From positions 1,860,001 to 1,924,000 of the forward strand of contig CP001643.1 in the NCBI GenBank assembly GCA_000023405.1: a DNA stretch of 64,000 nt, given 5' to 3'. The stretch comes from Brachybacterium faecium DSM 4810 (lineage in GTDB: Bacteria > Actinomycetota > Actinomycetes > Actinomycetales > Dermabacteraceae). Both the position numbers and the translations under genes were made by a program. Positions 1-64,000 of the stretch are shown here, piece after piece; position 1 is the first letter of the stretch; each line of letters opens with the position of its first letter. The notes below the pieces were generated by a model. It saw nothing but the letters and a program-made list of their open reading frames with translations, did no database searches and had not been told where the DNA came from.

Positions 1-109
1 TGAGGTCGAAGCCGTCCAGGGCGCGGGTGGAGCCGAAGTGCTTGGTGAGGTCGCGGACCACGACGGCGGCATCGATCGCGCCGGCGGCGGTGGGGTCGGT
101 GCGGGTCAT
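1..109 (-). CDS. ABC transporter ATP-binding protein, N-terminal fragment
   Basis: Only the first 36 codons lie in the window. They read MTRTDPTAAG... then VVVRDLTKHFGSTRALDGFDL, the typical first beta strand and A-loop region of an ABC ATPase (x-V-x-x-L-x-K-x-F-G-x-x-x-A-L-D). The Walker A motif lies outside the window. The ATG (107-109) overlaps the TGA of the upstream TetR gene as ATGA, so the two are probably translated together and the TetR protein may control this transporter. The substrate cannot be told from this fragment. Confidence 0.75.
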   Translation of the reverse strand, partial: MTRTDPTAAGAIDAAVVVRDLTKHFGSTRALDGFDL

Positions 110-765
110 GAGGGGGTCCCATCCTTCGGTGCGGTGGCGTCGCCGGGCGGTGCCGCGGCGAGATAGGCGTCGAGCAGGGAGGCGTCGGTGAGCAGCGGGG
201 TGGTGTAGAGCTCGAGCACCGGGGCGACGAGGGAGTCGGTGAAGGAGCGCAGCCACGTGGGCAGGCCGACGAGGTCGAGCCGGTCGCGCTGGGAGGGCAT
301 CTGGAGCACCAGCGCGCCGAGCGCCATCTCCGTGAGCACCCGGGCCCTGGCCTCGGGGTCCCGGCTGGTGCTGATCAGGCCGGCCGCCTCTCCCTCGGCG
401 AGGTAGACGAGGGCGTCGGCGACGAAATCGCCCACGAGCTGCTGCGCCAGCGGCCCGCCCGCCTGCAGCCGGCGCAGCACGTACCCGACGACGGGGGCGA
501 AGCGGGCGATCTCGGCGAGCTGGGCGAGCATCGCGGCAGAGCCGCCGGTGAGCACCTCTCGCTTGTTCTCCCGGGTGATCTGCAGCGCCCGCCTGTCGCA
601 GGCCTCGAGCAGCTTCTCCCGGGAGCCGTAGTGGTGGATGATCAGGCCCGCGCTGACGCCGGCGTCCTGGGCGACGGCGCGCAGCGGGGCCCGCAGACCC
701 TCCACGGCGAAGCGCTGCAGCGCGGCACGGAGGATCCGCTCATCGGCGGGAGGGGTCGGCTCCAT
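106..765 (-). CDS. TetR family transcriptional regulator
   Basis: A 219-residue TetR-type repressor. The N-terminal helix-turn-helix is about residues 10-55 (ILRAALQRFAVEGLRAPLRAV, then VSAGLIIHHYGSREKLLEACD, with the usual G-x-x-x-x-H-Y/F-x-S/G-K/R-E-x-L ending). The C-terminal ligand-binding half is not diagnostic. The start at 765 is chosen over one 9 codons upstream because AGGAG sits at normal spacing before it and residue 1 falls just before the HTH. It overlaps the following ABC ATPase gene by 4 bp. A palindromic element lies just upstream at 800-835 and probably is its own operator. Likely role: autoregulated control of an efflux ABC transporter (inference from context). Confidence 0.88.
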   Translation of the reverse strand: MEPTPPADERILRAALQRFAVEGLRAPLRAVAQDAGVSAGLIIHHYGSREKLLEACDRRALQITRENKREVLTGGSAAMLAQLAEIARFAPVVGYVLRRLQAGGPLAQQLVGDFVADALVYLAEGEAAGLISTSRDPEARARVLTEMALGALVLQMPSQRDRLDLVGLPTWLRSFTDSLVAPVLELYTTPLLTDASLLDAYLAAAPPGDATAPKDGTPS

Positions 766-799
766 GGCGCTCCTGACGTGAACGGTGCGCACAGCGGGC

Positions 800-835
800 T
801 GAACGCGTGTTCAACAGGCTATACACCTGTTCAAC
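800..835. promoter_or_regulatory. Candidate TetR operator
   Basis: Two overlapping inverted repeats upstream of the TetR gene: TGAAC (800-804) paired with GTTCA (809-813), and AACAGG (813-818) paired with CCTGTT (826-831). The 8-mer TGTTCAAC also occurs twice as a direct repeat (808-815 and 828-835). Symmetric elements of this kind next to a tetR gene are usually its binding sites; the assignment is by position. Confidence 0.5.
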
Positions 836-913
836 GGGAGCGCAAGGGGTCGCGCCGAACCGCTCGGCGCAGCTCAGCTCGTCCCAGCTCGTCCCAGCTG
901 GGCTGAGGGCGGC

Positions 914-1831
914 TCAGCTCAGGGCGTCGATCCCGCCCTTGCTGCGCAGCAGCGAGAGCAGCAGGTCCTTCGGGTCCTGTGCGGGTTCGAGCGCGCAGTC
1001 GTCGGGTTCGAAGGACCATGCCGCGCGCAGCGAGCGGAACACCTCGAACTCCGCGTCTCCGGTGCGCAGCGGCACCGCCTGGTACCCGCCGGCCTCCGGC
1101 AGGTGGATGACGAAGGCGCCGGTGAGGTCGGGCATCTCGCGGGTGCCGCCGTCCTCGTCCAGCAGCAGCTCGGCGCGGCACACGGCCACGCCCTGCAGCG
1201 CGTAGTCCCCGCGCACCTTCTTCGACGTCTTGATGTCGGCGCTGAGCACCGTGTTGCCGATCTTCACGATCGCGTCGGTGGTGCCCGCGTAGCCGACGGT
1301 GTGGTTCACGACCGTCTGCTCGACCTCGAGGAACTCCGGCTGGAAGTCGTCGAGGAAGCGGGCGTAGCCATCCAGGCGCACCTCCGCGCGGGAGATCAGG
1401 GCGCGCGGATCGCGCTCTGCGGCGAAGGCGCCCTGCTCGGTGCGCATCTGCTCGGCGATCGCTCCGATCTGCGCGGCGTCGGGCCGGGTGCCGCTGGTCC
1501 CCCACTCCTCGCACACGGCGTGCACGAGCGTGCCGAAGTCCGCGGCGGTGCGCGTGTACTCCGGAGCGGCCGCGGCGATCCGCTTCTGCGTGCCCCAGCG
1601 ATCGCGGGTCACGCGGGAGATCTCGGCGGCGGCGCGCGCGGGGTTGCGGTCCAGCCAGGCGTACATCTCCAGGGCGCGCTTCGAGGCCATCGTGGCGTAC
1701 CAGCCCTGGAGGAAGTCCTTCGCCCGCATCCCGGCGACCGTCGTGATCGAGGGATACATCAGCGGCCCGTCGGGCTCGAGACGGTACATGCGGCCGCGCG
1801 GCGTATCGGCGCTGAGGGAGGGCGTGGTCAT
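914..1831 (-). CDS. PD-(D/E)XK nuclease family protein (RecB/Cas4-like)
   Basis: A 305-residue protein with the layout of a RecB-type PD-(D/E)XK nuclease: a histidine in FGTLVHAVCEEW (H104), a glutamate near E171, GTTDAI (D186), the DIK triad (D199-I-K201) followed by TSK, and a conserved glutamine (Q213, YALQGVAV). These are the metal and catalytic residues of the family, which cuts DNA ends or single strands. No helicase domain is fused, and the four cysteines of a Cas4 iron-sulfur cluster are not evident. The start at 1831 is preceded by AGAGGA; an in-frame start 26 codons upstream lacks a good site. There is no obvious partner gene. Similar stand-alone nucleases occur in actinobacteria and their phages; the physiological role is unknown. 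Confidence 0.65.
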   Translation of the reverse strand: MTTPSLSADTPRGRMYRLEPDGPLMYPSITTVAGMRAKDFLQGWYATMASKRALEMYAWLDRNPARAAAEISRVTRDRWGTQKRIAAAAPEYTRTAADFGTLVHAVCEEWGTSGTRPDAAQIGAIAEQMRTEQGAFAAERDPRALISRAEVRLDGYARFLDDFQPEFLEVEQTVVNHTVGYAGTTDAIVKIGNTVLSADIKTSKKVRGDYALQGVAVCRAELLLDEDGGTREMPDLTGAFVIHLPEAGGYQAVPLRTGDAEFEVFRSLRAAWSFEPDDCALEPAQDPKDLLLSLLRSKGGIDALS

Positions 1832-1981
1832 GGGTCCTCTGAGTGGCGGGAGTCGTGGGGACGACGTCGATCGACGAACACCGTACGCCCCGCACCGGCC
1901 GGGCGGCACGAGCCGTGGGCGGGACGCGCCGGGGCGCCCTGCCGGATCACACTGCGCAGGGCGGCCGGTGTGCCGATGCGG

Positions 1982-4900
1982 TCACTCCGCGGGGCCGAAG
2001 ATGATCTCCTCGGCGATGCTGCGCGCCCGGCGGGTCACGCGCAGGTACCGCTCCTCGAGCTCCGCGGCCGAGCCGTCGTCCCCGTCGATGAGCAGCGCGA
2101 GCGCACGCAGGTCATAGCGATCCGTGGGCAGCACGTCCCCCTCGCGCCCCTTCCACAGGAACAGTCCGCGCCGCACCTGCCAGGCGAGCGTCCAGGCCTC
2201 ATCGAGCTCGTGGACGTCGCGCACCGGGAGCAGCTCGTGCTCCGCCGCCGCCTCGAGCTGCTGCAAGGTGCGGGGCGTGCGCAGGCCCTCGATCTCGTGG
2301 CCGTGCTCGAGGGCGAGCAGCTGGGCCGTCCACTCCACATCGGACATCCCGCCGCGCCCCAGCTTCACGTGGCGCGAGGGATCCGCGTTGCGCGGCAGCC
2401 GCTCGGACTCCACCCGGGCCTTCATCCGGGTGATCTCGCGCCGGGCGGTGTCCGTGAGCCCGCCGACGGGATAGCGGTGGAGGTCCATCTCGTCGTGCAG
2501 CTGCTCGGCGACCGCCTCCGAGGCCACCACCACCCGCGCCCGCAGCAGGGCCTGCTTCTCCCAGGTCTCCGCATCGCGCCGGTAGTAGTCGCTCCAGGAC
2601 TCGAGGCTGCGGGCGAGCGGGCCCATCCGGCCCTCGGGGCGCAGATCGGCGCTGACCCGCATGTCCGAGCGGGCGGTGGGCGCATTGAGGATGCGCTGGG
2701 TCTGGGTGGCGACCGCGATCGCGATCTCGACCGCGTCCTTCCCGGCGCCGCGGTCGACCACCACGAACTGCACGTCCGCGTCGGAGGAGTAGCCCATCTC
2801 GCGCGCCCCGAAGCTGCCCAGCGCGATGATTGCCATCTCGATGCCGAGGGCGCGCGCCGGGTCGGAGCGGGTCTCCCGCAGCCGCAGCGCGGTCTCGACA
2901 TCCACCTCCGGGGCGCTGTCGAGCGTCTCGGCGTCTTCGCCCACCGCGCGTCGTTCGCGGGCCACGACGTGGAGGGCGACGAGCATGCCCGCCTCGAGCA
3001 CGGCCTCGGCGAGGTCGGTGAGGGCGCGGGCGACCTCCACCGGGTCCGCGAGCCCGGTCAGGTGTGCGAGGGCGATGCGCAGCAGCTCGCGGTTGCGGCT
3101 GCGGCGCAGCACGTCACGGGCGACGTCCGCGTCGTCGACGCGGGAGATGACGGCGAGGAACTCCCGGCCGAGCACGCCGCGGGAGAGCGGGCGCAGCTGT
3201 GCATCGCGCGCGAGCCAGCGCACGCCCTCGGGGATCTGCTCGAGCTGCTCGCCGACGTAGCGCCCGGAGGCGAGCACGCGGGTGAGCCGCTTCGCCGCCA
3301 GCCCCGAGTCGCGCAGCAGCCCCAGGTACCAGTGCGCGGAGCCGATCGTGTCGGAGAGGCGCCGGAAACCGAGCAGGCCCAGGTCCGGATCGACGCCGTC
3401 GGCGAACCACTCGAGCATGGCCGGCAGCAGCTGGCGCTGGATCTTGGCACGGCGCGAGATGCCGTCGGTGAGGGCGGAGATGTGGCTGAGGGCGCGGGCG
3501 GGGTCGCGGTAGCCGATCGCGGCCAGGCGGGCGGCGGCGTCCTCCTCGCTGAGGCGGATCTCGCCGTCGCTGAGCCGGGAGGCGGTCAGCAGCAGCGGGC
3601 GGTAGAAGATCTCCTCGTGCAGCTGCCGCACCCGGCGGCGGGTGCGCTGGTAGCGCTGGTGGAACCCGTCGGTGGACAGGCCCAGGCTGCGCGCGAGCCG
3701 GCGCAGGTCCGAGCCGGCGGTGGGCAGCACCTGGGTGCGTCGCAGCCGGTGCAGCTGCAGGCGGTGCTCGACGCAGCGCAGGAAGCGGTAGGCCTCGTCC
3801 ATCTCCACGACGTGGCCGCGGGAGATGTACCCGCCCTCGCCGAGGCGCGCGAGGGCGTCGAGGGTGGAGCGGCCCTGCACGACCTCGTCGGCGCGGCCGT
3901 GCACCATCTGCAGCAGCTGGACGGTGAACTCGACGTCCCGCAGGCCGCCGGGGCCGAGCTTGAGGTTGCGCTCCACCTCGGCGCGCGGGATGTGCGCGAC
4001 CACGCGGCGCCGCATCGCCCGGGCGTCCTCGACGAAGCCCTCCCGCGTGGAGGCCTGCCACACCCAGGGCTCGACCATCGTCTCGAAGCCGCGGCCCAGC
4101 ACGCGATCGCCGGCGGCGGCGCGCGCCTTGAGCAGGGCCTGGAACTCCCAGGACTTCGCCCATTCGGTGTAGTAGCGGCGGTAGGAGCCCAGGGTCCGCA
4201 CCAGCGGGCCGTCCTTGCCCTCGGGGCGGAGGTTGGCGTCCACCTGCCACAGCGAGCCCTCGCCGGTGCGTTCCGAACAGGCGCGGGCGAGCTCGCGGGC
4301 GAGGGCGGCACCGATCGCGAGCACCTCCTCCTCGCACTCGGCGTCGCAGAGGCCCTCCGCCTCGGCCGTGTGCTCCGCGGCGGTGCCGGGTTCCTCGGCG
4401 GCACGGTTCGGTGAGGCCGGGGCGACGACGTGCATGACGTCGACGTCGGAGATGTAGTTGAGCTCGCGTGCACCGGTCTTGCCCAGGGCGATCACCGCCC
4501 AGCGCACCTTCTCGTGCCCCTCGACGGTCGCGCGGGCGATGGCGGAGGCCGCCTCGAGCGCCGCGTCGGCCAGATCGCTGATGGCCGCGGAGACGCGCGG
4601 CTGGAGGAGCGTCGGGTCCCCGGCGCAGACGTCCGCCGCCGCGATCTGGGTGAGCCGTGCGTGGTAGGCGACGCGCAGCGCATCGCGCACCTCCCGCCCT
4701 CCCTCGGCGGCGACGGGCACCTCCGCCTCCGGATCGGCGCCGACGCTCTCGAGCATCATGCGCCGCACCTCCTTCGGGGGCACGGACAGGTCGTCGTCCC
4801 CCTCGCGCAGCAGCGTCAGCCTCTCGGGATGGCGCGCGAGGAAATCGCCCAGGGCGACCGAGGTGCCAAGCAGCGTGATGAGCCTCTGGCCCCCGGCGCC

Positions 4901-5146
4901 CTCCCGGCCCACGCCCGCGAGGAACTCCTCGCACAGCGCCGTCTGGCCGGCTTCGAGGGCCGCCTCGGACAGGCGCAGCAGCCCCAGCACGGCGTCGTCG
5001 CCGTCCGCGGTGGCTCCCAGGGCCTTCGCCGCTCCTGCGCCGAGCCCCTCGAGCGCGGGTTCGGCGAGGAAGCGGCGCACCCGGTCGGTGCTGCTGAAGC
5101 CCAGTCGGGCGAGAGCCCCGGTGGTGGTCGAGGGTTCACTGCTCAC
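1982..5146 (-). CDS. glnE: Bifunctional glutamine synthetase adenylyltransferase/adenylyl-removing enzyme
   Basis: A 1054-residue GlnE with two tandem nucleotidyltransferase modules. The first has LGKTGARELNYISDVDVMHV at residues 221-240, the second IALGSFGAREMGYSSDADVQ near 775-795; both carry the G-x-x-G-x-x-E-x-x-x-x-S-D-x-D metal-binding signature. Each is followed by a helical GlnE domain (LKLGPGGLRDVEF and VKLGRGGMSDVEW). By family knowledge, one half adds AMP to a tyrosine of glutamine synthetase I and the other removes it, in response to nitrogen status. It lies 12 bp downstream of glnA2 in the same direction, the order also known in mycobacteria. The full expected length is present and nothing appears broken. 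Confidence 0.97.
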   Translation of the reverse strand: MSSEPSTTTGALARLGFSSTDRVRRFLAEPALEGLGAGAAKALGATADGDDAVLGLLRLSEAALEAGQTALCEEFLAGVGREGAGGQRLITLLGTSVALGDFLARHPERLTLLREGDDDLSVPPKEVRRMMLESVGADPEAEVPVAAEGGREVRDALRVAYHARLTQIAAADVCAGDPTLLQPRVSAAISDLADAALEAASAIARATVEGHEKVRWAVIALGKTGARELNYISDVDVMHVVAPASPNRAAEEPGTAAEHTAEAEGLCDAECEEEVLAIGAALARELARACSERTGEGSLWQVDANLRPEGKDGPLVRTLGSYRRYYTEWAKSWEFQALLKARAAAGDRVLGRGFETMVEPWVWQASTREGFVEDARAMRRRVVAHIPRAEVERNLKLGPGGLRDVEFTVQLLQMVHGRADEVVQGRSTLDALARLGEGGYISRGHVVEMDEAYRFLRCVEHRLQLHRLRRTQVLPTAGSDLRRLARSLGLSTDGFHQRYQRTRRRVRQLHEEIFYRPLLLTASRLSDGEIRLSEEDAAARLAAIGYRDPARALSHISALTDGISRRAKIQRQLLPAMLEWFADGVDPDLGLLGFRRLSDTIGSAHWYLGLLRDSGLAAKRLTRVLASGRYVGEQLEQIPEGVRWLARDAQLRPLSRGVLGREFLAVISRVDDADVARDVLRRSRNRELLRIALAHLTGLADPVEVARALTDLAEAVLEAGMLVALHVVARERRAVGEDAETLDSAPEVDVETALRLRETRSDPARALGIEMAIIALGSFGAREMGYSSDADVQFVVVDRGAGKDAVEIAIAVATQTQRILNAPTARSDMRVSADLRPEGRMGPLARSLESWSDYYRRDAETWEKQALLRARVVVASEAVAEQLHDEMDLHRYPVGGLTDTARREITRMKARVESERLPRNADPSRHVKLGRGGMSDVEWTAQLLALEHGHEIEGLRTPRTLQQLEAAAEHELLPVRDVHELDEAWTLAWQVRRGLFLWKGREGDVLPTDRYDLRALALLIDGDDGSAAELEERYLRVTRRARSIAEEIIFGPAE

Positions 5147-5158
5147 GGCGGTCCCTCC

Positions 5159-6496
5159 TCAGACGCGGCTGAAGGTCGAGCGCAGCTCGTAGTCGGTGAC
5201 CTGTTCGCGATAGCGCTGCCATTCCTGGCGCTTGTCGCGCAGGAAGAACTCGAAGACCTGCTCGCCGAGGGTGCCGGCCATCAGCTCGGAGCCCTCGAAG
5301 GACTCCAGCGCCCGGAAGAGGTCGGTGGGCAGCGGGTCGATGCCCATCGCCCGGCGCTCCCGCTCGGTGAGGTCCCACACCGCGTCCTCTGCGCCTTCGG
5401 GCAGCTCGTACTCGCCCTCGATCCCGGCCATCCCGGCGGCGAGCAGCACGGAGAAGGCCAGGTACGGGTTGGCGGAGGAGTCCAGGCCGCGGAACTCGAC
5501 ACGAGAGCTGGTGCCCTTGGTGGGCTTGTGGAACGGCACCCGCACCAGGGCGGAGCGGTTGTTGTGGCCCCAGCAGACGTAGCTCGGGGCCTCCTGCGCG
5601 CCCCAGAGCCGCTTGTAGGAGTTCACCCACTGGTTGGTCACCGCGCTGTACTCCGGGGCGTGGCGGAGCAGGCCGGCGATGAACTGGCGTCCTGTCTTCG
5701 ACAGGCCGTACTCGGCGCCCGGCTCGTGGAATGCGTTGCGGCCGCCCTGGAAGAGCGAGAGGTGTGTGTGCATGCCGGAGCCGGGCTGGTCGATCATCGG
5801 CTTGGGCATGAACGTCGCCACCTGCCCCATGGACAGGGCGACCTCCTTGACCACGGTGCGGAGGGTGAGGATGTTGTCCGCCGTGGTGAGGGCGTCGGCG
5901 TACCGCAGATCGATCTCGTTCTGGCCCGGGCCGTTCTCGTGATGGGAGAACTCGACCTGGATGTTCATGGCCTCCAGGTGCTGGATGGCGGTGCGGCGGA
6001 AGTCCTGGCCCTGGCCGCGATGCACGTGGTCGAAGTAGCCGGCGTTGTCGATCGGGCGCAGCGGTTCGCCCTGCGTGTAGGGCTGCTCGAAGAGATAGAA
6101 CTCGATCTCCGGGTGGGTGTAGAACTCCAGGCCCTTCTCCTCGGCGCGGCCCAGCGCCTCCCGCAGCACACGGCGCGGGTCCGAGGCGGCGGGCTCGCCG
6201 TCCGGGGTGAGGACGTCGCACATCATGCGCCCGGTCGCGTTGGTCTCTCCCCGCCAGGCCAGCAGCTCGAAGGTGCCGGGATCGGGGCGCAGGATCATGT
6301 CCGACTCATAGCTGCGGGTCAGGCCCTCGATCGTCGAGCCGTCGATGCCGATGCCCTCGGTGAACGCGGTCTCGAGGTCGGAGGGGGAGATCGCGATCGA
6401 CTTCAGCGTCCCGGCGATGTCGCAGAACCACAGCCGGATGAACCGCACATCGCGATCGGAGACCGTGCGGATGACGTCGTCGTGGAGATGTCCCAT
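5159..6496 (-). CDS. glnA2: Type I glutamine synthetase, GlnA2-like
   Basis: A 445-residue glutamine synthetase that makes glutamine from glutamate, ammonia and ATP. The signature IDGSTIEGLTRSYESDM begins at residue 51 and the ATP-binding region KPMIDQPGSGMHTHLSL lies near 230-247. The length fits the short GlnA2 type; GlnA1 is about 470-480 residues. The C-terminal NLY-type adenylylation motif of GlnA1 is not seen, so the adjacent GlnE probably acts on a GlnA1 encoded elsewhere. It is the first gene of a two-gene unit with glnE. The start agrees with the conserved N-terminus (VRFIRLWFCDIAGTLKS follows closely). Confidence 0.93.
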   Translation of the reverse strand: MGHLHDDVIRTVSDRDVRFIRLWFCDIAGTLKSIAISPSDLETAFTEGIGIDGSTIEGLTRSYESDMILRPDPGTFELLAWRGETNATGRMMCDVLTPDGEPAASDPRRVLREALGRAEEKGLEFYTHPEIEFYLFEQPYTQGEPLRPIDNAGYFDHVHRGQGQDFRRTAIQHLEAMNIQVEFSHHENGPGQNEIDLRYADALTTADNILTLRTVVKEVALSMGQVATFMPKPMIDQPGSGMHTHLSLFQGGRNAFHEPGAEYGLSKTGRQFIAGLLRHAPEYSAVTNQWVNSYKRLWGAQEAPSYVCWGHNNRSALVRVPFHKPTKGTSSRVEFRGLDSSANPYLAFSVLLAAGMAGIEGEYELPEGAEDAVWDLTERERRAMGIDPLPTDLFRALESFEGSELMAGTLGEQVFEFFLRDKRQEWQRYREQVTDYELRSTFSRV

Positions 6497-6554
6497 GCGC
6501 CCAGTGTGCCTCAGGACCGCGGCGTCCCGGCGGCTGTCCCGCCCTTCGACGACG

Positions 6555-6596
6555 CAGCGCCCCGGCCCCCGCGGGAGGCGGGGCGCCGGGGCGCTG
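6555..6596. terminator. GC-rich hairpin between lipoprotein gene and glnA2
   Basis: CAGCGCCCCGG (6555-6565) pairs perfectly with CCGGGGCGCTG (6586-6596). It lies just past the stop of the minus-strand lipoprotein gene and before glnA2, so it would separate the two units. No U-tract follows, as is common in very GC-rich genomes. Confidence 0.6.
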
Positions 6597-6614
6597 TCGC
6601 TGTGGGCGTGCTGC

Positions 6615-7301
6615 TCAGAGGAAGTCGTTGCCGTCGATGTACCACTGGCCGTCGTCGGCCTCGACGAAGGTGAAACCGCCGTCCTCGCCGAGCATGGTGA
6701 TGCCGGCAGTCCCGTCGCCGTTGTCCACGCCCTCGATCATCGAGCGGTCGATCACGTCGAAGATCGCGGGGTCGACGCCCTGCTCCTCGGCCCGCTCCTC
6801 GAAGCCCTGGGCGCAGGCGCCGCGCTCCGCATCGCCGAGCGGCGCATCGGTGGCCGGGTTCATCACGAGCGCGCAGGCGGCGTCGCCGTCGGCCTGTGCC
6901 GCGGCCTCGAGGAACTCGTAGAACCGGTCGCCGACCGCGGTGAGATCGTCCTCGGACAGCGATCCCGCCTCGGCGTCCTCGCCCTCCTCGGCGGAGGTGT
7001 CGCCGTCCGCGTCGCTCGCGTCCTCGGCCTCCTCCTCGGCGGCGCTCTCGGCCTCCTCAGCGGCCTCCGCCCCCTCCTCGGCGGCGCCCTCGCCCTCCTC
7101 GGCGGCAGTGCCGTCGGCCTCGGAGGCGTCATCCTCGGAGTCGGGACCGTCCTCGGAGGAGCCCTCCTCGACGGTCGTGCTGTCGTCCGTCTCCTCGTCC
7201 CCGCCGGTGAGGCCGCCGCAAGCCGCGGCACCGGCCACGATGGCCAGCGCCCCCAGCGTCGCCGCCGTGCCTCGAACCGTCCTGCGCATGATCGACGTCA
7301 T
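6615..7301 (-). CDS. Secreted lipoprotein with acidic linker and DUF4878-like domain
   Basis: A 228-residue protein with a lipoprotein signal (Arg-rich N-terminus, hydrophobic run, lipobox VAGAAAC). About 90 residues of almost pure Glu/Asp/Ala/Ser follow, then a C-terminal domain (VGDRFYEFLEAAAQADGDAACALV ... DNGDGT ... DGQWYIDG). That domain resembles the NTF2-fold DUF4878-type domains of actinobacterial lipoproteins; this is a weak assignment by eye. GAGGAG precedes the chosen start. The downstream-strand neighbour at 7440-7994 has the same architecture, so the two are a tandem duplication. Expected location: anchored outside the cytoplasmic membrane. Function unknown. Confidence 0.75.
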   Translation of the reverse strand: MTSIMRRTVRGTAATLGALAIVAGAAACGGLTGGDEETDDSTTVEEGSSEDGPDSEDDASEADGTAAEEGEGAAEEGAEAAEEAESAAEEEAEDASDADGDTSAEEGEDAEAGSLSEDDLTAVGDRFYEFLEAAAQADGDAACALVMNPATDAPLGDAERGACAQGFEERAEEQGVDPAIFDVIDRSMIEGVDNGDGTAGITMLGEDGGFTFVEADDGQWYIDGNDFL

Positions 7302-7439
7302 CGTCCCGTCTCCTCACTCGGTCGTCCGCGCGCCTCATGGCGCCGTCGAGCAGATCGTGTCACGGCGCGCCGCCGCAGCAGATGGGGAGAACTCCCCACC
7401 CCGCGGCACGAGCGCCGGGTGCGGCGCTGGAAGTGCTGT

Positions 7440-7994
7440 TCAGAAGGGGATCGAGAGGTACCAGAGGTCGTCCTCGCCTCGCACCATCGGCACGTCGATC
7501 TCCTCGTCGAGCACGCGGAGCGAGACCGTGCCGTCGCCGTTGTCGCTCGCCGTGACGGACGAGGCATCGATCGCCTCGAACACCCCCGGCGCCAGGAGCT
7601 CCTCATGGGGTGCGATGGCGCTCTGCGCCCCCTCGGCGCAGTCGGTGAGCCGCTCACCCTCGGGGGCGGTGCCGGTGGTGGGGTCGAGCACGTACGTGCA
7701 GGCCGCTTCCCAGTCCCTGTCGTCGAGAACCCGCAGCACCTCGACGAAGCGCTGCGAGGCGGCCTCCAGCGCGGCGTCGTCGAGCGGATCGTCCTGCTCG
7801 CCCCCGCCGTCGCTCGGGGCGGGCGTGCTCTCCTGCGGGGAAGCGGTGTCATCGTCGCCGTCGGGGGCCTCCTGGGACGCGGTCGCGGAGCCCGAGGGAC
7901 CGCCCTCGTCTCCCCCGGTGCACCCCGCTCCTCCCAGCAGCAGCGCGATCACGCCCATGCCTGCGGCCATGCCGCTCACGATGCGGTGTCTCAT
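7440..7994 (-). CDS. Secreted lipoprotein, paralogue of the adjacent one
   Basis: 184 residues starting MRHRIVSGMAAG with lipobox LLGGAGC, a shorter acidic/Ser-Gly linker, and a C-terminal domain with the same landmarks as its neighbour: DWEAACTYVLDPTTG against DGDAACALVMNPATD, DNGDGT in both, and a terminal LWYLSIPF against QWYIDGNDFL. The start at 7994 has a strong GGAGGAGAG site; an in-frame start 59 codons upstream would bury the signal peptide and overlap panB. Function unknown. Confidence 0.75.
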   Translation of the reverse strand: MRHRIVSGMAAGMGVIALLLGGAGCTGGDEGGPSGSATASQEAPDGDDDTASPQESTPAPSDGGGEQDDPLDDAALEAASQRFVEVLRVLDDRDWEAACTYVLDPTTGTAPEGERLTDCAEGAQSAIAPHEELLAPGVFEAIDASSVTASDNGDGTVSLRVLDEEIDVPMVRGEDDLWYLSIPF

Positions 7995-8154
7995 CGAAGT
8001 GCTCTCCTCCCGGACGGCCGCGACGGCGGCAGGCACCAGGGTGGCACATCCGCGCGCGCGGCGGAGTCCGCGGGCCCGGATGCCGGCCGCACGGCCGACG
8101 GGGATAGGCTGAACCCGCTGACCATCCATCCCGTGCACCGCCCAGGAGCGCCTT

Positions 8155-8973
8155 GTGAGCACTGAGTCCACCGCCGGCCCGGCGAAGATCCGACTGCGTC
8201 ATCTGCAGCAGGCCAAGGTCGAGGGGCGCCCCTTCACGATGCTCACCGCGTACGACCAGTTCTCGGCGCAGATCTTCGAGTCCGCGGGGATCGAGGTGCT
8301 GCTGGTGGGCGACTCGGTGGGGACCACCGTGCTGGGGCATGCCTCCACCACCGCGAGCACGCACCAGGACATGCTCACCTTCACCGGCGCCGTGGCCCGC
8401 AGCGTGACGCGCCCGCTGGTGGTCGCCGATCTCGCCTTCGGGACCTATGAGAGCGGCCCGGCCGACGCCCTGCGCCACGGCGTGGAGCTGGTCCGCGCCG
8501 GCGCGGAGGCGGTCAAGCTCGAGGGCGGCGCCGAGATCGTGCCCCAGGTGCGGGCGCTGGTCGATGCCGGCATCCCCGTCGTCGGGCACCTCGGCTTCAC
8601 GCCGCAGTCCGTCAACTCCCTCTCCGGCCACCGGGTGCAGGGCCGCGGCGACGCGGCGGCGGAGAAGCTGGTGGTCGATGCCCTCGCGCTGCAGGGCGCG
8701 GGCGCGGCGGCGGTGGTGCTCGAGCTCGTCCCGGCCGCGGTCGCCGAAGCGGTCACCGAGGCGCTCGAGGTGCCCACGATCGGCATCGGTGCCGGCCCGC
8801 GCTGCGACGGGCAGGTGCTCGTGTGGCAGGACATGGCCGGGCTGTCCGGCTTCCACGGCAAGTTCGTCAAGGCCTTCGCCGATCTGCGCGGCCAGCTGCA
8901 GGCGGCGGCGGAGCAGTACCGGGCGGAGGTCGGCGAGCGTCGCTACCCCGGCCCGGAGCACTCCTTCGACTGA
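8155..8973 (+). CDS. panB: 3-methyl-2-oxobutanoate hydroxymethyltransferase
   Basis: 272 residues. PanB transfers a hydroxymethyl group from 5,10-methylenetetrahydrofolate to 2-oxoisovalerate to give ketopantoate, the first step of pantothenate (coenzyme A) synthesis, in the cytoplasm. Family motifs: MLTAYDQFSAQIFESAGIEVLLVGDSVG (residues 29-56, Mg2+-binding Asp), AVKLEGG near 120, and IPVVGHLGFTPQS. The GTG start is preceded by AGGAG at 7 nt. It is monocistronic here; panC and panD are not in the window. Confidence 0.97.
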   Translation: MSTESTAGPAKIRLRHLQQAKVEGRPFTMLTAYDQFSAQIFESAGIEVLLVGDSVGTTVLGHASTTASTHQDMLTFTGAVARSVTRPLVVADLAFGTYESGPADALRHGVELVRAGAEAVKLEGGAEIVPQVRALVDAGIPVVGHLGFTPQSVNSLSGHRVQGRGDAAAEKLVVDALALQGAGAAAVVLELVPAAVAEAVTEALEVPTIGIGAGPRCDGQVLVWQDMAGLSGFHGKFVKAFADLRGQLQAAAEQYRAEVGERRYPGPEHSFD

Positions 8974-8992
8974 CCGCTCGGCTGCGCTGGCT

Positions 8993-9028
8993 CTCGAGCG
9001 GTCGCTCGAGCGGTCGACGGAGCGGTCG
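8993..9028. repeat. Three tandem 12-bp repeats
   Basis: CTCGAGCGGTCG occurs at 8993-9004 and 9005-9016, followed by the variant ACGGAGCGGTCG at 9017-9028. It sits between the converging panB and small-protein genes. The upstream CCGCTC (8974-8979) can pair with GAGCGG, so the block may also form alternative terminator hairpins. Confidence 0.6.
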
Positions 9029-9031
9029 GTC

Positions 9032-9250
9032 TCAGCGGGTCCCGCCGTCGGTGGCGGGCGGGGTGCCGTAGTCCTCCCACTTCTCGTCCTCCTCGTCCCA
9101 GGACTCGTTGCGCTCGGATGCCGTGCGCAGGGCCCGTGCCGCCTCCTCCCGCGTCGCGTAGGGGCCCATCCGCTGCGTGGCCGGGGACTGCGCCCCCTCC
9201 TCCACCTGGCCGGTGCTGAGGTTGTAGTAGAACTGCGTGCCCTCGGTCAC
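9032..9250 (-). CDS. Small conserved acidic protein (SPOR-like), 72 aa
   Basis: Reads MTEGTQFYYNLSTGQVEEG... then MGPYATREEAARALRTASERNESWDEEDEKW. The F-Y-Y-N-x-x-T-G-Q-V-E-x-G and GPY-x-T-R-x-E-A-x-x-A pattern is that of a small protein common in actinobacteria and sometimes called SPOR-domain-like. The GTG start at 9250 is preceded by GGAAGGAGT at ideal spacing; upstream in-frame codons would run into map. It is divergent from map. Function unknown. Confidence 0.75.
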   Translation of the reverse strand: MTEGTQFYYNLSTGQVEEGAQSPATQRMGPYATREEAARALRTASERNESWDEEDEKWEDYGTPPATDGGTR

Positions 9251-9287
9251 GTCGGACTCCTTCCGAGTCGGTGAGAGACTGGTGGTC

Positions 9288-10175
9288 ATGACTGTAGAGC
9301 AGGAATGGATCCGCCCTGAAGGGCGCGAGGTGCTGGTGCCCGGCACCATCGGCCCCCGGCGCAGCGTGCCCTCACACATCGAGCGCCCCGAGTACGTCGG
9401 GAAGGACGAGGCCGTCTCGGACAGCGGCCCCTACGTCCAGAGCGCCGATGTGATCGCCCGGGTCCGCGAGGCGTCGCGGATCGCCGCGCTCGCGCTGCAG
9501 GCCGCCGGCGAGGCCGCGCAGCCGGGAGTGACCACGGACCACATCGATGCGGTGGTCCACGGCGTGCTCCTCGAGAACGGCGCCTACCCCTCGACGCTGG
9601 GCTACCTCGGCTTCGAGAAGTCCTGCTGCACGAGCCTGAACGAGGTGATCTGCCACGGCATCCCCGATTCGACGGTGATGCAGTCCGGCGACATCCTCAA
9701 CGTCGACGTCACCGCCTACCTCCACGGCGTGCACGGCGACTGCAACGCGACCTTCCTGGTGGGCGACGTCCACCCCCGCGCGCAGGATCTCGTCGAGAAG
9801 GCGCACGCGGCGATGATGCGCGGCATCAAGGTGGCCCGGCCCGGGCGTGAGGTCAACGTGATCGGACGCGTCATCGAGAAGTTCGTGACCCGTCACGGCA
9901 TGGAGTCGGTGCGCGACTACACCGGCCACGGTGTGGCCGAGGGTTTCCACAACGGGCTGATCATCCCGCACTACGACTCCGCCCCGATGTTCGACGACGT
10001 CATCGAGGAGGGCATGACCTTCACGATCGAGCCGATGGTGACGATCGGCTCGCAGGAGTGGGAGCAGTGGGACGACGGCTGGACCGTGGTCACCCGCGAC
10101 CGCTCCTTCAGCGCGCAGTTCGAGCACACGATGCTCATCACGGACGAGGGCCCCGAGCTGCTCACGGTGGTCTGA
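9288..10175 (+). CDS. map: Methionine aminopeptidase, type I with N-terminal extension
   Basis: 295 residues. It removes the initiator methionine from nascent proteins. All five metal ligands are visible in order: Asp in NVDVTAYLHG, Asp in GDCNATF, His in YTGHGVAEGFH, Glu in TFTIEPMV, and Glu in SFSAQFEHTM. About 40 extra N-terminal residues with PGTIGPRRSVPSHIERPEYVG match the proline-containing extension of actinobacterial type Ic enzymes, which is thought to contact the ribosome. The ATG at 9288 is chosen because this extension begins there. A GC hairpin follows at 10199-10232. Confidence 0.95.
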   Translation: MTVEQEWIRPEGREVLVPGTIGPRRSVPSHIERPEYVGKDEAVSDSGPYVQSADVIARVREASRIAALALQAAGEAAQPGVTTDHIDAVVHGVLLENGAYPSTLGYLGFEKSCCTSLNEVICHGIPDSTVMQSGDILNVDVTAYLHGVHGDCNATFLVGDVHPRAQDLVEKAHAAMMRGIKVARPGREVNVIGRVIEKFVTRHGMESVRDYTGHGVAEGFHNGLIIPHYDSAPMFDDVIEEGMTFTIEPMVTIGSQEWEQWDDGWTVVTRDRSFSAQFEHTMLITDEGPELLTVV

Positions 10176-10198
10176 GACCGCGACGTGAACAGCGCTCC

Positions 10199-10232
10199 CG
10201 GCGGCCCCGGGCCCGGGTATCCTGGGCCGCCG
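10199..10232 (+). terminator. Hairpin after map
   Basis: CGGCGGCCC (10199-10207) pairs with GGGCCGCCG (10224-10232), 24 bp past the map stop codon. No clear U-tract. It separates map from ppgK. Confidence 0.5.
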
Positions 10233-10305
10233 TGAGCACCGTCACCCTCGGTGCCCCCACCCTGCGGGGCGATCTCTCGCCCGCCTACGGCACACAGGAG
10301 ACACG

Positions 10306-11154
10306 ATGAGCAAGCAGGCCTTCGGGATCGACATCGGCGGGAGCGGGATCAAGGGGGCTCCGGTCGATCTCTCCACCGGGGAGCTCGCCGCCGACAGGCT
10401 GCGGATCGAGACTCCGCAGCCCTCGACCCCGGATGCCGTGGCGGACACCGTCGCCGAGCTCATCTCCTCCTTCGACGTCGCGCCGGACATGCCCGTGGGC
10501 GTCACCTTCCCCGCGGTGATCCAGGCGGGGGTCGCCCAGACCGCGGCCAACGTGGACGATGCGTGGATCGGGACCGATGTGGACGCCCTGCTCACCGAGC
10601 GCACCGGTCACGACGTGTTCGTCGTCAACGACGCCGACGCCGCCGGGATCGCGGAGATGAAGTTCGGGGCGGGCCGGAAGTCCACCGGCGTGGTCCTCGT
10701 GATCACGCTCGGCACCGGCGTGGGCAGCGCGACCTTCGTGGACGGCACCCTGGTGCCCAACACCGAGCTCGGCCACGTGCTGCTGCACGGCGACTCCGCC
10801 GAGCGCTACATGGCCAGCTCCATCCGGGAGAAGGAGGATCTGGACTGGGAGACCTGGGCGGCGCGGCTCCAGGAATACTTCTCCCACATCGAGTTCCTCT
10901 TCAGCCCCACTCGCCTCATCGTGGGCGGAGGGGTCTCGAAGAAGCACAAGCACTTCCTGCCGCTGCTGGATCTGAAGAGCGAGATCGTGCCGGCGAAGCT
11001 GCGCAACGAGGCCGGGATCGTCGGTGCCGCCGTGCTCGCGCACCGCGAGGAGAAGGCCCTGCGGAAGGCCGCGAAGAAGGCGGGGAGCTCCGAGAACACG
11101 GCGGACGCGGCCGGCGCGAAGAAGGAGAAGACCAAGACCAAGGCGGCGAAGTAG
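10306..11154 (+). CDS. ppgK: Polyphosphate glucokinase
   Basis: 282 residues of the ROK/hexokinase fold. PpgK phosphorylates glucose with polyphosphate (or ATP) to glucose-6-phosphate, an activity typical of actinobacteria. Visible motifs: the phosphate-1 loop [17 protein letters not shown] (residues 5-21), the adenosine/phosphate-2 region [14 protein letters not shown], and LGHVLLHG. It lacks the zinc cysteines of ROK repressors, which supports a kinase. The last about 35 residues form a Lys/Ala-rich tail (KKAGSSENT... [11 protein letters not shown]), probably disordered. A 20-bp palindrome right after the gene may terminate it. Confidence 0.95.
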
Positions 11155-11180
11155 CCGACCGACGGGGCCTCGGCCCACTG

Positions 11181-11200
11181 CCCCGCATCGCGATGCGGGG
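11181..11200. terminator. Perfect 20-bp palindrome between ppgK and rnpB
   Basis: CCCCGCATCGCGATGCGGGG is fully self-complementary and lies 1 bp from the 3' end of RNase P RNA and 26 bp past ppgK. It probably acts as a shared bidirectional terminator. Confidence 0.6.
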
Positions 11201-11201
11201 C

Positions 11202-11564
11202 GGACCAGCCGGCCTGTAAGCCGGGTTCTGTGATCGGCAGCCATCCCTCTCGGATCGCCGTTGCCGGCGACCTCCAGCGGTCCACCCGGGGACTCGGGCC
11301 GGCGCCCTCGAACGTCCCCTGTCCGACCTTGCTCCCGGTGGGGTTTGCCGTGCCGGTCTCGTCACCGAGACCGCGGTGGTCTCTTACACCACCCTTTCAC
11401 CCTCACCGCCGCTCCCGAAGGGGCGGCGGCGGTCTGCTCTCTGTGGCACTGTCCCGCGGATCGCTCCGGGTGGGCGTTACCCACCACCGTGCCGGATGGA
11501 GCCCGGACTTTCCTCGGCCCCGGAGCCTCGGCTCCGAGGACGCGGCTGCCCGGCCGACTGGTCC
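11202..11564 (-). ncRNA. rnpB: RNase P RNA (class A)
   Basis: The catalytic RNA that cuts 5' leaders from pre-tRNAs. On the minus strand the ends form helix P1: GGACCAGTCGGCC at the 5' end with GGCCGGCTGGTCC at the 3' end. Universal conserved segments are present: GAGGAAAGTCCGGGCTCC (CR-I) near 11497-11520, AGGGTGAAAGGGTG near 11390-11405, ACAGAAACCCGGCTTA-type sequence (here CAGAACCCGGCTTAC) near the 3' end, and the GCAAACCCC region. The ends are placed by P1 pairing and may be off by a few bases. Confidence 0.93.
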
Positions 11565-11686
11565 ACGCGCAGTCTACGACGGCCCTCCCCCGCCCGTCCC
11601 GCAGCGGTCCGACCGCCCCCGGCGACGTGCGCAACGTCTCCCTCGCCGCGTCCGAGGCCCGTGCCGGGCCGCACCAGAATGGAGGG

Positions 11687-12466
11687 ATGCTCATCCTGCT
11701 GCCGCCGTCGGAGAAGAAGACCCGCCCCTCGGAGGTCGGCGCCGCCGCTCTGGATCTGGAGGCGATGAGCCTCCCCCAGCTCTGCGAGGCCCGGAAGACG
11801 ATGCTGCGCGCAGCGCAGCGCACCGCCGCCGGGACCGATGCCGCCGAGCGGCTCGGCGTGCCCGCCTCCGCGCCGGAGCTGGTGGGGCGGATGCTCCATC
11901 TCGAGCAGGAGCCCGCCGCCGCGCCGCTCGCCGTCTACTCCGGCGTGCTCTACGACCAGCTGGAGGCCGGCCAGGCCCCTGTCGAGGGGCGGGACGTGCT
12001 GATCCAGAGCGCGCTGTTCGGACTCGTCGATGCGTTCCGCGACCGGATCCCCGCCTACCGTCTCTCCGCCGGCTCGACCCTGTCGCGGCTGGGCAAGGCA
12101 GGCTCCTGGTGGGGGCGTCAGCTGCGCCCCCTGGCCCAGGAGCTGCGCGCCGAGCAGGCCGAGAGCGGCTCCCCGCTGATGATCGACTGCCGCTCGGGCG
12201 GCTACCGCTCGATGATGGCGATGCGCAGCGGGGACGGGGTGCGGGTGCTCGAGGTCGCCCCCGTCCAGGAGCGCGACGGGGTGCGGAAGGTGATCTCGCA
12301 CGAGGCGAAGCGCTATCGGGGGCTGGTCACCCGGGTGCTGCTCGGCCTGGAGCGCGCCCCCGCCACGGCGGACGAGGTCGTCGACGCGCTCGGCAGCGGT
12401 CTGGGAGCGGGCCTGGAGGTCGAGCTGGACGGCGACCGCCTGGTGGTCGTGGACCGGGTGGGCTGA
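11687..12466 (+). CDS. yaaA: Peroxide stress protein YaaA family (DUF328)
   Basis: 259 residues beginning MLILLPPSEKKTRP, the hallmark N-terminus of YaaA, followed by family blocks YSGVLYDQL, LIQSALFGLVDAFRDRIPAYRLSAGSTL and LMIDCRSGGYRSM. E. coli YaaA lowers free iron during peroxide stress and binds DNA. GGAGGG lies directly against the ATG with no spacer, so translation may be weak or leaderless; the conserved N-terminus fixes the start. It diverges from rnpB and converges on nif3 with a gap of 6 bp. Confidence 0.9.
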   Translation: MLILLPPSEKKTRPSEVGAAALDLEAMSLPQLCEARKTMLRAAQRTAAGTDAAERLGVPASAPELVGRMLHLEQEPAAAPLAVYSGVLYDQLEAGQAPVEGRDVLIQSALFGLVDAFRDRIPAYRLSAGSTLSRLGKAGSWWGRQLRPLAQELRAEQAESGSPLMIDCRSGGYRSMMAMRSGDGVRVLEVAPVQERDGVRKVISHEAKRYRGLVTRVLLGLERAPATADEVVDALGSGLGAGLEVELDGDRLVVVDRVG

Positions 12467-12472
12467 GCGCGC

Positions 12473-13357
12473 TCAGCCGGCGCGCCCTCCCCAGGGGTCC
12501 GTGGTGTGCTCGCTGAGCAGCACGTCGAGTCCCGGGACCGCGCTCTCGAGCAGCTCCTGCGCGAGCGGCAGCCAGAGCGCTTCGGAGGCCGCATGCGGGA
12601 CGTCGAGCAGGGCGGGCACGGCGGACGGGTCCGCCGCCGATTCCAGGTGCTCGAGCGCGGGATGGTGGCGCAGGTCCGAGGTGATGTAGGCGTCCACCCC
12701 GGCGGTGACCGCGGCATCCAGGAACGAATCTCCCGCGCCCGGACACACGGCCACGGTGCGCACCGGCCGGTCCGCGTCACCGGTGTGGAGGATGCCGCGC
12801 GCCGTGGCGGGGACCTGCCCGGCGATGGCGGCGGCGAGGTGCCCGACGGTGGTCGGGGCCGGCAGCGTGCCCACCGCTCCCAGCCCGAAGTGCTGCGAGC
12901 CGTGGGCCGCCTCGGCCGGGACCTCGCCGGGCACGAGCGGTCGCGCGTCCTGCAGGTCCAGCAGCCTCATCCAGGCGCCGACGGTGCCGCGGGTGGAGCG
13001 GTCCACGTTGGTGTGGCCGCACCACAGGGCGGTCCCGTGGCGCAGCAGGTGGGTGACCACCGCGCCCTTGCCCTCGTCGGCGGGCAGGAAGCTGGCTCCG
13101 CGCAGCAGCAGCGGATGGTGGGTGACCAGCAGCTGGGCGCCCTGCTCGACGGCCTCGCGGGCCACGGCCACGGTCGGGTCCACGGCGAGCAGCACGCGCC
13201 GCACCGGGGCGTCGCGCTCCCCCAGCACCAGGCCCACCCGGTCCCAGGCCTCGGCCCAGTCCAGCGGGTAGGCGGCTTCGAGCGCGCCGATCACGGCGCC
13301 CACGCTGCTCTCGGCGGTGTCGCGGGGGCCGGCGGTGTCACGGGGTGCGGTGGTCAT
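12473..13357 (-). CDS. Nif3-like dinuclear metal centre protein
   Basis: 294 residues of the Nif3/DUF34 family. Metal-binding motifs are present: LLVTHHPLLL and WCGHTNVD in the first half, LLSEHTTDP near the C-terminus. The family forms hexamers with a two-metal site; some members are linked to GTP cyclohydrolase I-like folds, but no agreed reaction exists. It is the last gene of sufS-sufU-nif3, 4 bp after sufU, with GGGAGA before the ATG. The co-location suggests a role in metal or cluster handling (inference). Confidence 0.9.
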   Translation of the reverse strand: MTTAPRDTAGPRDTAESSVGAVIGALEAAYPLDWAEAWDRVGLVLGERDAPVRRVLLAVDPTVAVAREAVEQGAQLLVTHHPLLLRGASFLPADEGKGAVVTHLLRHGTALWCGHTNVDRSTRGTVGAWMRLLDLQDARPLVPGEVPAEAAHGSQHFGLGAVGTLPAPTTVGHLAAAIAGQVPATARGILHTGDADRPVRTVAVCPGAGDSFLDAAVTAGVDAYITSDLRHHPALEHLESAADPSAVPALLDVPHAASEALWLPLAQELLESAVPGLDVLLSEHTTDPWGGRAG

Positions 13358-13361
13358 CGGG

Positions 13362-16632
<3,271 letters not shown>

Positions 16633-16736
16633 GGTGCGCCTCCCTCACGGTGGATGGAGCCGATCGTACCCACCGAGGTGCGGGCGCACCGGGGCTGTGC
16701 CGCTCCCGGTGCTCCTCATGTGCTCGCCGGACGGAG

Positions 16737-16778
16737 AACGCCCCTCACGATGCGCGGGATGCGCAGGTGAGGGGCGTT
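16737..16778 (-). terminator. Terminator of tRNA-Val
   Basis: AACGCCCCTCA (16737-16747) pairs perfectly with TGAGGGGCGTT (16768-16778), and an inner TGCGC/GCGCA pair extends it. It starts 9 bp past the 3' end of the minus-strand tRNA. Confidence 0.7.
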
Positions 16779-16787
16779 GTGCCCGGT

Positions 16788-16860
16788 GGGTCGTGAGGGG
16801 CTCGAACCCCCGACCTTCTGGGTGTAAACCAGACGCTCTGACCAGCTGAGCTAACGACCC
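16788..16860 (-). tRNA. tRNA-Val (anticodon TAC)
   Basis: On the minus strand, acceptor GGGTCGT pairs with ACGACCC, the D arm is GCTCAGCTGGTCAGAGC, the anticodon stem TCTGG/CCAGA encloses loop TTTACAC (anticodon TAC), and the T arm is GGGGGTTCGAGCCCC. 73 nt; CCA is not encoded. Confidence 0.95.
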
Positions 16861-16930
16861 TGACGGGAGCGGGCTCCCGCTGTCCCCGCCGCAGCGGGGC
16901 CATAGCCCCCGAGGCGGGGCGCCCGGATGG

Positions 16931-17350
16931 TCAGTTGGTGCGGCTGGCCAGGCGGGTGCCGGTCCAGTCCCGGGCGACGCTCACCGAGCTCATCACCCGC
17001 AGCCCGGCGATGCCGGCGCTCTCCTGGATGTCGCCCGGCATCACGTGCCCGTCGCGACCGGCCTTCGGCGTCATCACCCACACCGGTGCCCCGGCGTCGA
17101 TGTTGCGCAGGGTGTCGACCATGGCGTCGGTGAGGTCGCCATCGCCCTCGCGCCACCAGAGCACGACGGCGTCCACGATCTCCTGGGTGTCCTCGTCCTC
17201 GAGCTCGCCACCGATGAAATCCTCGATCGCATCGCGCAGATCGAGGTCGACGTCGTCGTCGTAGCCGATCTCCTGCACGATCTGTCCCGTGGTGAAGTTC
17301 AGCACCTCGGACAGGGAGCTGGACGAAGGGGCGTCGGCGGACGGTGACAA
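16931..17350 (-). CDS. DUF3052 family protein
   Basis: 139 residues matching the actinobacterial DUF3052 pattern: LNFTTGQIVQEIGYDDDVDLDLRDAIED, DTQEIVDAVVLWWREGDGDLTDAMVD, VWVMTPKAGRDGHVMPGDIQESA and MSSVSVARDW. Function unknown. It lies next to aceE, as in mycobacteria. The start is taken as TTG at 17350 because GTGAGGAGTCC gives GAGGAG at 7 nt; a GTG seven codons upstream overlaps that site and is less likely. Confidence 0.85.
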   Translation of the reverse strand: MSPSADAPSSSSLSEVLNFTTGQIVQEIGYDDDVDLDLRDAIEDFIGGELEDEDTQEIVDAVVLWWREGDGDLTDAMVDTLRNIDAGAPVWVMTPKAGRDGHVMPGDIQESAGIAGLRVMSSVSVARDWTGTRLASRTN

Positions 17351-17661
17351 GAAAGGACTCCTCACAAGCGGTGACAATGCAACAGTGCGCTGCAGCGACG
17401 AGGAGCGGGAGGCCCGACGGCGTGCGGCGCGCGCCAAAGTCTATGTCACCCGCCACCCCGGCGCACCACGGGACGTCCGTCCCGCCCCGGCCGCCCGGGG
17501 AAGGCGATGTCCTGCGTGTCACAGATGCGGAGGGAGTGTGAAGGTCCCGCGGGGTCACCGCGACGGTAGGCTTGCCTGCACCGAGGCCGAAGGAGCCGTG
17601 CCCAACGGCGATCCTCAGCTCCCACGGCCGGTCCATCGCCTCCCGTAGAGAGAAGGACAGT
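17351..17661. other. Divergent control region of DUF3052 and aceE
   Basis: 311 bp without a gene. It must hold promoters in both directions. TAGGCT at 17567-17572 fits a high-GC -10 box for aceE, but no good -35 is visible at the right distance. Nothing else stands out. Confidence 0.35.
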
Positions 17662-20406
17662 GTGACTTCGCACGAGACCCCTCGTCCCATCGGCATCAAC
17701 CTGCCGAGCCACGCCCAGGACCCGGATCCCGAGGAGACCCGGGAATGGCTGGACTCGTTCGACGGGCTCGTCGAGCACCGGGGTGCCGATCGCGCCTCCG
17801 AGATCGTCCAGAGCCTGATCCAGCATGCGCGTGACGAGGACCTCCACCTGCCGGACTCGCTCACCACGGACTACGTGAACACGATCCCCACGGAGGAGCA
17901 GCCCGAGTACCCGGGTGACGTCGAGCTCGAGAAGGAGCTGCGCAACATCAACCGCTGGAACGCGGCGATGGTCGTGCACCGGGCACAGCGGCCCGAGGTG
18001 TCCGTCGGCGGCCACCTCTCCAGCTACGCCTCGATCGCGACGATGTACGAGGTGGGCTTCAACCACTTCTTCCGCGGCCGCAACCACCCCGGCGGCGGCG
18101 ACCACGTGTTCTTCCAGGGCCACGCCTCGCCCGGCATCTATTCGCGCGCGTTCATGATGGGCCGCCTGTCGCAGGAGGAGCTCGACGGCTTCCGCCAGGA
18201 GGTCTCCAGCGAGCACGGCATGCCCTCCTACCCGCATCCCCGCGCGATGCAGGACTTCTGGGAGTTCCCGACCGTCTCGATGGGCATCGGCCCGGTCGCG
18301 GCCATCGAGCAGGCCTCCTTCGACCGCTACCTCCAGAACCGCGGCCTCAAGGACACCAGCGAGCAGCACACCTGGGCGTTCCTCGGGGACGGAGAGATGG
18401 ACGAGGTCGAGTCCCGCGGCGCGCTGCACATCGCCGCCAAGGAGCACCTCGACAACCTCACCTTCGTGGTCAACTGCAACCTGCAGCGGCTGGACGGCCC
18501 GGTCCGCGGCAACGGCAAGATCATCCAGGAGCTGGAGAGCCAGTTCCGCGGCGCCGGCTGGAACGTCATCAAGGTGATCTGGGGCGCCGGCTGGGACCCG
18601 CTGCTGGAGGCCTCCTCCGACGGCGCGCTCATCGATCTGATGAACGCCACCCCGGACGGCGACTACCAGACCTACCGCGCCGAGGACGGCGCCTTCATCC
18701 GCGACAACTTCTTCGGCCGCGACCCGCGCACCAAGGCGCTCGTCGAGGACATGTCCGACGAGGACATCTGGTGGAAGCTCAACCGCGGCGGCCATGACGC
18801 GAAGAAGATCTACGCCGCGTTCAAGCAGGCCACCGAGCGCAACGGCAAGCCGACCGTGATCCTCGCGCACACCATCAAGGGCTACCGCCTGGGCAAGAAC
18901 TTCGCGGGCCGCAACGCCACCCACCAGATGAAGAAGTTCACCCTGGAGGATCTCAAGGCGCTGCGCGACACCCTGCGGATCCCGATCAGCGACGAGCAGC
19001 TCGAGTCCGGCAGCGTCTACGACGCGCCGTTCTACCTGCCGGACGACGACGCCCCGGTGATGAAGTACCTCAAGGAGCATCGCGAGGCCCTCGGCGGGCC
19101 GGTGCCCTCGCGGAGCACCGAGCACAAGGCTCTCGACCTGCCGGGCGACAAGGCCTACAAGGTCGTCAAGCGCGGCTCCGGCAAGCAGGAGATCGCCTCG
19201 ACGATGGCGCTCGTGCGGCTGCTGAAGGACCTCATGCGCGACAAGGAGACCGGCAAGCGCTGGGTCCCGATCGTGCCCGACGAGGCCCGCACCTTCGGCA
19301 TGGACTCGCTGTTCCCCACGGCGAAGATCTACAACCCCGACGGGCAGAACTACCTCTCGGTGGATCGTGACCTGCTGCTGGCCTACAAGGAGTCCACCTC
19401 CGGGCAGATCAAGCACATGGGCATCAACGAGATCAGCTCCACCGCGGCCTTCACCGCGGCGGGCACCTCGTACGCCACGCACGATTTCCCGATGATCCCG
19501 TTCTACATCTTCTACTCGATGTTCGGGTTCCAGCGCACCGGCGACTTCTTCTGGGCCGCCGGCGACCAGATGGCCAAGGGCTTCGTGATCGGCGCGACCG
19601 CCGGAAAGACGACGCTCGCGGGCGAGGGCCTGCAGCACATGGACGGCCATTCGCCGATCCTGGCCTCCACGAACCCCGGCGCCGTGATCTACGACCCCGT
19701 CTACGGGTACGAGCTCGGCCACATCATCCGCGACGGTCTGCAGCGCATGTACGGCGAGGACGACCGCCTGCAGGAGGTCTTCTACTACATCACGGTCTAC
19801 AACGAGCCGATGGTGCAGCCCGCCGAGCCCGAGGACCTCGACGTCGACGGCCTGCTGAAGGGCATGTACCTGCTCGACGAGGAGCCCGAGGGCGACGGTC
19901 CCGTCGCCCAGCTACTCGCCTCCGGCGTCGGCGTGCCGTGGGCGCGCCACGCCCGTGAGCTGCTGGCCGAGGACTGGGGCGTGCGCGCCGGCGTCTGGTC
20001 GGTGACCTCGTGGACGGAGCTGCGCAAGGAGGCCCTCGAGGCCGAGAAGCACAACCTCCTCAACCCGGAGGAGCCGCGCGCCCCGTGGCTCTCCGAGCGC
20101 CTCGAGGACGTCGACGGCCCGTTCGTCGCGACCTCCGACTACGACTTCATGGTCCCGGACATGATCCGTGAGTGGATCCCGGGCCGGTACGGCGTCCTCG
20201 GCGCTGACGGCTGGGGCTTCTCGGACACCCGCCCGGCCGCGCGCCGCCACCTGAAGATCGATGCGCACTCGATGGTCGTCAAGGCCCTCCAGCTGCTCGC
20301 CAAGGAGGGCAAGGTCGATCCCTCCGTGGTGCGCCAGGCCATCGACAAGTACGACCTGACGAACGTGAACGCCGGCCAGTCCGGCTCGTTCGGCGGCGAG
20401 TCCTGA
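17662..20406 (+). CDS. aceE: Pyruvate dehydrogenase E1 component, homodimeric type
   Basis: 914 residues. AceE decarboxylates pyruvate with thiamine diphosphate and passes the acetyl group to the E2 lipoyl domain, giving acetyl-CoA. Motifs: [22 protein letters not shown] near residue 113, the ThDP-binding [10 protein letters not shown] through [16 protein letters not shown] near 240-290, and [21 protein letters not shown] in the pyrimidine domain. The GTG start at 17662 follows GAGAAGGA; a start 30 codons upstream is less supported. A 16-bp perfect hairpin separates it from fabD, so it is likely transcribed alone. Confidence 0.97.
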
Positions 20407-20412
20407 TCATCC

Positions 20413-20450
20413 CGTCGGGCCGCCCGTCCGCGATGACGGGCGGCCCGACG
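20413..20450 (+). terminator. Very strong terminator between aceE and fabD
   Basis: A perfect 16-bp stem (20413-20428 with 20435-20450) and a 6-nt loop begin 7 bp after the aceE stop. A second, weaker repeat follows (GGCCCGT 20472-20478, ACGGGCC 20491-20497) just before fabD and could be another hairpin or an operator. Confidence 0.75.
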
Positions 20451-20527
20451 ACCGTTCCCACCCCTTCGGTCGGCCCGTCCCGTCCCCGGAACGGGCCGTC
20501 CCCGTCGTCCACCCCCTGGAGGTACCC

Positions 20528-21475
20528 GTGCTCGCGATCGTCTGTCCCGGACAAGGGGCGCAGAAGCCCGGTTTCCTGAGCCCGTGGCGTGAGCTGCCCG
20601 GTGTCGAGGAGGCGCTGTCCGCGCTGTCCGAGGCCGCCGGGATCGACCTGCTGCGCCACGGCACCGAGTCCGATGCGGACACGATCCGCGACACCGCGGT
20701 GGCCCAGCCGCTGCTGGTCGCCGCGGGCATCATCGCCGCCTCGTCCCTGCACCAGGGGCAGGATCTGCCGGCCGCCGACGCCGTCGCCGGCCACAGCGTC
20801 GGCGAGCTCACCGCCGCCGCGCTCGGCGGAGTGCTCAGCGACGAGGACGCGATGCGCCTGGTCGCCGTCCGCTCCCGTGCCATGGCGACCGCCGCCGCGG
20901 CCGAGCCCACCTCGATGGCCGCGGTCGTCGGCGGGGTGCGCGAGGACGTCCTGGCGGCGATCGAGCGCCACGGCCTGCACCCGGCGAACCTCAACTCGGC
21001 CGCCCAGGTGGTCGCCGCCGGCGCGAGCGAGAAGATCGCCGCCCTCGCCGAGGACGGCCCGGCGAAGGCGCGGGTGATCCCGCTGCAGGTCGCCGGGGCG
21101 TTCCACACCCCGTACATGGCCGGGGCGCGCGAGGAGCTCGCCGGGTTCGCCCCCACGCTGCAGCCCTCGGACCCCGCCGTCCCGCTGATCTCGAACGCGG
21201 CCGGCGAGGTCGTCACCTCCGGTGCCCGCTACCTGGAGCTCATCGTCGACCAGGTCGCCTCCCCCGTCGACTGGGAGGCGTGCATGGCCGAGCTGCGGGC
21301 CCGCGGCGTCACCGCGATGATCGAGGTGGCCCCGGCCGGCACCCTCACCGGTCTGGCGAAGCGCGAGCTCAAGGGCATCGCGCTGGCGAACCTCAACACC
21401 CCCGACGATCTCGAGCCGGCCCGCGCCCTGGTGCGCGAGCACGCCGGCACCGCCGCCACGGACCAGGAGGCCTGA
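20528..21475 (+). CDS. fabD: Malonyl-CoA:ACP transacylase
   Basis: 315 residues. It loads malonyl groups from CoA onto acyl carrier protein for type II fatty-acid synthesis. Motifs: VCPGQGAQKPG at residues 4-14, the nucleophile motif VAGHSVGELTAAAL (Ser near 89), the conserved Arg in AVRSRAMA, and the catalytic His in VAGAFHTPYM. The GTG start follows GGAGG at 6 nt. It is the first gene of fabD-fabH-acpP-fabF; fabH starts 1 bp after its stop. Confidence 0.97.
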   Translation: MLAIVCPGQGAQKPGFLSPWRELPGVEEALSALSEAAGIDLLRHGTESDADTIRDTAVAQPLLVAAGIIAASSLHQGQDLPAADAVAGHSVGELTAAALGGVLSDEDAMRLVAVRSRAMATAAAAEPTSMAAVVGGVREDVLAAIERHGLHPANLNSAAQVVAAGASEKIAALAEDGPAKARVIPLQVAGAFHTPYMAGAREELAGFAPTLQPSDPAVPLISNAAGEVVTSGARYLELIVDQVASPVDWEACMAELRARGVTAMIEVAPAGTLTGLAKRELKGIALANLNTPDDLEPARALVREHAGTAATDQEA

Positions 21476-21476
21476 G

Positions 21477-22478
21477 ATGGCGATCTCCCTCACCGCGCAG
21501 CCCACCGTCCCCGGCTCGCAGGTCCTCGCCTACGGTGCCGCGCGCGGCGACCTCGTCGTGCCCAACGACGATCTCGTCGGACCGATCGACTCCTCCGACG
21601 AGTGGATCCGTCAGCGCACCGGGATCGTCACCCGCAAGCGCGCGAGCGCCGAGGTGGGCGTCAAGGATCTCTCCCTCACCGCGGCGAAGGAGGCCGTCGA
21701 GCGCTCCGGCATCGATCTCGAGACGCTCGACGCGATTATCGTCTCGACGATCTCCTTCCCCTATGCGACCCCCTCGCTGGCGACCCTGCTGGCCGGGGAG
21801 CTGGGCCGGCCGGACGTCATCGCCTACGACATCTCCGCCGCCTGCGCCGGCTTCGCCTACGGGATCGGCCAGGCCGACGCCCTGATCCGCTCGGGCGCGG
21901 CACGCCACGTGCTCGTGATCGGCGCGGAGAAGCTCTCGGACTTCGTCTCCCCCACCGATCGTTCGATCTCGTTCCTGCTCGGCGACGGCGCCGGCGCCGC
22001 GATCGTCGGCCCCAGCGACACCCCGCGCATCGGCCCGACGGTGTGGGGCAGCGACGGCGACAACTGGCACACGATCAGGATGACCGGCTCCTCGATCGAC
22101 TTCCGCGACGGCAAGACGGACTGGCCCACCCTCGAGCAGGACGGCCGCACCGTGTTCCGCTGGGCCGTGTGGCACACCGCCCAGAAGATCCGCGAGATGC
22201 TCGAGAAGTCCGGTCTGGGCATCGAGGACGTCGACGTGTTCGTGCCGCATCAGGCGAACATGCGCATCATCGACGAGCTGGCCAAGCAGCTGAAGCTGGC
22301 CGGGGACGTCGTGATCGGCCGCGACATCGCCGAGACCGGCAACACCTCGGCCGCCTCGATCCCGCTGGCCACCCACCGCCTGCTCGAGGAGGGTGCCGCG
22401 ACGAGCGGCGACGTGCTCGTGCAGTTCGGCTTCGGCGCGGGCCTCGCGTACGCGGGCCAGGTACTGATCCTCCCGTGA
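21477..22478 (+). CDS. fabH: Beta-ketoacyl-ACP synthase III
   Basis: 333 residues. FabH condenses acyl-CoA with malonyl-ACP to start fatty-acid chains; in actinobacteria it often accepts branched primers. The catalytic triad is visible: Cys near residue 122 (ISAACAGFAYG), His in FVPHQANMRIID and Asn in GNTSAASIPLA. The first 35 residues and SSDEWIRQRTGI are standard. Its ribosome site (AGGAGG) lies in the last codons of fabD, which implies translational coupling. Confidence 0.96.
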   Translation: MAISLTAQPTVPGSQVLAYGAARGDLVVPNDDLVGPIDSSDEWIRQRTGIVTRKRASAEVGVKDLSLTAAKEAVERSGIDLETLDAIIVSTISFPYATPSLATLLAGELGRPDVIAYDISAACAGFAYGIGQADALIRSGAARHVLVIGAEKLSDFVSPTDRSISFLLGDGAGAAIVGPSDTPRIGPTVWGSDGDNWHTIRMTGSSIDFRDGKTDWPTLEQDGRTVFRWAVWHTAQKIREMLEKSGLGIEDVDVFVPHQANMRIIDELAKQLKLAGDVVIGRDIAETGNTSAASIPLATHRLLEEGAATSGDVLVQFGFGAGLAYAGQVLILP

Positions 22479-22616
22479 GCGCCCCCGCCGGCACCCGACA
22501 GCGCTGACTGTCACCCGCGTCACGCCGCGCCGTGACATGGTCCCTGCTGCCCGGTAACCGCCCGCGGCCCGGGTAGTCTGTGACCGCCACTCATCCGCAC
22601 ATTCGAAGGAGCACCC

Positions 22617-22865
22617 ATGGCACACACCGAGAACGAGATCCTCGAGGGCCTCGCCGAGATCGTGAACGAGGAGACCGGTGTCGCCACCGAGGACGTCAAG
22701 CTCGAGAAGTCCTTCACCGACGACCTCGACATCGACTCCATCTCGATGATGACCATCGTGGTCAACGCCGAGGAGAAGTTCGACGTGCGCATCCCCGACG
22801 AAGAGGTCAAGAACCTCGCGACCGTCGGCGACGCCGTCAAGTACATCGAGGGTGCTCAGAACTGA
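22617..22865 (+). CDS. acpP: Acyl carrier protein
   Basis: 82 acidic residues. The 4'-phosphopantetheine attachment serine is S41 in DLDIDSISMM; the usual D-S-L is D-S-I here. The C-terminal VGDAVKYIE is typical. GAAGGAG precedes the ATG. A 138-bp gap after fabH, with TAGTCT near 22573-22578 as a possible -10 box, suggests it may also have its own promoter, as expected for an abundant carrier. Confidence 0.97.
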   Translation: MAHTENEILEGLAEIVNEETGVATEDVKLEKSFTDDLDIDSISMMTIVVNAEEKFDVRIPDEEVKNLATVGDAVKYIEGAQN

Positions 22866-22939
22866 GCCCCGCCTGACGCCCGGGACGCTCCCGTCCCGGG
22901 CGTCGCCGTTCCGCCAGCCGCCCCGACCCGGAGGTCCGT

Positions 22940-24181
22940 ATGTCCGCTCCCCGTTCCCGTGTCGCCGTGACCGGCCTCGGCACCGTCAACCCGCTCGGCG
23001 GTGACGTCACCTCCACCTGGGAGGCCGCCCTGGCCGGGACCTCCACGGCGCACACGCTGGAGAACGACTGGAAGGAGTCCTACGGGCTCTCCGTCGACTT
23101 CGCGTGCCAGCTCGTGCCCGGCGCGCTCGATTCGCTCACCCGCCCCGAGGCCAAGAAGCTCGATCCCTCCGGGCAGTACGCGATGGTCGCCGCGCGCGAG
23201 GCCTGGGCCGACGCCGGCGCGCCCGAGGTCGACCCGGCCCGGCTCGGCGTCGTGGTCGGCTCCGGCATCGGCGGGATCTGGACGACGCTGGATCAGTGGG
23301 ACGTGGTGCGCGAGCGCGGCGCCCGGCGCGTGAATCCCTTCACCGTGCCGATGCTCATGGCGAACTCCTCGAGCGCACAGATCTCCATGGAGCTGGGAGC
23401 TCGCGCCGGTGCGCACACCCCGGTCTCGGCCTGCGCCTCCGGCGCCGAGGCCGTGGCCCTGGGCATGGGCATGATCCGCGACGGTCGGGCCGATGTGGTC
23501 GTCGTCGGCGGCACCGAGGCGTCGATCCACCCGATGACCCTCGCGGCCTTCGCGAACATCAGGGCGCTGTCGAGCCGGGTGGACGATCCCGAGCACGCCT
23601 CGCGCCCGTACGACGTGGACCGTGACGGCTTCGTGCTCGGCGAGGGGGCGGGCATCCTCGTGCTCGAGAGCGAGGAGCACGCCGCCGCGCGCGGCGCCCG
23701 CGTGTACGCCTACGCCTCCGGGCGCGGCATGGCCTCCGATGCGCACCACATCTCCGCGCCCTCCGCCGAGGGCCAGGCACGCGCGGTCCGCGAGGCCGTG
23801 GGCGACGCCGGCATCAGCGCCTCGGACGTGGTCCATGTCAACGCCCACGGCACCTCCACCCCCCTCGGCGACATCGGCGAGCTCAACGCCGTCTCCGACG
23901 CCCTGGGCGGGCAGACCGACCAGATCGTCGTGACGTCGACGAAGTCGATGACCGGCCATCTGCTGGGCGGTGCCGGGGCGCTCGAGTCCGTCTTCTCGAC
24001 CCTCGCCGCGCACCACCGGGTGGTGCCGCCGACGATCAACATCGACACCCTCGATCCGGACACGCCGATGCGCATCGCGCAGAACGCGACGGCGGAGCTG
24101 CCGGACGGGGACATCGCCGTGCTGAACAACGCCTTCGGCTTCGGCGGCCATGACATCGCGGTGGTGTTCACGAGCGCCTGA
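22940..24181 (+). CDS. fabF: Beta-ketoacyl-ACP synthase II
   Basis: 413 residues. FabF elongates fatty acyl-ACP with malonyl-ACP. Active-site residues: Cys165 (PVSACASGAEA), His in VNAHGTSTPLGD, and Lys/His in TSTKSMTGHLLGGAGA. The N-terminal VAVTGLGTVNPLG is conserved. GGAGG lies before the ATG. It is the last gene of the fab cluster; a long bidirectional hairpin follows. Confidence 0.97.
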   Translation: MSAPRSRVAVTGLGTVNPLGGDVTSTWEAALAGTSTAHTLENDWKESYGLSVDFACQLVPGALDSLTRPEAKKLDPSGQYAMVAAREAWADAGAPEVDPARLGVVVGSGIGGIWTTLDQWDVVRERGARRVNPFTVPMLMANSSSAQISMELGARAGAHTPVSACASGAEAVALGMGMIRDGRADVVVVGGTEASIHPMTLAAFANIRALSSRVDDPEHASRPYDVDRDGFVLGEGAGILVLESEEHAAARGARVYAYASGRGMASDAHHISAPSAEGQARAVREAVGDAGISASDVVHVNAHGTSTPLGDIGELNAVSDALGGQTDQIVVTSTKSMTGHLLGGAGALESVFSTLAAHHRVVPPTINIDTLDPDTPMRIAQNATAELPDGDIAVLNNAFGFGGHDIAVVFTSA

Positions 24182-24192
24182 GCGCCCGCACC

Positions 24193-24256
24193 CACCGACG
24201 GCGACCCGCGGCCTCTCCCCCACCGGGAGGGAAGCCGCGGGTCGCAGTCGTCGGTG
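24193..24256. terminator. Long bidirectional terminator between fabF and DUF3145
   Basis: CACCGACG (24193-24200) pairs with CGTCGGTG (24249-24256), and directly inside it GCGACCCGCGGC (24201-24212) pairs with GCCGCGGGTCGC (24234-24245). It lies between two converging units. Confidence 0.8.
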
Positions 24257-24297
24257 CCGGGGCGCAGGGCGGAGCCTGCGGTCTCGGCGGCGCGGGG

Positions 24298-24789
24298 TCA
24301 GCTCACGCGGTGCAGCCAGCGCATCGGGACGCCCTCGCCCGCATGGCGATAGATCTCGAGGTCCTCGTCCCAGGGGCTGCCGAGGGCGATGCCGAGCTCG
24401 CGGCGCAGCGCCGCCGGGTCGTCCCCGGCCCGCTCCATGCAGCCGCGCACGTGGTCCTCGGTGAGCACGATGTTGCCGGCGTGATCGGTCGCCGCGTGGT
24501 GGATGCCGAGCTCCGGGGTGCAGCTCCAGCGGGCGCCGTCGACGGCGGCGGTCGATTCCTGGGTGACCTCGAAGCGGACCTCGTGCATGCCGCGCAGGGC
24601 GCTGACCAGCCGTGCGCCGGTGTCCTCCCGGCCGCGCCAGGTCATCTCGGCCCGCTGCAGGCCGCGTCCCACCGGCTGGTCCTCCCAGCGGATGCGTGCG
24701 GGCACGCTGAGAACTCCGCTGGCTGCCCATTCGATGTGCGGCGTGAGGGCCCGCGGAGCGGAGTGAACGTACAGAACGCCCTGGGTCAT
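24298..24789 (-). CDS. DUF3145 family protein
   Basis: 163 residues matching the actinobacterial DUF3145 family: GVLYVHSAPRALTPHIEWA at the N-terminus, ARIRWEDQPVGRGLQRAEMTW, GMHEVRFEVTQE, and PWDEDLEIYRHAGEG near the end. Function unknown. It is regularly found beside the fatty-acid genes, as here. It lies 89 bp downstream of def on the same strand. Confidence 0.88.
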   Translation of the reverse strand: MTQGVLYVHSAPRALTPHIEWAASGVLSVPARIRWEDQPVGRGLQRAEMTWRGREDTGARLVSALRGMHEVRFEVTQESTAAVDGARWSCTPELGIHHAATDHAGNIVLTEDHVRGCMERAGDDPAALRRELGIALGSPWDEDLEIYRHAGEGVPMRWLHRVS

Positions 24790-24878
24790 CTCATCCCTTT
24801 CGGTCTCCGATGCGTCTTCCCCAACGAATCGGTGCCCTGAACGGAACTGATGGCAGCGCGTGTCTGTCGGTGCCGAGC

Positions 24879-25370
24879 TTAGAGGGTCTCCCTGATCTGG
24901 CGCAACGCGCGCTTCTTCACGGAGCGCTCGAGGCCGTCGATGTAGAGCTCGCCGTCGAGGTGGCCCACCTCGTGCTGGATGAGGCGGGCCACGAGCCCCT
25001 CCCCCGCCAGCTCGATCTCCTCGCCCTCGACGTCCATGCCGACGCAGCGGGCGTAGGCCGAGCGGGTGCGCGGGTAGAAGAGCCCGGGCACGGAGAGGCA
25101 GCCCTCATCATCGTGCTGCAGCTCCTCGGAGAGCTCGACGATCACGGGGTTGAGGATGCAGCCGATCTCCCCGGTCTCCACGAAGTGCCAGGAGAAGGCG
25201 CGCAGGTTCACGCCGATCTGGTTCGCCGCGACGCCGGCGCGGCCTTCGTCGTCGACGGTGTCCTTGAGGTCGCGCACGAGGGTGCGGGTGCCCTCGGTGA
25301 TGGTGCGGATCGGGTCGCAGGGAGTGCGCAGCACCGGATCGCCGACGATGCGGATGGGCCGGATGGTCAC
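24879..25370 (-). CDS. def: Peptide deformylase
   Basis: 163 residues. It removes the N-formyl group from new proteins, using a metal held by one cysteine and two histidines. All three motifs are seen: GVAANQIG (46-53), EGCLSVPG (Cys91) and QHEVGHLDG (His133, Glu134, His137). The third motif has glycine where aspartate is common; only H-E-x-x-H is essential. The GTG start overlaps the osmC stop as GTGA, so the two are coupled. Confidence 0.95.
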   Translation of the reverse strand: MTIRPIRIVGDPVLRTPCDPIRTITEGTRTLVRDLKDTVDDEGRAGVAANQIGVNLRAFSWHFVETGEIGCILNPVIVELSEELQHDDEGCLSVPGLFYPRTRSAYARCVGMDVEGEEIELAGEGLVARLIQHEVGHLDGELYIDGLERSVKKRALRQIRETL

Positions 25371-25831
25371 GCCTGTCCCTCCTCGGCGCCGAGGACGCGG
25401 TGGGCGACCTCGAGGCCCGGCACGACGCTGCGCTCGACCGTGCAGCCGGCCGCGACGGCGCGGCCGAAGACCTTCACGACGGTGGCGATCTCCTCGGCGG
25501 TGAGCTCCTCGAGCGGGAGCTGCACCTCCTCGGCGATCGTGAGGTAGCGGTTCTCCCCCTCGTCGGCCGTGCCGTGCGCCCACAGGCGCATCGGGAACTC
25601 GTCGCCGAGGCGGCGGGCGAGGTTCACGTCGCTGCTCATGCCGGCGCAGCCGATGAGCGCGAGCTTGAGCAGCTCGCCGGGGTTGATCTCGCCCTCGCCG
25701 TGGCCGATCGGGATCTCGACGCCGCGCTGGTTGCGGCCCAGGAGGGTGCGGGGGCCTGTGCGGTCCGCCCAGACGCTGCCGGGACCGACGTTCTCCGGGA
25801 GTTCGAAGCGGTCATCGGGGACGGAGGTCAT
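25367..25831 (-). CDS. OsmC family protein
   Basis: 154 residues. The pattern NPGELLKLALIGCAGMSSDVNLARRLGD carries the first conserved cysteine, and AVAAGCTVERSVV the second; the pair is the peroxidase site of OsmC/Ohr proteins, which reduce organic hydroperoxides. Glu and Arg partners are not certain by eye. The start at 25831 has AAGGAG at good spacing; a start 24 codons upstream runs into a terminator. First gene of osmC-def. Confidence 0.85.
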   Translation of the reverse strand: MTSVPDDRFELPENVGPGSVWADRTGPRTLLGRNQRGVEIPIGHGEGEINPGELLKLALIGCAGMSSDVNLARRLGDEFPMRLWAHGTADEGENRYLTIAEEVQLPLEELTAEEIATVVKVFGRAVAAGCTVERSVVPGLEVAHRVLGAEEGQA

Positions 25832-25867
25832 CGTCCTGCTCCTTGGGAAGATCCGGGCGGAAATGCG

Positions 25868-25893
25868 ACAGCCCCGGAGTGATCCGGGGCTGT
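25868..25893 (-). terminator. Terminator of tRNA-Asn
   Basis: ACAGCCCCGGA (25868-25878), loop GTGA, then TCCGGGGCTGT (25883-25893): an 11-bp perfect stem between the tRNA 3' end and osmC. On the minus strand it is followed by CGCATTT, which is T-rich for this genome. Confidence 0.8.
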
Positions 25894-25907
25894 TCTGCTG
25901 CACTGGG

Positions 25908-25979
25908 CTCCCGCACTTGGATTCGAACCAAGAACCGCTCGATTAACAGTCGAGTGCTCTGCCGTTGAGCTATGCGGGA
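25908..25979 (-). tRNA. tRNA-Asn (anticodon GTT)
   Basis: Acceptor TCCCGCA/TGCGGGA, D arm GCTCAACGGCAGAGC, anticodon stem CTCGA/TCGAG around CTGTTAA (anticodon GTT), T arm CTTGGTTCGAATCCAAG. CCA is not encoded. Confidence 0.95.
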
Positions 25980-25994
25980 TCGACCTGGACGACT

Positions 25995-27152
25995 CTAACA
26001 GGACTCCTGCCGAACGCGCACCTCGGAACCCTCCTCCGACAGGGCACTATGACGAAGGTAACCTTCCGCCTCCGGGGCGTCGGGGTCGGTGGAGCCGCGC
26101 ACCACGAGGACCGGCTCGATGGCCCGGGACTCAGGAGGCGTCTTGGCCGAGGCGGCGCGGCCGTCGCGGCTGTCCTCGATGACCTCGAGCAGGCGGGCGG
26201 CGGCGACCCGCCCGTACTCGATCGCCGAGCGGCCGATCGAGGTGATCGGCGGGCGGTGGGTGCGGGTGAGGGCCGAATCCTCATAGCTCGCGATCGCGAT
26301 GTCCTCGGGGATGCGCAGCCCCGCCTCCTCGACGACGTGGATCCCGGCCAGCGCCATCTCGTCGCTGTCGAAGATGATCGCGTGCGGGGCGTCCTCCCGC
26401 GCCAGGAGCTCGGCGGTGGCGATCCCGGCGCCGCGGGTGCCGAAGCCGGCGTCCTGCACCACGGGCGTGATGCCGAGCTCGGTGCAGCGCTCCGTGAAGG
26501 CGCGGTCGCGCACCAGGATGTGCAGGAAGTCCTCGTTGCCGGCCACGCGGGCGATGCTGCGGTGCCCGCGCTCGCCCAGATGGTCGACCAGCAGCCGGGT
26601 GGCATGGGCGTCATCGACGTAGACCGACGGCAGCGCGCCGTGGTGGCCGGGGCCGCCGATGACGAGAGCGGGCAGCCCGAGCTCCTCGAGGGCGGGGATG
26701 CGCGGATCGTCCTGACGCAGGTCCACCACGACCACGCCGTCCACGCGGCGCTGGGCGAGCCAGCGGCGGAAGGTGTCGATCTCCGCCTCGGTGGAGTCGA
26801 CGATCTTCATCTGCAGCGAGTAGTCGCGCCGGCTGAGCACCTCCTGCAGCCCGGCCACGAAGGCGCCGAAGAAGGCTTCCGTGCCGAGCACCTCCGCCGG
26901 ACGGGCCAGCACCATGCCGATGGTGAGCACCGGAGCGCCGGCCAGAGCCCGGGCCGCCGGGGAGGGCTCCCACTGCATCTCCTCGGCGATCGCGACGATC
27001 CGCGCACGGGTGGCGTCCGAGACGCCGGGCCGGCCGTTGACGGCGAGGGAGACGGCTGCGGAGGTGACGCCGGCGCGGCCGGCGATATCGGCGATGGTGA
27101 CGCGGCGCCCCCGCCCGCTCCCCCGCGGGCGCGACTGCTTGCTGGCGGTCAT
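25995..27152 (-). CDS. LacI family transcriptional regulator
   Basis: 385 residues. The N-terminal LacI helix-turn-helix is about residues 18-45 (VTIADIAGRAGVTSAAVSLAVNGRPGVSDATRARI), the hinge follows (ARALAGA), and then a periplasmic-binding-protein-like sugar-sensing domain begins (LTIGMVLARP). It ends 15 bp before tRNA-Asn on the same strand. No sugar operon adjoins it, so the target is unknown; a LacI-type half-palindrome at 27201-27212 suggests autoregulation. The ATG at 27152 is preferred because GGAGGT sits 7 nt before it and overlaps the GTG three codons upstream. Confidence 0.93.
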   Translation of the reverse strand: MTASKQSRPRGSGRGRRVTIADIAGRAGVTSAAVSLAVNGRPGVSDATRARIVAIAEEMQWEPSPAARALAGAPVLTIGMVLARPAEVLGTEAFFGAFVAGLQEVLSRRDYSLQMKIVDSTEAEIDTFRRWLAQRRVDGVVVVDLRQDDPRIPALEELGLPALVIGGPGHHGALPSVYVDDAHATRLLVDHLGERGHRSIARVAGNEDFLHILVRDRAFTERCTELGITPVVQDAGFGTRGAGIATAELLAREDAPHAIIFDSDEMALAGIHVVEEAGLRIPEDIAIASYEDSALTRTHRPPITSIGRSAIEYGRVAAARLLEVIEDSRDGRAASAKTPPESRAIEPVLVVRGSTDPDAPEAEGYLRHSALSEEGSEVRVRQESC

Positions 27153-27161
27153 CGGCTGCAC

Positions 27162-27522
27162 CTCCGGACTGCGCGCTCACGCGCATTCCCTCACCATTGG
27201 ATAAAGCGTTATAGTAACAGGTCAGAGCACTATTGTCCGAAAATATGCGGACGTTGAACGAGACCGCTCCAGCTGGTCACCGCAGGGACCGTCCTCGCAC
27301 AGCACCCTCCGACGGAGGCGTCGGAATGGCGACCTCCACTGTAGTTCCGACACCGCACCTCTGGGCTCTGTTCCGCCAGGAATTGCAGCCCCGCTGCACC
27401 CGCAGGATCCTTCCGGACCGTCCGCGGATCCCGATGCCGGTTCGCTGTCCCGCATCCCCGGTGTCCCACCTGGTCACGCCCGTTCCCCGTGATAGATTCC
27501 TGACGCCCTGCGCGCAGGGCAC
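27162..27522. other. Gap between LacI gene and tRNA
   Basis: 361 bp without a gene. It holds the LacI promoter/operator area near 27200 and an inverted repeat GTCGGAA (27320-27326) / TTCCGAC (27345-27351). Nothing else is recognisable. Confidence 0.4.
27201..27212. promoter_or_regulatory. Candidate LacI-family operator
   Basis: ATAAAGCGTTAT is palindromic at 10 of 12 positions with a central GC, the usual form of LacI-family operators. It lies 49 bp upstream of the LacI start, in AT-rich sequence that contains TACTATAAC on the minus strand as a possible -10 region. Confidence 0.45.
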
Positions 27523-27596
27523 GGCCCAGTAGCTCAGCCGGTCAGAGCAGCGGACTCATAATCCGTCGGTCGCGGGTTCAAGCCCCGCCTGGGCTA
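27523..27596 (+). tRNA. tRNA with anticodon CAT (probably elongator Met)
   Basis: Acceptor GGCCCAG/CTGGGCT (first pair G-U), D arm GCTCAGCCGGTCAGAGC, anticodon stem GCGGA/TCCGT with loop CTCATAA (anticodon CAT), T arm GCGGGTTCAAGCCCCGC. Elongator Met is most likely; an Ile tRNA with modified CAT cannot be excluded by eye. Its 3' half is the attachment site of the neighbouring element, and the tRNA remains intact. Confidence 0.88.
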
Positions 27597-27597
27597 C
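27563..27597 (+). repeat. attL, 35-bp core
   Basis: Covers the 3' side of the anticodon stem, the T arm and acceptor of the CAT tRNA. Identical to 35700-35734; the flanking bases differ on both sides (T against A on the left, C against G on the right). Confidence 0.95.
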
Positions 27598-27641
27598 CGA
27601 AGAACCGCGCATACAGCGCATTGACCAGAGAAGATGCTGCG

Positions 27642-28933
27642 CTAGGCGGTTTCGCTCTCACCTCCCAGAATCGGTGTGGGGCACTTTTGGGGCACCTCCC
27701 CCGGGACCGGCACCAGTTGCAGGTGCCTCGTCCGGGCCTGTTCCATGGCGTCGGCGACCTCGTCCAGACGGTCCGGCCACAGGTGCGAGTACGTGTCTGC
27801 TTCGCGTCGGCGTGCCCCAGCATCTGCTTGACGACCATCACGTCAGCCCCGGCAGCGATAGCAGCCGACGCCGCTGTGTGCCGCAGCTTGTGCGGGGTGA
27901 GACCCCGGTGCGCGAGACCAGCGTCAGCAGCAGCCGGGCCGAACACGCGGATTCTCCAGTTGTGATCGTCGATCGCTCCCCCGCGCTGCGCACGGAACAC
28001 GAACCCGTCAGCGGCCTGCCCTGCCGTCAGGGCGCGCAGCTCGTCGACGAGGAAACCCGTCAGCGGCACGGCCCGGCGCTCGTGAGTCTTCGGCGCACCC
28101 AGCGCCCGCTTCCCGTCCGGGTCACGGGTCCAGGTGGCGCGAATGAACGCACGACGGGCGGGCAGGTCGACGTCGGAGACGCGCAGCGCGGTCGCCTCGC
28201 CGATGCGCGCCCCGACGTAGCCGAGGAACAGCACTAGCACCCGGTCAGTGTCGGACCCGGTCACGCCCTCGGCAGCACGCGCCAGCGCGTCCAGCTCCCG
28301 GTGATCGAGGTACACGGGATCGGCAGCGGTGATCCGGGGCCGCTTCACTCGGGCGGCAGGGTTCGACGGGATCATGTTGTTGTCGACGGCCCACGTCAGC
28401 ACCGCAGACGCGACGGTGTGCACGTGCTTGACCATCGTCGGCGCGAGCGGCTGTTTCAGCGTGCCCCGCACCCGCTCCCCCGTGTCGCGGTTGAGGTAGG
28501 CGACGGGGGCGGTGCCCTTCGCGAGCGCGGACACCCAGCCCTCAACGTCGGCGCGGCTGATGTGCCCGACGGTCAGGTGGCCGAACTGGGGCAGCACGTA
28601 GGTGTCCAGCTCTCGCCGGTACCGGTGCAGGGTCGATCCCTTCACGTCCATGCGGGTGCTGATCCATCGCTCGGCAGCATCACGGAATAGGGTGTTCCCC
28701 GCCTCGGGTGGCCGGTAGGTGCCGGACCGGATCGAACTGTTCAGCTCGTCGGCGTAGGTCTGCGCGTCGACCTTGCGGGCAAAGTCCTTCTTGCGCCGAC
28801 GCTTGACCGGGGTATTGCCGGGGCCGGGCGCGGTCTCGTCCCACTGCACTTGCCAGCGTGACCCGACGCCGTGGCGTGCCGAGGGGGTGCGGTCCTTCTT
28901 CACCCATCGGTCAAGGATGAATGCGCGACTCAT
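27642..28933 (-). pseudogene. int: Tyrosine integrase, frameshifted before the catalytic Tyr
   Basis: The first 380 residues are a normal phage-type integrase: N-terminal AP2-like and core-binding regions, then catalytic Arg243 (GYVGARIGEATAL), His348/Arg351 (PHKLRHTAAS) and His374 (MLGHADAKQT). After T380 the frame is lost near 27794. The shifted frame reads YSHLWPDRLDEVADAMEQAR, the expected nucleophile Tyr and C-terminal helix, and ends at TAG 27642-27644. The unshifted frame instead runs on without homology to 27578, inside the tRNA. Restoring a second copy of GCAGACA would give KQTADTYSHLW, so slippage loss of a 7-bp repeat is a simple explanation. Sequencing error or programmed shifting are alternatives. 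It overlaps the upstream HTH gene by 4 bp (ATGA). Confidence 0.82.
27677..27695. repeat. Left pair of TGGGGCAC repeats, candidate integrase arm sites
   Basis: TGGGGCAC at 27677-27684 and 27688-27695, same orientation. A matching pair lies near attR at 35548-35567. Arm-type sites of this paired form are expected on both flanks of an integrated element. Confidence 0.5.
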
Positions 28934-29781
28934 CGGGGCTGGTCTCCTGTCTTGCGGGGCCGTCCACCCTTGGGGGCGGGACGGGTGACGAGGCCCTGGC
29001 GGCGGGCCTCACGGATGCGGTTACGGGCTGTGCTGGGGGTGAGTCCGTATCGGTCCTGCACGGCTCTCATGGGCTGATCCCCGGCGCTGTTGTAGGTGTC
29101 GGCGATGCGTTGCAGCTCGAAGCGAGCAGGGCCGCGCCGCTCGGAGTGACCGGGCCGCAACCGCCGAGCAGCCTTGCGGGCGTCGGCGTCGGTGCCGTCC
29201 CAGACGTCGGAGTGCTTCACCAGAGCAGGCACGACGCGATCCAGCACGACGGGCAGACTCGGCGTGCTGCGCAGGTGCTCTTGCGTAACGCTCATCGCCC
29301 CGTCCGGCTGTGACCAGAGGCTGACCTGAGAGCTGATGCCGAGGTCGCCGCCGAGGATCACCTGATGCGTGACGAACATGCTGCGCTGGTATGTGACGTC
29401 ATGCTCCAGCACGTGGTGGGCGCAGAAGGACACCGGCAGCGGAGGCAGCCCGTCGACGCCGGGACCCCAGTCGCCGGTCATGTGCTGGTGATGCTCAACG
29501 GTGACCCACCAGTGCGAGCCGTCCCGCTGTGGTGCTGGGATCACCGTCAGCAGGAACCACGGACGCGGCCCCGGCAGCGGCGGCCTGAACGAGGTGTGGT
29601 GCTCGTTGAACAGCTTCGCAAGTGCAGCGGTCTCGTCGGAATAGCCCCGGCTCGTCGTCGCCGCTGATGCGTATGCGCCCCATGCGTCGGTGAGCGCGGC
29701 GCGCTGGTCCTCGTCGATTTGCACCCAGAGCGGGCCGAGCATCGCGTCGACGGGCGGGTCGACCTGTTCCGCCTGTTCCAT
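28930..29781 (-). CDS. Element protein with C-terminal helix-turn-helix
   Basis: 283 residues. The N-terminal two thirds has no family I recognise (aromatic-rich, with PRPWFLLTVIPAPQRDGSHWWVTVEHHQHM). The last about 60 residues form an HTH (LQRIADTYNSAGDQPMRAVQDRYGLTPSTARNRIREARRQGLV) with a basic tail. GAGGGG precedes the ATG. It is co-directional with int and overlaps it by 4 bp; it diverges from the excisionase-like gene. In PICI-type elements this position is held by the master repressor or a related regulator, so a regulatory role is plausible but unproven. Confidence 0.7.
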   Translation of the reverse strand: MEQAEQVDPPVDAMLGPLWVQIDEDQRAALTDAWGAYASAATTSRGYSDETAALAKLFNEHHTSFRPPLPGPRPWFLLTVIPAPQRDGSHWWVTVEHHQHMTGDWGPGVDGLPPLPVSFCAHHVLEHDVTYQRSMFVTHQVILGGDLGISSQVSLWSQPDGAMSVTQEHLRSTPSLPVVLDRVVPALVKHSDVWDGTDADARKAARRLRPGHSERRGPARFELQRIADTYNSAGDQPMRAVQDRYGLTPSTARNRIREARRQGLVTRPAPKGGRPRKTGDQPR

Positions 29782-29845
29782 AGAAACCCCTCAACTGGCT
29801 GCCTGCCGTGACCCCTGTAAGGGTACTGGATAGATCGCAATCATA

Positions 29846-29871
29846 CCTAGTAGCACGCACAGAACACTAGG
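29846..29871. promoter_or_regulatory. Candidate operator in the divergent control region
   Basis: CCTAGT (29846-29851) and ACTAGG (29866-29871) form a perfect inverted repeat with a 14-bp spacer, 12 bp before the excisionase-like start. The minus strand carries TATGAT (revcomp of 29840-29845) as a possible -10 for the leftward genes. It is a likely control point between the leftward and rightward modules. Confidence 0.45.
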
Positions 29872-29882
29872 AATGGAGCGCC

Positions 29883-30107
29883 ATGGAAACCCTGCCTCGC
29901 ACCCCCAGCCCCAGCACCGACACCACACCGCAAACGCTCACCCCCGCCCGACTCTCCGAGCGCTGGGATATCCCCGTCGCGACCCTCGCCGGGTGGCGCT
30001 ACCGGGGCAAGGGGCCCGCGTTCCTTCGCCTCAACGGCGCGGTCCGGTACCGCGTCGCCGACGTCGAGGACTACGAGGCGGCGCAGCTGCACGGGGGGAT
30101 CGCGTGA
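29883..30107 (+). CDS. xis: Excisionase-like helix-turn-helix protein, 74 aa
   Basis: Has the MerR/AlpA-type layout LTPARLSERWDIPVATLAGWRYRGKGPAFLRLNGAVRYRVADVEDYEA (residues about 19-66): an HTH followed by a wing (G-x-G-P-x-F-x-x-x-x-x-x-V-R-Y) and D-V-E-x-Y. This is the common excisionase/AlpA fold of integrating elements. It is the first gene of the rightward operon, with a GTGA overlap to the next gene. Confidence 0.8.
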   Translation: METLPRTPSPSTDTTPQTLTPARLSERWDIPVATLAGWRYRGKGPAFLRLNGAVRYRVADVEDYEAAQLHGGIA

Positions 30108-30424
30108 CCGTGGCCCCACACAGAGAAAGCCGCCCCGGTCAAGCAACCGGGACGGCCTCAGACTTCCGACGAACACGCACCCCCGATACTACCGTCCCCG
30201 CGCCCGTTGACGGCGGTCTGGCGATGCTGCACGGGCCGTTGATGCACCCGGACAGTGCCCCCGCGATCTGGCGCGAGTACGGGCGGCCCCCGGCCCCGCC
30301 GTGGGGCAGCTACCTGGACACCACACCCCTGCCGAGGCACCGGGACCGGCGCGGCCCGTACGAGGTCGCCATGGACGCAGCACAGCAGCACGGTGCACAG
30401 CAGCGAGGGGGGATGATCCCGTGA
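30104..30424 (+). CDS. Hypothetical element protein, 106 aa
   Basis: Starts GTG overlapping the stop of the excisionase-like gene and ends overlapping the GTG of the ATPase gene (both GTGA). The tight coupling supports translation. Rich in Pro, Arg and His (TVPAPVDGGLAMLHGPLMHPDSAPAIWREYG); no recognised domain. Confidence 0.6.
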   Translation: MTVAPHRESRPGQATGTASDFRRTRTPDTTVPAPVDGGLAMLHGPLMHPDSAPAIWREYGRPPAPPWGSYLDTTPLPRHRDRRGPYEVAMDAAQQHGAQQRGGMIP

Positions 30425-31692
30425 GCGTCGATCTGTTCGAGCTCGAAGCCGACATGAACGCCGACTCCCCCAACGGCCCCGAACAGCTCTGGTCGGCGCG
30501 CCCCCACCTCGGCACGATCCACGACTTCGCCCGTGCCCGTCTCGCCTCACCATGGGCCGTGCTCGGCACCGTCATGCTGCGCGCCCTCGCCACGGTCCCG
30601 CCGAACGTCACCCTTCCCCCGCTCGTCGGTGGCAGGGCATCGCTGAACCTCTTTACGGCGCTCGTCGGTGCGTCCGGCAGTGGGAAGGGCGCAGCGATGC
30701 GAGCGGCAGCCGATGCTGTCACCATCGTGCAGCCCGTCCCCGTGATGCCCCTCGGCTCCGGTGAAGGTCTCGTCAGGGCCTACGCGATCCGGGAGACCGA
30801 GGAAGTCGACGGGGAGCGGGTGCCGGTCACCCGCATGGTCAACACGACGATTCTGTTTGAGGTGTCCGAGGTCGATCACCTCGGCGCGCAGGGACAGCGG
30901 ACCGGGTCGACGCTCATGCCGCAGCTGCGCAGCGCGTACAGCGGGGAGCAGCTGGGATCGACGTACGCCGCGACCGAGAAGTCGGTGGTGCTGCAACCGC
31001 ACACGTACCGGCTCGGGATGATCGCCGGAGTACAGCCCGCCCGCTCGGGAATCCTGCTGCACGACGCCGACGGCGGCACCCCGCAGCGGTTCGTGTGGCT
31101 CCCGACGACGGACCCGGCCCCGTCCCTCGGCGTCGACGAACCGGCCCCGTACCGGCTCCCGACGGCACCGTGGCCCACTGGCCCGTGGAGCATGGGCGTG
31201 CCCGCCGAGGCGGCCCAGGCGATCCGTCAGAAGCGCGTGGCGACGCTGCGCGGCGATGCTGACCCGCTGGACGGCCACGCGATGCAAACGCGGCTCAAGG
31301 TGGCCGCTGCACTCGCCGTCCTGGACGGGCGGCAGTCGGTGAGCCGGGATGACTGGCGACTCGCAGGGTTCGTGATGGTGAAGTCCGACGAGTCCCGCGC
31401 CGTGTGCGTCGCCGCTCTATCCCACCTTGAGCGGCAGCGAGCACGCACCCAGGGGCAAGCGGACGCCGAGCGGGCCGACGCCCGGGCACTGCACCAGCGG
31501 GCGAAGGGCGTAGACCGGATCGCAGCTCTGATCGTTCAGCACGTGACCGCGAATCCGGACGGCATCACCGAGGGGGAGCTGAACCGGCGGCTTGCGAGCC
31601 GAGACCGCCCGTTCCTCGCCGAGGCCATTGGGCGGGCCATGGATGCCGGGCAGATCGAGCGATCCGGGGCCGAGGTGTTCCCGTGCTTCTGA
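30421..31692 (+). CDS. P-loop ATPase, putative replication protein (DUF3987-like)
   Basis: 423 residues. Walker A is GASGSGKG (83-90; the usual Ser/Thr after GK is Gly). A Walker B-like segment TTILFEVSEVDHLG follows (about 142-155), then a sensor-like stretch (HTYRLGMIAGVQPARSG) and a C-terminal winged-helix-like tail (ALIVQHVTANPDGITEGELNRRLASRD). The layout resembles helicase/ATPase parts of DUF3987 and primase-polymerase-associated proteins of actinobacterial elements; a primase domain is not evident. It sits where satellites carry their replication gene, directly before an iteron region. GTG start coupled to the upstream gene. Confidence 0.65.
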   Translation: MSVDLFELEADMNADSPNGPEQLWSARPHLGTIHDFARARLASPWAVLGTVMLRALATVPPNVTLPPLVGGRASLNLFTALVGASGSGKGAAMRAAADAVTIVQPVPVMPLGSGEGLVRAYAIRETEEVDGERVPVTRMVNTTILFEVSEVDHLGAQGQRTGSTLMPQLRSAYSGEQLGSTYAATEKSVVLQPHTYRLGMIAGVQPARSGILLHDADGGTPQRFVWLPTTDPAPSLGVDEPAPYRLPTAPWPTGPWSMGVPAEAAQAIRQKRVATLRGDADPLDGHAMQTRLKVAAALAVLDGRQSVSRDDWRLAGFVMVKSDESRAVCVAALSHLERQRARTQGQADAERADARALHQRAKGVDRIAALIVQHVTANPDGITEGELNRRLASRDRPFLAEAIGRAMDAGQIERSGAEVFPCF

Positions 31693-31885
31693 CCACCGAC
31701 GGCAGCCCCAGGGACACGTGGACACGTGGACGGGTGGACACCCTATCCCCGCACGTCCACGGCTCTTCCGAATCCATAACCGCAGGTCAACAGGTCGCAC
31801 CTCTGTCTAGAAGACCAGATTCTGCGCTCTCACCGTGGAGACCCGTCCACCTGTCCACTGTCCACACCACCCAGGAGACACCCCG
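31693..31885. other. Candidate replication origin with GTGGAC iterons
   Basis: GTGGAC occurs three times in direct orientation with 8-bp spacing at 31718, 31726 and 31734. The inverse GTCCAC occurs at 31755 and, three times at 7-8-bp spacing, at 31845, 31853 and 31860. Between the outer clusters is a region less GC-rich than its surroundings (about 31765-31835). Iterons flanking a melting region beside a rep gene are typical of SaPI-type and plasmid origins. Confidence 0.6.
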
Positions 31886-32089
31886 ATGAACTACCCCACC
31901 GTGCAACCCATCCGCGTCACCGCGAACCGCGACCACCCCGGCGCGCATGTCGTCACGATCCGGTGCCCCTACTGCCACCGCGAACACTCGCACGGCCTAC
32001 CCGCCGGGGACACGGCAGCCGGACACCGTCACTCCCACTGCGGGCGTGGCAACGGCTACATGATCGCCGCAGCCGAGGCTGACCGGTGA
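31886..32089 (+). CDS. Small zinc-ribbon-like protein, 67 aa
   Basis: Contains IRCPYCHREHSHG then HRHSHCGRGNGYMI: a C-x-x-C pair and later His/Cys residues that could bind zinc. CAGGAG lies 8 nt before the ATG. It directly follows the iteron region and overlaps the next gene (GTGA). No family recognised. Confidence 0.6.
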   Translation: MNYPTVQPIRVTANRDHPGAHVVTIRCPYCHREHSHGLPAGDTAAGHRHSHCGRGNGYMIAAAEADR

Positions 32090-32268
32090 GGCCCCTCGCA
32101 GGCCCTCCCCGCCTCACCCCGTACCTATGGAACCGCCGACAGACCGACGCCGAGCCCGGCGCGATGGTCCACAGCAGGGGCAGCCGCCTGTTCATTCCCG
32201 GAGCCGAGCTGCGCAACGTAGCCGACGCGCTGCACGACATCGCCGACGAACAGGAAGCGGATCAATGA
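32086..32268 (+). CDS. Hypothetical small element protein, 60 aa
   Basis: Starts at GTG overlapping the upstream stop. Contains LFIPGAELRNVADALHDIADEQEADQ, an amphipathic acidic C-terminal helix. Small proteins ending in this way are common in actinophages and related elements. Function unknown. Confidence 0.55.
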   Translation: MRPLAGPPRLTPYLWNRRQTDAEPGAMVHSRGSRLFIPGAELRNVADALHDIADEQEADQ

Positions 32269-32355
32269 CCGCGGCAGCCCGGCCACGAGCACCACCACCA
32301 CACCGCGGCCACCGACCACCAACACGACACCACCACGTCCCGGAAGTACAACACC

Positions 32356-33081
32356 ATGAGCAAGACGAGCAAGTACCAGACCGCCTACCTCGAGTACCGC
32401 ACCGCCCAGATCAACGCCGAGCGGATGCATGACCCGGACCTGACCCCCGAGGCGAACCGCGCCCGGCGCGCCGAGGCCCGCGCCGCAGCCCGCGCCAAGC
32501 TGCGCCAGGCGATCCCGCAGCGGCCCACCGGCCCCGACCCCCGCGACGCCGTGCTCGGCACCCTCGCCGCGACCACCGCGGATCAGATCGCCGTGCAGGG
32601 CCGCGAGCGGGAGAAGATCGAGACCCTGCTGGCCCGCGGCACGCACCTCTCCCAGGTCATCGCACAGGCCGACGAGCGCCGCCTGAGCGCCATCCTGGAC
32701 TGGCTGGAGACCTCGGACCGGGTGCTGAACTCTCCCGACCCGCTCGCGGCGCAGGCGGAGCTGCGCGGTGCCGTGTTCGACCGCCTCGCCGGTCTCGGCT
32801 ACGACGGCACGCAGCAGGCCCGCGACATCGCCGCCGAGCGCGAGCAGACGACCGCATGGGTCGATGCACTCGAGAGCGCGGCGAGCGGTGAACAGGTCGG
32901 CTACGGCCCCCGCGCCGTGATCTTCCAGGCCGACCCCGAGGCGTACCACGGCACCCTCGGCATGAAGCTCCCCGCCGAGGACACGCGGACCCTCGCCGAC
33001 GCGGACCAGCACACCCGCGCCGACATGCAGCGGGAGCAGGCGGCGGACCGTCAGCAGGACCTCACGGGGACGGACCAGTGA
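32356..33081 (+). CDS. Hydrophilic helical element protein, 241 aa
   Basis: Starts MSKTSKYQTAYLEYRTAQIN and continues with Arg/Ala/Glu-rich helices (RARRAEARAAARAKLRQ), a middle helical part (LSAILDWLETSDRVLNSPD), and a C-terminal segment with YGPRAVIFQADPEAYHGTLGMKLP, then a charged tail. No signal or membrane segment. GGAAG precedes the ATG. It lies directly before the TerS-like gene with a 4-bp overlap. I do not recognise a family; a helper-capsid or packaging role is possible by position only. Confidence 0.65.
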   Translation: MSKTSKYQTAYLEYRTAQINAERMHDPDLTPEANRARRAEARAAARAKLRQAIPQRPTGPDPRDAVLGTLAATTADQIAVQGREREKIETLLARGTHLSQVIAQADERRLSAILDWLETSDRVLNSPDPLAAQAELRGAVFDRLAGLGYDGTQQARDIAAEREQTTAWVDALESAASGEQVGYGPRAVIFQADPEAYHGTLGMKLPAEDTRTLADADQHTRADMQREQAADRQQDLTGTDQ

Positions 33082-33470
33082 CCGGCCGCAGCATGGCCCG
33101 GATCGAACGGGCGAAGCGGGACGCGGCGATCCTCGAGGCCCTGGCCCAGGGGCGGACGCAGCGGCAGGCGGCGGATGAGCACGGGGTGTCCAAGACGACC
33201 GTTCACCGAGTCCTGACCAACATGCAGGAGACCCTGCCCGAGCAGGCTGTGGCCCGCGACCTGATGATGTCGAGGTTCGCCACCTACCGGGCGCACCTCT
33301 GGCCCCTGCTGGAGCAGGACCCGGTGCGGACGGTCCCCCGCCTGCTGGAGGTCGACCAGCTCGAGGCCCGCACCCGCGGCATGTTCGAGCCGCAGCAGGG
33401 CGAGGGCACCGCCGAAGTATCGGGCATGCTCGCGATGCTGATCGGACGGCGGGAAGGGGGTGCAGCATGA
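33078..33470 (+). CDS. Terminase small subunit-like HTH protein
   Basis: 130 residues. N-terminal HTH about residues 8-45 (RAKRDAAILEALAQGRTQRQAADEHGVSKTTVHRVL). A helical middle follows (ATYRAHLWPLLEQDP), then LLEVDQLEARTRGMFEP, which resembles the R-x-x-x-L-G-L-x-x-P ending of small terminase-like proteins. In phage satellites a TerS redirects the helper packaging motor to satellite DNA. A simple regulatory HTH is the alternative. The GTG start overlaps the previous stop. Confidence 0.55.
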   Translation: MTGRSMARIERAKRDAAILEALAQGRTQRQAADEHGVSKTTVHRVLTNMQETLPEQAVARDLMMSRFATYRAHLWPLLEQDPVRTVPRLLEVDQLEARTRGMFEPQQGEGTAEVSGMLAMLIGRREGGAA

Positions 33471-33631
33471 ACCGGCTGGAGCAGCTCCGACTGCAGTGGG
33501 CAACCGAGCTGGAGAAGATCGACGACGGCTACGCCGACGCACTGGAGGACGGCAAGGACCCGGTGCGAATGGCCCAGCTGGAGGGCATGATCGCCGCCTA
33601 TCAGCAGATCATCCGCGACGCGGCACGCTGA
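33467..33631 (+). CDS. Small helical protein, 54 aa
   Basis: MNRLEQLRLQWATELEKIDD... then MAQLEGMIAAYQQIIRDAAR: mostly amphipathic helix. Starts ATGA over the TerS-like stop, so it is the last member of the coupled run. A hairpin follows. Function unknown. Confidence 0.6.
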   Translation: MNRLEQLRLQWATELEKIDDGYADALEDGKDPVRMAQLEGMIAAYQQIIRDAAR

Positions 33632-33639
33632 CGGGCACC

Positions 33640-33680
33640 GGACGGCCCCCACTCCCCTTCATCGGGGGCTGGGGGCGTCC
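33640..33680 (+). terminator. Terminator of the rightward operon
   Basis: GGACGGCCCCCA (33640-33651) pairs with TGGGGGCGTCC (33670-33680) with one bulge. It ends the xis-to-small-gene operon. Confidence 0.65.
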
Positions 33681-33765
33681 AGCTTGTCGGCAGCGCGGCC
33701 CCGTCTGGGGTTAAATCATCGGATGGCGGTCCGTCCTGGTCCGCGCTGCCTGATAGGAGACTTCC

Positions 33766-34239
33766 GTGCTGTTCCTACTGACCCCGCCCCACGCCATCCT
33801 GTGGAGTGACCTGCCCGAACGCACTATTGACATCGCCCGCGAACACGGCGGCGACCTCGGCCGCCTGGACTGGCGCGACACCGAGGAGCCGCACGACCCG
33901 GCAACCGTCGTCCAGGTAGCACTGAGGCACGGGGAGGCGTGCAGTCGGGGCATCGTGTTCCCAGCATCGCCGCTGATCGCCGTGGAGGAGCCTGGGAAGC
34001 TGGCCAGCCTCCTGGAGAAGTCGCAAGAGTCCGAGCGTGCGCTGGCCCCGCACGATGAGGTGATGGAAGCACTGATGCCCGGGTGGATCGAGCACGGTCG
34101 AAAGCTGTCCGCTGACGTGGATGAGTCCGTTCGCCGCACTATCGCGCGAGAGCAGGAGGAGGCCGACGCCTTCATGGCTGCCCCGGTGCGCGAGGACGTC
34201 CGGGCCGCCTGGCTACAGATGGGCGGACTCGTCCTCTAA
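33766..34239 (+). CDS. Hypothetical cargo protein, 157 aa
   Basis: GTG start with AGGAG at 6 nt. Reads MLFLLTPPHAILWSDLPERTIDIAREHGGDLGRLDW... then a helical, charged C-terminal half ending MAAPVREDVRAAWLQMGGLVL. No signal peptide or catalytic motif that I recognise. It stands alone between two terminator-like hairpins, as cargo genes of satellites and prophages often do. Confidence 0.6.
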   Translation: MLFLLTPPHAILWSDLPERTIDIAREHGGDLGRLDWRDTEEPHDPATVVQVALRHGEACSRGIVFPASPLIAVEEPGKLASLLEKSQESERALAPHDEVMEALMPGWIEHGRKLSADVDESVRRTIAREQEEADAFMAAPVREDVRAAWLQMGGLVL

Positions 34240-34291
34240 CAACCCGCACAGGACAGTCTGCTGCCGTCACCCCCTCGGCAGGGCAGCAGGG

Positions 34292-34324
34292 CGGTCCCAG
34301 ATCCCTTCACCGGGGCCGGGGCCG
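34292..34324 (+). terminator. Hairpin after the first cargo gene
   Basis: CGGTCCC (34292-34298) with GGGGCCG (34318-34324), one G-U pair. The loop sequence GATCCCTTCACCGGGGCC closely resembles that of the hairpin at 35094-35129. Confidence 0.5.
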
Positions 34325-34466
34325 TTCCATGCTCGCGGGGCGGTAACGGTTCTGCCTCAGTGTCACGAAGCGCAGCAGTGCCATCGTGCAGAGTCATAGT
34401 GTCGATGTATCGCCGAGCGCACATCGCGCGACACTCGGGCTAGCGGCCCGCAAAGGAGGGAGCCCC

Positions 34467-35048
34467 GTGTTCGGACTGTTTAAGAAGCGACCACCGAAAC
34501 GCCCTCGGCTTATCGAGATTCAGTACCGCGACCTTGATGAAGAACCTCGCGACGGCGGTAGGCCCTACGTATATACCTGGGCACTCAAGGAGGACCCGGA
34601 GGTAGGCGGACGGGTGTTTGTTCGTGGCGGGAATGGCGAGAGCACCCCTGCCGTCATCGTTGGGCTCAACGCGTCCCGCCCTGAGAACTACTCCTGGGAT
34701 GAGCTTGCACCGGTCCTCCGCTTCGCAACTAGCCAGGAGCTGGAGGCAGCACGGAACAAGGCAAGGCGTCGGGCTGAGAAAGCGCTGAAGGATGAACAGG
34801 CGTGGCTCAATATGGCGCGCCGTGCTGCAGGGCTACCTACTACGGGGCGTGCCCGGAAAGCGCCCCCGGAAGGCTATAAGGACCTACCGCCCGTTGACGG
34901 GGATGCGCCCCCGGAGAAAGCTCATCGGCATGGCAACGGCTGGTGGCGAGCGTTTAAGGCAGCGGAGCGCCACGGTCGCCCTGCTGAGGAAATCGAGGCG
35001 TTCGCCTCCATCGCGCGCAGGTGGTATCAGAAGCGCGACGCGGGGTAG
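34467..35048 (+). CDS. Hypothetical cargo protein of lower GC, 193 aa
   Basis: GTG start with AAAGGAGGG at ideal spacing; an in-frame ATG 27 codons upstream lacks a site. Sequence: MFGLFKKRPPKRPRLIEIQYRD, a beta-rich middle (VYTWALKEDPEVGGRVFVRGGNGESTPAVIVGL), a basic helical part, and the end GNGWWRAFKAAERHGRPAEEIEAFASIARRWYQKR. Codons such as CTA, ATA and GTA are frequent here and rare in neighbours, which suggests recent transfer. No recognised family; defence or superinfection cargo is possible but unsupported. Confidence 0.65.
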   Translation: MFGLFKKRPPKRPRLIEIQYRDLDEEPRDGGRPYVYTWALKEDPEVGGRVFVRGGNGESTPAVIVGLNASRPENYSWDELAPVLRFATSQELEAARNKARRRAEKALKDEQAWLNMARRAAGLPTTGRARKAPPEGYKDLPPVDGDAPPEKAHRHGNGWWRAFKAAERHGRPAEEIEAFASIARRWYQKRDAG

Positions 35049-35093
35049 TGCGATAGTTCCGATGCATCGCATGCGTAATACGCCAGCGCTATA

Positions 35094-35129
35094 GCGGCCC
35101 CCGATCCCGTCACCCGGGCCGGGGGCCGC
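35094..35129 (+). terminator. Terminator after the second cargo gene
   Basis: GCGGCCCCCG (35094-35103) pairs perfectly with CGGGGGCCGC (35120-35129), followed by TCTATGTCT. Confidence 0.7.
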
Positions 35130-35168
35130 TCTATGTCTGCCGACCCGCTCACGGGCCGCACAGCGCCG

Positions 35169-35510
35169 TCAGCCGAGCGCGTCCGTGTCATAGGCCGTCG
35201 GGTCCGCAGGGTCCGCCTGGTCCCCGCCGTCGCCGTCGCCGTCGCCGAGCACGGTCAGCAGCTCGCCGAGGTGGTCCCGGAGCGCGGCAGCCCCGGCAGG
35301 GGTCAGGGCAACGTCGCCGAGGTGGATCACGTCCCCGCCGTCGGGCGCGCCGCCGAGGGCAGCCTGGACATCGAGCACGGGCGCGATCCTCTCGGCAGTC
35401 TCGATATAGCGGGACGGCGTGGCAGGGCAGCCGGATAGCGTCTCTGTGAACATGCGGGCGCGTAGCTGATGGACGATCTGACGGGCGGCGTCGTCGTGCA
35501 TGTCGGTCAT
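35169..35510 (-). CDS. Hypothetical element protein, 113 aa
   Basis: Acidic protein MTDMHDDAARQIVHQLRARMFTETLSG... VIHLGDVALTPAGAAALRDHLGELLTVLG with an Asp/Gly-rich tail. AGAGGA precedes the ATG at 35510; a start 19 codons upstream overlaps candidate integrase sites. It is the only minus-strand gene at the right end. Function unknown. Confidence 0.6.
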   Translation of the reverse strand: MTDMHDDAARQIVHQLRARMFTETLSGCPATPSRYIETAERIAPVLDVQAALGGAPDGGDVIHLGDVALTPAGAAALRDHLGELLTVLGDGDGDGGDQADPADPTAYDTDALG

Positions 35511-35699
35511 CGTGGAGTCCTCTCCCACGGACGGCACCCGTGCCCCGTGGGGCACTACTTGGGGCACCGCCCGTTACATTGATCTGTGATCTGTTGCGAT
35601 CCCAGCAGCGGGAGCAGAGCAGACATAACGCCTGTTCATGTCCACTATTGAGATGAATCGCTGTTCAATGCGAAAGGGTGCGAAAGGTCCCGATTGCAA
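35511..35699. other. Right end of the element: candidate integrase/Xis binding region
   Basis: No gene. TGGGGCAC at 35548-35555 and 35560-35567 mirrors the pair near attL, with an inverted GTGCCCC at 35540-35546. A 10-bp tandem repeat TGCGAAAGGG/TGCGAAAGGT lies at 35669-35688, 12 bp from attR. Confidence 0.5.
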
Positions 35700-35734
35700 C
35701 CGTCGGTCGCGGGTTCAAGCCCCGCCTGGGCTAC
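35700..35734 (+). repeat. attR, 35-bp core
   Basis: Identical copy of the tRNA 3' segment at 27563-27597, without the 5' half of the tRNA. Chromosomal sequence resumes at 35735. Confidence 0.95.
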
Positions 35735-35794
35735 GACGCAGCGATGCCCGTCCCGGCGGCACCGGGATCACCGCAGCAGTCCGAGGGAGCGCCG

Positions 35795-36775
35795 ATGACG
35801 CCCGACGATGCACTGTCCTGCTACCTCCACCTGCACACCACGACGGCCCTGCAGGGCCTCTCGCTCGTCCCCGCCGACGCCACAGCCGACGAGAGCGGCG
35901 CGGCCGAGGCGAGGAAAGAGCTCGACCGGCTGCTGGGCGTCGAGACCGTCCACGGCATGCGCACCTCGCTGCGGCGGGTGCGCGCCGCGCTGCTCCTGAT
36001 CGACCCGGTGCCTCCCGTGCCCGCCCTGCTCGATGACGACCTGCGCGGAGTCTCCCGTGCGCTGAGCGAGGTGCGCGACGCCGACGTGCTGACCGCCTCC
36101 CTGCTCGCCGAGATCGATGGGCTGCCCGCCCAGCACGTGCACGGGACGGTGCGTGCGGACCTGCTCGAGGCGCTGGCCGTGAAGCGCCGGGACGGGCTCG
36201 ACGTGGTGCGCCGCAGCCGCGGCGAGCCGTCCTGGCAGAGGGCTCTCGAGCAGCTGGAGGCATGGCGTCACCGGCCTCCCCGCCTCACCGCGGGGCCTCC
36301 CCTTCTCCTGCTTGACCAGGCTCGCGCAGAGGTGCGCCGGCGGCTGCGGGACGCCGACGGAGATCACCGCGGGCTGCATGCGGCACGCAGGGCCGCGAAG
36401 CGCTGGCGCTATGCGGCGGAGCTTCTCTGCCCCGCTCTGCCGGAGGCGGCAGCGCACTTCGCCGCCGCGACGCTGATCCACGAACGGCTCGGCACGCTGC
36501 AGGACGCAGTGGTGGCCAGAGACTTCCTCGCCGGCCTCGCCCGGGCGGGCGCGGAGTCAGGCCGTGACGTCGCCACCACGCAGCTGCTGCACCAGCGGGC
36601 GCAGCAGCGGATCGACGAGGCGGTGAGCCACGCGCCGGAACTCCTGGTGCCGCTCCTCCGTCCCGTGCCTGTTCGACCGCCCTCCTCCCGCTCGCAAGCT
36701 CGCAGTTCGTCGGTCACTCCCCGCTCGCGCGAAGGGCGCGGCGGCGGCCCTGCACCTGGGCCAGGCGCGCCATGA
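35795..36775 (+). CDS. CHAD domain-containing protein
   Basis: 326 residues of the CHAD helical domain, which binds polyphosphate: VETVHGMRTSLRRVRAALLLI (about residues 48-68) and GLHAARRAAKRWRYAAELL near 200, both with conserved His and Arg/Lys rows. The ATG at 35795 has GAGGGAG at 5 nt. The frame stays open upstream into attR, but no upstream start has a site. The last about 30 residues are low-complexity and overlap dnaG by 62 bp on the other strand, so the C-terminus may be extended by loss of an older stop. Confidence 0.85.
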   Translation: MTPDDALSCYLHLHTTTALQGLSLVPADATADESGAAEARKELDRLLGVETVHGMRTSLRRVRAALLLIDPVPPVPALLDDDLRGVSRALSEVRDADVLTASLLAEIDGLPAQHVHGTVRADLLEALAVKRRDGLDVVRRSRGEPSWQRALEQLEAWRHRPPRLTAGPPLLLLDQARAEVRRRLRDADGDHRGLHAARRAAKRWRYAAELLCPALPEAAAHFAAATLIHERLGTLQDAVVARDFLAGLARAGAESGRDVATTQLLHQRAQQRIDEAVSHAPELLVPLLRPVPVRPPSSRSQARSSSVTPRSREGRGGGPAPGPGAP

Positions 36776-38690
36776 TGTCCTGATAGCGCTCGGCGTCCGA
36801 GGGATCGGTGCGCTGCAGGCGCTGCTTGAGCACCGAGTACTCGCGGGTGATGGACAGCTCGGTGAGCCGGTCCAGCAGCGAATGGGCGAGGCGGCGCAGG
36901 CCCTCCTCGTCCCGGGCCGGCAGGTCGAGGTTCGCGATCTCCACGATGAGCGGGCGCACCGTCTCCCCGGCGATCTCGAGGACCTGCTCGAGGTACCGGG
37001 CGGCATGGAGCCGACCCTGGACGGCGTCCAGCAGCGTGCCGGCGGCGAGCATCACGTCCCACACTCCCTGCAGGGCCGGCACGTGGAAGGCGTCATCCGG
37101 CAGCGAGGCGACCTTCTCGTCCTCCAGCAGCTGCGGGGACTGCAGCATCACCGCGAGCGACTGGGTCTCGACCTGGCCCACCGGGTCGCGAGGGCTGACC
37201 ACGTCGGCGAGCCGGGCCGAGGGGATCGGGGCGTCCTCCGCCGAACTCCCCTGCCCGGCGCCGCCCTGCCCCTCCGCGACCGTGCGCGCCGGGGTGGCGG
37301 GCTGGGGAGCGCGGCCCTGGGAGCGGGCGGCATCGTGCACGGCGCGCAGCACGGTCGCCTCGTCCATCCCCAGCCAGCCGGAGAGGCGGCGGGCGTACTC
37401 GGGGCGCATCGCCCGGTCGCGGATCCGGGCGACCACCGGCGCTGCCATCCGCAGCGCGGTGACCTGCCCCTCGACGGTGTCGAGATCCACCTGCGAGATC
37501 GCGGTGCGGATCGCGAACTCGAACAGCGGACGGCGCGTCTCGATGAGGTCGCGCACCGCCTGGTCACCCTGCGCGATCCGCAGCTCGCAGGGATCCATGC
37601 CGCTGGCCTCGACGGCCACATAGGTCTGGGCGACGAAGCGCTGATCCTCCTCGAAGGCGCGCAGCGCCGCCTTCTGCCCGGCGGCGTCGCCGTCGAAGGT
37701 GAACACCACCTCGCCGGCCAGGCCCCGGCCGTCGGTGTTCAGCCGCAGCCCGGCCGAGGGATTGGAGTCCCCCATCACACGGCGCACGATCTTCACGTGC
37801 TCCGCCCCGAAGGCCGTCCCGCAGGAGGCAACGGCGGTGGTGACGCCGGCCAGATGGGCGGCCATCACGTCGGTGTATCCCTCGACCACGACCACCCGGT
37901 GCTGGGAGGAGATCGCCTTGCGGGCGATGTCCAGCCCGTAGAGCACGCTGGACTTGTGGTAGATCGCGGTCTCGGGGGTGTTGAGGTACTTCGGGCCCTG
38001 ATCGGAGTCCAGCAGGCGCCGCGCGCCGAACCCGATGGTGTTGCCGGTGATGTCGCGGATCGGCCACACCAGCCGGCCGCGGAAGCGGTCGTAGACGCCG
38101 CGCTGGCCCTGCGAGACGAGTCCGCTGGCGGTGAGCTCCGCCTCGGTGAATCCGCGTGAGCGCAGCACCCCGGTGAGAGAGTCCCAGCCCTCGGGGGCGA
38201 AGCCGACGCCGAAATGAGCGGCGGCGTCCTGATCGAAGCCGCGCTCGGTGAGGAAGCGCCGCCCCACCTCGGCGGCAGGGGTGCCGAGCTGCTCGCGGTA
38301 GTACTCCTCCGCGATCGCATGGGCATCCAGCAGCCGGCGGCGGGTGCCGAAATCGGGGCGATTGCCGCGCCCCTGCCCGGCGTCCTCGTACTGCAGCTGG
38401 ACGCCGTAGCGCCCGGCGAGCATCTCGACCGCCTCGACGAAGCTCAGGTGGTTGATCTTCTGGACGAAGGAGATCACGTCACCGCCCTCGCCGCAGCCGA
38501 AGCAGTGCCAGTGCCCCAGCTGGGGCCTGATGTTGAACGAGGGCGTCTTCTCATCGTGGAAGGGGCACAGCCCCTTCATCGAGCCGATGCCGGCGGTGCG
38601 CAGGGTGACGTGCTCGGAGACGACCTCGTCCAGCCGTGCGCGCTCGCGCACGAGGTCGACGTCGGAGCGACGGATCAGTCCCTGGGCCAC
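36714..38690 (-). CDS. dnaG: DNA primase
   Basis: 658 residues. It makes RNA primers at the replication fork. The CHC2 zinc finger is C42-H45-C63-C66 (CPFHDEKTPSF, HWHCFGCGEGGD). The TOPRIM core includes VVVEGYTDVMAAH near 263-275 and FTFDGDAAGQKAALRAFE, and the C-terminal helicase-interaction region follows a Pro/Ala-rich linker. It is the last gene of dusB-dgt-dnaG, 4 bp after dgt. Its 3' end overlaps the CHAD gene tail to tail. Confidence 0.97.
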   Translation of the reverse strand: MAQGLIRRSDVDLVRERARLDEVVSEHVTLRTAGIGSMKGLCPFHDEKTPSFNIRPQLGHWHCFGCGEGGDVISFVQKINHLSFVEAVEMLAGRYGVQLQYEDAGQGRGNRPDFGTRRRLLDAHAIAEEYYREQLGTPAAEVGRRFLTERGFDQDAAAHFGVGFAPEGWDSLTGVLRSRGFTEAELTASGLVSQGQRGVYDRFRGRLVWPIRDITGNTIGFGARRLLDSDQGPKYLNTPETAIYHKSSVLYGLDIARKAISSQHRVVVVEGYTDVMAAHLAGVTTAVASCGTAFGAEHVKIVRRVMGDSNPSAGLRLNTDGRGLAGEVVFTFDGDAAGQKAALRAFEEDQRFVAQTYVAVEASGMDPCELRIAQGDQAVRDLIETRRPLFEFAIRTAISQVDLDTVEGQVTALRMAAPVVARIRDRAMRPEYARRLSGWLGMDEATVLRAVHDAARSQGRAPQPATPARTVAEGQGGAGQGSSAEDAPIPSARLADVVSPRDPVGQVETQSLAVMLQSPQLLEDEKVASLPDDAFHVPALQGVWDVMLAAGTLLDAVQGRLHAARYLEQVLEIAGETVRPLIVEIANLDLPARDEEGLRRLAHSLLDRLTELSITREYSVLKQRLQRTDPSDAERYQDIMARLAQVQGRRRALRASGE

Positions 38691-38694
38691 CCGT

Positions 38695-40032
38695 TCACAG
38701 CTCCGATCCGAGGCCGGGCAGGGGCGTGTCCGCAGCGGTCACATGGGTGAGGCTGCGGTCGAACAGCAGGTCGTGCAGGCGGCGCGCGGTGACGTCGGTG
38801 TAGGAGGCGATCTGGTCGACCACCACGCGGCGGCGGCCGTCGTCGTCGGCTGCGCTGTGCCACAGCTCGCTGAACAGGGGGCTGAGGTACTGGGTGCCGG
38901 TGTGCCACAGCCGCGAGTACAGGTCGCGGATGATCTCCTCCTGCGCCTCGTACACCGGCTGCTGCGAGGCGGAGGACATCACATAGGCGGCGGCGAGCCC
39001 CTTGAGCACCGCGATCTCCAGATGCGTCTGCTCGGGCACGACGATGTCGCCGCCGTAGCGGGAGATCGGCCCCTCGCCGTGGGTGGCGCGGGTCGCGGCG
39101 ATCGCGGAGCGGGTGAAGCGGCCGATGAGCTGGCTGGCCATGTTCTTCAGAGCCGCCGCGGAGCGCATCGTGCCGGTGAAGGAGAGCATCCAGCTCGGCT
39201 CCTCCTCCAGACGGGTGAGCGCGGCGTCGAGCTCGTCGAGCGACTCCTCGGGCATGTACCAGTCCTGGACCACGTACAGCGCGGCGGCCCGCTCCATGGG
39301 GTCCTGCAGCTTCTGCAGATCGAGGGTGAGGCCGGTGATGGCGTCCTCGATGTCGTGGACGGAGTAGGCGATGTCGTCCGCGAGGTCCATCACCTGCGCC
39401 TCGAAGCACTGCCTGCCGGGCACGGCGCCCTCCCGCGCCCAGGTGTACACGTCGAGGTCATCGGCGTAGGCACCGAACTTCGGGGAGGCGGGATCCGGTC
39501 CCTGGCCGCGCGTCCAGGGGTACTTGATGGCGGCATCGACGCTCGCCCGGGTGAGGTTCAGCCCGTAGGGGCGTTCCTCGCCCACCATCTTCGGCTCGAG
39601 CCGGGTGAGGAGTCGGAGGGTCTGCGCGTTGCCCTCGAAGCCTCCGAAATCGGCGGCGAGGTCGTCGAGGACCTTCTCGCCGTTGTGCCCGAACGGCGGG
39701 TGACCGAGATCGTGGGAGAGGCAGGCGGCGTCGACGATGTCGGGATCGCAGCCGAGCTCCGCGCCGATGTCGCGGCCCACCTGAGCCACCTCGAGGGAGT
39801 GGGTGAGGCGGGTGCGCACGAAGTCGTTGGCACCCGCGCCGAGCACCTGGGTCTTGGCACCGAGCCGTCGCAGCGCCGAGGAGTGCAGCACCCGGGCGCG
39901 GTCACGCTGGAACGGGGTGCGCGCCTGCGACTTCGGCGGCTCGGGCACCCAGCGCTCCAGATCGGCGGCGCTGTACCCCGGGGGCGGCAGCGCCGCATCC
40001 GGGGTGGGGTGCGACGGGGAGCTCGTGCTCAT
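38695..40032 (-). CDS. dgt: Deoxyguanosinetriphosphate triphosphohydrolase-like protein
   Basis: 445 residues of the HD superfamily. It splits dNTPs to deoxynucleosides and triphosphate. HD metal ligands: RTRLTHSLEVAQVGR and ACLSHDLGHPPFGHNGE; the last Asp is in MDLADDIAYSVHD. The start (MSTSSPSHPTP) has GGAGG at 8 nt. It is 4 bp after dusB and 4 bp before dnaG, the usual actinobacterial order. Confidence 0.94.
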   Translation of the reverse strand: MSTSSPSHPTPDAALPPPGYSAADLERWVPEPPKSQARTPFQRDRARVLHSSALRRLGAKTQVLGAGANDFVRTRLTHSLEVAQVGRDIGAELGCDPDIVDAACLSHDLGHPPFGHNGEKVLDDLAADFGGFEGNAQTLRLLTRLEPKMVGEERPYGLNLTRASVDAAIKYPWTRGQGPDPASPKFGAYADDLDVYTWAREGAVPGRQCFEAQVMDLADDIAYSVHDIEDAITGLTLDLQKLQDPMERAAALYVVQDWYMPEESLDELDAALTRLEEEPSWMLSFTGTMRSAAALKNMASQLIGRFTRSAIAATRATHGEGPISRYGGDIVVPEQTHLEIAVLKGLAAAYVMSSASQQPVYEAQEEIIRDLYSRLWHTGTQYLSPLFSELWHSAADDDGRRRVVVDQIASYTDVTARRLHDLLFDRSLTHVTAADTPLPGLGSEL

Positions 40033-40036
40033 CGGG

Positions 40037-41290
40037 TCAACCTCCGGAGGTGTCGAGCTCGGCCTCGTGGAGGCGGGTGGCATGCTCGGCGCTGAGCTCG
40101 CGCGAGGCCATCCAGCCCTCGGGCACATGCGCCTTCTTCGGAGTCCCGGCGCGGCCGCGCGGCCCCTCCACCGCGGCGCCCGGGTACGGGCTGGACAGAT
40201 CCAGCTCGGCGAGCTTGGCGTCGAGATCGGCCAGGGATTCCATGGTGGCCAGGCGGTGCCGCATCTGGCCGCCGACGGGGTAGCCCTTGAAATACCAGGC
40301 CACGTGCTTGCGCAGGTCGCGCAATGCGCGGCCCTCGTCCTCGAAGAACTCGATGAGCAGCTCGGCATGGCGGCGCAGGATCTGGGCGACCTCGCCCAGG
40401 CTGGGCCGCACCCGCTCCGGCCGGCCGGCGAACCCGGCGGCGAGGTCGGCGAACAGCCACGGCCGGCCCTGGCAGCCGCGCCCCACCACGACGCCGTCGC
40501 AGCCGGTCCGGTCCATCATGTCGATCGCGTCCTCGGCGCACCAGATGTCTCCGTTGCCGAGCACGGGGATATCGGTGACCAGCTCCTTGAGCTCGCTGAT
40601 CGCGTCCCAGCGGGCGGTGCCCGAGTAGTGCTGCACCACGGTGCGGCCGTGCAGGGCGATCGCCGCCGCCCCGACCTCCTGCGCGATCAGCCCGGCGTCG
40701 CGGAAGGTCTGGTGCTCGTCATCGATGCCGATGCGGGTCTTCACGGTGACGGGCACCTCGGGGCCCGCGGCCTCCACGGCCGCGCTGACGATCCGGGTGA
40801 ACAGCTCCGACTTCCACGGCAGGACCCCGCCGCCGCCGCGGCGGGTCACCTTCGGGACCGGGCAGCCGAAGTTCAGGTCGATGTGATCGGCCAGGTCCCG
40901 TTCGCGGATCATCTCCACGGCGCGGCGCACGGTGGCGGGATCCACGCCGTACAGCTGCACGGAGCGAGGGGTCTCCTGCGCCCCCATCGTCACCAGGCGC
41001 CAGGACTCCCGATGGTCCTCGACGAGAGCGCGCGTGGTCACCATCTCGGAGACGTACAGGCCGCCGTCGTCCTCGCTGTGCAGGGCTCCGAATTCGCGGC
41101 ACAGCAGGCGGAAGGCCATGTTGGTGATCCCCGCCATGGGCGCGAGCACGACGGGGGTGTCGATCGTGTGCGGCCCGATGGTGAGCGTGCGGCGGCGCGG
41201 CGCGTCTCCGGTCGTCGGCGCGGCGCCGCGGGACCGGTCGGCGAGCTGGCCGGCAGGCGGGGTGGGGTTCTCCAGGATGGTCATCGCCAC
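40037..41290 (-). CDS. dusB: tRNA-dihydrouridine synthase
   Basis: 417 residues. This flavin enzyme reduces uridines in tRNA D-loops. Motifs: the FMN-binding VVLAPMAGITNMAFR, the catalytic Cys in DHIDLNFGCPVPKVTRRGGG, and VTVKTRIGID, IALHGRT and VLGNGDI. The first codon may be GTG at 41290 or ATG two codons later (41284); no strong site decides. First gene of the operon with dgt and dnaG. Confidence 0.94.
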   Translation of the reverse strand: MAMTILENPTPPAGQLADRSRGAAPTTGDAPRRRTLTIGPHTIDTPVVLAPMAGITNMAFRLLCREFGALHSEDDGGLYVSEMVTTRALVEDHRESWRLVTMGAQETPRSVQLYGVDPATVRRAVEMIRERDLADHIDLNFGCPVPKVTRRGGGGVLPWKSELFTRIVSAAVEAAGPEVPVTVKTRIGIDDEHQTFRDAGLIAQEVGAAAIALHGRTVVQHYSGTARWDAISELKELVTDIPVLGNGDIWCAEDAIDMMDRTGCDGVVVGRGCQGRPWLFADLAAGFAGRPERVRPSLGEVAQILRRHAELLIEFFEDEGRALRDLRKHVAWYFKGYPVGGQMRHRLATMESLADLDAKLAELDLSSPYPGAAVEGPRGRAGTPKKAHVPEGWMASRELSAEHATRLHEAELDTSGG

Positions 41291-41464
41291 GATTGTCCCA
41301 TCATGGGCGCTCCCCCGGGAGGAAGCCGCGGGTGATGTGCATCAGGGAGCGATGGGGAGGACGGGTGAGGGCGCTTGGTCCCTGTCCCGCGCGCCGTTTC
41401 CGGGGGAGACTGGGAGCGTCGGCGCACCCCGGCGCCGCCACGGCACCCTCCGAGGAGGCGCGAG

Positions 41465-42562
41465 ATGAGCACATCCGCAGCAGGCAGGGACGGGCCCCGC
41501 TTCGGCTTCGCCGCACAGGTCGAGCACACGGGGATCCGCCGCACGGCAGGGACCGCCGTCAGCCAGGGGCTGGAGGACGGCATCGCGCTGTTCCTCGCCG
41601 CCGAGGATCTCGGGTACGACGTCGGCTATGTGCGGGGCCGCCACCTGCAGGACGCGCTGGCCTCTCCCCTGCTGTTCCTGGCCGCGCTCGGAGCCTCCAC
41701 CCGGCGCATCGCTCTGGGGACGGCGGTGCTGCCGCTGCGGTTCGAGAACGCGGGCCGGCTGGCGGAGGATCTGGCCACGGCCGATCTGCTCACCGGCGGT
41801 CGGCTGCGGCCCGGGGTGAGCTCCGGCTATTCCTCTCATGACGCGATGTACGCCCGCGCTTTCGGAGCGCTGGACGGAGAGCGCGCCGAGCACGTGGACC
41901 GCGTGCTGCACGATCTGCTCTCCCTGATGGAGGGGGAGATCGTCGCCACCGCCGATCGTCATGTCGAAGGGGTCGATCCCGGCTCGCCGCTGCGCGTGCG
42001 GCCCCAGGCGCCCGGGCTGCGCGAACGCCTGGCCTATGGGGCGGCGAGCCCGCAGCGTGCCGCGATGGCGGGCCGGCTGGGGCTCGGCCTGCAGCTGGCC
42101 ACGATGGCCCCGGACGACGGATCGGGCCGGCCCTTCGCGCAGCTGCAGCTCGACGCGCTGACCGCCTATCGGGAGGCCTCGGCCGAGGCCGGCTTCGGTG
42201 CCGGTCACGTGATGGTCAGCCGCCAGATGATCCCGGTGCGCAGCGAGGCGGAGCTCGAGCGGTACGTCACCCTCCTGCCCCGCGAGCGGGCGGCGCGGCC
42301 CGGCGTCTCCGGCGAGCATCATGCGCACGAGATCGGCGGGCGGGAGGCCGTGTTCGGCGAGGTCGTGCTGGACCAGCCCGATGTGGTCGCCCGCGCGATG
42401 TGGGAGGACCCGGTGGTGCAGGCAGCCGACGAGATCGTGCTGGTGCTCCCCCTCGGCGCACCGCCGGAGGACCAGCGCGAGCTCCTGGCGACATTCGCCT
42501 CGCTGGTGATCCCTCCGCTGCGTCTCGTGCTGACACGGCGCCGCGGGGAGCACGCCGGGTAG
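41465..42562 (+). CDS. LLM class flavin-dependent oxidoreductase
   Basis: 365 residues of the bacterial luciferase-like fold: RFGFAAQVEHTG at the N-terminus, AAEDLGYDVGYVRGRHLQD, LFLAALGASTRRIALGTAVLPLRFENAGRLAEDLATADLLTGGRLRPGVSSGY (the usual family core), and AYGAASPQRAAMAGRLGLGLQ. These enzymes use reduced FMN or F420 to oxidise varied substrates; the substrate is unknown. GAGGAGG precedes the ATG. Confidence 0.88.
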   Translation: MSTSAAGRDGPRFGFAAQVEHTGIRRTAGTAVSQGLEDGIALFLAAEDLGYDVGYVRGRHLQDALASPLLFLAALGASTRRIALGTAVLPLRFENAGRLAEDLATADLLTGGRLRPGVSSGYSSHDAMYARAFGALDGERAEHVDRVLHDLLSLMEGEIVATADRHVEGVDPGSPLRVRPQAPGLRERLAYGAASPQRAAMAGRLGLGLQLATMAPDDGSGRPFAQLQLDALTAYREASAEAGFGAGHVMVSRQMIPVRSEAELERYVTLLPRERAARPGVSGEHHAHEIGGREAVFGEVVLDQPDVVARAMWEDPVVQAADEIVLVLPLGAPPEDQRELLATFASLVIPPLRLVLTRRRGEHAG

Positions 42563-42666
42563 CGCCGCCGCGGGAGGCCGGGACTCCTGCGCGGTGGGGG
42601 GCAGGGCGGCAGCGGCGGGGATGGGACAATGCGGAGGTCCAGCCGCCCACCTGCGAGGAGAAGATC

Positions 42667-42729
42667 GTGACGTCCACCGCCGGCGCCCCGGGAACCGGCG
42701 CGCACGCCCTCCTCACCTCCCGGTCCTGA
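42667..42729 (+). CDS. Possible 20-aa leader peptide before the ROK gene
   Basis: GTG start with GAGGAG at 6 nt, reading VTSTAGAPGTGAHALLTSRS and stopping 4 bp before the ROK ATG, which has no ribosome site of its own. It may couple translation into the ROK gene. Short and unconserved as far as I can tell. Confidence 0.35.
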   Translation: MTSTAGAPGTGAHALLTSRS

Positions 42730-42733
42730 TCCG

Positions 42734-43894
42734 ATGGCCTCCACCAGCACGGATCACCCCGAGCAGAGCCAGCGCGAGGACTGGACCTGGCCTTCCCTGA
42801 GGGAGGCGCAGCGCGCCATCCTGCTGGACGTGCTGCTGCACGGCCGCCGCTCGCGCGCCGAACTCGGCCGCCGCATCGGCATGACCCGGGCGAGCCTCAG
42901 CAGGCTCACCCGCGAGCTGTCCGCGCTCGGGCTCGTGGCCGAGACCGGGGTGCAGCTGGACGGCGCTCGCGGCAGACCGTCCGAGACCCTCGAGATCGCC
43001 CCGGAGGGAGCGCAGTTCCTCGGCTTCAAGCTCACCGGGACCTCGCTCTACACCGCGCTGACCGACCTGTCCGCGCAGGTGGTGCTCATCGAGTCGGAGC
43101 AGCTTCCCAGCCGCGAGGTGGGAGACGTCGTCGACTCGATGCGGCGCGCCACGGACCGGCTGCGGGAGCGCGCTCCCCGCCTCGCCGCGATCGGCGTGTG
43201 CCTCGCCGGTGATGTGCATCGGGAGCCGGAGCGCGGCGACGTGGTCAGCGGCTCCAGCTTCCTCGGCTGGGAGGAGACGCCGCTCCAGCAGCTCCTCGTC
43301 TCGGCGACCGGTCTGCCGGTGACGATCAGCAACGACGTGCAGGCACTCACCACCGCGCACCACTGGTTCGGGGCCGGCCACGGCACGCGCTCGCTCGCCG
43401 TCCTCGGCGTGGGCGAGGGCATCGGCTGCGGCATCGTCGTGGACGGCCGGCGGGTGCACGGCGCTCACGGCCGCCCCGGCAAGGTCGGCCATCTCGCCGT
43501 CGGCGGGGACGCCCGCTGCGACCAGGGGCATCGTGGGTGCGTCTCGGCGTACGCCACGGTGCCGGCCATGCTCCGCGCTGCGGGGGCGAGCGACTTCGCG
43601 GCGCTGGAGGCCGCGGCACGCAGCGGTGACGAACGGGCCGATCGCGCCTTCCGGGATGCGGCCGCAGCGCTCGGCACCGTGATCGCGACGCTCGCGAGCC
43701 TCATCGACATCGAACGCGTGGTGGTCACCGGTGAGGCGCTCGCCGTCGCGCAGCTGCACCGCGACACCGTCGACGCCGCGCTCCGGGCCCGGCTGGACCC
43801 GGTCTCCGTTCCTCCCGAGATCGTGCTGCACCCGTTCCGGTTCACGGACTACGCCTGGGGCGCCGCCGTGACGGCGATCCACAGCCTCGTCTGA
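42734..43894 (+). CDS. ROK family transcriptional regulator
   Basis: 386 residues. An N-terminal winged HTH (about 22-75: LREAQRAILLDVLLHGRRSRAELGRRIGMTRASLSRLTRELSALGLV) is fused to a ROK sugar-binding domain with VCLAGDV, LGVGEGIGCGIVVDG, GKVGHLAVGG and the zinc-like motif CDQGHRGC, in which the second Cys of C-x-C-G-x-x-G-C is replaced by Gln. ROK repressors sense sugars and control nearby uptake genes. Here that is the ABC transporter/GH42 operon 240 bp downstream. Confidence 0.92.
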   Translation: MASTSTDHPEQSQREDWTWPSLREAQRAILLDVLLHGRRSRAELGRRIGMTRASLSRLTRELSALGLVAETGVQLDGARGRPSETLEIAPEGAQFLGFKLTGTSLYTALTDLSAQVVLIESEQLPSREVGDVVDSMRRATDRLRERAPRLAAIGVCLAGDVHREPERGDVVSGSSFLGWEETPLQQLLVSATGLPVTISNDVQALTTAHHWFGAGHGTRSLAVLGVGEGIGCGIVVDGRRVHGAHGRPGKVGHLAVGGDARCDQGHRGCVSAYATVPAMLRAAGASDFAALEAAARSGDERADRAFRDAAAALGTVIATLASLIDIERVVVTGEALAVAQLHRDTVDAALRARLDPVSVPPEIVLHPFRFTDYAWGAAVTAIHSLV

Positions 43895-44048
43895 TCCTCG
43901 GCCGGCGCCCGCCCCGTCGGCCGCTCCTCCCGCACCGGCCCTCCCCGCTGCAGCTTCCGCTGGACCTTTCGCCGACCCGCGCCCTCGTCCCGTGCGCCCC
44001 GGTCCGCGCCGCCGCGGCACCGGTGCTCTCGTCCCTGCCCTCAAGGGG

Positions 44049-44076
44049 TTGACACTTTGTTGCACGCCGATACAAA
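44049..44076 (+). promoter_or_regulatory. Promoter with inverted repeat, sugar operon
   Basis: TTGACA (44049-44054), a 16-bp spacer and TACAAA (44071-44076) give a good -35/-10 pair upstream of the solute-binding protein gene. TTTGT (44056-44060) and ACAAA (44072-44076) form an inverted repeat inside the promoter, a natural site for the ROK repressor. Confidence 0.6.
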
Positions 44077-44141
44077 CTGTGTCGCGGTCGGCGGGCACAC
44101 CGCGTCCGTCACACCCCACCGCGTCGAGGGAGATGCCGTTC

Positions 44142-45428
44142 GTGAAGCGCAGAACACTGCTGTCAGGGCTGGCCGGTGCCCCGCTGGCCGCACTCGCCCT
44201 CTCCTCCTGCGGGGAGAACGGGCTGAGCGACGGGCCCGTCACCCTCGAGTACTGGGCCTGGAACTCCGCACAGAAGCTGGTGGTCGAGGCCTGGAACGCG
44301 ACGCACCCCGACATCCAGGTGCGTCACACCGATGCCGGCGGCGGTGACGATTCGGCGACCAAGCTCGTCACCACCACCCGGGCGGGCAACGCCCCGGACG
44401 TCGCCCTCGTCGAGTACCCCACGCTGCCGTCGATGATCGTCGCCGGTGTCGCCACCGAGATCAGCGAGCACGTCGCCGAGGTCGAGGCGGAGTTCCACGA
44501 GGGCATCTGGAGCCAGGCGAGCTTCGACGGACAGACCTACGGCATCCCGCAGGACGCCGGGCCGCAGGCGCTGACCTTCCACCGCGCACGCTTCGAGGAG
44601 CTCGGCGTCGAGGTGCCCACCACCTGGGAGGACTTCGCCGCCGCCGCACAGCAGGTGCGAGAGGCGGACCCCGAGACCCACCTCGCCACCTTCGCCCCCG
44701 CCGAATTCGGCGGCTTCGCCGGGTTCGCGCAGCAGGCCGGCGCGGTCTGGTGGGAGGGCAGCGGAGCCACGTGGCGGGTCGACATCGACGGCGCGGAGAC
44801 CGCGGCCGTGGCCGACTACTGGCAGGACCTCATCGACCAGGACCTCATCGCCGCGGAGCCGATCCTCACCCCCGAGTGGAACGCGAAGCTCAACCGGGGC
44901 CAGGTCCTGTCCTTCCCCGCAGGCCTCTGGGGGCCCGGGGTCATCGCCAGCGTCGCCGGGGACATGGCCGGCGACTGGGCCCTGGCCCCGCTGCCGCAGT
45001 GGACCCCCGGCGATGACGCGGTCGCCTTCCAGGGCGGCTCTGCCGCGATCGTCACCACCTCCAGCCGTCACCCGGCCGAGGCGGCCCGCTTCGCGGCCTG
45101 GATCGCCACCGCGGAGGAGGCGTGCCGGATCCAGATCCAGGAGGGCAACTACCCCGCCTCGATCGTCGGCCAGGAGCTGAGCCTCGACAGCGACCCGCCC
45201 ACGTTCATGAGCGGGCAGGAGGACTACTGGGAGGTCGCCGCGCAGATCGCCGCCCGCACCCTGCCGGAGAGCACCTGGGGGCCCAATGTCAACGTCGCCT
45301 CCACCGCGTTCGAGGACGCGATGTCCGCCGCGGTCAACGCCGGCACCCCGCTCGCGGACGCCCTCTCCGTCATCGAACAGGCCGTGGTCACCGACATGAC
45401 CTCCGTCGGCTACACCGCCGAGCGCTGA
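44142..45428 (+). CDS. ABC transporter sugar-binding lipoprotein
   Basis: 428 residues, family 1 extracellular solute-binding protein. Lipoprotein signal KRRTLLSGLAGAPLAALALSSC, then VTLEYWAWNSAQKLVVEAWNATHPDIQV, typical of sugar binders. Also GIPQDAGPQALTFHRARFEELGVEVPTTWEDFAAAAQQ. The GTG at 44142 has GAGGGAG at 9 nt; an ATG three codons earlier is too close to it. First gene of the operon with two permeases and a beta-galactosidase, so the ligand is probably a galactoside (inference). Confidence 0.93.
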   Translation: MKRRTLLSGLAGAPLAALALSSCGENGLSDGPVTLEYWAWNSAQKLVVEAWNATHPDIQVRHTDAGGGDDSATKLVTTTRAGNAPDVALVEYPTLPSMIVAGVATEISEHVAEVEAEFHEGIWSQASFDGQTYGIPQDAGPQALTFHRARFEELGVEVPTTWEDFAAAAQQVREADPETHLATFAPAEFGGFAGFAQQAGAVWWEGSGATWRVDIDGAETAAVADYWQDLIDQDLIAAEPILTPEWNAKLNRGQVLSFPAGLWGPGVIASVAGDMAGDWALAPLPQWTPGDDAVAFQGGSAAIVTTSSRHPAEAARFAAWIATAEEACRIQIQEGNYPASIVGQELSLDSDPPTFMSGQEDYWEVAAQIAARTLPESTWGPNVNVASTAFEDAMSAAVNAGTPLADALSVIEQAVVTDMTSVGYTAER

Positions 45429-45462
45429 GACTGCCGCACAGCACCGAGGAGATCCGCACACC

Positions 45463-46404
45463 ATGACCGCACTCGAGACCGCGCCCCGGGCACGGGGACG
45501 ACGACTCTCCCACCGCAGCTGGAGAGCGCCCTACCTCTTCCTGGCGCCCGCCGGGATCCTGTTCCTCGCCTTCCTCGCGATCCCCATCGCCTACGCGCTG
45601 TATCTGAGCGTGCGCGGGATGCAGATCGAGGACTCCGGCCCGTTCGGCGTCCAGACCGACGCCTGGGTGGGGTTCTCCAACTACCTCCAGGCGCTCACCG
45701 ATGCCGAGTTCCTGGCCGGTTTCACCCGCCTCCTGGTCTACGGGCTGCTGGCCGTGCCGCTCACCCTCGGGCTCGCGCTCCTGTTCGCGCTCCTGCTGGA
45801 TCTGCCGCGCGTGCGCGCGGTGCGGTTCTCGCGCACGGCGATCTTCGTCCCCTACGCCGTGCCGGGCGTGATCGCCTCGCTCCTGTGGGGGTTCCTGTAC
45901 CTGCCCACCACGAGCCCGCTGAACTGGGTGCTCGAGCAGCTCGGGCTGCCGGGGGTGGAGCTGCTCAGCGGCTCCCTGCTCTACCCGGCGATCGCGAACA
46001 TCGCGGTGTGGACCGGGGTGGGCTTCAACATGATCATCATCTACACGTCCCTGCGGGGGATCCCCGAGGAGATCTACGAGGCGGCGCGGCTGGACGGCGC
46101 CACCGAGACGGCCATCTCCTGGCGGATCAAGATCCCGCTCGTCGCCCCCGCGCTCGTGCTCACCGGGCTGTTCTCCCTGATCGGCACGCTCCAGCTGTAC
46201 GGCGAACCGACCACGCTGCGCCCGATGACCACGGAGATCTCCCAGACCTGGGTGCCGCTGATGAAGATCTACCGCGACGCCTTCGCCCGCGACGACATGT
46301 GGCTGGCGGCCGCCTCCTCCGTGCTCCTGGCCGTGGGGACCCTGATCCTGTCCGTCATCCTGCTGCGCCTCACCCAGCGCAGCGCCTTCGGAGGAGACGA
46401 GTGA
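45463..46404 (+). CDS. ABC transporter permease, MalF-like
   Basis: 313 residues with about six membrane helices; the first (YLFLAPAGILFLAFLAIPIAYALYLS) is at about residues 24-48. The EAA loop is EEIYEAARLDGATETAISWRIKIPLVAPAL, the contact for the ATPase. No ATPase gene is in the operon; actinobacterial sugar importers usually share a MsiK-type ATPase encoded elsewhere. Confidence 0.94.
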   Translation: MTALETAPRARGRRLSHRSWRAPYLFLAPAGILFLAFLAIPIAYALYLSVRGMQIEDSGPFGVQTDAWVGFSNYLQALTDAEFLAGFTRLLVYGLLAVPLTLGLALLFALLLDLPRVRAVRFSRTAIFVPYAVPGVIASLLWGFLYLPTTSPLNWVLEQLGLPGVELLSGSLLYPAIANIAVWTGVGFNMIIIYTSLRGIPEEIYEAARLDGATETAISWRIKIPLVAPALVLTGLFSLIGTLQLYGEPTTLRPMTTEISQTWVPLMKIYRDAFARDDMWLAAASSVLLAVGTLILSVILLRLTQRSAFGGDE

Positions 46405-47306
46405 GCATGACCGCCCTGACCGCTGAAGCCCCCGCACCCGCCGCTCCCACCCGCCCCGCACAGCGGGCGCCGCGCTCCGCCCGCCGGCCGCTGCTGGCGA
46501 CCCTCCTCCTCCTGGGCGGGGCGCTGTACTGCCTGGTCCCCGTCGCCTGGGTGATCATCGCGTCCACGAAGTCGAACTCCGAGCTGTTCACCACCTTCAC
46601 CTTCGCGCCCGGCACCTCGCTCGGCGACAACCTGGTCGACCTGTTCGCCTACGGCGACGGCCAGTTCCTGCTGTGGGCCGCCAACAGCCTCCTGTACGCG
46701 GGCGGCGGTGCCCTGCTGTCCACGCTCGTGTCGACCATGGCCGGGTACGCGCTGGCGAAGTTCTCCTTCCCCGGCAAGAAGATCTGGTACTCCGCGATCC
46801 TCGCGGGCGTGCTGCTGCCGGGCATCACGCTCGCGGTGCCGCAGTACCTCCTGCTGGCGAAGATCGGCCTGGCCGGCTCCTACTGGTCGGTGCTGCTGCC
46901 CTGCCTGATCAACCCCTTCGGCATCTTCCTGGCCCGGGTCTTCGCCGCCGGCGCCATCCCCACCGAGCTGATGGAGGCCGCCCGCATCGACGGGGCCGGG
47001 GAAGCGCGCATCTTCGGCGCGATGGCCCTGCCGATGATGGTCCCCGGCATGGTCACCATCTTCCTGCTGCAGTTCGTGGGCATCTGGAACAACTTCCTGC
47101 TGCCCTTCATCATGCTCTCCGACGAGAGCCGGTACCCCTTGACCGTGGGCCTGTACACGCTGCTGTCGAAGGGCTCCGGCGAACCCTCCCTGTACAGCCT
47201 CGCCATCATCGGCGCCGCCGTGTCGATCATCCCGCTGATCGTGATGATGCTGGTGCTGCAGCGATACTGGCGCCTCGATCTCGTCAGCGGCGGGCTCAAG
47301 GGCTGA
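46401..47306 (+). CDS. ABC transporter permease, MalG-like
   Basis: 301 residues, six predicted helices, EAA loop ELMEAARIDGAGEARIFGAMALPMMVPG. Begins by GTGA overlap with the MalF-like gene (GGAGGA precedes it); an ATG two codons later is possible. Forms the membrane channel with its neighbour. Confidence 0.94.
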   Translation: MSMTALTAEAPAPAAPTRPAQRAPRSARRPLLATLLLLGGALYCLVPVAWVIIASTKSNSELFTTFTFAPGTSLGDNLVDLFAYGDGQFLLWAANSLLYAGGGALLSTLVSTMAGYALAKFSFPGKKIWYSAILAGVLLPGITLAVPQYLLLAKIGLAGSYWSVLLPCLINPFGIFLARVFAAGAIPTELMEAARIDGAGEARIFGAMALPMMVPGMVTIFLLQFVGIWNNFLLPFIMLSDESRYPLTVGLYTLLSKGSGEPSLYSLAIIGAAVSIIPLIVMMLVLQRYWRLDLVSGGLKG

Positions 47307-47423
47307 AGCCCTGAAGGACCCAGGCCCCTCTCACCCAGCCGGCCACGCCCGCCGCCCCCGTCCGTCCCCTCCCGCTGCGGCTCCGTCCCGCAGCCGCCCC
47401 GCCCCACCCGTCAGGAGACCACG

Positions 47424-49484
47424 ATGACCTCTGCCACCCCCGCCTCCTCCGCCGCCCGCCGGCCGTTCGACCCCGGCGCGCTGCTGTTCGGCGGCGACTA
47501 CAACCCCGACCAGTGGCCGCGGGAGATCTGGGAGGAGGACATCGAGCTGATGACCCGGGCACGGGTCAACACCGTCACCCTCACCGTGTTCTCGTGGTCC
47601 CGGCTGGAGCCGACGGAGGGCAGCTACGACTTCGCCTGGCTCGATGACGCGATCGCGATGCTCACGCAGGCGGGCGTCGGGTTCTTCCTGTCCACCCCCA
47701 CCGCCTCTCCCCCGCCGTGGTTCAGCCTCGCCCACCCCGACGCGATGCCGGTACGGCCCGACGGCACGGTGCTCAGCCACGGATCCCGGGACACCTACGC
47801 CATCAGCGCCCCCGCCTACCGCGAGGCGTGCCGGCGCATCGCCCGCGCCCTCGCCGAGCGCTACGGCGCGCACCCGGGACTGCGCGGCTGGCACGTGCAC
47901 AACGAGTACGGGACGCTCGATCACGGGCCGCACGCGGCGCGCGCCTTCCGCCGGTGGCTGCGTGAGCGGTACGGGACGGTCGAGGCGCTCAACGAGGCCT
48001 GGACCACCGCCTTCTGGTCGCAGCGCTACTCCAGCTTCGACGAGGTGCGCCCGCCTCTGGCCACGCAGTACCTCGACAACCCCTCCCACGCCGTCGACTT
48101 CCGCCGGTTCGCCTCCGACGAGATGCTCGCGGCGATGTGCGAGCAGCGTGACGAGATCCGGGCCACCGGCTCCACCGCACCCATCACCACGAACTTCATG
48201 CTCCCCACCTGGAACCACCTCGAGCAGTGGGCGTGGGCCGAGCAGCAGGACGTCGTCTCGGTCGACCACTACCTGGACACCGCGGGGCCGGATGGCGAAG
48301 CGCACGTGGCCTACGGCAGCGACCTGACCCGCTCCTGGGCCGGGGGCGAGCCGTGGGTGCTCATGGAGCAGAACGCGCGCGGCATCATCACCGCCGACCG
48401 CACCTACGCCAAGACGCCCTCGCGGATGCTCCGCAACAGCCTGGGATACATCGCCCGCGGCTCGCAGACCGCGATGTTCTTCCAGTGGCGGGCCAGCACG
48501 GGAGGCGCCGAGCAGTGGCACGGCGCGCTCGTGCCCCACGCCGGAGGGGACGACGAGCTGTTCGCGCCCGTGGTCGAGCTCGGGCGGATCCTGGAAGCGA
48601 TCTCCGAGGTGACCGCTCCGCCCACGGACGGCATCCTCCATCACGCCGACGTCGGCATCCTCTGGCACGCCGACTCCTGGTGGACGCTCGAGACGCCGAG
48701 CATGCCGCATGACGGCCTGCCCTACCGCGAGGAGGTGCGCGCGGCGCACCGCTCCTTCTGGCGTGCGGGCATCGCCACCGATTTCGTGCGCCCGGGCGCA
48801 GATGCCTCGCGCTACCGGCTCCTGGTGGTCCCCGCGCTGATCGCCATGTCGACGAAGACGGCCGCGTGGCTGCGCGACTATGTCGAGGCCGGGGGGCGGC
48901 TCGTGGTCACCTACCTCTCGGCCCTCACCGACGAGAACCAGCGCGTGGGCCTCGGCGGCTACCCGGCCGTGCTGCGCGAGCTGCTCGGGATCACGGTGTC
49001 CGAGCTGCTGCCGCTGGCCCCGGAGGAGGCTGTGCATCTCGACGACGGCTCCCGCGCCTCGGAGTGGGTCGAGCGGGTGCGGCTCGCCGACGCGAGCGCG
49101 CTGACCTCTTACCGGGACGGCCCGGTGGCGGGACGGCCGGCCGTGACCTCGGTCGCGCGGGGCCGCGGCGCCGCGGTGTACCTCTCCGCCCGCCTCGTGC
49201 AGGAGGATCGCGATGCCCTCCTCCTGGCCCAGGCGCAGGAGGCCGGCATCGGCCCGGTCCTGCCCGGTGCGAGCGGGCTCGGCGTCGAGGCGGTGCGGCG
49301 GCGCGGTGCGACGGCGGACTATCTGTTCCTGCTCCACCACGGGCAGGGGGACGTCATCGTGCGGGGCGAGGGGACGGAGCTGGTCAGCGGGGCCCGCACC
49401 GCCGACGGGGTGCGGCTGGACGCGGGCGGCGTCGCCGTGGTGCGTGTGGAGCGCGCGGCCGGGCTCGAGGTGGCGCCGGCCTGA
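47424..49484 (+). CDS. Beta-galactosidase, glycoside hydrolase family 42
   Basis: 686 residues. The N-terminal TIM barrel begins FGGDYNPDQWPREIWEEDIELM; the acid/base is Glu161 (HVHNEYGTLD) and the nucleophile Glu315 (WVLMEQNARG). A trimerisation domain and small C-terminal beta domain follow, as in family 42. There is no signal peptide, so it acts in the cytoplasm on imported galactosides. It closes the ROK-ABC locus and is followed by a terminator. Confidence 0.95.
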   Translation: MTSATPASSAARRPFDPGALLFGGDYNPDQWPREIWEEDIELMTRARVNTVTLTVFSWSRLEPTEGSYDFAWLDDAIAMLTQAGVGFFLSTPTASPPPWFSLAHPDAMPVRPDGTVLSHGSRDTYAISAPAYREACRRIARALAERYGAHPGLRGWHVHNEYGTLDHGPHAARAFRRWLRERYGTVEALNEAWTTAFWSQRYSSFDEVRPPLATQYLDNPSHAVDFRRFASDEMLAAMCEQRDEIRATGSTAPITTNFMLPTWNHLEQWAWAEQQDVVSVDHYLDTAGPDGEAHVAYGSDLTRSWAGGEPWVLMEQNARGIITADRTYAKTPSRMLRNSLGYIARGSQTAMFFQWRASTGGAEQWHGALVPHAGGDDELFAPVVELGRILEAISEVTAPPTDGILHHADVGILWHADSWWTLETPSMPHDGLPYREEVRAAHRSFWRAGIATDFVRPGADASRYRLLVVPALIAMSTKTAAWLRDYVEAGGRLVVTYLSALTDENQRVGLGGYPAVLRELLGITVSELLPLAPEEAVHLDDGSRASEWVERVRLADASALTSYRDGPVAGRPAVTSVARGRGAAVYLSARLVQEDRDALLLAQAQEAGIGPVLPGASGLGVEAVRRRGATADYLFLLHHGQGDVIVRGEGTELVSGARTADGVRLDAGGVAVVRVERAAGLEVAPA

Positions 49485-49494
49485 TCTGCGCGCT

Positions 49495-49530
49495 CCGCGC
49501 CGCAGCGGGTCCTCTGCTGCTGCGGCGCGG
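49495..49530. terminator. Bidirectional terminator after the GH42 gene
   Basis: CCGCGCCGCAGC (49495-49506) pairs perfectly with GCTGCGGCGCGG (49519-49530), a 12-bp stem between converging genes. Confidence 0.75.
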
Positions 49531-49541
49531 TGCGCCCGCGC

Positions 49542-50573
49542 TCAGTGCTCCACGAGGCGGCGGCGCGCCGCGGCGTCCACGAGCACGGTGACGTTGTCGC
49601 TGATCTGCTCGGCGGTGCCCTTCCCGGCCGGGAGCTCCCGCACGGCCGGATCGGTGATCTGCTCTGCGAGCAGGTCGGGCATCCCGCGCAGGCCCACATG
49701 GGGCCGGTCGAAGAACGCCTCGGTGGCGGGCTCGAGCGTGGGAAGCCCGTACGCCCCCTGCATCGCGGCGAGGAGTTCGATCGCGTCGGCGAGGGCGGCC
49801 TCGCGGGAGCGCCAGTCACGCGCTCTCAGCACCTCGTGGACGGCCAGCCGCACCACGTCACCGCCGGGCAGCGCCGCCGCCGACCGCGCGAGCCATTTGC
49901 CGTAGGGAGGCCAGCGGCGATGCAGCAGGTGGGCGAGATGCAGGAGGGTCCGCACGTGCCGCGCCGCGATCACCGCCGAGCCGTCCTCGTCCCCGCGCAG
50001 GCCGGCGCGGCCGACGTCCGGCAGCTCCTGCCCGAGGCGGTGCCAGTCCGCGGCGATCGCGTACAGCCACACATCGTGGGGATACCACTCCAGGCGCTCC
50101 CGGAGCGCGGTGAGCGCCTGCGGGCGGTCGTGGAAGACCTCCCCGGCGGTCACCTCGAGCACCGCCTGTCCTGTCAGGGACAGCCAGTCCACCAGGGTGA
50201 GGCCGCTGCCGGGGTCCAGGCCGAGCCGGGAGGTCGCGAACTCCGCGGCGGAGCACACCTCGACCCGCTGGCGCACCACCGGGTCCCAGGTGGTCGCGAA
50301 GCGGGTGGGAAGCCCTCGGAAGCGCGGGGGCAGCTCCTGCGCGAGCAGGGTGTCGATCTCCTGGGCGTGCCCCTCCTCGACCAGCAGGGTCAGTCGCAGC
50401 CCCCAGTCGTGGTCGCGGGACTGCGCGTCGTCGTACCCGAGCACGTCGGAGCCGGAGCCCAGCCGGGCGGCCGCGTGCTCGAGACCGGGGGCGTGTCGCG
50501 CCAGCAGCGGCGCGACGACGCTCTCGTAGTAGTCGCGGGACAGCGGGATCCCGGCGGGCAGCGCACCGCTCAT
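49542..50573 (-). CDS. DUF4037 domain protein (nucleotidyltransferase-like)
   Basis: 343 residues. RLGSGSDVLGYDDAQSRDHDWG near residues 37-60 has the G-S-G-S-D-x(n)-D-x-D pattern of the nucleotidyltransferase fold, followed by the DUF4037 blocks LRERLEWYPHDVWLYAIAADWHRLGQE and LLHLAHLLHRRWPPYGKWL. The family is thought to be an uncharacterised transferase. Its stop is 25 bp from the glyS stop side; no partner is evident. Confidence 0.85.
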   Translation of the reverse strand: MSGALPAGIPLSRDYYESVVAPLLARHAPGLEHAAARLGSGSDVLGYDDAQSRDHDWGLRLTLLVEEGHAQEIDTLLAQELPPRFRGLPTRFATTWDPVVRQRVEVCSAAEFATSRLGLDPGSGLTLVDWLSLTGQAVLEVTAGEVFHDRPQALTALRERLEWYPHDVWLYAIAADWHRLGQELPDVGRAGLRGDEDGSAVIAARHVRTLLHLAHLLHRRWPPYGKWLARSAAALPGGDVVRLAVHEVLRARDWRSREAALADAIELLAAMQGAYGLPTLEPATEAFFDRPHVGLRGMPDLLAEQITDPAVRELPAGKGTAEQISDNVTVLVDAAARRRLVEH

Positions 50574-50598
50574 GATCCCGCCGTCCCCGGCCCGGGTC

Positions 50599-51990
<1,392 letters not shown>

Positions 51991-52111
51991 GGGGAGACTC
52001 CTGGTGACGGGTGGATCGGAACCGCTCCAGCATAGTCGCCACCGCGCTGTGACGGTCCCCACCCATGGGCGTGCGAGGCCTCCGTCGACTTGCGCGACCC
52101 CCTGGCGCTGG

Positions 52112-52126
52112 TGAGAATGATTGTCA
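52112..52126. promoter_or_regulatory. Zur box at the znuA start
   Basis: TGAGAATGATTGTCA matches the Zur/Fur-type pattern TGA-N-AATGATT-N-TCA and is nearly symmetric. It ends on the A of the likely znuA start codon. AATGAT inside it could be the -10 box of a leaderless transcript. Confidence 0.75.
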
Positions 52127-53160
52127 TGTCGTTTGCCTCCCGCCCCTCGCGGCGCTCCCTGCTCGCCGCCCTCGGCCTCGGTGCCGGGGGCGCATTCCTC
52201 TCGGCCTGCGGAGGCGGCAGCAGCGGTGACGGGGACGGCATCTCGGTCGTGACCTCGGCATATCCCCTCGCCTTCCTCCTCGAACGGATCGGCGGGGACC
52301 GCATCGCCCTCACCGATCTCTCCACGCCGGGCGCCGACGCGCACGGCCTCGAGCTCTCCGTCAAACAGGTCCTCGCGATCGAGAGGGCCGATCTCGTGCT
52401 CCAGATCCCGGGCTTCCAGGCCGCTCTGGACGACGCGATCGCCTCCCACGCGGGCGAGAACGTGCTGGACGTCTCCTCGGTGGTCCCCCTCCTGCCCGTC
52501 GATGCCGCGCTCGAACACCAGGAGCACGCGGGCGACACCGCGCAGGAGCACGCCGAGGGCGAGGATCCCGCCGACCAGCGGGACGGCGGAGAGCAGGAGG
52601 ACGACGCCGCTCATGAGGACCACGACGGCGCGGCGCACGATCACGGACCGAACGACCCCCACTTCTGGCACGACCCGCTGCTGATGGCCGATCTCGGCGA
52701 TGCCGTCGCCTCCCGGCTCGGCGACCTCTCCCCCGAGGACGCGCAGACCTTCAGCGACGCCTCTGCGACGCTCCGCTCCGAGCTCGAGGACCTCGATGCC
52801 GAGCTCGCGCAGTCCTACGGCGCCGTCGAGGGCGAGCGGCCCTTCATCACCAGCCACGCCGCCTACGTCTACCTCGCCGAACGCTACGACCTGCACCAGA
52901 TCGGCATCGCCGGCATCGACCCGGAGACCGAACCCTCCCCGCAGCGGCTGCTCGCGCTCGAGGGCGTCGTGCAGGAGGAGGGCGTGACCACGATCTTCTT
53001 CGAATCCACCGCCTCGCCGAAGGTCGCCCAGACCCTCGCGCGGAACCTCGGCATCGACAGCGCCGAGCTCGACAACCTCGAGACCCGGCAGTCCGAGGAC
53101 GCCGATTATCCTCAGATCATGCGAGACAACTGCACCGCACTGGTCGCGAGCTGGACGTGA
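52126..53160 (+). CDS. znuA: Zinc ABC transporter substrate-binding lipoprotein
   Basis: 344 residues of the cluster 9 metal-binding proteins. Signal [41 protein letters not shown]; a His/Asp-rich loop between about residues 127 and 178 ending [17 protein letters not shown], which is characteristic of zinc rather than manganese binders; and later His and Glu ligands in [14 protein letters not shown] and [10 protein letters not shown]. The start is uncertain: ATG 52126 or 52117; neither has a ribosome site. First gene of the zinc operon. Confidence 0.93.
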
Positions 53161-53933
53161 GCGCCGCTACCCCGCCCGGCATCCCACCCGTCATCGAGAT
53201 GAGCGGGGCCAGCGTCGCGCGCGCCGGCCAGCGCGTCCTGCATGACGTGGACCTGCGCATCGACTCCGGTGAGCTGGTCGCCCTGCTGGGTGCGAACGGC
53301 TCCGGGAAGTCCACGCTGCTGCGCGCCGCGGTGGGGGTGCTTCCCCTCGAGACCGGCTGCGCGCACCTGTTCGGGCAGCCGGTCCATCGCGGCAGCTCCC
53401 ACGAGCGCGTCGGCTATGTGCCCCAGGAATCCTCGGAGGCGGGCTCGATCCCGGCCACCGCCCGGGAGACGGTCGCCAGCGGGCTGCTCTCGGCCCGCTC
53501 CTGGTGGCCCCGCAGCCGCGACCCCCGCGTGATGGACGCCCTCGACGCCGTCGGGATGGCCGATCTCGCGGGCCGGCCGATCACCCGGATGTCCGGAGGC
53601 CAGCGCCGACGGGTGATGATCGCCCGCGCCCTGGTGCGGGCCCCGCGGCTCCTCGTGCTCGATGAGCCGTTCTCGGGAGTCGACGTGCCCACCCAGGAGC
53701 TCATCGCCGGACTCTTCCGGGAGCTCTCCGCCGCGGGGACCACGATCCTCGTGGTCCTGCACGAGACCGGCCCGCTGGCCGGCGACATCCGCCGCGCGGT
53801 GGTGCTCGACCACGGCCGGGTCGTCCATGACGGCGCCGAGCAGGACCGCCCACGCCTCCACCCCGGCCACGGACACCCCGAGGACGCGGCCCCCCTCGAC
53901 GAGTGCCTCGGACAGGAGATCCACCCCCTATGA
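53157..53933 (+). CDS. znuC: Zinc ABC transporter ATP-binding protein
   Basis: 258 residues. Walker [11 protein letters not shown]-loop VPQE, signature MSGGQRRR, Walker B LLVLDEPF and the H-switch VVLHE are all present. The start overlaps the znuA stop (GTGA) and its end overlaps znuB (ATGA). Confidence 0.95.
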
Positions 53934-54856
53934 TCTCGCCGCTCGACCTGCTCACCTCTGATCTGCTGCGCTACCCGATGCTGATCGCCGTGCTCATCGG
54001 GCTCACCGCCCCGGTGGTCGGCACCTATCTGGTGCAGAAGCGCCTCTCCCTGCTCGGCGACGGCCTGGGACACGTGGCCCTGACCGGTGTGGCCGTCGGC
54101 TGGCTGGTGGGGGCCTGGATGACCGCGACACCCGCGGATCTGCTCGCGATCCCCGGGGCGCTGGCCGCCTCCGTGATCGGCGCGCTGCTCATCGAGTACG
54201 TGCGCGAGGTCGGCCACACCAGCCGGGATGTGGCTCTCGCGATCCTGTTCTACGGCGGCATCGCCGGCGGCGTGGTGATCATCCAGCTCGCCGGGGGCAC
54301 CTCCCAGAATCTGATGGCCTACCTGTTCGGCTCGCTGTCGACGGTCACCGCACCGGATGCGGTGATCTCCTTCGTGCTCGCCGCGCTCGTGCTGGTGCTG
54401 GGCGTGGGCCTGTCCGGTCTCCTCGCGGCGGTCACCGCGGACGAGGAGTTCGCGCGGGCCTCGGGCCTGCCGGTGCGCACGGTGAACATCGTCATCGCCG
54501 TGATGGCGGCGCTGACGGTGACGCTCTCGATGAGGATCGTCGGCGCGCTGATGGTCTCCGCCCTGATGATCGTGCCGGTCGCCGCCGCGCAGAACATCGT
54601 CGTGGGCTTCACCCGCACCATGCGCACCGCCATGGTGATCGCCGTGCTGTGCTCGCTGGGCGGCCTGCTCATCACCGTCTACGTGGACCTGCCGCCCGGC
54701 GGTGTCATCGTGCTGCTGACCATCGCGGTGTACATCCTCGGGCTGCTGGTGCGCGCCCTGCGCCCGGCACGGCCCGCCGCCCGGATCGGAGGGCCCGGGC
54801 CCTCCCGTGCCGCCGCGGCCCCCGCACCTGCACGTGCAACGCCCCACGACGGATAG
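53930..54856 (+). CDS. znuB: Zinc ABC transporter permease
   Basis: 308 residues, about eight hydrophobic helices, ABC-3 family: APVVGTYLVQKRLSLLGDGLGHVALTGVAVG near the start and MRIVGALMVSALMIVPVAAAQ in the second half. The Pro/Ala-rich tail is cytoplasmic. Coupled to znuC. Confidence 0.95.
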   Translation: MISPLDLLTSDLLRYPMLIAVLIGLTAPVVGTYLVQKRLSLLGDGLGHVALTGVAVGWLVGAWMTATPADLLAIPGALAASVIGALLIEYVREVGHTSRDVALAILFYGGIAGGVVIIQLAGGTSQNLMAYLFGSLSTVTAPDAVISFVLAALVLVLGVGLSGLLAAVTADEEFARASGLPVRTVNIVIAVMAALTVTLSMRIVGALMVSALMIVPVAAAQNIVVGFTRTMRTAMVIAVLCSLGGLLITVYVDLPPGGVIVLLTIAVYILGLLVRALRPARPAARIGGPGPSRAAAAPAPARATPHDG

Positions 54857-54888
54857 AAGTCCCGGTCAGGGTGGGGGACAATGGGGCC

Positions 54889-55305
54889 ATGCAGAGGAAC
54901 ACCCGCCAGCGCGCCGCGATCCTCGAGACGCTCTCGCGCCAGGAGGACTTCCGCAGCGCCCAGCAGATCCATGAGCAGATGCGCTCCGACGGCGAGACCG
55001 TGGGACTGGCCACGGTGTACCGCAACCTCCAGGCGCTGTCCCGCTCGGGCCGCCTGGACGTGCTGGTCGCCGGCGACGGGGAGTCCCTGTACCGCCAGTG
55101 CGAGGACACCGGGCACCACCACCACCTGGTGTGCCGCGAATGCGGCCGCACGGTCGAGTTCCTCGCCCCGAAGCTCGAGGCGTCGATGACCGCGATCGCC
55201 CAGGAGCATGGATTCACCGAGGTGGATCACACCCTCGAGGTGTTCGGGCTGTGCACAGAACATGCCGCGCAGAGCGCCGCGGAGGACGAGGGCGGCACGC
55301 GATGA
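54889..55305 (+). CDS. zur: Fur family regulator, Zur
   Basis: 138 residues. Winged helix about 5-75 (TRQRAAILETLSRQEDFRSAQQIHEQM, VGLATVYRNLQALSRSGRLDVL), metal site HHHHLVCRECGRTVEF with the first structural Cys pair, and a His/Cys-containing C-terminus (VFGLCTEHAA; only one Cys of the usual second C-x-x-C is seen). Its place at the end of znuACB and the box at 52112 point to Zur rather than Fur. Confidence 0.92.
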   Translation: MQRNTRQRAAILETLSRQEDFRSAQQIHEQMRSDGETVGLATVYRNLQALSRSGRLDVLVAGDGESLYRQCEDTGHHHHLVCRECGRTVEFLAPKLEASMTAIAQEHGFTEVDHTLEVFGLCTEHAAQSAAEDEGGTR

Positions 55306-55877
55306 TGGACTGGATCCAGGACCTGCCGCTGCTGCCGGCCGTGGCCTTCCTGTACGTGGTGATCTGGTGCCGGGCCGGTGCCACCTACCTGGTTGGCCGC
55401 GGTGCCCGCAAGGCCGCGAACCGGGGCCGCGTCGCCGCCTTCCTCGGCTCCCCGGGCGTGGTGCGGGCCACCGCGCTGATCAACCGCTGGGGCGCGCCCG
55501 TGGTGGCGCTGAGCTTCCTCACCGTGGGCTTCCAGACGGCGGCCAACGCCGCCGCGGGCCTGACGGGCATGCCGGCCAAGCGCTACCTGCCGGCTCTCGC
55601 GATCGGCGGTCTGGCGTGGGCGTTCATCTACGCCACGGTGGGGCTCGTGGCCTTCATGGCCTGGTTCGAGCTGTTCCTCGTCTCGCCGTGGGGTGCGGTC
55701 GCCGTGCTCGCGCTCGTGGTGGTGCTCATCGCGGTGCTGCTGCGGCACAAGCGCCGCACCGGCGGGATCCACGCCGCGGCGAGCACCGTCGAGTCGGCGC
55801 GGGGCAGTGCGCAGCCGCTCGCCTCCTCCGCCGTGGTCGATGCCGCGGCCTCCGAGCCGCCGGCCACCGACCGCTGA
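55302..55877 (+). CDS. DedA/VTT-like membrane protein
   Basis: 191 residues with about four hydrophobic stretches. GAPVVALSFLTVGFQTAANAAAGLTGMPAKRYLPALAIGGLAWAF has the G-x-x-x-N-x-x-A-G-x-x-x-M-x-x-x-x-F/Y pattern of SNARE-associated/DedA proteins, which include lipid-flipping membrane proteins. Starts by overlap with the zur stop (ATGATG, two possible ATGs). Whether it has any tie to zinc is unknown. Confidence 0.75.
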   Translation: MMDWIQDLPLLPAVAFLYVVIWCRAGATYLVGRGARKAANRGRVAAFLGSPGVVRATALINRWGAPVVALSFLTVGFQTAANAAAGLTGMPAKRYLPALAIGGLAWAFIYATVGLVAFMAWFELFLVSPWGAVAVLALVVVLIAVLLRHKRRTGGIHAAASTVESARGSAQPLASSAVVDAAASEPPATDR

Positions 55878-55922
55878 GCCGCTCGCCGGTCGCGCTGAGC
55901 CGCTCTCAGCCCTCGTGCGGGC

Positions 55923-56732
55923 TCAGGCGGGTGCGGTGTCCTGCTCCGGAGCGTCGATCGCCCCGCCGTAGCGGCGGTCGCGACGGGCGTACTCGGTGAT
56001 CGCCCGCCACAGCACGCGCCGGTCCACGTCCGGCCACAGCTCCTCGACGAAGACGAGCTCGGCGTAGGCGGCCTGCCACAGCAGGAAGTTCGAGGTGCGC
56101 TGCTCTCCGCTGGTGCGCAGGAAGAGGTCCACATCCGGCATGTCCGGGTCGTTCAGATGGCGGGCGAAGCTCTTCATCGTGATGCCGCGGGCGCTGAGCC
56201 GCCCGGCCCGCGCCTCCTCGGCGATCTCGCGCACGGCATCGACGATCTCGGCGCGGCCGCCGTGGTTGACGCACATGTACAGCGTCATCCGCGTGTTGTG
56301 GCGGGTCAGCTCCTCGGCCTCCCGCAGCTCCTTGATGACGCTCCCCCACAGCCGCTGCGCGCGGCCGATCCACACGATGCGCACTCCCCACGAGTTCAGG
56401 GTGTCGCGCTGGCGGCGCAGCACGGAGCGGGAGAAGCCCATGAGGAACCGCACCTCCTCGGGGGAGCGCTTCCAGTTCTCGGTGGAGAACGCGTAGGCCG
56501 ACAGATGGGTCACGCCGATCTGCAGCGCGCCGGCGACCACGTCCAGCAGCGCCGCCTCCCCCGCCTCGTGCCCGGCGGTGCGGGGCAGGCCCCGCCGATT
56601 CGCCCACCGGCCGTTGCCGTCCATGACCACGGCGACGTGCCCGGGGATGGTGGGCGCGGGCAGCTGCGGGGGCCGGGCGCCGCTGGGGTGCGCGAACGGC
56701 TCCTGGTACCCGTGGCGGTCGGCACCGGGCAT
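55923..56732 (-). CDS. uppS: Isoprenyl transferase (undecaprenyl-diphosphate synthase family)
   Basis: 269 residues. It makes the polyprenyl-diphosphate carrier lipid for cell-wall synthesis. Motifs: [16 protein letters not shown] with catalytic Asp38, [23 protein letters not shown], and [25 protein letters not shown] with the diphosphate-binding Arg pair. CAGGAGG precedes the ATG. It follows recO by 41 bp. Confidence 0.96.
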
Positions 56733-56773
56733 GGGATCCTCCTGGGTCGATGGAGCTCGGTCGTGGCGGGCGC

Positions 56774-57508
56774 TCAGCGCTCGACGTAGTGCAGGGAGCG
56801 CACGGAGCGCTCGAGGTGCCAGGTCATGGTGTCGGTGATCAGCCGGCCCGCCTCGTGCATGACGGTCTCGTCGGCGTCGAGCACATTCTCCCAGTCCCCG
56901 GCGAGCAGGAAGATCATGTGCTCGATCGTGGACTGCCGCACGGCGATCGCCCCCGGCCGCCGGCAGGGCGTGCACACGAGCCCACCGGCACGGATGTCGA
57001 TCGCGTGATGCGGCCCGTCGGCCCCGCAGGAGGCGCACACCCGCAGCTCCGGCGCCCAGCCGGAGACGGCGAGGGTGCGCAGCAGGAACGAGTCCAGCAC
57101 CAGCGGCGGCGGGATGCGGCCCTCGGCCATCGCGCGCAGCGCGCCGACGAGCATGAGGAAGCCGCGCTGATTGGGGTCCACGAACTCGTCGGTGAGGCGA
57201 TCGGTGGTCTCGAGCATCGCGCTGGCGGCGGTGAAGCGCCCGTATTCGGCGCTGATGCCGACGGCGAAGGCCTCGATGGTCACCACCTGGGTGACGGTGT
57301 GCAGGCTCCTGCCGGCGTGCAGCTGCACGTCCACGAGGGTGAACGGCTCGAGCCGGGCCCCGAAGCGGCTGCCGGTGCGGCGCACCCCCTTGGCGACGGC
57401 GCGGACCTTGCCGTGGCGGCGGGTGAGCAGCGTGATGATGCGATCGGCCTCGCCCAGGGGGTGGGTGCGCAGGACGATCGCGTCGTCGCGGTAGAGCTTC
57501 TGCTGCAT
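56774..57508 (-). CDS. recO: DNA repair protein RecO
   Basis: 244 residues. RecO helps load RecA at gaps. The OB-fold N-terminus reads [40 protein letters not shown], and the C-terminal zinc cysteines are CASCGAD and [11 protein letters not shown] at 57508 is chosen over a GTG two codons upstream; neither has a strong site. In an operon with uppS, as usual in actinobacteria. Confidence 0.95.
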
Positions 57509-57702
57509 GATCACCCGAGCCTACGGCCGCGGACCGCCCCGGCAGGGCAGGCCGGGGCGGTGTCGGCCAGGACGTCGGTCACCCGTCCGCCGCGCACCGA
57601 GCGGTCGGCGGGCCCCTCCTGCGGGCCCTGGCACGGCATGATGGCGCCATCATCCGTCGCACCGCGACCGCTGCGGTGCTGCACGACAGGGAGGCACGCA
57701 CC

Positions 57703-58416
57703 ATGGGGATCTTCTCGATGCTGCGACGTGACGACTCGGCGCGGCGCACCGCCCGCGCGGCGATGAAGGAGGCGCGCCGCGGGCAGGCGTCGCAGGACGG
57801 GGCGCTCGAACGGATCGTGACGATGATCCGTGACACCGGCCTGGACGGGAAGCTCGCGTACTCCTCGGCGGCGGAGACCGCCCGGCGTGCGCAGCGGGGG
57901 CGCGGCCGGCGCCGACCGGAGGTGGCGGTGCGCCGCCTGGTGCGGCGGCACCGCCGGGGCGTGACCGCCGGCGGCTTCGTCACCGGGCTCGGCGGCTTCA
58001 TCACCCTGCCCCTCCTGCTGCCCACGAACGTCCTGGAGTTCTACATCCAGGCCACCCGCATGGTCGGCGCGATCGCGGCGGTGCGCGGCTACGACCTCGA
58101 GGACGAGGAGATCCGGGTGCGGGTCCTCGCGGCGCTGCTGGGCGAGGAGTCCGGGGACGTGCTGCGGAACGTCGGGCTCGGGCCGGTCGCCGGGGCGGCC
58201 GCGCGCGGCATGGCCCGGTCGCTGCCGACGACCCCGCAGTCGCAGCTGGCCGGCGCGATCGGGGGCCGGCTGGTGCGCCGCTTCGGGCTGCGGTCCGCAC
58301 GGCTGTTCGGCAAGGCGATCCCGGGCCTGGGTGCGGTGCTCGGCGCCGCTGCGGACCGCGCGCAGCTGAACCGGATCGCGAAGGCCGCACGGGCGGGATT
58401 CCCGCCGGTGCGCTGA
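57703..58416 (+). CDS. EcsC family protein
   Basis: 237 residues. A basic N-terminal region is followed by VTAGGFVTGLGGFITLPLLLPTNVLEFYIQATRMVGAIAAVRGYDLEDEEIRVRVLAALLGEES, the typical EcsC core with one or two membrane-embedded helices, then IPGLGAVLGAAADRAQLNRIAKAAR. Function poorly known. GGGAGG precedes the ATG; a GTG nine codons upstream is less likely. Its stop overlaps the next start (TGATG). Confidence 0.85.
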   Translation: MGIFSMLRRDDSARRTARAAMKEARRGQASQDGALERIVTMIRDTGLDGKLAYSSAAETARRAQRGRGRRRPEVAVRRLVRRHRRGVTAGGFVTGLGGFITLPLLLPTNVLEFYIQATRMVGAIAAVRGYDLEDEEIRVRVLAALLGEESGDVLRNVGLGPVAGAAARGMARSLPTTPQSQLAGAIGGRLVRRFGLRSARLFGKAIPGLGAVLGAAADRAQLNRIAKAARAGFPPVR

Positions 58417-59006
58417 TGCGGGTGTTCGTCGCCCTCCGGCCCGCGCCCTCCGCGCTCGCGCACCTGGACGCGGCGCTCGAGGACGTCCGCGCCGGAGCGG
58501 GGCTCGCCCTGCGGTGGACGGATCCCGCGCAGTGGCATCTCACCCTCTCCTTCCGGCCCGATCTGCCCGCCGGGGCGCTCGAGGACGCGCTCCACGACCT
58601 CGCCGCGATCGCGGCCCGTCACCGGCCGCCGACGCTCCAGCTGAGCGGGGCCGGGGTGTTCGATGCCCGCACGCTGTGGATCGGCGTGGGAGGCGAGACC
58701 GCGCCGCTCGCGGCGCTGATGGGCGAGCCGCTGCTCGAGGGCGAGGGGCGGGAGCGGCGCCGCGCGCACCTGACCGTCGCGCGGGTCTCGGCCCGTGCTC
58801 CTCGCGCGCCGCGACGGCGCCGGCGGGGCGACCCGCCGCCGCCGGATCCCACCCGGCTCCTCCTCGCCGACGCCGTGCGGGCCCTGTCGGTCTACCGGGG
58901 CCCGAGCTGGGAGGCGACGGAGCTCGAGCTCGTCTCCTCCGCGCTCGGCGAGGGACGCTCGGGAGGGCCCCTCCACGAGGTGCTCGCCACCGTCCCCCTG
59001 GGCTGA
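58416..59006 (+). CDS. thpR: RNA 2',3'-cyclic phosphodiesterase (2H family)
   Basis: 196 residues of the 2H phosphoesterase fold with both H-x-T motifs: His41 (WHLTLSF) and His118 (AHLTVAR). The enzyme opens 2',3'-cyclic phosphates at RNA ends. A strongly basic insert (RAPRAPRRRRRG) follows the second motif. Coupled to the EcsC gene by a 1-bp overlap. Confidence 0.92.
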   Translation: MRVFVALRPAPSALAHLDAALEDVRAGAGLALRWTDPAQWHLTLSFRPDLPAGALEDALHDLAAIAARHRPPTLQLSGAGVFDARTLWIGVGGETAPLAALMGEPLLEGEGRERRRAHLTVARVSARAPRAPRRRRRGDPPPPDPTRLLLADAVRALSVYRGPSWEATELELVSSALGEGRSGGPLHEVLATVPLG

Positions 59007-59074
59007 AGGACGCCGCACCGCTGCCCAGCGCAGCGGGAGCCGGATGCCGCCGGGCAGGGGCAGTCCGGGCAGGG

Positions 59075-59842
59075 TCAGCCGGGGCGACGGCCGATCGCGA
59101 AGATGCGCCGGAACGGGAGGACGACGCCGCGCCCGCTGTCGGGATAGGCCTCGCGCAGCCGGGCGCGGAGCTCTACGGCGAAATGTTCGCGCAGCGGCTC
59201 GGGCAGTGCCTGGAGCGTGGGCCGCGCACCGGTGCCGCGCACCCACTCGAACACCGGATCCGGCCCATGCAGCACGTGCAAGTACGTCGTCTCCCACGCG
59301 TCCACCTCGAGGCCGAGGTCCTGGAGGGCGGCGAGGTAGGTCGCGGCGTCGTGCGAGGAGGGGGATGCGATCTCCTGCAGGTGCTCGGCGTACGGGGCCT
59401 CGGCGGCGAGCTCCCGGCGCAGCGCATGGCTGGGCTCGTCGAAGTTGCCGGGCACCTGCAGCGCCAGGCGGCCGCCCGGGGCGAGCATGCCCGCCAGGCG
59501 GGGCAGCAGCTCGAGGTGCCCGGGGACCCATTGGAGCGCGGCGTTGCTGAGCAGCACGTCGACCGGCCCGGGCGGCTCCCACCGGCGCAGGTCGGCCTGA
59601 ACGGCCGAGATGCCGGGGACGGTCGCGGCGCGGGCGATCATCTCGGGGCTCGAGTCCACGGCGAGCACCTCCGCCCTCGGCCAGCGCCGCGCGAGCAGCG
59701 CGGTCTGCGTGCCGGGCCCGGCGCCGAGATCGACCACGCGCTGCGGGGCCTCTGCCGGGATCCAGGCGAGGAGATCGAGGAAGGGCCGGGCCCGCTCGTC
59801 ACCGAACCGGAGATACTGCGCCGGGTTCCAGGTGTGCGTCAT
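59075..59842 (-). CDS. tam: Trans-aconitate 2-methyltransferase
   Basis: 255 residues. It methylates trans-aconitate, a by-product that inhibits aconitase, using S-adenosylmethionine. Family motifs: TWNPAQYLRFGDERARPFLDLL, the SAM loop VVDLGAGPGTQTALLARRWP (about 36-55), DLRRWEPPGPVDVLLSNAALQWVPGH and LQVPGNFDEPSH. A perfect 18-bp palindrome overlaps its promoter area at 59857-59874. Confidence 0.93.
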   Translation of the reverse strand: MTHTWNPAQYLRFGDERARPFLDLLAWIPAEAPQRVVDLGAGPGTQTALLARRWPRAEVLAVDSSPEMIARAATVPGISAVQADLRRWEPPGPVDVLLSNAALQWVPGHLELLPRLAGMLAPGGRLALQVPGNFDEPSHALRRELAAEAPYAEHLQEIASPSSHDAATYLAALQDLGLEVDAWETTYLHVLHGPDPVFEWVRGTGARPTLQALPEPLREHFAVELRARLREAYPDSGRGVVLPFRRIFAIGRRPG

Positions 59843-59856
59843 CGACCCTCCCCTTT

Positions 59857-59874
59857 TATCTTGACGTCAAGATA
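59857..59874. promoter_or_regulatory. Perfect 18-bp palindrome, MarR-type operator
   Basis: TATCTTGACGTCAAGATA is fully self-complementary and lies 15 bp upstream of the tam start. The ATCTTGA-N-TCAAGAT form is typical of MarR-family operators. No marR gene is in the window. Confidence 0.65.
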
Positions 59875-59921
59875 TGTGCGGGGCGGTCGATGGTCAAGCG
59901 GTCGACGCTCGAGCACACCCG

Positions 59922-62165
59922 TCACAGCGCCGCGGTGAGGCTCACCTCGGTGCGCGGCTGCATGAGCGAGACGCCCTCCCCCGGTGCCACCCAGCCGCCC
60001 GCGAGCGACGGATCGTACGCAGTCTCGACCACGGTGAGCTGCTGGCCGGGGTCCGCCTCGACGGTGATCAGCACGCTCTGCCCGGCCCGGAGGCCGTGGA
60101 TCTGCAGCGTCTCGAGCCCTGCGGCGGAGTCGACCGGGACGCCGTCGACGGCGACCGCGGAGAAGCCGCCCGCCCCCGGGGTGAGGGTGAGGGCGGAGGC
60201 ATCTCGCACCGCGGTGACCGCGATCTGCACCCGTGAGCCCTCGAGCCGCTCCACCTCGAGGCTCGGTGCCGGCAGAGCGGAGGTCGCCCGGGTGCCGTCG
60301 AGCGCGCGGCCCCAGTCGGTGCTGCCGGTGACCTCCCAGCGGGTCTCGCCGCTGACGCCGTCGACGTGGGCGGTGACCCGCTCCTGGACCGGCTCGGGGG
60401 AGGCGAGGGTCCAGGTGGTGCCGCCGACGACCAGGCCGAGCGTCAGCACCGCGGGCAGCACGGGGATCAGGAGACGGCGCAGGCGCCGGGACGGTTCCGC
60501 CGCGGCGGGCGCCGCACCGAGCAGCAGCGGCGCGGCGGCCCCGAGCCCGAGCAGTGCGGTGCCCGCCAGGGCACCGGCGGACGAGGCGATGCCGAACTCG
60601 GCCAGGGCGTGCAGCTGGGCACCCAGCATCCACCCGGTGGGCAGAAGGGCGAGCACCCGCACCCCGAGCGCCACGAGGCCCGCCCGCGGCGGCAGCACGC
60701 TCGCCAGCAGCGTGCCGCCCGCCGCGATCGCCGCGGGCAGGATCATCGCACCGCCGAGATCGGGCGAGTACACGCCGAGCACGGCCAGCAGGAGGGTGAC
60801 CAGCAGGGAGGCGCCGAGCAGCGCTGCAGCGCGGGAGATCAGGCAGCGGGCGAGCACCCAGAGCGCCGCCGCCACGACTGCTGCCGCCACCAGCTCGGCG
60901 AGCACGAACAGCTCGGCCCGCACCGGCTCGTGCGTGGCCTGCGAGAGCATCTCGGGAGTCGCTGCGGCGGTGAGGGCCCAGAGCCCGGCACCGCCGAGCA
61001 CCGCCCCGACGAGCACCAGCAGGAAGGCCGCGGCGCCGAGGGCGGCGCCCCGGAGGCTCACCTCCCCGCGCCGGCGCCGCACGAGCACGGCGGCGAGCAC
61101 CGCGAGCGGGGCCAGCAGGGCCAGGGCCGCCACCAGCCCGGGCGGCACCTGCACCACGCCCCAGGGAGCGGTGGTCTGGACCGGGCTCTCCTCCTCGCGC
61201 GGCGTGAGCGCGGCGAGATCCCGCTGGGCGAGGTCGCGGGTAAGGGCGAGGGTGAGGTCGCCGTAGTGCTGGAGGGTGCCGGGGTCCAGGTGGTCGGCGT
61301 CGTCCTCGGCGGAGTGATAGGCCCAGGAGTCGCCGATGATCGCCATGTCCATCCCCCACCAGCCCCCGTCGCGATAGACGGTGAAGTCGGTGTCGTTGGG
61401 GAGGAGCGAGAACAGCGCATCGGTGAAGGATTCGAACTCGGGGTGCGGGGCGGAGCCGATCACGGCGTGCATCGGCCCGCTCGCCCGGGTGATCATCGGA
61501 CGGCCCGAGATGCCGCGCGCCTCGTGGTTCAGCACCACCACGGGGGCGGCGAGCTCCTCGGCGCCCTCGGCGAGGAACGCCTCGGCGCCCAGCAGGCCGC
61601 GTTCCTCCCCGTCCAGGAGCAGCACCACCAGGTCGTTGCGCTGCGCTTCGGGCCCCAGCGCGCGCACCGTCTCGAGGATCACGGCGAGGCCCACGCCGGC
61701 GTCCGCGGCGCCGGGCGCGTTTGGGACCGAGTCGGTGTGGGTGGCCAGCACGAGGGTCCCGGTGGGGGCGGTGCCCGCTCGCGTCGCGATGAGGTTCCGC
61801 CCGTACCCGGCGCTCGCCTCGGTGCCCATCTCCCGCACCCCGAGCCCCTCCTGCGCCTCGATCTCGAACCCCCGAGCGGCGAGCTCGGCGGCGAGCTCCT
61901 CCTGGGCGCGGTCCACGGCCGGGGAGCCGACCGGGCGGGGCTCCTCCACCACGGGGGCGACCGCTTCGGCGGCGCGCTCCGCGCTGAAGACGCTCGAGGG
62001 CGCCTCCTCGCCCGCCGGCGGGGTGGTCCCGCGGGAGGCGGCCCCGGCGCCGAGCGTCGCCAGCAGCACCAGCAGCAGGAGGAGCGCGTGGGCGGGCGTC
62101 GCGCCGGGGGCGGTCGACGCCACGGCATCGGCGGGCTCGGCGGGGTGGTCAGTCGACGTCGGCAT
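59922..62165 (-). CDS. M28 family metallopeptidase with C-terminal membrane domain
   Basis: 747 residues. A first hydrophobic helix (ALLLLLVLLATLGAGAASRG) anchors an extracytoplasmic M28 zinc peptidase. Ligands are visible: His and Asp in LATHTDSVPNAPGAADAGVG, the Glu pair in LLDGEERGLLGAEAFL, Glu/Asp region VVLNHEARG, and the final His in AYHSAEDDADHLD. After about residue 330 come eight or so membrane helices and a C-terminal beta-rich domain. M28 enzymes of this shape are aminopeptidases; the substrate is unknown. Confidence 0.88.
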   Translation of the reverse strand: MPTSTDHPAEPADAVASTAPGATPAHALLLLLVLLATLGAGAASRGTTPPAGEEAPSSVFSAERAAEAVAPVVEEPRPVGSPAVDRAQEELAAELAARGFEIEAQEGLGVREMGTEASAGYGRNLIATRAGTAPTGTLVLATHTDSVPNAPGAADAGVGLAVILETVRALGPEAQRNDLVVLLLDGEERGLLGAEAFLAEGAEELAAPVVVLNHEARGISGRPMITRASGPMHAVIGSAPHPEFESFTDALFSLLPNDTDFTVYRDGGWWGMDMAIIGDSWAYHSAEDDADHLDPGTLQHYGDLTLALTRDLAQRDLAALTPREEESPVQTTAPWGVVQVPPGLVAALALLAPLAVLAAVLVRRRRGEVSLRGAALGAAAFLLVLVGAVLGGAGLWALTAAATPEMLSQATHEPVRAELFVLAELVAAAVVAAALWVLARCLISRAAALLGASLLVTLLLAVLGVYSPDLGGAMILPAAIAAGGTLLASVLPPRAGLVALGVRVLALLPTGWMLGAQLHALAEFGIASSAGALAGTALLGLGAAAPLLLGAAPAAAEPSRRLRRLLIPVLPAVLTLGLVVGGTTWTLASPEPVQERVTAHVDGVSGETRWEVTGSTDWGRALDGTRATSALPAPSLEVERLEGSRVQIAVTAVRDASALTLTPGAGGFSAVAVDGVPVDSAAGLETLQIHGLRAGQSVLITVEADPGQQLTVVETAYDPSLAGGWVAPGEGVSLMQPRTEVSLTAAL

Positions 62166-62241
62166 GAGGACTGTCTACCGTCCGCACCGCACCGGGCGCC
62201 TCCTGCGTGAGGAGGAGATGCGCGATCGTGTCCGCCCCGCC

Positions 62242-63168
62242 TCAGGCGTCGAGGCTGTCGAGGTCCTCGAGGGCGGTGAGGGTGCCGGCCGCCTCGAGCA
62301 GCGCCGCCCGGAACGCGAGCAGCGAGGGATGGCGCGCCGCACCGGCGCGAGCGGCGGTGTAGAGCGAGCGGCGGGGCTGCCCGGGCAGTCGGAGCACGCG
62401 GGTTCCGCCCAGATGCTCGGAGGCGATGAGACCCGGTACGAAGGCGACCGCGTGCCCGGTGCGCACCAGGTGCACCTGCAGCAGCGGATCCGGGGTCGCG
62501 AAGCGCACATGCGGCTCGATGCCCGCCTGGCGCAGATACGTGCGCGCCCAGGTGCCGGTCCGGCTGCCGTAGGGATCCAGCGCCCACGGCGCATCGGCGA
62601 GGGCGCTGAGCGTGCTCACCTCCGCCCACGGACCGGAGCGCGGCAGCACCAGCAGCAGGGGATCGCGCAGCAGCGCCTCCCGATCGGTGCCGCGGCGCAC
62701 CCGATGCTCCCCGCCGGGATAGTCCTCACCCAGGATCACGTCGTAGTCGTGGGCCAGCAGCCCCTCGTACGCGTGGTCCACCTCCTGCTGCGCCATCTCG
62801 ACCTGGAGGTCCGGGGAGCGCTCGGCGAGCACGCTGACCGCTGCCGGGGCGAGCGCGATCATCGGCGTCTGGAAGGACGCCACGCGCAGCAGCCCGCTGG
62901 CCTCGCCCTGCGCGAGGGCGAGCTCGGCCTCCGCCGTCTCCAGCAGCCCGAGCATCTCCTCCGCGCGGCGGGCGAGCTGCACCCCCGCATCCGTGAGCAC
63001 CACCCGGCGGCCCACCTGCGCGAAGAGGGAGACCTTCGTCTCCCGCTCGAGCTGGGCGAGCTGCTGGGACACGGCCGAGGCCGACATCGAATGGGCGTTC
63101 GCGACCGCGGTCATCGTCTGCAGCCTGCGCAGTTCGTGCAGCAGGAACAGTCGGTGCAGATTCAGCAT
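62242..63168 (-). CDS. LysR family transcriptional regulator
   Basis: 308 residues. HTH about 3-62 (LNLHRLFLLHELRRLQTMTAVANAHSMSASAVSQQLAQLERETKVSLFAQVGRRVVLTDAG), then a LysR effector domain starting GLLRVASFQTPMIALAP. The start at 63168 has GGGGGAGGG upstream; one 17 codons further lacks a site. It diverges from the EamA transporter gene, which it may control. Confidence 0.93.
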   Translation of the reverse strand: MLNLHRLFLLHELRRLQTMTAVANAHSMSASAVSQQLAQLERETKVSLFAQVGRRVVLTDAGVQLARRAEEMLGLLETAEAELALAQGEASGLLRVASFQTPMIALAPAAVSVLAERSPDLQVEMAQQEVDHAYEGLLAHDYDVILGEDYPGGEHRVRRGTDREALLRDPLLLVLPRSGPWAEVSTLSALADAPWALDPYGSRTGTWARTYLRQAGIEPHVRFATPDPLLQVHLVRTGHAVAFVPGLIASEHLGGTRVLRLPGQPRRSLYTAARAGAARHPSLLAFRAALLEAAGTLTALEDLDSLDA

Positions 63169-63185
63169 GCGCCCTCCCCCAATCA

Positions 63186-63200
63186 TGAAGCTCGGCTTCA
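63186..63200. promoter_or_regulatory. Candidate LysR operator
   Basis: TGAAGC-TCG-GCTTCA, a perfect 6-bp inverted repeat with a 3-bp centre, in the 92-bp region between the divergent lysR and EamA genes. Confidence 0.5.
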
Positions 63201-63260
63201 CGATACAGGTAGGAAACATTCGCTGGACCTGGCGGGACAGGCGCGGGCAGAGTGGAGGCC

Positions 63261-64000
63261 GTGACCACCTCCTCCTCCGCTCCGGCCCGCCCCACGACGA
63301 CCGGCCCGCTCCCCTCGGGCGGGGGCCGCGGCGTGCCGTTGACGCCCGTGCTGTTCATCCTCGGCTCCTGCTTCTCCCTGCAGTTCGGTGCCGCGATCGC
63401 CACCCAGCTCTTCCCCGCGATCGGCTCCTGGGGCACCACCGCGCTGCGGCTCGGGATCGCCGCGCTCGTGCTGCTCGTCGTGGTGCGCCCGAAGGTGCAC
63501 CGCTTCAGCCGCCAGCAGTGGATCGCCGTGATCGTCTTCGGTGTCGTCATCGGGGCGATGAACGGAAGCTTCTACTCCGCGATCGAGCGGATCCCGCTGG
63601 GCACCGCGGTTGCCATCGAGTTCCTGGGCCCCCTCACCGTCGCCGCGGTGCTCTCCACCCGCCGCACCGACCTCCTGTGGGTGCTGCTGGCTCTGGCCGG
63701 GGTGGGACTGTTCGGCGTGGAGTCCTTCACCGGTGCGGCGTCCCTGGACCTGCTCGGCGTGCTCTTCGCGCTCGTCGCCGCGGTGTTCTGGGGTCTGTAC
63801 GTGATGTCCAGCGCGCGGGTGGGCCAGCTGGTCGCCGGGCAGGACGGCCTGGCCGTCGCCATGGCGGTGGGGGCGCTCACGGTGCTGCCGTTCGGGGCGC
63901 AGGGCGCCCTGGTCGGGGTGATGGAGCCGCGTCTGCTCGTGCTCGCCGCCGGCACCGCGCTGCTGGCCTCCGTGCTGCCGTACACGCTCGAGCTCACCGC
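63261..64000 (+). CDS. EamA family (DMT) transporter, RhtA-like, 3' truncated by window
   Basis: 246 residues are visible. Helices begin at VPLTPVLFILGSCFSLQFGAAIATQLFPAIGSWGTTALRLGIAALVLL, then GVVIGAMNGSFYSAIERIPLGTAVAIEFLGPLTVAAVLS, the signature of RhtA-type amino-acid or metabolite exporters, and a second half begins after FWGLYVMSSARVGQ. GTG start at 63261 with GGAGG very close (2 nt). Divergent from lysR. Confidence 0.9.
   Translation, partial: MTTSSSAPARPTTTGPLPSGGGRGVPLTPVLFILGSCFSLQFGAAIATQLFPAIGSWGTTALRLGIAALVLLVVVRPKVHRFSRQQWIAVIVFGVVIGAMNGSFYSAIERIPLGTAVAIEFLGPLTVAAVLSTRRTDLLWVLLALAGVGLFGVESFTGAASLDLLGVLFALVAAVFWGLYVMSSARVGQLVAGQDGLAVAMAVGALTVLPFGAQGALVGVMEPRLLVLAAGTALLASVLPYTLELT

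Follow-up and report, generated by a model that had tools for sequence, protein, structure and literature searches.

What kind of mobile element occupies the 8.1-kb interval behind a tRNA-Met gene of Brachybacterium faecium DSM 4810, and by what route would it spread? Knowledge of phage satellites is most advanced for Firmicutes and Gammaproteobacteria. Those actinobacterial satellites for which published accounts were found have capsid genes of their own (PMC10690885), and a survey of actinobacterial prophages went no further than to suppose a satellite nature for small elements (PMC10023795). The locus was analysed within the window, the whole 64,000-nt stretch of CP001643.1 (1,860,001-1,924,000, forward strand), to which all coordinates refer. 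The reading that we favour, with a probability of about 0.84, is that the element is a phage satellite in its integrated state, which uses a small terminase subunit (TerS) of its own to redirect packaging. Since it carries its own replication gene and a packaging subunit, without recognisable particle genes, it most likely spreads in the particles of another phage, and it belongs to a little-known group of parasites. The features of the element are as follows.

27523..27598, +, tRNA-Met(CAT), the integration target (ARAGORN)
27563..27597, +, attL core, 35-bp direct repeat formed by the tRNA 3′ end, 35/35 identical to 35700-35734
27578..28933, -, tyrosine integrase ORF, 451 aa (PF00589, E 7e-20; phrog_1, E 1e-60)
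28930..29781, -, regulator-like protein, 283 aa, with a winged-HTH-like C-terminus (HTH_24, weak, E 0.022, below cut-off)
29883..30107, +, xis-like HTH_17 protein, 74 aa (PF12728, E 6.5e-6, 26.8 bits against a cut-off of 27; phrog_66 excisionase, E 6.6e-5)
30104..30424, +, g106, small coupled ORF, 106 aa, whose start is common to a 195-aa gene of the G304 element
30421..31692, +, replicative P-loop ATPase/helicase, 423 aa (phrog_11515, E 6e-76; Gordonia and Mycobacterium phage primase/polymerase)
31693..31885, probable replication origin with seven GTGGAC iterons, three forward and four inverted
31886..32089, +, zinc-ribbon-like small protein, 67 aa (weak Zn_ribbon, E 0.002, below cut-off)
32086..32268, +, g60, first gene of the module common to the glnA elements (65% identity in G304 and G090)
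32356..33081, +, g241, satellite-associated partner of TerS, predicted to be largely helical (low-confidence helix model)
33078..33470, +, TerS, 130 aa, assigned by homology and synteny
33467..33631, +, g54, coupled to TerS (72% identity in G304)
33766..34239, +, g157, cargo-slot gene (no significant family in Pfam or PHROGs; no PADLOC match)
34386..35048, +, g220, cargo-slot gene (no significant family in NCBIfam, Pfam or PHROGs; no PADLOC match)
35169..35510, -, g113, right-end gene common to the G304 element (78% identity; 80.5% in DNA)
35700..35734, +, attR, 35-bp direct repeat

The preliminary description had proposed that a duplicated tRNA 3′ end bounds the element, and this was borne out: the two copies are identical throughout, the left one is the 3′ end of tRNA-Met(CAT), and together they enclose a unit of 8,137 bp. 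When the whole 3.61-Mb genome was searched with positions 27500-27700, only two exact copies of the repeat, attL and attR, came up, besides one match of 82% over 61 bases. The gene order was also found as described, with the integrase (int) and an HTH-ended protein pointing leftward and xis and the other genes rightward. The GTGA or ATGA overlaps that were said to start nearly every rightward gene occur at only five of the nine junctions among the ten accepted rightward genes. NCBIfam, Pfam, and PHROGs were each scanned with 10 of the 13 proteins, all 13 being covered by at least one of them. In these scans TerL, portal, capsid, and tail genes were not found in the element, and virion genes besides TerS, lysis genes, and conjugation genes, including any of Tra type, were not recognised, in agreement with the earlier account. 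The same tRNA-Met is occupied by other compact elements with different integrases in genomes G350 and G076.

The identity of the 130-aa protein is central to the argument. Plain family searches were dominated by HTH matches, and the best PHROG, phrog_645, is labelled 'RNase E', a label that covers the same family as TerS. Homologues were found in 5 of 47 genomes of the host family, the host's own included. In prophages of two genomes of the same genus, G385 and G222, TerL (PF03237) is found two or three genes downstream of the homologue (35% and 32-34% identity, respectively); the portal (PF05133) and capsid (PF25209) genes of the G385 prophage were confirmed by Pfam, and the same two were recognised by eye in G222. 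Among 50 phage records matched by the TerS of the related element in Microbacterium memoriense, the top ten, which represent nine phages, show 45-53% identity in gene 1 at 58-70% query coverage, and seven of the ten annotate this gene as terminase small subunit. This TerS family serves prophages within the genus as well as Microbacterium phages. For the window protein itself, neither tblastn against 50,697 phage records nor a pattern search of IMG/VR yielded a match. A single-sequence structure model (mean pLDDT 74.5) found no fold at E ≤0.001, the best matches having E 0.11 in the PDB and E 0.0018 among viral structures, where 4 of the 50 rows shown were named terminase small subunit. The TerS-like gene of the preliminary description, although weak in family searches, is well supported by homology and by synteny upstream of TerL.

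The replication gene is likewise of phage type. For the ATPase, the match is to the helicase half of phage DNA polymerase/primase, with at most 43% identity to Gordonia phages, and only 2 of 72,556 plasmid records match it. In the 193-bp gap that follows, GTGGAC occurs seven times, spanning 31718-31865; none of 5000 shuffles reached this count for GTGGAC, and 4 of 5000 reached it for some 6-mer, which upholds the iteron region proposed earlier. A capsid protein is encoded by two further elements of this ATPase class (L023, L033), and TerL by another (L035). The gene finder was crude and tuned to high G+C, and called no genes in L027 and few in the element regions of L029, L031, L032, and L034; these five loci, with mechanical ORFs only, were left out of the claims on gene content. 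The ATPase family is present in ordinary phages too, and a member in L030 lies near several head and tail genes, as judged by eye. A first scan of genome contigs with the ATPase gave no match, and a second IMG/VR locus, L037, carries it at 27% identity.

The nearest DNA relative, a 97%-identical IMG/VR record (2867103336), encodes an integrase of 432 aa, from which the window frame departs after residue 375; the tyrosine found at residue 384 of that copy is missing, a defect overlooked in the preliminary description. Because of this frameshift, the window copy is probably crippled for excision. The 283-aa protein, a putative regulator, has a counterpart next to int at the equivalent place in L025, related to it in the C-terminal part (39% over 76 aa). 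The start of g106 matches the 195-aa gene of the G304 element with 60% identity over 35 aa and 82% DNA identity over 85 columns. The IMG/VR record ends at the ATPase stop, and the right half could therefore not be confirmed from it. In this record a prophage that has a separate integrase adjoins the element across the same att core. The junction holds the last 50 tRNA bases only, with no tRNA gene, and the far end of the prophage lies outside the record, so the case that the att site is shared with a prophage appears strong but not complete.

A search with TerS and the 241-aa protein, as had been suggested, revealed that the two recur together in compact elements bounded by repeats, which lie behind glnA in two genomes of Brachybacterium (6,756 and 6,466 bp) and at tRNA-Val in M. 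memoriense (5,690 bp). The g60-g241-TerS-g54-g113 module recurs in the 6.8-kb glnA element, whose integrase and ATPase are different, and is partly present in the 6.5-kb one, which is carried by Brachybacterium squillarum and has an integrase with an open frame. In DNA, G304 and the window are 77% identical over 32075-33680 and 80.5% over 35167-35524, while int and the ATPase are not shared. These comparisons show an exchange of the right-hand module among elements that differ in integrase, replication genes, and insertion site. Relatives of g241 adjoin a TerS-like gene in all eight confirmed loci, and these TerS fall into two classes. Weak hits in G124, G111, G429, and G205 (E 4e-5 to 9.9e-4) were dropped, as tblastn with seven g241 sequences against 160 retrieved loci left them unconfirmed at 1e-4. 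No match to g241 was obtained in the phage, plasmid (72,556 records), and IMG/VR collections searched, and no relative was found in the retrieved loci of the G222 and G385 prophages. Its single-sequence model (mean pLDDT 60.8) matched no fold at E ≤0.001. A 618-619-aa tape-measure gene accompanies g241-TerS in relatives from M. psychrotolerans and a Microbacterium MAG; structural genes are therefore not absent from all elements with g241-TerS. Several gene names (glnA, ParB-like, MuF-like, scaffold-like, dnaG, CHAD, prophage tail genes) are putative, having been given by eye on the basis of family features.

These relatives speak against the view that the locus is a decayed prophage, which lost its structural and lysis genes and kept its early genes and TerS. 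An ATPase and a TerS of phage families, together with a frame-shifted integrase, are what such decay might leave behind. However, the same compact plan occurs at glnA and tRNA-Val with different integrases and replication genes in open frames; the phage collections searched contain no g241, the partner of TerS; and repeated recovery of the same gene set within perfect att repeats is not expected from decay, which makes this explanation unlikely. Loss of capsid genes from a capsid-forming satellite is the least probable origin of all. Elements of the same ATPase class with a capsid or TerL gene make it conceivable, but the three elements closest by the right-hand module (G304, G090, and M. memoriense) have no capsid gene by eye, and therefore its absence looks like the rule in this branch.

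An integrase, xis, replication gene, and origin repeats also make up the plan of an AICE, and the locus could be read as an AICE-type element or integrative plasmid from which the transfer gene has disappeared, the 130-aa HTH protein then being a regulator. The other compact occupants of the tRNA-Met in G350 and G076 would fit such a history. AICEs are defined by a TraB/FtsK-type translocase, and neither this nor a relaxase was matched among the scanned proteins. The replication gene and the HTH protein belong to phage families, the latter being TerS by position and homology, and the 72,556 plasmid records searched are almost devoid of the ATPase and have no match to g241. This origin is slightly less probable even than prophage decay.

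For the satellite reading, we infer excision, dependence on a helper, and packaging by that helper. The cycle would begin with infection by, or induction of, a helper siphophage whose TerL is a match. Int and Xis would excise the element, and the ATPase would replicate it from the iteron region as a multimer. The element TerS would then displace or replace the helper TerS and steer the helper TerL, portal, and head to satellite DNA, and the element would leave in helper-made particles. The protein g241 would be the constant partner of the takeover step; we propose that it modifies capsid size or the motor, or else inhibits the TerS of the helper. A broader proposal, tentative and given somewhat less than even odds, is that g241 and an exchangeable TerS define an undescribed satellite family of Micrococcales, in which g241, retained while TerS of two classes alternate next to it, is a new packaging or head-remodelling factor that enables TerS of different sources to seize the motor of the helper, and that this type of ATPase is the hallmark of a large class of actinobacterial elements, compact (7.6-11.9 kb) and integrated at tRNA, tmRNA, or glnA genes, ranging from TerS-only forms through TerL carriers to those with scaffold and capsid.

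In the broad sense, a phage satellite is a mobile element with mechanisms or signals that favour its packaging in phage particles (PMC11389934), and the locus offers a packaging gene, identified as TerS from homology and synteny, while TerL, portal, capsid, and tail genes were not found. The preliminary description had gone further and seen the PICI/SaPI plan in an actinobacterium; the compact phage satellite is supported, but the strict PICI label is not earned. PICIs, as set out in PMC6092414, have a conserved order of int, replication, and regulator genes, att sites never occupied by prophages, a size of 12-15 kb, PICI-orthologous genes, and helper induction, interference, and packaging; an average size of 9.5 kb is quoted in PMC10803314. 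The element resembles pac-type PICIs/SaPIs in its int and putative regulator pointing leftward from xis and the replication genes, its TerS without TerL, its cargo near the end, its lack of recognised structural and lysis genes, and its repeat-bounded site. It differs in its size of 8.1 kb (5.7-6.8 kb in the three bounded relatives), its apparently prophage-shared att, a replication gene that is the helicase half of an actinophage primase/polymerase, and the presence of g241. The strict label was withheld because of the apparently shared att and a size below 12-15 kb. The element, which was set against PICIs by plan, size, and att site, is PICI-like in its proposed mechanism and is not filed as a PICI.

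Other satellites share fewer traits with it. The capsid, portal, TerL, and head genes that cfPICIs encode (summarised in PMC10690885) were not recognised in the element. Vibrionaceae PICMIs (PMC10803314) are likewise very small, with few genes beyond those for excision and replication and no recognised capsid-remodelling gene in that account; they adjoin fis, and PICMI115 consists of int, alpA, prim, and three other genes. TerS and g241 are present here, whereas the word "terminase" is absent from the available text of that paper. The Streptomyces satellites MulchRoom and MiniFlayer share the actinobacterial host and satellite lifestyle but encode TerS, TerL, portal, capsid, and scaffold, without a recognisable primase in the description of PMC10690885, whereas the present element has TerS only and its own replication ATPase. 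The G222 and G385 prophages share a TerS homologue and an integrase of 33% identity, but carry TerL and further head and tail genes. A Vibrio PLE, itself a satellite, encodes a tape measure protein (PMC12987554), as do the two Microbacterium relatives with g241-TerS, in contrast to the window element.

A scan for a resident helper prophage, called for in the preliminary description, was made with three marker searches, and no helper-type TerL, PF03354 TerL, or PF05065 capsid was matched in the host genome; a search with phrog_9 also gave no match but was accorded no weight, the family name being absent from the output. Because the integrase is frame-shifted and no resident helper was found, the window copy may be stranded. 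A TerS-only satellite with relatives in Brachybacterium squillarum and several Microbacterium species provides strains in which helper phages can be sought, with g241 and TerS as a marker pair for recognising the family, and raises the testable question of which role of g241 is needed by two different TerS classes. Defence genes, including type II restriction-modification, TIR-TM, and SIR2-type genes, were observed near g241-TerS in relatives whose ends are undefined.

The window covers bases 1,860,001-1,924,000 of one 3.61-Mb contig. Bases 27563-27597, at the 3′ end of a tRNA-Met gene, were found to be repeated at 35700-35734 with zero mismatches, confirming the 35-bp flanking duplication claimed in the preliminary description, and a search of the whole 3.61-Mb genome returned no further exact copy. 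The element has a G+C content of 69.0%, compared to 72.3% in the remainder of the window. Its features are:

27523-27598: tRNA-Met(CAT)
left part of the element, minus strand: int (27578-28933) and a gene for a 283-aa protein
divergent rightward set, in order: 74-aa xis-like protein, 106-aa protein, 423-aa P-loop ATPase, 193-bp gap
rightward set after the gap: proteins of 67, 60, 241, 130, 54, 157 and 220 aa
right end of the element, minus strand: gene for a 113-aa protein

The divergence of int and a second leftward gene from the xis/ATPase set is as previously described. GTGA or ATGA overlap starts occur at five of the nine rightward junctions, fewer than the "nearly every" first stated. Each of NCBIfam, Pfam, and PHROGs was searched with ten of the 13 element proteins, and every protein was covered by at least one of the three; these searches gave no significant match to capsid, portal, TerL, tail, lysis, or conjugation families, in agreement with the earlier view that structural phage and conjugation genes are lacking. 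The genes of 157 and 220 aa occupy a cargo slot (33766-35048) between g54 and g113 (element genes are named by protein length), in the lowest-G+C stretch (66%); G304, a Brachybacterium genome with a related element, has no matching DNA there.

The 130-aa protein is, by families, an HTH protein with weak TerS matches (phrog_1482, E 0.0017; PF20901, E 0.02), and it matches phrog_645, a family named RNase E, more strongly (E 1.2e-8). Homologues were found in five of 47 family genomes, its own counted. Two same-genus genomes have prophages in which the homologue precedes TerL, by three genes in G385 and by two in G222, with ParB-like genes (by eye) in between; portal, MuF-like, scaffold-like, capsid, and tail genes, also named by eye, come after TerL. 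Pfam assigned TerL to PF03237 in both; portal and capsid, scanned in G385 only, were confirmed there. Both prophage homologues fall in phrog_645 (E 7e-14 and 5e-16), as does the member from Microbacterium memoriense (E 2e-22), which has matches in 50 phage records. In the best 10 of these 50 (nine Microbacterium phages), the relative is gene 1, with 45-53% identity over 58-70% of the query, and is annotated as terminase small subunit in seven, hypothetical in two, and RNase E in one; in Microbacterium phage DelaGarza it lies seven genes ahead of the terminase gene. Because of the prophage synteny with TerL and these gene-1 annotations, phrog_645 is read as a TerS family in these phages, and the TerS-like gene proposed earlier is thereby supported, although weak by families. 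In PHROGs, the name "RNase E" seems to have been misapplied to an actinophage terminase small-subunit family.

Profile searches with g241 matched seven of 396 genomes of the order and five of 394 of the class; the matches in G124, G111, G429, and G205 were weak, and unconfirmed on re-check. Scanning 84,980 species genomes by pattern yielded 19 candidate stretches, five of which were confirmed, all in Brachybacterium or Microbacterium. The eight confirmed loci are those of the window, G304, G090 (B. squillarum), M. memoriense, M. commune, M. psychrotolerans, a Microbacterium MAG, and G322 (a broken copy). The search of actinobacterial genomes for the ATPase, TerS, and 241-aa proteins, suggested in the preliminary description, was productive: a TerS-like gene adjoins g241 in 8/8 loci, including elements at tRNA-Val and glnA. 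No g241 relatives were found in 50,697 phage records (two queries), in 72,556 plasmid records, or in IMG/VR by scans based on short patterns. The adjacent gene belongs to one of two classes: phrog_645 at four loci (the window, G090, M. memoriense and, assigned by identity, G304), and a second class at the other four, with phrog_5536 (annotated function unknown) matched by the two members scanned, and the other two assigned by similarity. In a prophage of genome G397, a gene that overlaps TerL is matched by the second-class proteins of G322 (E 6e-7) and, more weakly, M. psychrotolerans (E 0.003). The second class is less surely TerS, because the M. psychrotolerans member gave zero tblastn matches in phage records.

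The M. memoriense element spans 5,690 bp between 27-bp tRNA-Val repeats. Not every g241 element is so small, as ~15 kb separate g241 from a serine integrase in M. psychrotolerans; att repeats were not established at the M. psychrotolerans, M. commune, and G322 loci. Close to the g241-TerS pair, M. commune carries a type II restriction pair, M. psychrotolerans a TIR-TM gene, and G322 a gene for a SIR2-type protein. Tape-measure genes (618-619 aa) in the M. psychrotolerans and Microbacterium MAG loci recall the satellite-borne tail-length gene and chimeric tails recently described for PLE (PMC12987554). The M. psychrotolerans loci are L145 9992-20534 and L151 1-8499, and L146 is the other g241-TerS locus with a tape-measure gene; by eye, the M. 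psychrotolerans element is adjoined by another phage-like element.

In G304 and G090, TerS (86% and 59% identical to that of the window, respectively) lies within compact elements behind glnA, flanked by perfect repeats of the glnA 3′ end (19 and 18 bp; elements of 6,756 and 6,466 bp). Their integrases (370-372 aa) are unlike the window int (25-26% identity), and an AAA_25-like ATPase, over the Pfam cut-off in G090 only, replaces that of the window. All three elements share g60, g241, and TerS, and G304, alone of the glnA pair, also has g54, g113, and the beginning of g106 in common with the window. Given this sharing despite different integrases, ATPases, and sites, the right module has moved between elements differing in insertion site and replication type.

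No Pfam domain exceeds the cut-off in the 423-aa ATPase (DUF3987, E 9e-5), but the protein aligns with the half of phage DNA polymerase/primase families that holds the helicase (phrog_11515, E 6e-76). Among 50,697 phage records, 65 match it; the 20 listed are 40-43% identical, and all but one of them are Gordonia or Mycobacterium phages. The 193-bp gap 3′ of the gene contains seven GTGGAC words (three forward, four inverted), a count reached in 0/5000 shuffles for GTGGAC and in 4/5000 for any 6-mer; the iteron region noted earlier is thus upheld, and we infer that a replication origin lies in this gap.

Among the 396 genomes searched from the order, 13 gave an ATPase match, the host genome included. 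The repeat search covered 12 relative loci (L024 was left out), in six of which 22-45-bp repeats at a tRNA, tmRNA, or glnA end span int and the ATPase (7.6, 8.2, 8.9, 9.2, 11.2, and 11.9 kb). In L026, the seventh, there is only an 18-bp repeat, within a tRNA-Met (9.7 kb), and the remaining five yielded no repeat. Pfam or PHROGs identified packaging or head genes in four scanned loci: TerS in L025, capsid protein in L023 and L033, and TerL in L035. The ATPase by itself does not mark a satellite, because a number of head and tail genes were seen by eye in L030. The integrated elements of this ATPase class in L023 (14789-15700) and L033 (6260-7875) encode capsid protein and a scaffold-like gene, with no portal or TerL recognised nearby (by eye), and are read as a different kind of satellite. 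L035 (7002-18941), 11.9 kb long and bounded at tRNA-Arg, carries int, the ATPase, TerL, a gene in the TerS position, and one resembling a DNA methyltransferase; no portal or capsid was recognised by eye.

A relative of the left half, int-regulator-xis-g106-ATPase, is present in IMG/VR record UViG_2867103336_000002 (27,470 bp), with 97.2% identity over 4,151 bp and the same att core; the record stops at the ATPase stop codon. Across the att core lies a prophage that looks siphophage-like by eye and encodes an integrase of its own. Since the junction contains only the last 50 tRNA bases and no tRNA gene, this prophage appears to use the same att site, its far end lying beyond the record. The integrase of the IMG/VR copy is 432 aa long; the window int is identical at 374 of 375 residues before its frame departs past residue 375, and lacks the tyrosine found at residue 384 of the IMG/VR copy, in the catalytic-tyrosine end. 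Decay, with loss of that end from the window copy, and sequencing error, with wrong base calls there, are both possible causes of the frame change.

The anatomy of the element, as read from its sequence, is well supported as that of a unit working like a phage-inducible chromosomal island (PICI), so this part of the proposed PICI/SaPI plan stands. Strict PICI membership is not claimed, because a defining trait of PICIs is an att site that prophages never use, and the UViG_2867103336_000002 prophage appears to use this one. A helper prophage was not found by three markers: PF03354 TerL is absent from the host genome, and G222-type TerL (present in 3/47 family genomes) and PF05065 capsid (8/38 genus genomes) are absent from the host genome, G304, and G090. 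By these three markers alone, the host genome would have no resident helper. Full-text searches, with most subscription journals outside their coverage, found no paper joining phage satellites and Brachybacterium and, for Microbacterium, only a Streptomyces satellite paper; a broader search gave no mention of phage satellite among the matches listed, which does not imply absence from print.

The tRNA-Met site was compared across 38 genus genomes searched with the right flank, from which 40 stretches, reaching at most 20 kb past the tRNA, were fetched. The tRNA-Met and dnaG (named by eye) are ~70 bp apart in L083, where the site is empty, and >10 kb apart at the other extreme. In G350 and G076 the site holds different elements, with different integrases; those in G350 are two tandem units, each bounded by repeats. 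At these loci (L070-L072), elements of 7.7 and 9.1 kb between repeats encode a different integrase and a series of small proteins.
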